Positions 1-23,764 of a stretch of 23,764 nucleotides of DNA are shown one piece after another. The notes under the pieces were generated by a model. The model searched no databases and was not told the DNA's origin. It worked only from the letters and a program-made list of their open reading frames with translations. Made by a program: the position numbers and the translations under genes. Origin of the DNA: a virus. The stretch lies in IMG/VR virus record IMGVR_UViG_3300024240_000012, positions 1 to 23,764 of that record; one strand, 5' to 3'. How positions within the stretch are numbered: the stretch's first letter is position 1; each line of letters begins with the position of its first letter.

Positions 1-3000
1 AACCAGTTCCTCCTCCCCGAACATGTTCACTTCACCGCTGGACACGGTTGCGGCCTTGATACGTCCCAGTTTGTCCTTCCAGTCGGTCGTATTGATCGAG
101 TCGGCATCCTTCTTCCGCATCTCAGCCAGGGCGATGGCTTGCTGCTTCTCGTTGAGTTTCGCCCGACCAACCTCGATAGCCAGGCGCTCATGGTCCTTGC
201 TCCTGCCGGCTTCCTCAAACATCTCATCCGACAGTTTGGCGAGGGCCAGACCGTCACGGATCATCGGCTTGTCCATTGGGAGCCCATCTGCCTCAAGGGA
301 CTCAAAGGTAGCCCCCGTATGTCTGATGTAGTGGGCCGCGTCCATGGCCGTTCCCGACCCCTCGGACATATTGATGTATGCCCCGATAGCCTTCGCTTCC
401 TCTGCCGTGTCAGCCTTGATGAACCTGACGTTGAGATCCTTCTCCCCCAACTTGATGGCGAGGGATCTGCGGTTGTGGCCATTGACCACATAGACTTCAC
501 CATCGGCAGGATCGAGCCACACATCCAGGAACTTCGCCAGTCGATCATTCCAATGCTTCGCCCCGGAAGTCGAACCGGACTCCCCACTCTTGGGATCGAT
601 CTGCGCGATACCGGTGTTGGAGTTGGTGACGCGAAACTGGAACCGCTTGGGCGCAGCACGGAGTTTAGCCACGGGGATGGTGAACACTTCCCCGTTCACC
701 CGCAGACCTTCGACATGCCGCAGTGCCTCGGGAACCTGATGGTCCACCGTGGGCTGGAGCGTTTCGTCGTGAACCTGCTTAGGTTCAGGCTTGGTGGGTT
801 CAGGCTTCGCTGGTTCAACCACGGGGGGCTTGGATTCTGCCGCTGGCTTCGGAGCGGGAGTCTCCGCTTCCTGGTCCATCTGGTTGGGGATGTCCTCAAC
901 CGACTTCGGAGTAGGTTCCTGTGCGGTAGGTTCAGCACTCTTGGGTTTCGGTGCTTCGGTCCTGTCGGACATGTGCCCCTGGTCGGGGATGTTGATGTCT
1001 CCACCCTGCTTCTTGCCCTTAGTAAGCGCCTTGATCTCGGCACGAACCTCCTGCCCACGGGCGCGAATCCACGCTTCCGTCCTGCCGGGGAACTGCTTCT
1101 TGAGCCAGTCCATGTACTTCGCATCCGACTTGCTGGGCTTGTCCTGGGAGACGATGAACAGTGCCTTGTCCACATCGCGCTCAAACACCGGGGAGTGCCC
1201 GACCACGCCGGCGTTAAACCGAGGCTTGGCCCCACGCAGATCCTTCGGGAGAGTCGGGGAAGGTGCTTCCGGTGGAGGCGGGACAGGGGCGACCGGCTTG
1301 GGCACAACCGGAGCAGGGGCCGGTTCAACGGGTGCTGGGACCGCCTGGGGAGACGGTTCCGTAACGGGTGCTACGCTTGGCAGCCCCGCAGGTTCAGGCT
1401 GTGCTTCCGTAACCGCCGAGGCAGCATCCGGGTTGGTAGTAACGGTTTGGAGTGCTGGCGTTTCCATGGGGTTGGCAATCGGCGCAGTGGGCTTTGGCCT
1501 CTGCCGTTCCAACTCGGCAAGACGCGCACGACCCGCTACCTCGGGGTTGTTGCGACGATTCTGTTCCGCCTGGGCCTCCACGAACTGCTTCATCAGTTCG
1601 TCCTGGGTGTCCTTGACCTCGGCCAGTTCCGCGTCAACCCGCGCCTCTGCCTTGCGCCTGGACTTCTTCTCCAGGCCCTTGGTCACACCGTTGGCTTCCA
1701 GAACCTTCCGTTCCTCGGCTTGATACTGCTGAACGACCGCTTCACGATTCGACTCAAGTTCGTTCGCCCGTTGGACAGCCTCCTCGAAAATGGGCTGGTT
1801 GATCTCGGTCTGCTGCTGGAGATCAGGATCAAGCTGCAGTTGCGTTGCTACTTCCGGTTCTTTCCTCGGCTGGGTTTGGGCTTCACCTTCTCGGGAAGGC
1901 GCTTGCCCTTCGATGCCTTGTCCCACTCCTTGACCACTTTCGGGGAGATTTCCCCCGACTTCGCCATCGCGTGGAACTTCCGCATTTGCGCCTTGCTCCG
2001 GTATGGCACCATCCACCCCCTTGGTTTTCTTTGCCTTCTTCTTTTCTTCGGCCAACTTCTTCGCGGCTTCGACTACAGCCATGGCATCGTTGATGTCCTT
2101 GCCGCCTTTGGTTTCCGTCTTGCCCTTGAAGGGGATGCCGGCCTTCTCGGCATACATGATCGCCGCCATCTTCCCCTTGAGACGGTCAACTTCTCCAGCG
2201 ATGGCAGGGGTATCCTTGTCCGAAGCCACCGCCAACCGCCTGGTCGCCTCAATCAACTTGGGTGCCAGCGCAGCCTTGGCGTCCCCAGGAGTCGCATACT
2301 CCTTGGTGAACTCTCTGCTCCGCATCATCAACCGTGCCGGGGCTATGCCGCCAGCCAGTTCATACCCAAGCATGGTCTTGATGGATTCCAGGACCGTGCT
2401 GCCCCACTCCTCCAAGGTCACATCCTTGCCAAGAACGTAGCGGTCAATGGCAGAGTCGGTCGTGCCGAAGATGACGCCCATCCCCACGCCAGCCGTAGCC
2501 TTCCTGGCGATGAGTTTCGTGAATGACGAGTAGAGCGCATCGGCTTGCTTCGCGTTGCCGCCGGCCATCTTCATGATCGTAGCTGCGGCAAGACCCGACA
2601 TGGTGCCAGCGGCAACGGCCTTCCCGAGTGAAGTGCCCTTGTCTATCTCTGACACAGCCTTGTCCACAGCGCCTTCCGCCGCGAATGCAGGGATAGCCAA
2701 TACTCCAAGACCACCGGCCTTGACCACACCGGCACCAATGTCCCCGCCGAATCCCGCAGTCTTACCGATGGTAGATTCGGGGTTGACCCCCAACTTCTCG
2801 CGCAGGAAATTGTCCTGGCCCTTCTGCCACGCAACATTCCGATCCTCAACGTCCTCGCCGGTAGCGATGTCCTGGTCCGCAGAGGTGAACGGACTCACCC
2901 TGTTCTGGATGAGCCCCGCCAGGACCGGATGGGTTTCCCCCAACTTGTTGATGAGGGTTCCGCGCAGACGCAGACCTCTACCAATGGTTGCGGCTGGTTT

Positions 3001-3342
3001 GTGAACCAACCCTTGGTAAAACCTCTCAGGGAGGGTAGCGATGTCACGCGGAGATCCGGTGATGCCCTTCCCCGTGGTCGCAGCACCCTCTGTTTCAGCG
3101 GTGAGGTCAGGAGTGCCAGGGTCATACGTTCCCCTGGGCAGGGGAGCGGAAGGGGCGGGAGTTGATCCAGCGAACCGGGGCATCGTCGTTGGGCTACCTG
3201 GTTCGACGGCAGACACCGTTGGTCTTGGGGCAGGGGCGGTTGGCTGCTGGCTGGGGACAGACGGCCCAGCAACCGCCCACGGATCTTCCACTTTGGATGG
3301 GGTTGATGGTCCTGCGACCTGCCAAGGGTTAGGTTCCGCCAT
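1..3342 (-). CDS. Giant ejected 'polyvalent'-type protein with ParB-like domain (partial, runs off left edge)
   Basis: From ATG at 3342 (after GAGGATGTA) the frame is open for 1,114 codons to the left edge with no stop. The N-terminus carries two PW[QA]VAGPS copies (6-13, 21-28). Residues ~190-350 are Gly/Ala-rich and hydrophobic (GFGGDIGAGVVKAGGLGVLA), suggestive of membrane contact. A charged segment (~360-440) and a coiled coil (~530-590) follow, then a Pro/Ala linker (~640-700). A compact module with VFERDVDKALFIVSQDKPSK lies at ~708-775, followed by a second linker. A ParB-like domain occupies ~885-1010: IPVAKLR (889-895), EVYVVNGHNRRSLAIKLGE with the GHNRRS signature at 955-960, and YINMSEGSGTAMDAA. 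ParB-fold domains with this 'INmsEG.Gt.mdaa' tail are a hallmark of polyvalent proteins injected with phage DNA. Downstream domains lie outside the window. Confidence 0.85.
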   Translation of the reverse strand, partial: MAEPNPWQVAGPSTPSKVEDPWAVAGPSVPSQQPTAPAPRPTVSAVEPGSPTTMPRFAGSTPAPSAPLPRGTYDPGTPDLTAETEGAATTGKGITGSPRDIATLPERFYQGLVHKPAATIGRGLRLRGTLINKLGETHPVLAGLIQNRVSPFTSADQDIATGEDVEDRNVAWQKGQDNFLREKLGVNPESTIGKTAGFGGDIGAGVVKAGGLGVLAIPAFAAEGAVDKAVSEIDKGTSLGKAVAAGTMSGLAAATIMKMAGGNAKQADALYSSFTKLIARKATAGVGMGVIFGTTDSAIDRYVLGKDVTLEEWGSTVLESIKTMLGYELAGGIAPARLMMRSREFTKEYATPGDAKAALAPKLIEATRRLAVASDKDTPAIAGEVDRLKGKMAAIMYAEKAGIPFKGKTETKGGKDINDAMAVVEAAKKLAEEKKKAKKTKGVDGAIPEQGANAEVPRDGEVGGNLPESGQGVGQGIEGQAPSREGEAQTQPRKEPEVATQLQLDPDLQQQTEINQPIFEEAVQRANELESNREAVVQQYQAEERKVLEANGVTKGLEKKSRRKAEARVDAELAEVKDTQDELMKQFVEAQAEQNRRNNPEVAGRARLAELERQRPKPTAPIANPMETPALQTVTTNPDAASAVTEAQPEPAGLPSVAPVTEPSPQAVPAPVEPAPAPVVPKPVAPVPPPPEAPSPTLPKDLRGAKPRFNAGVVGHSPVFERDVDKALFIVSQDKPSKSDAKYMDWLKKQFPGRTEAWIRARGQEVRAEIKALTKGKKQGGDINIPDQGHMSDRTEAPKPKSAEPTAQEPTPKSVEDIPNQMDQEAETPAPKPAAESKPPVVEPAKPEPTKPEPKQVHDETLQPTVDHQVPEALRHVEGLRVNGEVFTIPVAKLRAAPKRFQFRVTNSNTGIAQIDPKSGESGSTSGAKHWNDRLAKFLDVWLDPADGEVYVVNGHNRRSLAIKLGEKDLNVRFIKADTAEEAKAIGAYINMSEGSGTAMDAAHYIRHTGATFESLEADGLPMDKPMIRDGLALAKLSDEMFEEAGRSKDHERLAIEVGRAKLNEKQQAIALAEMRKKDADSINTTDWKDKLGRIKAATVSSGEVNMFGEEELV

Positions 3343-3349
3343 TACATCC

Positions 3350-5002
3350 TCACTTCACGCGAACTGGTTTTCCGTTCCGAAGGGACCACACTTGGCCGTT
3401 CTTGAAGGGGGTATCTTGGCCCTCTGTGAGCAATGATACAGGAGGGGCAGTGGGTGTGCCCTGTTTCGCAGTAGGTTTCGCTACCGGTTCCGGCGCACTC
3501 GGGGTTGGCGCAGCGGGTGCAGGGGCAGGTTTCGCCGCCTGGACCTTGGCCGCTTCCGCAATGGCATCGTTGATGAACTTCTGGTGCCCTGGGGGCAGGC
3601 TGAGTTTGATGTTGTTGGCAGTCTGGATGCCGATGTCCTTTCTCCTTGCCATCGACTGGTACATACCCAATGCCATCTGTGGGGTGAAACTGTCCTCCCA
3701 CTGCTTGGTCTGGCTGTTGAACCAAGGAGCAATCGCTCTTGCCGCAGCCTTGGAGGCTCCCTCAAACACCTTGGCATCAGAGTCAGACTTCTCCCCGAGG
3801 ATGACCTTCTGCTTTGCTTCCCTGGCACCCTTGAAATCTCCAGGATACATAGCCAAGTGGTTGGCTTCTGCCGCTTCGGCCCTCTGCGTGATCTTGTCGC
3901 CGGAAGGATGGTCGGTGCGATACATGGCCGCAGCAGATTGCATCCCCGCGATCTTCTCGTTGCTGGCGATCTGCTCTTTCTTCTCCATGGCCTTCGTGAA
4001 GTTACTGCCATCGGTTTCCAGTGCCTTGGACAGATCCTTGTGGTCGGCCAGCCCCATGCCCATCAGACCCATCACCGTAGCCGTCTGCAACGGGAGGAAG
4101 GTGCCGTTGGCCAGAGTGATCCCCTGGACATGGGTGAGTGGGTCAATGGAACGCCTGGTCCCAGCCCCGAAAGACTTGGCCATGTCTGCATCACTACCGA
4201 AGTAGAGCGCCTTCATCTTGGAGTAGGCTTCGTCGGCCAGAACCTTCTGCTGCATTTTCTTGTTGTAGTCTGAAAGTTCCCCATCAACCTTGTCGATCTC
4301 AGGCTTCTTCATCCTCATGTAAGCAGCAGTCATGGCGTTGTATTTGTCTACATCGCCGCCAGCCTTCTCCCTGATCTTGGCGAGATCCTGGCGCGTCTGG
4401 TCGTGGACCTTCTGGTATTTGTCGTTCAGTGCATCCACCTCTGAATCACCAGACTTCCACCCAGCGGGGGCGACCCTGGGCGGACCCTGGGGGGCCGTAG
4501 GAGCGTTAGCCTGCGCCGATGGCGCGGGAGTGCTGGCGGGGATCTTGGCAAGGCCCTGTGGGGCACCAGCAACCACAGTGGGCAGTCCGTTGACCGGAGC
4601 GGCAACCTGCGGCTGAACCATACCCCGCGAGGTAGCGATGTCGGTAGGCATGGTCGGACCTATCCCCCCCGCCGGCTTTGCGGTTGGGTCGGGGGTAGTC
4701 ACGGCTGCGGGAGGAGGGTTCTGAACCTGCTGGTAGTGCATGTAGGTCTGGTAGACGGGGTTCTCGTCGTTCGCAAGCATGTCGGCTTGGCCGGCCAGAG
4801 CAAGGTTCTCAGCCTGACGATCCTGCTGCGCCTGGTCCCATGCCTGGGTTTCGCGTCCGAGACGCACATCCTGGATACCCTGCGCCCTCAGACGGTCGGC
4901 ATCCTGCTGGTCCCTGGCTTCCTTCTCCAGTTTGCTCTGTGCATACTGGTTGGCACCCGCAACGAGCGCCTGACCGATCCCCTGTGCAAGCCCGATAGCC
5001 AT
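3350..5002 (-). CDS. Internal virion / ejection-type protein, 550 aa
   Basis: Start preceded by GGGGAGGTAGAC, in which TAG is the upstream stop. The N-terminus is amphipathic (MAIGLAQGIGQALVAGANQY) and leads into a charged coiled coil. A Pro/Ala/Thr-rich linker (~95-180) is followed by a helical body (~190-485) rich in Lys/Ala/Met, a second Pro/Ala linker (~487-525) and a short C-terminal module (FKNGQVWSLRNGKPVRV). Helical bodies joined by Pro/Ala linkers are typical of proteins packed inside the capsid and ejected with DNA. No enzymatic motif is seen. It is encoded just before the giant ParB-like protein, which shares the same linker style. Confidence 0.65.
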   Translation of the reverse strand: MAIGLAQGIGQALVAGANQYAQSKLEKEARDQQDADRLRAQGIQDVRLGRETQAWDQAQQDRQAENLALAGQADMLANDENPVYQTYMHYQQVQNPPPAAVTTPDPTAKPAGGIGPTMPTDIATSRGMVQPQVAAPVNGLPTVVAGAPQGLAKIPASTPAPSAQANAPTAPQGPPRVAPAGWKSGDSEVDALNDKYQKVHDQTRQDLAKIREKAGGDVDKYNAMTAAYMRMKKPEIDKVDGELSDYNKKMQQKVLADEAYSKMKALYFGSDADMAKSFGAGTRRSIDPLTHVQGITLANGTFLPLQTATVMGLMGMGLADHKDLSKALETDGSNFTKAMEKKEQIASNEKIAGMQSAAAMYRTDHPSGDKITQRAEAAEANHLAMYPGDFKGAREAKQKVILGEKSDSDAKVFEGASKAAARAIAPWFNSQTKQWEDSFTPQMALGMYQSMARRKDIGIQTANNIKLSLPPGHQKFINDAIAEAAKVQAAKPAPAPAAPTPSAPEPVAKPTAKQGTPTAPPVSLLTEGQDTPFKNGQVWSLRNGKPVRVK

Positions 5003-5004
5003 GT

Positions 5005-5802
5005 CTACCTCCCCCTGTCCTGAGACGAGAATCTTCCAAATTGGTTGTAGTTAGGGTCTTGGAAGTAGGACGAACCCACCATCCCCGTATTGGCGACACC
5101 GGGGGTCATGCCCAAGTCAACGTAACTGGGGTTCCGGTTAGGGACAGATGGGTTGGCCGGGACAAGGTTCACGTTGCTCGTCACTTCTGGAAGCGGGGTG
5201 GTGCTTGTCTGCGGTTCTGCTCCGTCCGCATACAGCTTGGCCAACCCCATCATGCCCTGGGCCGCTGCGCCATACGCGCTCTGCTGTGCCTGACCAGCCT
5301 GATTCGCCAGATTCTCCTGGAACCCTGCCATCTGCGTGTTCGCACCCGTGGCGATCCCAACCCACGCTGGCGTCCGACTCGCAATCGAGAGCATCCCCGG
5401 CAACTGCGTTTCCTTCTTGGCACGGTCCTCCAGGTTGATCCCAGCGATGCCCTGAGCCCTGCGGAACTGCTGCGTCAACTGCCTACCGCCCGTGACGCCC
5501 TCACCAGCCATCGGTGCCTGTTCCGCGATGGTCCGATCCGCATTGCCCATCTCAGCGTTGAAGCGGTCAAGGCCCATCTGCCCAGCAGCGGTGATCTTGC
5601 TCGACTGGAGTTCCGCCAGTTGCTTCTCGATGACCGGATCGACCAGACGCGCATCCCGCGCCTTGAGTTCATTGGCAACACCCATGTTTGCGGCCAGCGA
5701 AGCCTCTGCACGACCGTTAGCTGCGTCATGTGCCTTCCCCTGCTTGATCCCGGAGTAGATGCTCGTCCCAACCCCGATGGCTGCGGTTATTGCGGCTGAC
5801 AT
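5005..5802 (-). CDS. Internal virion / ejection-type protein, 265 aa
   Basis: The start has AGGAGGTGCTTGT before ATG and overlaps the cupin gene by 16 bases. The N-terminus is Ala/Gly-rich and mildly hydrophobic (MSAAITAAIGVGTSIYSGIK). Long Ala/Gln/Lys helices follow (~25-130 and ~150-195), and the last ~70 residues are Pro/Asn/Ser-rich. This resembles T7 gp14-type small internal proteins, which leave the capsid with the DNA and insert in the envelope. It precedes two larger proteins of the same kind. Function is inferred from composition and order. Confidence 0.65.
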   Translation of the reverse strand: MSAAITAAIGVGTSIYSGIKQGKAHDAANGRAEASLAANMGVANELKARDARLVDPVIEKQLAELQSSKITAAGQMGLDRFNAEMGNADRTIAEQAPMAGEGVTGGRQLTQQFRRAQGIAGINLEDRAKKETQLPGMLSIASRTPAWVGIATGANTQMAGFQENLANQAGQAQQSAYGAAAQGMMGLAKLYADGAEPQTSTTPLPEVTSNVNLVPANPSVPNRNPSYVDLGMTPGVANTGMVGSSYFQDPNYNQFGRFSSQDRGR

Positions 5803-6269
5803 ACAAGCACCTCCTGAATCACTTTACCCGTTGCGAAGTCAAATTCAGGACTCTCATCCTGGGAAAACAGTTCCCTCTCGATCTCGTCCAGGTCAGTCAG
5901 ATGAGTGTGGTGGACCGTTGCCCAAAGCGTGTCCTCATGGGCCAGCGCGAACGGCTTCACCCCTGCCTTGGAAGTGAACGAGGCGTTCCCCGTGAACCGC
6001 TTCAACCCATGCTCGGTCAGGATCTCGATGTCCCCGTAGAAAAGGATCTGCAAGTCATTCTGCTTGTGGATGCGACCCGTGAGCGCAACACCCTTGGGGA
6101 TGAGGATTTTCCGCATATAAAGCCCATCTGCGAAATAATGCTCAACCGGCAATTCCACCTGGGGCCGGTCCCGAAGCCACTCCTCACCGGAGTAGACGAT
6201 CTCGCGCAGTTCCTCCTGGGTGAACTCGTCCACCCCGTAGCCAGAGGAGGAAACCAGAGAGGTAATCAT
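5787..6269 (-). CDS. Cupin-like phage protein, 160 aa
   Basis: Start chosen at MITSLVSSS, overlapping the upstream stop (ATGA). A longer frame from 6359 runs back into the previous gene. After an N-terminal helix, residues ~45-130 (YMRKILIPKGVALTGRIHKQ, ILFYGDIEILTEHGLKRF, then AGVKPFALAHEDTLWATVHH) follow the double-stranded beta-helix (cupin/RmlC-like) pattern: 'iP.G..ltG.iHk', a GDI strand and a late TVHHT strand. Phage cupins of this type often accompany tail genes and are thought to bind sugars or metal. A catalytic role is not established. It overlaps the next gene by 16 bases. Confidence 0.7.
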   Translation of the reverse strand: MITSLVSSSGYGVDEFTQEELREIVYSGEEWLRDRPQVELPVEHYFADGLYMRKILIPKGVALTGRIHKQNDLQILFYGDIEILTEHGLKRFTGNASFTSKAGVKPFALAHEDTLWATVHHTHLTDLDEIERELFSQDESPEFDFATGKVIQEVLVCQPQ

Positions 6270-6670
6270 GCTTGCCTCGCCACGGCATCCCACTCGATTT
6301 CGTAGTAGCGCCACCACGCGATGCCGGCCAACTGGAGGCGCAGCCCATACCCAGCACACCCACGGGGGAGATGGAACACGGAAGCCTGGTTGGGATCTTC
6401 CGAAAGCGTCACGTATCCTCGCTTGACCTCCGTGTTGTCAACGAGCGCACGAACGTAGATTTTGCCGGAACCGCCAAAGCGAACCCGGTAGAAATACTTG
6501 AGCAGGGACGGATCTCCGCAGAACACGATGCCCGTGTCCACGAAGGACATCATCTGACGCCGGTCCTCGTTGAAGGTGCCGTAGACGGTCTGAGGCGTGC
6601 CCACGGCTGGCATACGCTCAAACGCTGCCCCTGCCGCTAGATACGCCTCATACGGGTCTACGAGTGCCAT
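6266..6670 (-). CDS. Virion-type protein, 134 aa
   Basis: Starts inside the last codons of the HExxH gene, with GAGGTCCAGGA in front. It is beta-rich, with YFYRVRFGGSGKIYVRALVD and a C-terminal LPRGCAGYGLRLQLAGIAWW followed by YYEIEWD. The 'lPRG..GYG..lql.G...w.yyEiew' ending resembles beta-sandwich tips of phage tail or propeller accessory proteins. I cannot give a named family. Its stop overlaps the next start (ATGA). Confidence 0.7.
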   Translation of the reverse strand: MALVDPYEAYLAAGAAFERMPAVGTPQTVYGTFNEDRRQMMSFVDTGIVFCGDPSLLKYFYRVRFGGSGKIYVRALVDNTEVKRGYVTLSEDPNQASVFHLPRGCAGYGLRLQLAGIAWWRYYEIEWDAVARQA

Positions 6671-7038
6671 TCCTGGACCTCTTTCAGATGCAAGCGAAGG
6701 TGCGATTCAGCAAGACCGACCGTGGGCGCAGCGTAGTAGGGGAACTTGACCAGATCCTTGGAGAACGCCACGATCTGCTCATCCCAACCGCACTCGGGGA
6801 CAGACTTGTGCATCTCGTCCTGGAAGGCATCGGCTTCGGACCACAGGCGGAACCCAGGGTAGTTGGTGAGGTACAGCCACCAGTAGCGCAGTGTTCCGAT
6901 GACGGTCATCTGCCACTCATGCCGGTCCTCATGGTCCCTCGTCTGCCTGTCCGCGAACGGCCCAAGCACCTCAAGGTGAGGTGCCAGTGTGCAGGACCAT
7001 CCCTTTGTGTGGGTCCAGACGGGGAGACGAATTACCAC
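6658..7038 (-). CDS. HExxH-containing protein, possible zinc metallopeptidase, 126 aa
   Basis: Start chosen at the GTG that overlaps the upstream TAG (TAGTG), with AGGA upstream; the longer frame above it lies inside the collagen-like gene. Residues 36-40 read HEDRH, followed by EWQMTVIGTLRYWWLYLTNY and then Glu68 in WSEADAFQDE. The order HExxH, aromatic helix and downstream Glu/Ala motif is how many small phage and secreted zinc peptidases (gluzincin-like) are arranged, in which the two His and the later Glu bind zinc. I infer a possible virion-borne peptidase; the motif could also be chance. It overlaps the next gene by 13 bases. Confidence 0.65.
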   Translation of the reverse strand: MVIRLPVWTHTKGWSCTLAPHLEVLGPFADRQTRDHEDRHEWQMTVIGTLRYWWLYLTNYPGFRLWSEADAFQDEMHKSVPECGWDEQIVAFSKDLVKFPYYAAPTVGLAESHLRLHLKEVQEWHS

Positions 7039-7415
7039 TATACGTCCTGGATGATCCCGCCTTGACGCCCAGCAGTATCGATGCCCATGCACCAGACGAT
7101 GACATCAGCGAGGCTGGAACCGGCAGTAGGGGCGGGGACCGTATCCAACATGATGGGAGCGGTGATAGGCGACCCAACAACCGATGCTCCGTTATGGAAC
7201 TGGACACCCGTTGTGCCAATGGGTCCAATCAACGTCTGTATCGTGGCCACGTTGTCTTTGATGGAGTGTACATCAGCAGGACCGGTGGCACCCGTAGGGC
7301 CAGTGGGTCCAGTCGGTCCAGTGATCCCGATGGGACCGGTAGCGCCGGTTGGGCCAGTAGCACCCGTAGCACCGACGATGGTGTTGATACCCGACATGTT
7401 GAAGGCGAAAGACAT
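7038..7415 (-). CDS. Collagen-like Gly-X-Y virion protein, 125 aa
   Basis: Start overlaps the upstream stop (TGATG) after a GGGAGG site. After a short N-terminus, residues 15-47 hold eleven Gly-X-Y triplets (GAT, GPT, GPI, GIT). A non-collagen C-terminal part follows ([20 protein letters not shown], then a hydrophobic [10 protein letters not shown]). It has the same repeat chemistry as the protein at 10489-10878, but a shorter N-terminus and a different C-terminus. It is probably a trimeric stalk or surface fibre. The stop overlaps the next GTG start (TAGTG). Confidence 0.85.
7275..7373 (-). repeat. Collagen-like triplet repeat (11 Gly-X-Y)
   Basis: Eleven consecutive nine-base units coding Gly-X-Y inside the 125-aa protein. 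The units are imperfect at DNA level and read in frame through the whole block. Confidence 0.85.
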
Positions 7416-7693
7416 CAGATCCTCCCGTGGGTTTCAGTGACCACGGAACCGCCCGTGGTGCTGTGTGCGTAGATGGCGGGGAAATACAGGTCGTTCCGCG
7501 CTTCCCCAGCCGAAACGGGAACCGAACTCGCTCCTGTGGACCCGAACTTAAAGAAGCAGTCAACTGGGCACGCTTCGATCAAGATGGCATCGATTTTGAG
7601 GATGGTCCCCACATCGATGAGAGTATCTGCGCCACCGGCAGGGACGGTCGTGGTCTTTCGCTCGATGGCATTGGCAGGGGAAACGCTAGACAT
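7415..7693 (-). CDS. Small beta-rich virion-type protein, 92 aa
   Basis: Start chosen at [11 protein letters not shown] because AAGGAGGTGTCC precedes it; this gives an 8-base overlap with the glycosyltransferase. A longer frame from 7726 lacks such a site. The protein has alternating strands ([50 protein letters not shown]), suggesting a single small beta-sandwich. The neighbouring collagen-like gene starts in its stop codon (TGATG). It may be a capsid or fibre accessory; no family is recognised. Confidence 0.7.
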
Positions 7694-8735
7694 GGACACC
7701 TCCTTGAAGTTGCTGGACGAACTCATTGGCCTTCATTGCTTCTTCCTTCATTCCCATCACACCATACGCCCTGGCCATCAGGTCATACGGACCTTCCCTC
7801 AGACCGACCGGATACCTGAACCCGATCCTTGGGCGCAGGAAGTGCCGCTCCCCATCGTTGATGCCATTGGCGACAGCCAGCCGAGCCCAGTAGATTGCCT
7901 TATCGGCCATCCCCATGCGAACCGAAACCTCGCCAGCGAACCAGCACAGTTCTGCGATGCCACTGTGCTTCGTCAGTCCCAGGGCACACGCAGCGATGGC
8001 TTCATGGCCCTTGCCCATGCGCTCAAGGCACACCGCAAGGCGGAAGCACGACCAGGCCGATTCCTCGTCCCAACCGTTCAGATCAGCACAGCGCTTGAAT
8101 GCCTCTGCCGCTTCGGCCCAATGCTCAAGCGCAGCGTGGGAGTCCCCAAGGTAATACCAGGACCGTGGATGAGTGGGGTTGTCTGCGACATCCTTGCTCA
8201 GAGAATCAACCAGCCACTCCAACTTGTGCTTCAACTCCTCGGGAGACTTCTCCAGTTCCGAGAACGAGATCCCCTGGACGAGAACCTGCTTGCCGTTCTT
8301 GGGCAGGACGCACTCATGCACTCCCCCGACAAAAACATCGGCCAGCGGGAGCTTGAAGAACCGCTCTTTGCTATACATGCCGGAATCATGGGGGACCAGG
8401 ACTACACCATCCAGATCCGACAGCATACCCTTGATGTCAATGCCATCGAAGTTCATGCGCTCATCGGTGTCCAGGGTGATGGCCCAGTCCGCGCCAAGAC
8501 GTTCCGCTTCCGCCAGCCCGAAGTTCCTCGCTCCTGTTGCGCCAACTTCATGGGAGCAGTCGTAGGGGACAACATGCAGCCGGTCGCCCACGATGCTCCG
8601 TGCGACCTCCAGCGTGTCATCCGTAACTCCAAGGTCCACGATGATGCACCGATCAGTCCATCCACACACACTCCGAAGGGCATCGCCGATGACCTTGGAG
8701 CGGTTGGAGGAGAGCGTGATGGAAGCCAGAATCAT
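7686..8735 (-). CDS. Family-2 glycosyltransferase fused to TPR repeats, 349 aa
   Basis: The N-terminal ~150 residues form a GT-A domain: ASITLSSNRSKVIGDALRSV, CIIVDLGVTDDTLEVA, EVGATGARNFGLAEA and the DxD-type ITLDTDER (Asp89/Asp91) for metal and sugar-nucleotide binding. From ~190 on there are TPR-like helical pairs (WYYLGDSHAALEHWAEAAEA, RLAVCLERMGKGHEAIAACA, WFAGEVSVRMGMADKAIYWA). The start follows AAGAGGTCAC. GT2-TPR proteins transfer sugars to proteins, glycans or DNA; substrate is not evident here. Among virion genes it may glycosylate a particle protein or alter host surface sugars. It overlaps the next gene by 8 bases. Confidence 0.85.
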   Translation of the reverse strand: MILASITLSSNRSKVIGDALRSVCGWTDRCIIVDLGVTDDTLEVARSIVGDRLHVVPYDCSHEVGATGARNFGLAEAERLGADWAITLDTDERMNFDGIDIKGMLSDLDGVVLVPHDSGMYSKERFFKLPLADVFVGGVHECVLPKNGKQVLVQGISFSELEKSPEELKHKLEWLVDSLSKDVADNPTHPRSWYYLGDSHAALEHWAEAAEAFKRCADLNGWDEESAWSCFRLAVCLERMGKGHEAIAACALGLTKHSGIAELCWFAGEVSVRMGMADKAIYWARLAVANGINDGERHFLRPRIGFRYPVGLREGPYDLMARAYGVMGMKEEAMKANEFVQQLQGGVHV

Positions 8736-8752
8736 GTGACCTCTTGATGGTT

Positions 8753-8770
8753 GGGGGGCCGAAGCCCCCC
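8753..8770 (-). terminator. Perfect 7-bp hairpin with UUCG loop
   Basis: On the minus strand GGGGGGC-TTCG-GCCCCCC forms a perfect stem closed by C(UUCG)G, one of the most stable RNA tetraloops. It lies 19 bases after the stop of the 195-aa gene and before the glycosyltransferase start. There is no following U-tract, so it may act as a pause, a partial terminator or an mRNA 3' stabiliser. Confidence 0.65.
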
Positions 8771-8789
8771 GTGGTGGTGCGTGAAACGG

Positions 8790-9377
8790 CTAGTCGTGCC
8801 TGGTGCAAGCGACAGCGCCGCCGACAGCGGCAGCGGTTCCGCTGATGGCGCTCACGTTCAGCCGGTAGATCGGGAAGTCATCTTCGAGGACCATGACCGC
8901 CGTGGGGGCCGATGGCGTGATCGCGGCGGTGGCGGCGGTGGCGGAAGTCGTGTTGAGCGTGGTGAAGTTCACGCCGTCCAGGGAGCCCTGAACGCTGACC
9001 GTAGCCGTGGCGTTGGTGGAACCGTAGACCTGAACGGTCTTGTTGGGGTGACGCAGACCGACCATCTGGCTGTTGCCGGTGATGATGGTCGTGGTGCGAC
9101 CGACCGTGGTCATCGCCTGGGCGGTGACAACCTGGAAGGGGATGCCCGACTGGCTGTAAAGCTGGTAGGTGCCGGCCACACCCGTCGAACCGCTGATCTG
9201 ACTCTGGATGATCGTGTCGGCGGGGAGGTGAACCGCCGCGTTGCCGGCAGTGACCACCAGGGCCTCGCCAACGGCGAGAGTCGTGGCGTTGGGGGAGGTG
9301 ACGGTGAGGACGCCGTTCACGTCGATGGCACCAGTGAAGGAACCACCCGTGAAGGTGAAGACCTTGGGATTGACCAT
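8790..9377 (-). CDS. Beta-rich virion protein, possible decoration or fibre protein, 195 aa
   Basis: Start set by AAGGAGCAAGAA before ATG. The protein is almost entirely short beta-type stretches rich in Thr/Ala/Val/Gly, with VFTFTGGSFTGAIDVNGVLT at the N-terminus, a GNAAVHLPADTIIQSQISGS middle and a C-terminal module with VSVQGSLDGVNFTTLNT and FPIYRLNVSAISGT. That module resembles the small beta-sandwich found on many phage surface proteins. It stands apart from its neighbours, with its own leader and a very stable hairpin behind it, and its codons strongly prefer G/C ends like the capsid gene. These traits suggest an abundant structural protein. I cannot name the family. Confidence 0.7.
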   Translation of the reverse strand: MVNPKVFTFTGGSFTGAIDVNGVLTVTSPNATTLAVGEALVVTAGNAAVHLPADTIIQSQISGSTGVAGTYQLYSQSGIPFQVVTAQAMTTVGRTTTIITGNSQMVGLRHPNKTVQVYGSTNATATVSVQGSLDGVNFTTLNTTSATAATAAITPSAPTAVMVLEDDFPIYRLNVSAISGTAAAVGGAVACTRHD

Positions 9378-9479
9378 TTCTTGCTCCTTGGTTTTATGGC
9401 GGTATCGCCATGGGGTTGGACTTCATTTACTGCAACTCATTGGGGTCAAGGGAGTCCCCAAGTGAAGTATAGGGCAAAC
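9378..9479 (-). promoter_or_regulatory. Intergenic leader with hairpin and possible promoter
   Basis: This is the longest gap in the window (102 bases) and lies between the lysis cassette and the 195-aa virion protein. It holds a TATACT -10-like hexamer on the minus strand (9466-9471) with no convincing -35. A perfect hairpin ATGGCG-ATAC-CGCCAT occupies 9396-9411, and a strong AAGGAGCAAGAA ribosome-binding site precedes the next start. A second, bulged stem (TTGGGG/CCCCAA) lies at about 9440-9462. A separate transcription start for the 195-aa gene is plausible but weakly supported. Confidence 0.35.
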
Positions 9480-9743
9480 TCAACTATCCGCAGGGGGAAC
9501 CGTCTTTGGCGACAGTATCTCGGTGATTTTCGCCGCGCTGTAGTTACCCACGGCAACGACCAACCACATGGAGATATGGGCAACCGGCTTGTCCCTGAAC
9601 TCCTGGACAGCCGCTACCCCCAGGGCAACCATGGAGCAGGTTCTCCCCCAGGAAGGGACGCCATTGCCCGACAACAGGTGGGAGAAGAACCCCGTAGAAG
9701 TCGTAGGAGTAGGGGTTGTCGATGGGATCATACATTCGCTCAC
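9480..9743 (-). CDS. Small two-helix membrane protein, holin candidate, 87 aa
   Basis: The chosen start is the GTG overlapping the upstream stop (GTGA), with GGAGG four bases before it; an ATG four codons on is the alternative. A Thr/Pro-rich N-terminus is followed by two moderately hydrophobic segments (~36-48, CSMVALGVAAVQ; ~57-72, ISMWLVVAVGNYSAA) separated by a charged turn, then a polar C-terminus. Size and topology fit a class II holin, and the gene adjoins the Tlde1-like enzyme. No family signature is recognised, so holin is a contextual call. Confidence 0.65.
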   Translation of the reverse strand: MSECMIPSTTPTPTTSTGFFSHLLSGNGVPSWGRTCSMVALGVAAVQEFRDKPVAHISMWLVVAVGNYSAAKITEILSPKTVPPADS

Positions 9744-10156
9744 ACAACCTCCAGGCGATTGGTCCCGCTGTTGGCAATGTCCTCTCGGGTAGGACGGTCT
9801 GCACAGATGCACCCTTCACTCGACTGCAACCGTTTGGCAGGATCTTGGCTAGCACCATGGCAGAAGAAGGCATCCCTCCCCCGCATGTCGTTCTCAGGGT
9901 CGGGGGTCAAGGCCATGACGAACTTGCCCAACTTGGGATGATCGAACGGCTTGCCGATGGTATACCATCCCTTCGGGAGAGGGCCGATGTATTGAACGAA
10001 CTCCGCGCCAGGGTTGTTGAAGCCTTTGATCCCCGTCTTGTTGGTATCGGGCCTGTAGTCGTTCCCAGCGAACCCGATTCCTTTCAACTGCATCGAACCG
10101 TCATCCTCAACGAAGATGATCCGGCCATCAGGTTGCCCATACCGCCAATGCGACAT
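9740..10156 (-). CDS. Tlde1/DUF2778-like cysteine peptidoglycan enzyme, candidate endolysin, 138 aa
   Basis: Start preceded by GAGGTAAGT. The motif series IGPLPKGWYTIGKP (57-70), ALTPDPENDMRGR (82-94), FFCHGAS with His100, and SSEGCIC with Cys116 matches the Tlde1 (DUF2778) domain. That domain is an L,D-transpeptidase-like fold with a His/Cys active pair that acts on peptide stems of peptidoglycan and is best known from type VI secretion effectors. The protein has no signal peptide or binding domain and is the size of the catalytic domain alone. Between two membrane proteins and with no lysozyme or amidase elsewhere in the window, it is the best candidate for cell-wall lysis in this phage. 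Alternatively it could be a virion-borne wall enzyme. The stop overlaps the next GTG (GTGA). Confidence 0.8.
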   Translation of the reverse strand: MSHWRYGQPDGRIIFVEDDGSMQLKGIGFAGNDYRPDTNKTGIKGFNNPGAEFVQYIGPLPKGWYTIGKPFDHPKLGKFVMALTPDPENDMRGRDAFFCHGASQDPAKRLQSSEGCICADRPTREDIANSGTNRLEVV

Positions 10157-10158
10157 AC

Positions 10159-10452
10159 TTACCTCCGCGATGCCTTATACGGCGGAATCCCGTGGTCAAC
10201 GATATATTTGTATTGTTCTTCCAGGTTTTCGATCTTTTTGTCGTTTCTTACACGGTATTCCTTATCATACTGCTGATTGGTTTCGATTACCGCCATATGC
10301 ATGGAAAGGGTTCTGACCTCGGTCGTAAGATCCTTGAGCGCGTTCAGAACCCCATTGGACAGAAACGTGATGACAATCCCAAGCAACCCACACAAACCAG
10401 GCACCAAGTAGTCCCCAAGTGTTTTCTTCCTTCGCTCGTTGCTGCCCGTCAT
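10159..10452 (-). CDS. Membrane protein with coiled coil, probable lysis accessory or holin, 97 aa
   Basis: The start follows AAGGAGCAGCAC. A basic N-terminus (NERRKK) precedes one hydrophobic helix (~13-36, YLVPGLCGLLGIVITFLSNGV). A long charged heptad-like helix (~40-85, KDLTTEVRTLSMHMAVIETN onward) and a basic tail follow. A single transmembrane helix plus coiled coil recalls XhlA-type or spanin-like lysis accessory proteins, in reverse order for XhlA. It sits directly upstream of the Tlde1-like enzyme and a small two-helix membrane protein, which supports a lysis role. This is inference from topology and context. Confidence 0.7.
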   Translation of the reverse strand: MTGSNERRKKTLGDYLVPGLCGLLGIVITFLSNGVLNALKDLTTEVRTLSMHMAVIETNQQYDKEYRVRNDKKIENLEEQYKYIVDHGIPPYKASRR

Positions 10453-10488
10453 GTGCTGCTCCTTTGGTTGTGGTTACTGGATCTCTCG

Positions 10489-10878
10489 TCAGGTCTGTGC
10501 CCATGAAGTGATTGCGCCGTTGGTGATGACCACCGTATTCAAAGACGTAACCGCGCCACCGGATGCAGTAGCTGCGTAGAAGGTTATGGTCCCGCTCGCC
10601 CCCGTGAGGCCGGGGCCAGTCGCCCCTGTCGGGCCAGTAACTCCAATCGGACCCGTTGCTCCGGTGGGTCCGATAGCGCCAGTGGCACCTGCGGCACCCG
10701 TGGCACCAATGTCCCCGACCCTGCCCACATTGATGGCACTAGATCCGCCAACCCCGGCTACCGAAGCCAGGTGCTGCTGGACCATCTGCGGAACGCGCTT
10801 GGTGATCGCTTGGGCCATCTGCTGGAATGCGGCCCTTAGCGTCTCAACCTTGTTATCCGCAGGGGAAGGGTATTCCAT
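10489..10878 (-). CDS. Collagen-like Gly-X-Y virion protein, 129 aa
   Basis: Start overlaps the nozzle stop (TAATG). An N-terminal helix (~8-40, [20 protein letters not shown]) leads to twelve perfect Gly-X-Y triplets at residues 55-90, mainly GAT, GPT and GPI, then a phase shift at GPGLTG and a small beta-rich C-terminus ([17 protein letters not shown] onward). Helix, triple helix and C-terminal beta trimeriser is the usual layout of phage collagen-like fibre proteins, which form short stalks on the particle. A second protein of this type is encoded at 7038-7415. Confidence 0.85.
10609..10716 (-). repeat. Collagen-like triplet repeat (12 Gly-X-Y)
   Basis: Twelve consecutive nine-base units encode Gly-X-Y within the 129-aa protein. 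The units are imperfect at DNA level (mostly GGN-CCN/GCN-ACN), so the repeat is a coding repeat, not a CRISPR or satellite array. Confidence 0.85.
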
Positions 10879-13418
10879 TATGCGCTCCCAACCGAAAGTA
10901 GCATATGCACACGCTCGGTTTCATCCACAAAGGCATCAACCGCCTTGATGCCAATTATGGTTATGGGCGCACCCTCCGCAGAGAAGTCAATGCAGAGCAT
11001 CGTCTGCGCCTCGTACTGCGGGTAGTCCCCGCCCCAGTAGAGGAAATACTTCCCATACTTGATGAACGACCGGATGCCGATCTGGTTGGCGTGCTGCACC
11101 ATGTAGGGCATCAGGTTGCGCGGCGTGATCGCCGGCGTATCAGGTCCAAGCAGACGCTCATAGGCTGCATTCTGCGTGAATGGGACCAAGTAGCACCCAG
11201 GTTCAGAGTTGTCCAGATACCGACTCGTCCCCAGCCAGAAGTCCCCAGGGATCTTGATGTCAGTCAGGCACACCGATTCCTGCCCGTCGAACGCCATGAT
11301 CCCCTGGTCGCTCAGGTAGATGATCCGGTTGTTGAGGAACTGGACCGAACCGCCAGCCCTGCACGGAGCAGCTTTGGTTATGTGCCGCTGGAGCAGGGTC
11401 GGCTGCGTCCCCTCGATGCGGTAGACGCCGTTGTCGGTGAACACGCACAGCGCCTGGTTGAACGATGCCAGGGCCAGAATCCGGTATTCAAAGTCCCGGT
11501 AGAACTCCGGGGGCCAAGCATCCAGAAAGTTGGGGATGGTCCACCGCAGACGGTTGCTAGATGGGTCAAAGGCGAAACCCATTCCGTAGTGCTGCGTGAG
11601 CCCCGCGAGTCCGAAGGGGGCCGGCTGCACCAGCACATCCACATCGTTCTCGGTGTAGAAGGTGGGCAGAACCACGCCAAGGCCGGAATCAGGGATAGCG
11701 TCCAGGAAGGACAGGACATCCATCTTGAGTTCCTTGACCAGTTGGAAGTTCGTGGTCCCGCCAGCACGGTAGATCCTCCGATGCGTCAGGTAGTCGTTGT
11801 TGGGGACGAACGAGAACCCCGAGGAGTAGACGGTCCCCGAAGTGGTGCCGGCCCCGACGATGGCAGCGTTGACGATGAACACGCCAACAGGCGCACCGAT
11901 GACTGCATGGGCTTCCTTGACCGCAGTCGTAGTGGTCATGTCGAAGTATAGGACATCCCCCAGAATGGGGGAAACGCCAACGTAGGCAGAGGACAGGGCC
12001 ACAGCAGTCCTGCTCCGGGTGATGGTGCAGGTTGTGAACACCGTGTCCGAGGGGAGTGCCTTCCCTTCCACGAACAGTTTCTTGGCATTGTTGGGGTCGG
12101 GGATCACCGGGATCTGACCGCTCCAGTTCTTGTCCGCGAACCCGGCGAACGTGACCTTCTCGCTCCCGAAGGTGTGCGCTGTGACCGTGTTGATCTCGAC
12201 CACGCCTGACTCTGCGTTGTATTGCATGGAGTCGATGTCAACCGAAGTGACCTGATAGGCAAGGGTGCCGGAACCGGCCCCAGGAGGAGTGAACGATTCC
12301 CCCACCACCAGGTAGCAGGAACCTTCCATGTCGGCCTCAACCTCGATCTCCACGGGGATGCCACTAAACGGGTCAGGAGAGAACCCCGTGATGAGAATCC
12401 GGTCCCCATCGCAGAAGTATGACTCTGTGGCGAAGGCGCAGAGAACCCGACCAGACTGGGTTTCCTCTGTGATCGAAAGCACCGACAGGGCCAGACCAAC
12501 ACCCGCACCTGGGAGGTACTGGCCATCGACCAATCGGAAATTGTGGGTCCACTCGATGGTGTTGGGGGAGTCCAGGATGCCCTCACCCCACGGGCTGATG
12601 TCGATCTGCCGAGACGTTGCCGCCAGGATGGGAGGGGTCGGAGCGGAAGGGCCGCTCTCGTCCTGCACACCGTTCACGTTGCGGACGTAGGTCGTGCAGT
12701 ATTGGTAGGACAAAGCCTGATCGTAGGTCGATGCCAGCGCACCAGAAGCCGTCTGGACCGTGGTGTAGATGAACGAGGTAGACTTCGCCCCGATGGTCGC
12801 CAGATACTTCTCATCCCCACCCACGTTCCCGATGAACACCAGGATCTGCGTGGCAGGGTTGTCCATCGTCGGGTTGGACCACGACAACGTGATCTTGGAA
12901 CCGTCTGCGGAGATGGTTGGCTTGATGATGCCGCTGGGGGGAAGCACCCCGAAGGCGGTCTGGTAGGCAAGTCGGAACGTGACTGGCGTATCCTTCGCCA
13001 GCGTCCCGCCAGAGGCGACTGTGACCACGATGTTGTTGGGGGCAACGTAGGTTCCGATGGACGCGGACGGGGGAACATCAGGAGTCGTGGTTCCGAGGGG
13101 AACGACCGTCCCCTCGACCATCTTCTCCGGGTTGCCGCCGTATTCCGTCCAGTAGATGCGCTCCCGGCTGTCAACATACTCAGCCGCGTAGTCCCGGCGC
13201 TTGTCGCTGAACAGAATCCTGGAGCGGTAAGCGTAGACCTGGGTCGATCCAGCCGGGACAACCACATTCGCATTGACCCTGGGCAGGTTGAACGGCTTCG
13301 CCTTCCCGCCACGAACGTCCAGGTTCTCCATGTAGGCAACATGCCGGCCATCGCCCATGCCGATGTCGGTCACAGCGTCGATGCCGCCCGTGATGCTTAC
13401 CCTGAACGTCTTTGGCAT
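10878..13418 (-). CDS. Large tail protein, probable nozzle/hub with propeller-like repeats, 846 aa
   Basis: The chosen start [14 protein letters not shown] has TGAGGTAGAA in front; an upstream in-frame ATG eight codons earlier lies inside the previous gene without a ribosome-binding site. The protein is beta-rich throughout. An early segment ([20 protein letters not shown]) and a late one ([18 protein letters not shown], then [20 protein letters not shown]) resemble the propeller blades of nozzle or tail-tubular-B proteins of short-tailed phages. Between them lie Ig-like segments ([29 protein letters not shown]-like). In that family the protein forms the distal tail tube and seals DNA in the capsid. 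Location among neck and spike genes agrees. The end overlaps the next start as TAATG. Confidence 0.7.
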
Positions 13419-13420
13419 TT

Positions 13421-14137
13421 CTACCTCACCGCGAAGGCCCACGTATGAATGAGAACCTGATGGGCAGAACCACCAAGACCAGCCTGGTTCCAGCCGAGAA
13501 CCCTGGACCCGGACAGAGGAGTGTAGGAACCGGAGTGGGCCGCAGTAGGGTCAACCTCGGTGAAGTCAGCCCAGCCCGTGCCACCGAATCTCTGTCCTTC
13601 AACCGCCCAGCCGTAGAACAGCAACTGGGATGGCCTGGCGGTGAGTCCGTCCGAAAGGAACGTGGGAAGGTCAATCGCCAGCCCCGTGAACCCAGCACCA
13701 ACGGAGAGCGAGGCTTCCGTGACGGAGTTGAGTTTGCTGTAGGCAGCGATGTTGGAGGCCGTCCCGCTCTGCTGGAACTGGGAAAGGAACTGCTCACGGA
13801 CCTGATACGTGATCCGGTCAGTCAGACGCTTCTCCAGGTCGGCCAGGTTCCTCTGGAGCGCCACATTGAACCCACCCTGCCGCACCGTCCCCAGGAAGTC
13901 AGGGTCTTGGAGCGGAGGGAGGTTGGGGGTATCGAGCAGAGGGCCGGTCATGACCGCGCCGGCCACTTCCGCCGCGCCACCCATTCGGTTGTTCACGTTC
14001 CCGAAGTAGATCCAGGAAGTGTTGGAGACATCGCGGACGTAGATTTCTCCCGAAGTGGGGAGTCTCCATTCCTGTGTGGCGAGAACGCCCGTGGTTGGCT
14101 CCACGTCCTGCACCCAAGTCCATCCATACAGTGCCAT
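13421..14137 (-). CDS. Virion-associated protein after the tailspike, 238 aa
   Basis: Its Shine-Dalgarno (AGGAGGTTGGC before ATG) overlaps the tailspike stop. The N-terminus is beta-like (WRLPTSGEIYVRDVSNTSWIYF). A middle helix (NVALQRNLADLEKRLTDRIT, then QVREQFLSQFQQ, ~100-130) may form a trimer stalk, and the C-terminal ~90 residues are beta-rich with many Gly/Trp/Phe. The layout of an N-terminal anchor, a coiled coil and a beta tip suggests a short fibre or a tailspike adaptor. I recognise no named family. It ends in the TAG that forms part of the next gene's ribosome-binding site. Confidence 0.7.
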   Translation of the reverse strand: MALYGWTWVQDVEPTTGVLATQEWRLPTSGEIYVRDVSNTSWIYFGNVNNRMGGAAEVAGAVMTGPLLDTPNLPPLQDPDFLGTVRQGGFNVALQRNLADLEKRLTDRITYQVREQFLSQFQQSGTASNIAAYSKLNSVTEASLSVGAGFTGLAIDLPTFLSDGLTARPSQLLFYGWAVEGQRFGGTGWADFTEVDPTAAHSGSYTPLSGSRVLGWNQAGLGGSAHQVLIHTWAFAVR

Positions 14138-14146
14138 GCCAACCTC

Positions 14147-16048
14147 CTAGGGGACATCAGGGGAGAAGAAGGTGATCCCGTCTAGACTCAGGTTCGTGAT
14201 GCTTGCCGTGGCATCGGCAACAGCTACCACACCGTCATACCCGGAAGCGGAGTCCAGAATGCGAACCCCAATGGGGAGTGTGGCTGCACCAGTCGCAGCC
14301 GTGACGTAGGCAGCGATGAATCGCAGCGTGCCGCCCATGTAGGTATCGTCGGAACCGCCCGTGAGCGGACGCGCCCCCACGGGGAGGATGGTGATGTTGT
14401 CCCCCTGGGAAGCCGAACCACCAGTCCTGGCAACGCACCCCTGGAGGTGGACGATGCCGGAACGGTCCTTGAGGTAGGTCAACTTGGTCGTGCCATCGGA
14501 ATACCGGAACCAATTGGCACTGGCATAGGTGAGGGCCTTCATGACGCCCTTCGTCCCCTGCCCGTTGTCCACAACGTCCGTGAACAGCGTGTTGTAGTGG
14601 TCGTATTCGTTCCCGAAGATTTCGCAGTTCTTGGAGTTGGAGTCGATGTTGATGCCTGTGCAAGCCGCGCTGATGTAGATCCGGTTGTCCTCAACCTTGA
14701 TCGACTTGCCGTTGGTGATGGTCAGTGCCACCGAACCGGAACCCGATACGGCAGAGGCATACAGGTAGTTGTCCCTGATGCTCGTCCCCGTGCAGTTGTT
14801 GAGCAGGATGGCCCCGCACTGGCTGGTTGGGTCCATCGGTTCGATCTTGTTGCCCTCGACCACCGACTTGCCCTGGATGTCGTAGTCCAGGTTCTCCAGA
14901 ATCACCAGATGCCCACCCGTCAGGTCCACCAACTGTTCCATGTTGTTGTTCTTGATATGGACGTTCCGGCCCTTGGTGATCTTGATCGCACCACCCTGAC
15001 TGGTGATGTTGTTGTTCTTGATGAGGAACATGCTCGACGCACCGGACGGAGCGGTGTAAGGCAGCATGGTCCCCTCGATCCCGATGACACCGGGACCGCC
15101 CCCGAACTGGTTGTCCTTCACGGAAACCGAGTCCCCGAGGTTCTGGAACTTGAACCCGCTGATCTGGCTCCGCTCGATGACCGAGCAGAACAGACCGTTG
15201 TTGTTGAGCGAGGTTGGGTCATTCACCACATTGATCCCACGCCCTGTCCCACCGGATGAGGCACGCAGGAAGCACTGATCGACGGTGAGTCCACGGAGTC
15301 CGTTGTTCGTGGTCAGGTGGACACGGATCACATCCCGTCCCATCGCCCCTCCATAGGCCATCTCGTAGCACCACATCCCCTCAAACCACACGCCTTCGAC
15401 CGAGTAGATGGTTGCGTTCCCGCTCCCGTCCAGGATGGTCGGGGGTTCGATGAGGAAGATGTCGTTCGACGTTGAAACGCCCGTGTCGTAGACGAAGTAG
15501 GCACCCTTGTCGCAGAACATCTTGAAGTCTTTGGTGATCGTGACCACGGCACCGGAAACCACACTGTTGAGTCGGTAGACGCCGGCAGGGACGTAGAGGG
15601 TCTTGCCGGTCCCCTGGAGCGCAGCAACCGCAGCACGCAGCGCAGGGGCATCATCGGTGACGCCATTGCCGACCGCTCCGAAACGCATGAGACTGGTCCG
15701 TTCCTGGTTGATCGCATACTGCTTGAGCGGAACCTGCCCCGTCAGCGGACCACGGTCGTAGATGAAGTTGGAACCAGACAGCGTTCCCGCCCCAGTAGCA
15801 CCGATCTGTGAGGCCAGGATGTAGTTCGCAGCAGCCGTGCCTCCGAGTGCCAGGGAGTTGTTCACTGTCCCCCCAGGTGCAGTGCCCTCGTAGGGAAGGT
15901 CCACCCACTCCGAAAGACCGTCCCCGATCTTGTGGGTGTTCGTGTCCGACTCGTAGCCTATCTCGCCAACCGCCAGGACAGGGTTGGAAGCGTTCCACTC
16001 AGCAGCGGTAGCGTGACGAACCTGGAGTCTGACAATCTGGCTGGTCAT
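14147..16048 (-). CDS. Tailspike / receptor-binding protein, Mtd-like N-domain plus beta-helix, 633 aa
   Basis: The start ATG at 16048 follows GGAGGAGCG and overlaps the upstream stop (TAATG). Residues ~7-55 (RLQVRHATAAEWNASNPVLA, then GEIGYESDTNTHKIGDG) match the N-terminal domain of major tropism determinants and many tail fibres, which anchors them to the virion. From ~120 the sequence reads MRFGAVGNGVTDDAPALRAA and LYVPAGVYRL, the start of a pectate-lyase-3-type right-handed beta-helix. Asn-rich NosD-like turns such as IKNNNITSQGGAI and VEGNKIEPMD continue to ~500. A beta-rich C-terminal domain follows. Such trimeric spikes bind and often cleave surface polysaccharide; I cannot point to catalytic residues. 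No reverse transcriptase or variable repeat is present, so no diversity-generating system is visible. Confidence 0.87.
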   Translation of the reverse strand: MTSQIVRLQVRHATAAEWNASNPVLAVGEIGYESDTNTHKIGDGLSEWVDLPYEGTAPGGTVNNSLALGGTAAANYILASQIGATGAGTLSGSNFIYDRGPLTGQVPLKQYAINQERTSLMRFGAVGNGVTDDAPALRAAVAALQGTGKTLYVPAGVYRLNSVVSGAVVTITKDFKMFCDKGAYFVYDTGVSTSNDIFLIEPPTILDGSGNATIYSVEGVWFEGMWCYEMAYGGAMGRDVIRVHLTTNNGLRGLTVDQCFLRASSGGTGRGINVVNDPTSLNNNGLFCSVIERSQISGFKFQNLGDSVSVKDNQFGGGPGVIGIEGTMLPYTAPSGASSMFLIKNNNITSQGGAIKITKGRNVHIKNNNMEQLVDLTGGHLVILENLDYDIQGKSVVEGNKIEPMDPTSQCGAILLNNCTGTSIRDNYLYASAVSGSGSVALTITNGKSIKVEDNRIYISAACTGINIDSNSKNCEIFGNEYDHYNTLFTDVVDNGQGTKGVMKALTYASANWFRYSDGTTKLTYLKDRSGIVHLQGCVARTGGSASQGDNITILPVGARPLTGGSDDTYMGGTLRFIAAYVTAATGAATLPIGVRILDSASGYDGVVAVADATASITNLSLDGITFFSPDVP

Positions 16049-16440
16049 TACGCTCCTCCGCAATCAAGACTCGTTACATAGTTGGGTAGTGCTGGCCCAC
16101 CATCGACCATATGCGAGTATGAACTATCTGCAACGCCACCGTCGATATTCGCGTCCACCGTATCCCCGTATAGCGGTTCACCGGAGAACGGAGTCTCAAC
16201 CCTGATGCCCTTGATGACATCGCTGGGGATGACCACGACACTCACTGTCTCGCCAGTCACCTCAGTCCGCACCGTCACAGGGATGATCGCTTCGTGGTAG
16301 GTGATTCCCGTCAACGATGCGACCTGTTCCTGTGCCCACTGGATTGCCTGAGCATACTGGTCAGATTCGTAGGTGCCGGAACCCTCTGAGGTTTCCCCCA
16401 GCAGGACCATCGTGGCTTCTACGATCTCTGCGTAGTTCAT
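16048..16440 (-). CDS. Second adaptor-like N-half protein, 130 aa
   Basis: Starts MNYAEIVEATMVLL at an ATG overlapping the upstream stop (ATGA); a longer in-frame extension upstream has no good start signal. It shares the IQWAQEQVASLTGITYHEA / VVIPSDVIKGIRV pattern with the 74-aa gene at 16817-17041, so the two look like diverged paralogues separated by the C-half gene. The remaining C-terminus (SGEPLYGDTVDANIDGG onward) is Gly/Ser/Asp-rich and lacks the helical second half. Its TAA overlaps the tailspike ATG (TAATG). It may form part of the neck or the tailspike attachment site. Confidence 0.7.
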   Translation of the reverse strand: MNYAEIVEATMVLLGETSEGSGTYESDQYAQAIQWAQEQVASLTGITYHEAIIPVTVRTEVTGETVSVVVIPSDVIKGIRVETPFSGEPLYGDTVDANIDGGVADSSYSHMVDGGPALPNYVTSLDCGGA

Positions 16441-16814
16441 CGCTTCACATCCACGGAGGCAAGAGGGATGGGGCCAACCCCGATCCCGACAGCGAACTTG
16501 TTGAAGTATTCCGAAGCCCTCTGCATGTCCTGCCCCTGGCCGGCCTGGGTCAGCAGCCAAGCCGCAGCAGCGAACTTGAGATACTGGTGGAAGAACGAGG
16601 GGATGCGGTTGTCGGGCTGGTCCGCGTCATTTACCATGACCGTTGGACGCTGGATGTAGCCCAGCAGGACCGTGTTCGACACCGGCTGACCGTTGAGCAT
16701 GATGATGTAGCCGGAAGCCTGAATCCATACCGTAGGTTCCCCGGTTCTGGCCTTCCACGATGGGCTTTTCAGATCTTCAATCGCTATGGTGCTTTCGAGC
16801 AGAACCTTGGCCAT
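16437..16814 (-). CDS. Adaptor-like protein, C-terminal-half type, 125 aa
   Basis: Starts 2 bases after the upstream stop, with GAGGTAG providing both the Shine-Dalgarno and that stop. A beta-rich first half (TVWIQASGYIIMLNGQPVS, then VLLGYIQRPTVMV) is followed by helices (FFHQYLKFAAAAWLLTQAGQ and MQRASEYFNKFAVGIG). The 'Yi.rP' strand, then 'yhqyL..aAa..LL...gq....ra..Y...F', is how the second half of phage neck adaptors reads. Together with the preceding 74-aa protein it would make one complete adaptor; the frames differ and the ribosome-binding site is good, so these are probably genuinely separate genes. Stop and next start overlap as ATGA. Confidence 0.7.
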   Translation of the reverse strand: MAKVLLESTIAIEDLKSPSWKARTGEPTVWIQASGYIIMLNGQPVSNTVLLGYIQRPTVMVNDADQPDNRIPSFFHQYLKFAAAAWLLTQAGQGQDMQRASEYFNKFAVGIGVGPIPLASVDVKR

Positions 16815-16816
16815 GG

Positions 16817-17041
16817 CTACCTCACAATCACTTCAACGACCTTGATGGCGTCCTCGGGGATGATGACTTGCTTGTTGTTCACCGTCCCCAGCGCGTCCGT
16901 CCTGGTCAAGCCCATGAGAACCGCAATCTGCTCACAGCCCCAGTTGATCCCATCGTCGGTCCACTCGTCCTTATAGAGACGGCTGTAGGCACCTGGCCCA
17001 ACCAGTTCCTTGACTTCCTCGCGCAGAGTCTCAAGATTCAC
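16817..17041 (-). CDS. Adaptor-like protein, N-terminal-half type, 74 aa
   Basis: The chosen start is a GTG overlapping the ligase stop (GTGA); an in-frame TTG at 17053 would add four residues. The protein has a helix, then INWGCEQIAVLMGLTRTDA, then VIIPEDAIKVVEVIV. This matches the N-terminal half of phage neck adaptors, in which a helix 'in.a..eiA..tg' is followed by a beta strand ending 'lP.d...l..V'. It lacks the C-terminal half, which appears in the next gene. It also aligns by pattern with the gene at 16048-16440 (IxWxxEQxAxLxGxT and VxIPxDxIK). I infer a portal-bound neck component made as separate chains. Confidence 0.7.
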   Translation of the reverse strand: MNLETLREEVKELVGPGAYSRLYKDEWTDDGINWGCEQIAVLMGLTRTDALGTVNNKQVIIPEDAIKVVEVIVR

Positions 17042-19293
17042 AGCCACCCCCAACTACGCAGCAGATCGCCGTCCTTGTGCCACTTGTAACCGATGTCGGT
17101 CCGGTAAGACATGTCAGGCAGGGTAATGGTCTTGACGCGCTTGTAGGCTTCCTCCTTCGCCTCCTCCATCGTCATGCCCTTGCCCACGCAGATCACCGCG
17201 TAGCCAGAGTTGCCGGCCAACTTCCACTCGTCGTTCTCGCACTTCACATCGGCAAGGTAGATCCCGCCGATGTTGGGGTCGGAGAACTCGATGCTCTTGT
17301 CGGCGGAATACTTGGCAAACGCCTTGGGGTCTTCGTAGGGGAACGGGGGGACACTGACCACCACACACAACTGGAACCCGGATTCCGTGTCCAGGTTGAA
17401 CTTCTTGCCCTTCGCCATGGCGTCGAAGAAATCACCCAGTTTGGAGTTGATACCGTCCATCTGGAGCCAGATCGTCGGCACACCGAAACGAGGGGTAGCC
17501 TCCAAGGGGTAGACGGCATCCTCGGTGGCGATGCAGTTCAGGTCCATGTAGCCGTGGTAGTCGGCAGCACGCAGGGCCGGCACCATCTTCGCCAGCGTCT
17601 CGTCGTAGAGGCGTGGTTCGCCATGGTTCGTCCAGAATCCCAACGTGCCTTGCTCACCGCTGTTGCCTTGCCAGGAAGCCTTACCGTTGCGCCTCACGTA
17701 CATGATGTGGGATGGGACCGTGGCGCAATACACCCTCCCGTGGTATGGGACCGACTTGCAGAACTGGGGGCAAAGCAAAGCCTTGACGCGGGATCGGCAT
17801 TCGGTGATGTTGATCTCTTTGTAGTTACCATTGACCAGCGCATCACCGATGTAATGGGACTCGTCCATTCGGTCCCTGACCTTTACTGCCGCATACCCAC
17901 CAGACTTCAAGACCAATTCTTGTAAGTCATCAGCCAGTTTGGTAGATACCGTGGTGTAGACCATCGGGGTGCTGCGCGTCCCATCTCCAGACCCATACCC
18001 GTAGAGGAACGCCTTGATCGTCTGCCTTGAACCATCCTTGATGTATTGGGGGACGCACTTCTGGTGTGCCCTCCCGAACATCGAGAAGTGAACAGCCAGT
18101 TCCCTTGAGTTGATATAAAGGTCTTTTCCATACATGCTTGCCTTGAAACCAGCCCTGTTGGCTATGTCTATGAACACATCCTGTTTGTGCTTCGGGCAAT
18201 TCCCGAACACGATAGATCGGCTTTTCGCGTAACCATCAGCGATGTATATACCTACTAAGGATGCCCATGCCGACATCGACCCACGGTAGAACGATGGGAG
18301 TTGGCTGCAATCATCAACTCCGCTCCACTCCCCACCGCCGCGCATGATGTTCCTGTTCCCCGAGACGATGCTGCTTGCTCGTTCAAACGAGAATGGCTTT
18401 CGGGAGTGGTCATCCTGGACATACATGTTGTGGTTTGGAGTCACCAGCAGATCAACCGTTGGACTTGACCATGCGACCATGCTCCCGTCAAAGTCATAGT
18501 CCATTAGCGCAAGTGGTTGGGCATAGGCGATCTCGCCGTCCTGGAGAGTGCAAATCTCATCGTCAGGAGTGACATCAGGCCAGAACTTCCACCCCCCGTA
18601 GGTAAGAACTTCCGTGTCTGCGGAGTAACAATTTGGACCAACATCTCCGTTCATCATCTTCTTGTATTCAAAGTTCACGAAAGCCGGGAGGATGAACTCC
18701 TTGCCATTGAAGAATGCCCCGATGGCCACTTCCACACCTTTTGCGAACTGCTGGAGTTGCACTGACTTGATCTTCGCAGCCCACTTCTTCTTGTAGTTCT
18801 CCAGGGTGGATATGACATCCGAACCGTCCTCGGCCTTGCCAACGTAGGTAAGGCACTTCTCGTCCTGCGCCACACCGTCAGGCTTGACCACATACCGTCC
18901 AGGGTTCTTCTGCACGAACTTGATCGCCTCGTCCAGACTCTTGAACGTCCAGTCGGGCAGAACCGTCATGCCGGCCTTCTTGAACTCCTGCTGCCCGAAG
19001 CCACGATCCATTTCCATCTTGTCCGAGTAGCAGCATGGACCAACGACCGCCTTGCCCTGCTCTCGGAGATCCTCACACATCTCGCCGAAACAAGCATCGT
19101 CCACGATGATGAGATCGGCCCAGTCAACCCACGGTTCATAGGACGAAACCTTCCCGATCAGACCGTTGCTGATGTCACGGGAAGGCTTGTCCTTGATGTA
19201 GTACTTGACCTGGTTCCCTTCCGACAGGAGACGCTTGCACAACTCACCACACACTCCGAAGTGAGAAAAGACAAGGATCTTCCTGGTCGCCAT
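17038..19293 (-). CDS. PurD/GARS-like ATP-grasp ligase with in-frame intein, 751 aa precursor (428 aa spliced)
   Basis: The outer parts (residues 1-221 and 545-751) form a 428-aa protein, the usual size of phosphoribosylamine-glycine ligase. The N-domain is Rossmann-like (ILVFSHFGVCGEL). The ATP-grasp domain shows the GRYVVKPDGVAQ lysine loop (~132-143), the GPN|SG loop and the metal-binding VYPLEATPRFGVP segment (~594-606). The family joins an amine to a carboxylate through an acyl-phosphate. The N-terminal nucleotide/PRA-binding loop differs from the classical GGREH of PurD, so the substrate may not be phosphoribosylamine. An intein splits the GPNTGG-type motif at residues 222-544. The gene lies amid neck genes, far from any visible purine gene, which suggests either host-metabolism support or modification of a virion component. 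Its stop overlaps the next GTG start (GTGA). Confidence 0.85.
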   Translation of the reverse strand: MATRKILVFSHFGVCGELCKRLLSEGNQVKYYIKDKPSRDISNGLIGKVSSYEPWVDWADLIIVDDACFGEMCEDLREQGKAVVGPCCYSDKMEMDRGFGQQEFKKAGMTVLPDWTFKSLDEAIKFVQKNPGRYVVKPDGVAQDEKCLTYVGKAEDGSDVISTLENYKKKWAAKIKSVQLQQFAKGVEVAIGAFFNGKEFILPAFVNFEYKKMMNGDVGPNCYSADTEVLTYGGWKFWPDVTPDDEICTLQDGEIAYAQPLALMDYDFDGSMVAWSSPTVDLLVTPNHNMYVQDDHSRKPFSFERASSIVSGNRNIMRGGGEWSGVDDCSQLPSFYRGSMSAWASLVGIYIADGYAKSRSIVFGNCPKHKQDVFIDIANRAGFKASMYGKDLYINSRELAVHFSMFGRAHQKCVPQYIKDGSRQTIKAFLYGYGSGDGTRSTPMVYTTVSTKLADDLQELVLKSGGYAAVKVRDRMDESHYIGDALVNGNYKEINITECRSRVKALLCPQFCKSVPYHGRVYCATVPSHIMYVRRNGKASWQGNSGEQGTLGFWTNHGEPRLYDETLAKMVPALRAADYHGYMDLNCIATEDAVYPLEATPRFGVPTIWLQMDGINSKLGDFFDAMAKGKKFNLDTESGFQLCVVVSVPPFPYEDPKAFAKYSADKSIEFSDPNIGGIYLADVKCENDEWKLAGNSGYAVICVGKGMTMEEAKEEAYKRVKTITLPDMSYRTDIGYKWHKDGDLLRSWGWL
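17662..18630 (-). mobile_element. Intein with LAGLIDADG homing endonuclease (323 aa)
   Basis: Starts at Cys222 of the ligase precursor (CYSADTEVLTYGG, splicing block A) and ends at Asn544 before Ser545 (WQGN|S). Block B is VDLLVTPNHNMYV (~280-292, with the T-x-x-H pattern). Block F is GRVYCATVPSHIMYVRRNGK (519-538). Two LAGLIDADG-type motifs are present: ASLVGIYIADG with Asp353 and AFLYGYGSGDG with Asp437, so the endonuclease looks intact. The penultimate residue is Gly instead of the common His, a variant known among phage inteins. By hand count GC is about 50% at 18061-18300 against about 60% in flanking ligase sequence at 17341-17580, which supports separate acquisition. Excision would restore DVGPN-SGEQG, matching the GPNTGG motif of the GARS family. 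Confidence 0.93.
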
Positions 19294-19298
19294 GGCTT

Positions 19299-19442
19299 CT
19301 ACTTTCCCTTCTTGCTGAACTTCTTGGGGTGCATCGCCTTCTTCTCCTGCATATCCTCGGTGACAGGCTTCGCCTTCTTCACATCCGGCATCTTGCCCTT
19401 GCCTTCGGGAGCAGCGCCTTCATACAGGAACTTGTTCTTCAT
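19299..19442 (-). CDS. Lys-rich 47-aa protein
   Basis: A short frame between the 224-aa gene and the ATP-grasp gene, in what would otherwise be a 158-base gap. Its ATG is preceded by TAGGAGAAAGCC, a clear Shine-Dalgarno that shares bases with the upstream stop, and its TAG lies 5 bases before the next start. The product begins MKNKFLYEGAAPEGKGK and ends KKFSKKGK, with about a third lysine and no hydrophobic segment. Such small basic proteins occur in phage virions or as DNA-binding factors, but no function can be assigned. Spacing and ribosome-binding site make a real gene likely. Confidence 0.7.
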   Translation of the reverse strand: MKNKFLYEGAAPEGKGKMPDVKKAKPVTEDMQEKKAMHPKKFSKKGK

Positions 19443-19451
19443 GGCTTTCTC

Positions 19452-20126
19452 CTAGAAACGCAACTTGTTGGACTGCATGGTGCGACCGAAATGCATCCTC
19501 TTGGGCTGAGACGAGGCACGAAGATAGCCAACGTCTCCAATCAGTATGGTTCCCCTCAGTCCACTCGCCATGGACAGGAACCTGCGCTCCGACAACTCCG
19601 AACCCTGTAGGTCACGGTCATGCCCCGGCAAGCGCAAAAGATGGGAGAGGGCACCCTCTACGAGAGCGTCCTCAACGTCCTGCCCGAAATCAACCTCGTC
19701 AAAGTCCCCCATTGGCTTATAGGAGACTACTGCACGAACCTGGGTGTTGATCGCGGGTGGACGGTTTGGACGGAATGCTCCCTGGTCACTGGTGAACCCC
19801 TTCATCAGACCGGGAGCGTTGAAGGCATGGCGCGTCAGTTCCTCAAGTGCTTCCTGGTTCATCAGGGGCATCGGTTCCCACGATCCATCGACCTTCTGGT
19901 ATTCCGCCTTGTGGAGATACACGGCCTCCTTGCCATCAACAGCCACATCGTAAACGGCGCAGTAGACCGAATTGGCCAGCACCGTGAACTCCGCGACTTC
20001 CTGGAGGCCCAGTGTCTCCGCTGCCAGACGCCTTGCCGAAACCTGGAACGCAAGCTGCCACTGACGCGGCTTCAAGTCTGGCCTCATGCAGCCAATGCGA
20101 TCCTGGATTTGGGCAAAGGTGATCAT
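19452..20126 (-). CDS. Putative head-tail adaptor / neck protein, 224 aa
   Basis: Begins with a short helix (TFAQIQDRIGCMRPDLKPRQW), then a helix rich in Ala/Arg, a beta region (EFTVLANSVYCAVYDVAVDG) and a long C-terminal part with DFGQDVEDALVEGALSHLLRL. The pattern of an N-terminal helix, a beta middle and a late helix with 'alv.gAl..Ll' resembles short-tailed phage adaptor/gatekeeper proteins that dock on the portal. It lies between head genes and the other adaptor-like genes. The upstream stop is 5 bases from the start (TAGAAGCC before ATG). The stop overlaps the ribosome-binding site of the next small gene. No definitive motif is seen, so the adaptor call is an inference from pattern and location. 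Confidence 0.6.
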   Translation of the reverse strand: MITFAQIQDRIGCMRPDLKPRQWQLAFQVSARRLAAETLGLQEVAEFTVLANSVYCAVYDVAVDGKEAVYLHKAEYQKVDGSWEPMPLMNQEALEELTRHAFNAPGLMKGFTSDQGAFRPNRPPAINTQVRAVVSYKPMGDFDEVDFGQDVEDALVEGALSHLLRLPGHDRDLQGSELSERRFLSMASGLRGTILIGDVGYLRASSQPKRMHFGRTMQSNKLRF

Positions 20127-20131
20127 GGCTT

Positions 20132-20530
20132 CTATTCCCCGCTGTCGGCTTTGACGGTTTCAGGAATGACCCCCTCGGCAACCGCTGCGAGGATCTTGAA
20201 CGCGATGGCTTCCTTCTTGTTCCGGTGATGGAACTCGACCTTGTAGCGCCGGGCCAGTTCGTGCAACTGGGCCGTCTCCAGGCCGACGAGGGATTCCTTG
20301 GTCAGATCGGACGGGTTCGTGCCCAGCAGGATCGCCTGGCCCTCGTCCGTATCGTCCATGACGAAATAGGGATGCGTCTTGTTGCTGCTGCTGTGGGCAC
20401 CCCGGATGATGTTGGTCCAGGTCTTGGGGTCGTAGGAGGCGCGGAGCATGGAAGGTGCCTTGCTCTGCGGGAAGGTGATCGCCACGGTATGCAGCGATTC
20501 CTGGATGAAGTCAGTGGTCATTCCGTTCAT
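20132..20530 (-). CDS. Head/neck protein with C-terminal LEM/SAP-like helices, 132 aa
   Basis: Lies just after the capsid gene and hairpin; the start ATG is preceded by GAGGTACTACC, and a second in-frame ATG three codons on is possible. The N-terminal two thirds are mixed and soluble. Residues ~87-120 (LVGLETAQLHELARRYKVEF, then a Lys/Glu-rich helix) resemble the short helix-extension-helix of LEM/HeH or Rho-N/SAP-like modules seen in some phage head proteins. The role could be head completion or DNA contact in the neck. The family assignment is weak and the position is the main support. Confidence 0.65.
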   Translation of the reverse strand: MNGMTTDFIQESLHTVAITFPQSKAPSMLRASYDPKTWTNIIRGAHSSSNKTHPYFVMDDTDEGQAILLGTNPSDLTKESLVGLETAQLHELARRYKVEFHHRNKKEAIAFKILAAVAEGVIPETVKADSGE

Positions 20531-20554
20531 GGTAGTACCTCTGTGGGTGAGGGA

Positions 20555-20585
20555 CCGGGGGGACAGGGCAATCCCATCCCCCCGG
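20555..20585 (-). terminator. Strong GC hairpin after the major capsid gene
   Basis: In the 69-base gap between the capsid stop and the next start there is a perfect 9-bp stem (CCGGGGGGA with TCCCCCCGG) around a 13-base loop that itself contains a GGG/CCC inner stem. No U-tract follows on the minus strand, so it is not a classical intrinsic terminator. It may attenuate readthrough or protect the 3' end of capsid mRNA. Confidence 0.6.
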
Positions 20586-20599
20586 CGACCTCGGGTTGG

Positions 20600-21571
20600 T
20601 TAGTCGATCTTGATGGGCAGGGCACCCATCAGGCGGCTGTCGGAGAGCCCGTAGCCGAAAACGTCAAGCTGGCGGCAAGCGCGGCCAAACTTGGTCTGCA
20701 TCTTGAAGTTCACGTCCGTCTCCTGGAGCTGACGGATGAAGCCCAGCCCGTTCTGGTGCCCGATGACGCACTGCGCGATGTTCGCCTGGCCACCGTAGAG
20801 CGTGGCGGTCGGGATCTCGTCGGTCACGATGATGTCGAATCCGGCCACCTTGATGCCGAACTCGCCATTCTCGATCTCCTTGGCGTTCTGGTTGCCCGAG
20901 ATCTGGTAGGTGAACTGGTCGCTGTTGAGGAGGATCTCCTCGACATCGGAGTTGACCATGACGTAGCGACCCTTCTTGGGGATCGCCATCTGGTTGTACC
21001 GCTTCCGCGCCTTGATGAACGCCTTGATGATGTAGTTCGCGTCCGTGCGGTCAGTGGAGGCGGGAGCCGTGGGGACGGCGGGGTTGTAGGCAACCGTGCC
21101 GGGGGTCTGGCCGTGATACGCCATCTGCGAAGCGCCGTAGACCGTGGTGATGAGGCCACCGACCACAACCGCGTACTCGTTCTCGGCGTGGGCATCAGCC
21201 AGCATACGGGCGATCTTCTGCATCAGGGGCAGGTTGATCTGCTTGATGTCGATGGGGTCCAGCGTGGGGTAGCCGTAGAAGGCGTTGTCCACCGTGACCG
21301 TGAAGTTCGTGCCGCTGACAGTTTCAGGAACGAGATCCTGGTTGACCACATAGGCGCTGATCGCGGGAGGATTCAGGACGCGGAAGGTGATGGTGTCGCC
21401 GAAGTTCTCCAACTTCTTCATCGCCTCGGTGTTGCTGATGCGACCGAGCATGGACTCGCGCCGGAGGATGTCGAAGGTCAGACCTTCAACGACGTTCTCG
21501 ATGAGGGCGGTCTTGCCGGCATCGGTGAGGCCGGTATCGGGGGAGGGTCGGGGGGTGCGGGTGATGGCCAT
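20600..21571 (-). CDS. Major capsid protein, HK97-fold (P22 coat / N4 gp56-like), 323 aa
   Basis: Builds the icosahedral shell. The order scaffold-capsid, the 323-aa length and the sequence layout fit: a helical N-terminus with MLGRISNTEAMKK, then a beta-rich GDTITFRVLNPP segment, a spine-helix-like LPLMQKIARMLADAHAENEY region, an A-domain-like GRYVMVNSDVEEILLNSDQF stretch and a C-terminal FGIKVAGFDIIVTDEIP strand region. This is the arrangement of P22-coat-like and N4-gp56-like major capsid proteins. The start ATG follows AAAGGTAACATC. Codons end mostly in G or C, consistent with high expression. The gene is followed by a strong RNA hairpin (20555-20585). I am confident of the major capsid role and less so of the exact subfamily. 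Confidence 0.87.
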   Translation of the reverse strand: MAITRTPRPSPDTGLTDAGKTALIENVVEGLTFDILRRESMLGRISNTEAMKKLENFGDTITFRVLNPPAISAYVVNQDLVPETVSGTNFTVTVDNAFYGYPTLDPIDIKQINLPLMQKIARMLADAHAENEYAVVVGGLITTVYGASQMAYHGQTPGTVAYNPAVPTAPASTDRTDANYIIKAFIKARKRYNQMAIPKKGRYVMVNSDVEEILLNSDQFTYQISGNQNAKEIENGEFGIKVAGFDIIVTDEIPTATLYGGQANIAQCVIGHQNGLGFIRQLQETDVNFKMQTKFGRACRQLDVFGYGLSDSRLMGALPIKID

Positions 21572-21607
21572 GATGTTACCTTTCTGTGGTCCCGACCTTG
21601 TGTGCGA

Positions 21608-22750
21608 CTAGCGGTATTCCCGTGGATGGGCACCGCTGAGTTCAAGGTCACTTTGGGACAGGAGGAGTCGTTTGTTGAGGATGTCCCGTTCCTGCGGAGT
21701 CTGTGCCTCTCGGATCAGTTCACCGAAATGGCTCAGTTCTTCCATTGAGAACGGCGTGAGTGCATTGCTTGGGTTGTTGCGCCTCGGGGCCGGGGCCTCG
21801 GGGAGTGCGCTACCAGAGCGCATGGCAGGGGAACGGTCCATCTCCGTGTGATGCACGGGCTTCGGCGTCCCAAGGTTGGTCCCAGTGGCCTGAGCGTATT
21901 CCTCAAAGACCTCCAGGGCATCCTCGGTGGTGTAGTTCGTGGTGTTACTGATGATGTCCGCGTAGAGCGCACGCTTCCGGTCGGAACGGATGTTGCCCAG
22001 CCATGCATGAAACTCTGGACTTTCCGCAATCTCAGTCGCGTTGGGGATCTTCGCGTAGATCGCACCAAAAACTTCCTTGGTCCTCAGATCGGAGAAATAT
22101 TCTCCCTGCTTCTTGACCACTGCGTTCAACTGCTCACGCAGCCGGCTGATCTCGCCATACAGAGGCGCAGCGATGGACTCCATCACCCCTACTGCTTCGG
22201 GGTAGTCCTCACGATACTGGCTGACCGTCTCCTCGTCGGCGGGGTTCAGGTTGGTGGGCAGGGAACCTGCCGTAGCCTGGAGAACCGCATACTGCTGGAT
22301 CTTGTCATCCAGGTCCGAGATACGCTTGTCCAGCGCAGCCATCTGAGCGTTGACCTTGACCTGAGTCTTGGACAACTCCGACTGGGCCTTACGGGCGTCT
22401 GCTTCCCTCTTGGCGAGTCCTTCCTCCGTCTGTTCACCTGGCTTGCGCGGAGCGGCATGGTCGGTGCGTTCTGCCGGCTCATCACCGGGAAGATCCGCAA
22501 CAACGTCATCCTCCACTTCAATCCGGTCAACTGCGGGTCGTGCCGGGGTTGGTTCATCGACTTCGGTGCCGTCTCCGGGTTCCTCACCGATGAAACCGTC
22601 TCCCTCGAAAGCGTCTGACGAGATGGAACCATCGTCGTTCACCGTGACTCCCAGTGCAGCGAGTCTGGCCAGGTTCTCCTGACCGTCATCGCCCAACTGA
22701 GCGTTGGTTCGCGCCTTGGTGCCACTCGTCCTCATGCCGTGAATACCCAT
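21608..22750 (-). CDS. Capsid scaffolding / assembly protein, 380 aa
   Basis: Acidic, highly charged protein directly upstream of the major capsid gene. Residues ~45-115 are an Asp/Glu/Pro-rich disordered stretch. A long coiled-coil-like segment follows (~118-165, with KTQVKVNAQMAALDKRISDL), then a second helical region around 200-225. The C-terminus holds short helices (MEELSHFGELIREAQTPQER), as expected for the coat-binding end of a scaffold. Length and composition fit scaffolds of short-tailed phages, which template procapsid assembly and then leave the shell. The start is set by a strong Shine-Dalgarno (AAGGAGCAGTAA before ATG). No protease motif is seen, so I do not call a protease-scaffold fusion. 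The family is inferred from position and composition, not from a signature motif. Confidence 0.75.
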   Translation of the reverse strand: MGIHGMRTSGTKARTNAQLGDDGQENLARLAALGVTVNDDGSISSDAFEGDGFIGEEPGDGTEVDEPTPARPAVDRIEVEDDVVADLPGDEPAERTDHAAPRKPGEQTEEGLAKREADARKAQSELSKTQVKVNAQMAALDKRISDLDDKIQQYAVLQATAGSLPTNLNPADEETVSQYREDYPEAVGVMESIAAPLYGEISRLREQLNAVVKKQGEYFSDLRTKEVFGAIYAKIPNATEIAESPEFHAWLGNIRSDRKRALYADIISNTTNYTTEDALEVFEEYAQATGTNLGTPKPVHHTEMDRSPAMRSGSALPEAPAPRRNNPSNALTPFSMEELSHFGELIREAQTPQERDILNKRLLLSQSDLELSGAHPREYR

Positions 22751-22804
22751 TTACTGCTCCTTACCCCTGGGGACTGGCGGGATGCCAGCGACCCTTGGTT
22801 GGGG

Positions 22805-23056
22805 TCAACTCGAATTTCGAATTTCTTCAATTTCCTCTGGAATATGCAAAATATCCCAAAGCACCTGGGCCTTGCCCTGGAGGCGAAGACCTTCAACCGC
22901 TAGATCGGGTTCCTCTCGCAGATCGTCAATCACACCGTAATACATGTGCTTGAACATATTGAGCGCAGGTTCCGCCATAATCAAGTTAGCGTCATTATAG
23001 TCAACGCCATACTTGTCTGTGAAGTCTTGCGCGAGTGATTGGCTGCGTTCGCTCAT
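22805..23056 (-). CDS. Small head-module protein, 83 aa, unknown function
   Basis: Starts at an ATG that overlaps the upstream stop (ATGA) and lies between the portal-like gene and the scaffold. The protein is acidic and helical, with a conspicuous EEIEEIR C-terminus and no transmembrane segment. I do not recognise a family. The 3' part of the gene is visibly more A+T-rich than its neighbours. Position suggests a portal- or scaffold-associated virion or assembly protein, but that is inference only. Confidence 0.75.
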   Translation of the reverse strand: MSERSQSLAQDFTDKYGVDYNDANLIMAEPALNMFKHMYYGVIDDLREEPDLAVEGLRLQGKAQVLWDILHIPEEIEEIRNSS

Positions 23057-23764
23057 ACCATACCCCCAGGAATCTGCTGTGTGGTCGGCATGGCCGGCAC
23101 GGGGTTAGGTGGCGTCTTGGGCGTCTGCCCGGTCTGCGCTGCCTGTGCAGCCTGTTCAGGGTTACGGGCACCAGGGGCCAGTTCCAGGGGGTTGTCAGCC
23201 TTCATTGGCTGCTCTAGGATCTGCGCTTCCTCCTGGGTTGCCACTCCCTGCGCCATGAGGTTCTGCGCGATCATCTTGGACCAGATCGACAGGGCGGCAG
23301 TCGCCTTCGGGTCAACCTCTCCGGTCAACTTGAGGATCTTCTCCATGAGCGGGATCAAGACCGGGTTGTTGGGGTCCTGGCCGACTAGACTCTTGAAGGA
23401 GTCCATCATGGCGTCCCGGCTGGAGGTGTGGGCGCGTTCCTTCTCCTTGGATGCGTCCTCCGGTGCCTGTTTGGCTGCGGCCATGGCCTTAGCCTGTTCC
23501 GCCTTGAGTTGCTGCTTCTCCACGAACTGTTGCGGAGTGAGAACGGCCTTCTCCTCCTCGACGCCCATCCCCTCTGCAATAATCTTTGCCAGGAAGATTT
23601 CATCAAACCAATCAGGGAGCCCGAACTGGTGCAGTTCCTTGTAGAGATCGGCAATCTTCCGCCCCACTAGTTCACGCCGCAAAGCACCACGCACGCCCTG
23701 CACCTGGAGGTTCGCTGCCGTCTTGAACTCCGCTGCGTTGGGGTAGTAAGCCTGAATCCAGTTG
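23053..23764 (-). CDS. Portal protein, C-terminal part (partial, cut by right edge)
   Basis: The frame is open to the right edge with no stop, so only the last ~237 residues are visible. A GTG at 23703 lies in frame, but the coding sequence clearly continues upstream of it (visible residues include NWIQAYYPNAAEFKTAANLQ). The visible part is helical and charged, then turns into a Gln/Ala/Pro-rich flexible tail ending QQIPGGMV. The portal call rests mainly on position: this gene sits immediately before a small gene, the scaffold and the major capsid protein, the usual head-module order. Portal C-termini in short-tailed phages often end in such helical, low-complexity tails. The stop overlaps the next start as ATGA, indicating coupled translation. 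It could instead be another head protein, since the diagnostic portal core is outside the window. Confidence 0.6.
   Translation of the reverse strand, partial: NWIQAYYPNAAEFKTAANLQVQGVRGALRRELVGRKIADLYKELHQFGLPDWFDEIFLAKIIAEGMGVEEEKAVLTPQQFVEKQQLKAEQAKAMAAAKQAPEDASKEKERAHTSSRDAMMDSFKSLVGQDPNNPVLIPLMEKILKLTGEVDPKATAALSIWSKMIAQNLMAQGVATQEEAQILEQPMKADNPLELAPGARNPEQAAQAAQTGQTPKTPPNPVPAMPTTQQIPGGMV

Follow-up and report, generated by a model that had tools for sequence, protein, structure and literature searches.

Inteins of class 1, such as TliVMA, PhoVMA and PI-SceI, have a two-domain layout with recognizable splicing blocks, and their penultimate residue is usually, although not obligatorily, His. 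Replacement of this His with Gly slows or alters C-terminal cleavage in some inteins. The RDF intein of mycobacteriophage Bethlehem natively carries a penultimate Gly and splices well, and changing this Gly to His slows splicing (PMC5050341). Class 3 inteins are defined by the lack of a nucleophile in position 1 together with Trp B:12, Cys F:4 and Thr G:5 (PMC5050341), Cys being the second most common F:4 residue among inteins generally (PMC4031507). Described phage inteins related in sequence to the element analyzed here reside in the thymidylate synthase ThyX of Corynebacterium phage P1201 and in the nucleotidyltransferases of mycobacteriophages (Bixzunavirus, cluster C1).

The element described here was found in a 23.8-kb virus record, the whole of which is hereinafter referred to as the window. 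In the preferred reading, to which we assign a probability of about 95%, it is a mobile intein of class 1 that carries a LAGLIDADG homing endonuclease, is inserted in the active-site loop (GPN/SGEQGT; slashes mark splice junctions) of a phage GARS-like ATP-grasp enzyme, and would splice, cut DNA and home. Mobile elements of this kind are well documented; as for the host gene, searches of a limited open-access literature collection returned no earlier report of PurD, GARS or ATP-grasp proteins that carry an intein.

The split host gene and its reconstruction

The host gene (17038..19293, minus strand, as are all parts of it listed below) encodes a 751-aa precursor that is identified by its open reading frame, its translation and the Pfam domains GARS_A and GARS_C as a GARS-like ATP-grasp protein split by an intein. 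The N-extein (residues 1-221; 18631..19293), which is colinear with intein-free homologues (L014-L018), ends with GDVGPN; the 323-aa intein (residues 222-544; 17662..18630) starts with CYSADTEVLT and ends with WQGN; and the C-extein (residues 545-751; 17041..17661) begins with SGEQGT, so that the residue following the insert is Ser. The original prediction, made from the window alone, was correct in the identification of residues 222-544 as an intein, in the reading frame and coordinates, and in the key residues: Cys222, TPNH, Asp353 and Asp437, block F and GN/S are all present.

Excision of residues 222-544 yields a colinear 428-aa ATP-grasp protein with the junction GPN-SGEQGTLG, in agreement with the GPN-SGEQG of the original prediction. 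In the complete reading frame, the GARS_A match (35.9 bits) ends at residue 221, whereas in the joined exteins it spans residues 104-283 and rises to 47.5 bits, the improvement anticipated for a genuine intein; GARS_C changes from 37.5 to 38.6 bits and the purD model from 94 to 110 bits. Residues 72-414 of the joined exteins are colinear with solved GAR synthetases through the GPN(S/T)G motif (phmmer, best E-value 8e-21). The intein also has a lower GC content than its host, as originally proposed, but the difference had been overstated (about 50% against about 60%): the actual values are 53.4% for the intein and 56.7% for the joined exteins, with 54.0% for the N-extein alone. Most of this gap in the window comes from third codon positions (65.6% vs 78.5%), and it is wider in two relatives (50.3 vs 57.1% in L005 and 46.5 vs 55.7% in L007).

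Splicing blocks and intein class

A scan with an intein profile yielded 379 viral stretches; the 79 loci that were kept represent 61 distinct inteins. Block A (CYSADTEVLTYGGW...; 18571..18630) opens with the nucleophile Cys1, which aligns in all 61 distinct inteins from the 79 kept loci, as does a Ser, Thr or Cys at position +1. Block B (18415..18459) contains the TPNH motif with Thr B:7 (intein T64) and His B:10 (intein H67); among 46 family members, H67 is invariant and T64 is at least 90% conserved. Block F (RVYCATVPSHIMYVRR; 17689..17736), delineated by alignment and conservation, includes Cys F:4 and the block F His (intein H308), and block G, with the C-terminal splice junction KASWQGN/S (17659..17682), provides the penultimate Gly, Asn323 and Ser+1.

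Cys222 as intein Cys1, Thr B:7 and His B:10, the N323/S junction and a predicted HINT fold together define a class 1 intein. A class 3 intein is ruled out: only Cys F:4 agrees with the definition of that class, whereas Cys1 is present, B:12 is Met and G:5 is Gln, and it is because the WCT signature lacks its Trp and Thr here and Cys1 is in place that we assign the element to class 1. The penultimate His is absent and replaced by Gly. This Gly, singled out in the original prediction as notable, is real but requires no special explanation; since 58 of the 61 members of this phage intein family have it, it is the rule of the family.

Three inteins of this family (L098:2501-3472, L101:2501-3457 and L153:2501-3529), two of which occupy the same ATP-grasp site, end in Gln rather than Asn (WNGQ/T, WSGQ/T). 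At L008:2173-3246, on another virus contig, a related intein start (CYTDDTEFLT) is found in an apparent nucleotidyltransferase, and the frame stops early inside the intein.

Endonuclease, predicted fold and selection

The first LAGLIDADG motif (LVGIYIADG; 18232..18261) carries the acidic residue D132 of the intein (precursor D353), and Asp or Glu occupies this position in six of six aligned inteins. The second motif (FLYGYGSGDG; 17980..18009) carries D216 (precursor D437), which is at least 90% conserved in 46 family members and lies within a Pfam LAGLIDADG_3 match (intein residues 205-254) that narrowly exceeds the gathering threshold (22.8 vs 22.5 bits). Both motifs thus supply the catalytic acid characteristic of a LAGLIDADG homing endonuclease, and these acids are kept in homologues. 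The AlphaFold2 model of the intein, built from 46 aligned inteins, has a pLDDT of 95.8 and a pTM of 0.93 and predicts a splicing and an endonuclease fold. In a Foldseek search with this model, the best PDB match is the TliVMA intein, with PhoVMA, PI-PkoII and PI-SceI also among the nearest entries, whereas a sequence search of the PDB with the intein returned nothing significant (best E-value 0.15; the spike-protein rows are chance matches). TliVMA, PhoVMA and PI-SceI thus resemble the element in predicted fold, two-domain layout and splicing blocks but differ in the penultimate residue, which is the typical His of class 1 as opposed to Gly, and the identity to them is only 11-17%.

The comparison of the window with L005 gives a dN/dS of approximately 0.1 for the intein, with dS near saturation, and 0.17 for the exteins; as judged from these substitution rates, the intein is under purifying selection. 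Its sequence features confirm that the insert is a complete and apparently intact intein of class 1, equipped with a LAGLIDADG endonuclease that has both motifs; it probably splices. The missing penultimate His could be taken to indicate that the element is a decayed or bacterial intein-like (BIL/hedgehog-type) one, still capable of cleavage but no longer of splicing or homing. We regard this as very unlikely, considering that all other splicing residues are canonical and the +1 nucleophile is present, that the penultimate Gly is typical of the family, that the acids of the endonuclease are conserved, that no internal stops were detected across the 79 related loci and that the intein is under purifying selection.

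Related inteins in unrelated phage proteins

In tblastn searches with the precursor, the segment 219/221-545 matches unrelated phage host proteins, and the matches end at the proposed splice junctions. The homologues include inteins in ThyX (L011), in a nucleotidyltransferase (L012) and in a Lak phage protein (L010). The match to the P1201 thymidylate synthase, the record of which is annotated with a hypothetical intein, has an E-value of 8e-27, far above chance. The P1201 intein shares approximately 30% identity with that of the window across its whole length, along with the same blocks, Cys1, block F (VYCATVPNHTLYVRRNGK), the penultimate Gly, Asn and Ser+1, but it resides in another host protein and at another site, and the exteins have no similarity. 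The Bixzunavirus nucleotidyltransferase inteins are approximately 25% identical across the whole intein and likewise have LAGLIDADG motifs and the penultimate Gly, but differ in the host protein and in having Thr at position +1.

Occupied and empty alleles

Intein-free alleles in related phages, which the original prediction proposed to look for, do exist. Continuous, uninterrupted genes are present in IMG/VR relatives L002/L003 (contigs L014/L015; GPST/GEMGT, 73% identity), L016 (GPN/TGEMGT, 70% identity) and L017 (GPN/CGEAGT, 68% identity). Conversely, in L005 and L007 the identical codon is occupied by an orthologous intein of 323 aa, which is 70-71% identical to that of the window. Among the matches listed, extein similarity led to 80 viral loci, from which 78 contigs with a readable host gene were obtained; the insert is present in 4 of these 78, the window included, a count that comes from pattern-based scans with an upper limit of 80 loci and does not represent the frequency of site occupancy across the family. 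In L023-L025, an extein match is absent among the called open reading frames.

These observations bear on the possibility that the insert is a normal domain of this enzyme family that is retained in the mature protein. Several orthologues (L005, L007, L098, L099 and L101) do carry the insert at the same place, but the close homologues L014-L018 and almost every other relative are continuous through the site and show no gap there, the same module occurs in unrelated proteins, and the insert splits a loop that is invariant in 102 homologues. The normal-domain alternative, which had been raised at the outset, is contradicted by the intein-free alleles, and we consider its probability negligible; the preferred reading of the insert as a mobile intein is retained below.

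The host enzyme is a GARS-like paralogue distinct from PurD

With the intein removed, the extein scores 110.2 bits against the TIGR00877 purD equivalog model, for which the cut-off is 288. The model of intein-free L016 (pLDDT 90) shows the GAR synthetase/ATP-grasp fold, and its top 15 PDB matches are all GAR synthetases (E-value 1e-25 or better, best 7e-30); residues 210-213 have pLDDT below 50, and the insertion site sits at this low-confidence loop. Compared with PurD, which the protein resembles in the predicted fold and in the GARS_A and GARS_C domains, the TGG motif is changed to TGE and the ExN metal motif to ExT in all 70 cellular and 32 viral homologues, and across these 102 proteins the insertion-site loop is invariant. 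Furthermore, 11 of the 19 tested MAG-type genomes encode, besides the paralogue, a true PurD that scores above the cut-off. A PurD function of the extein is ruled out by the low equivalog score, this coexistence and the motif changes, which is why we consider it a separate paralogue; the original description of the host as PurD-like was right as to the predicted GARS fold but not as to the family.

The cellular homologues (44-52% identity) come from Micrarchaeota, Woesearchaeota, Aenigmatarchaeota, Thaumarchaeota, Planctomycetota and other MAGs, and no conserved neighbors were found around them. The paralogue family with the TGExGT and ExTxR motifs is represented in hundreds of viral contigs and also in MAGs (loci L173-L252, L014-L093). 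As for the reaction, amine-to-carboxylate ligation late in infection is only a guess from the fold and the place of the gene.

Genomic neighborhood

In the window, the ATP-grasp gene has the major head protein gene (20600-21571) on one side, and an adaptor-like gene (16437-16814; its Pfam match falls short of the cut-off), the tail-fibre gene (14147-16063) and internal virion protein genes on the other. In many lake-virus contigs, as judged by sequence, its neighbors are a lysozyme-like gene on one side and long genes that look structural on the other; the structural-operon setting was correctly recognized for the window and applies to many relatives. The idea that a Lys-rich 47-aa open reading frame (19309-19449, minus strand) encodes a peptide on which the ATP-grasp enzyme acts was rejected because this frame is missing in relatives. 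At 10 viral loci, including L040:1175-1621, a GNAT-like acetyltransferase, so named by sequence, is encoded upstream of the ATP-grasp gene in the structural operon, and an annotated N-acetyltransferase is also found nearby in Manatee Spring phage MW202796. Elsewhere in the window, the structural region contains a family 2 glycosyltransferase with a TPR repeat (7686-8735, minus strand; phrog_13126), and positions 1-3342 (minus strand) hold a 1114-aa open frame with a portal protein profile match in the C-terminal part only (883-1069).

Apparent movement of the intein between lineages

Among the loci recovered by the profile scan are PurD-like host genes from a distant clade (L098, L099 and L101), in which an intein of this family occupies exactly the site used in the window. 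In L102 (1975-3003), a third lineage, an intein lies in the same ATP-grasp loop but five residues downstream (GEMG/T), and it is sister to the inteins of the first site. In the trees, the inteins cluster (87/87; with L102, 94/97), and the exteins form two clades with long, fully supported branches between them and intein-free members in both. Between the clades, the inteins are less diverged than the exteins (41-46% vs 29-32% identity), whereas within the clade of the window they are not (70-73% vs 71-77%). The simplest reading of these comparisons is that the intein moved between lineages after the divergence of the enzymes, although saturation at conserved positions may explain part of the difference.

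Intein-free L017 groups with the window (89/83; the branch is not starred). Around position 6660, it has Cys (TGC) at +1, a codon that differs by a single base from AGC, which encodes Ser in the intein-bearing alleles, but by more than one from the codons used for Thr in the empty alleles. We speculate that L017 might be a former intein site with a possible footprint of loss.

Proposed life cycle and implications

In the scheme that follows from the preferred reading, Cys1 would undergo the N-S acyl shift, Ser+1 would take over the N-extein, and Asn323 would cyclize; with Gly in the penultimate position, this step would be assisted by the block F His or by other residues. Ligation of the exteins would then give the 428-aa enzyme with the loop intact, whereas the unspliced precursor, in which the intein interrupts the most conserved loop, is expected to be inactive. 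In a co-infection, alleles without the intein would be cleaved at the GPN/TGE site by the intein, either excised or still part of the precursor, and the intein would thereby copy itself by homing.

The element could, in addition to being selfish, function as a timing switch that delays the activation of the ATP-grasp enzyme in late gene expression, given that the precursor would stay inactive as long as its active-site loop is interrupted and that the penultimate residue alters the splicing rate in the mycobacteriophage RDF intein (PMC5050341); close relatives live without the intein, and we find this role unlikely. A broader proposal, under which the intein is an activation switch for a new virion- or host-modifying late ATP-grasp ligase and the TGE loop a hot spot into which one intein family has inserted repeatedly, at two adjacent sites, is tentative and carries a low likelihood.

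Specialists would regard the finding as sound and useful more than as unexpected. Alleles with and without the intein, a pair of neighboring insertion sites and apparent moves between distant lineages make up a set suitable for the study of intein movement. The host genes represent a common, uncharacterized ATP-grasp family of uncultivated viruses and of archaeal and bacterial MAGs, members of which annotation would mislabel as PurD.
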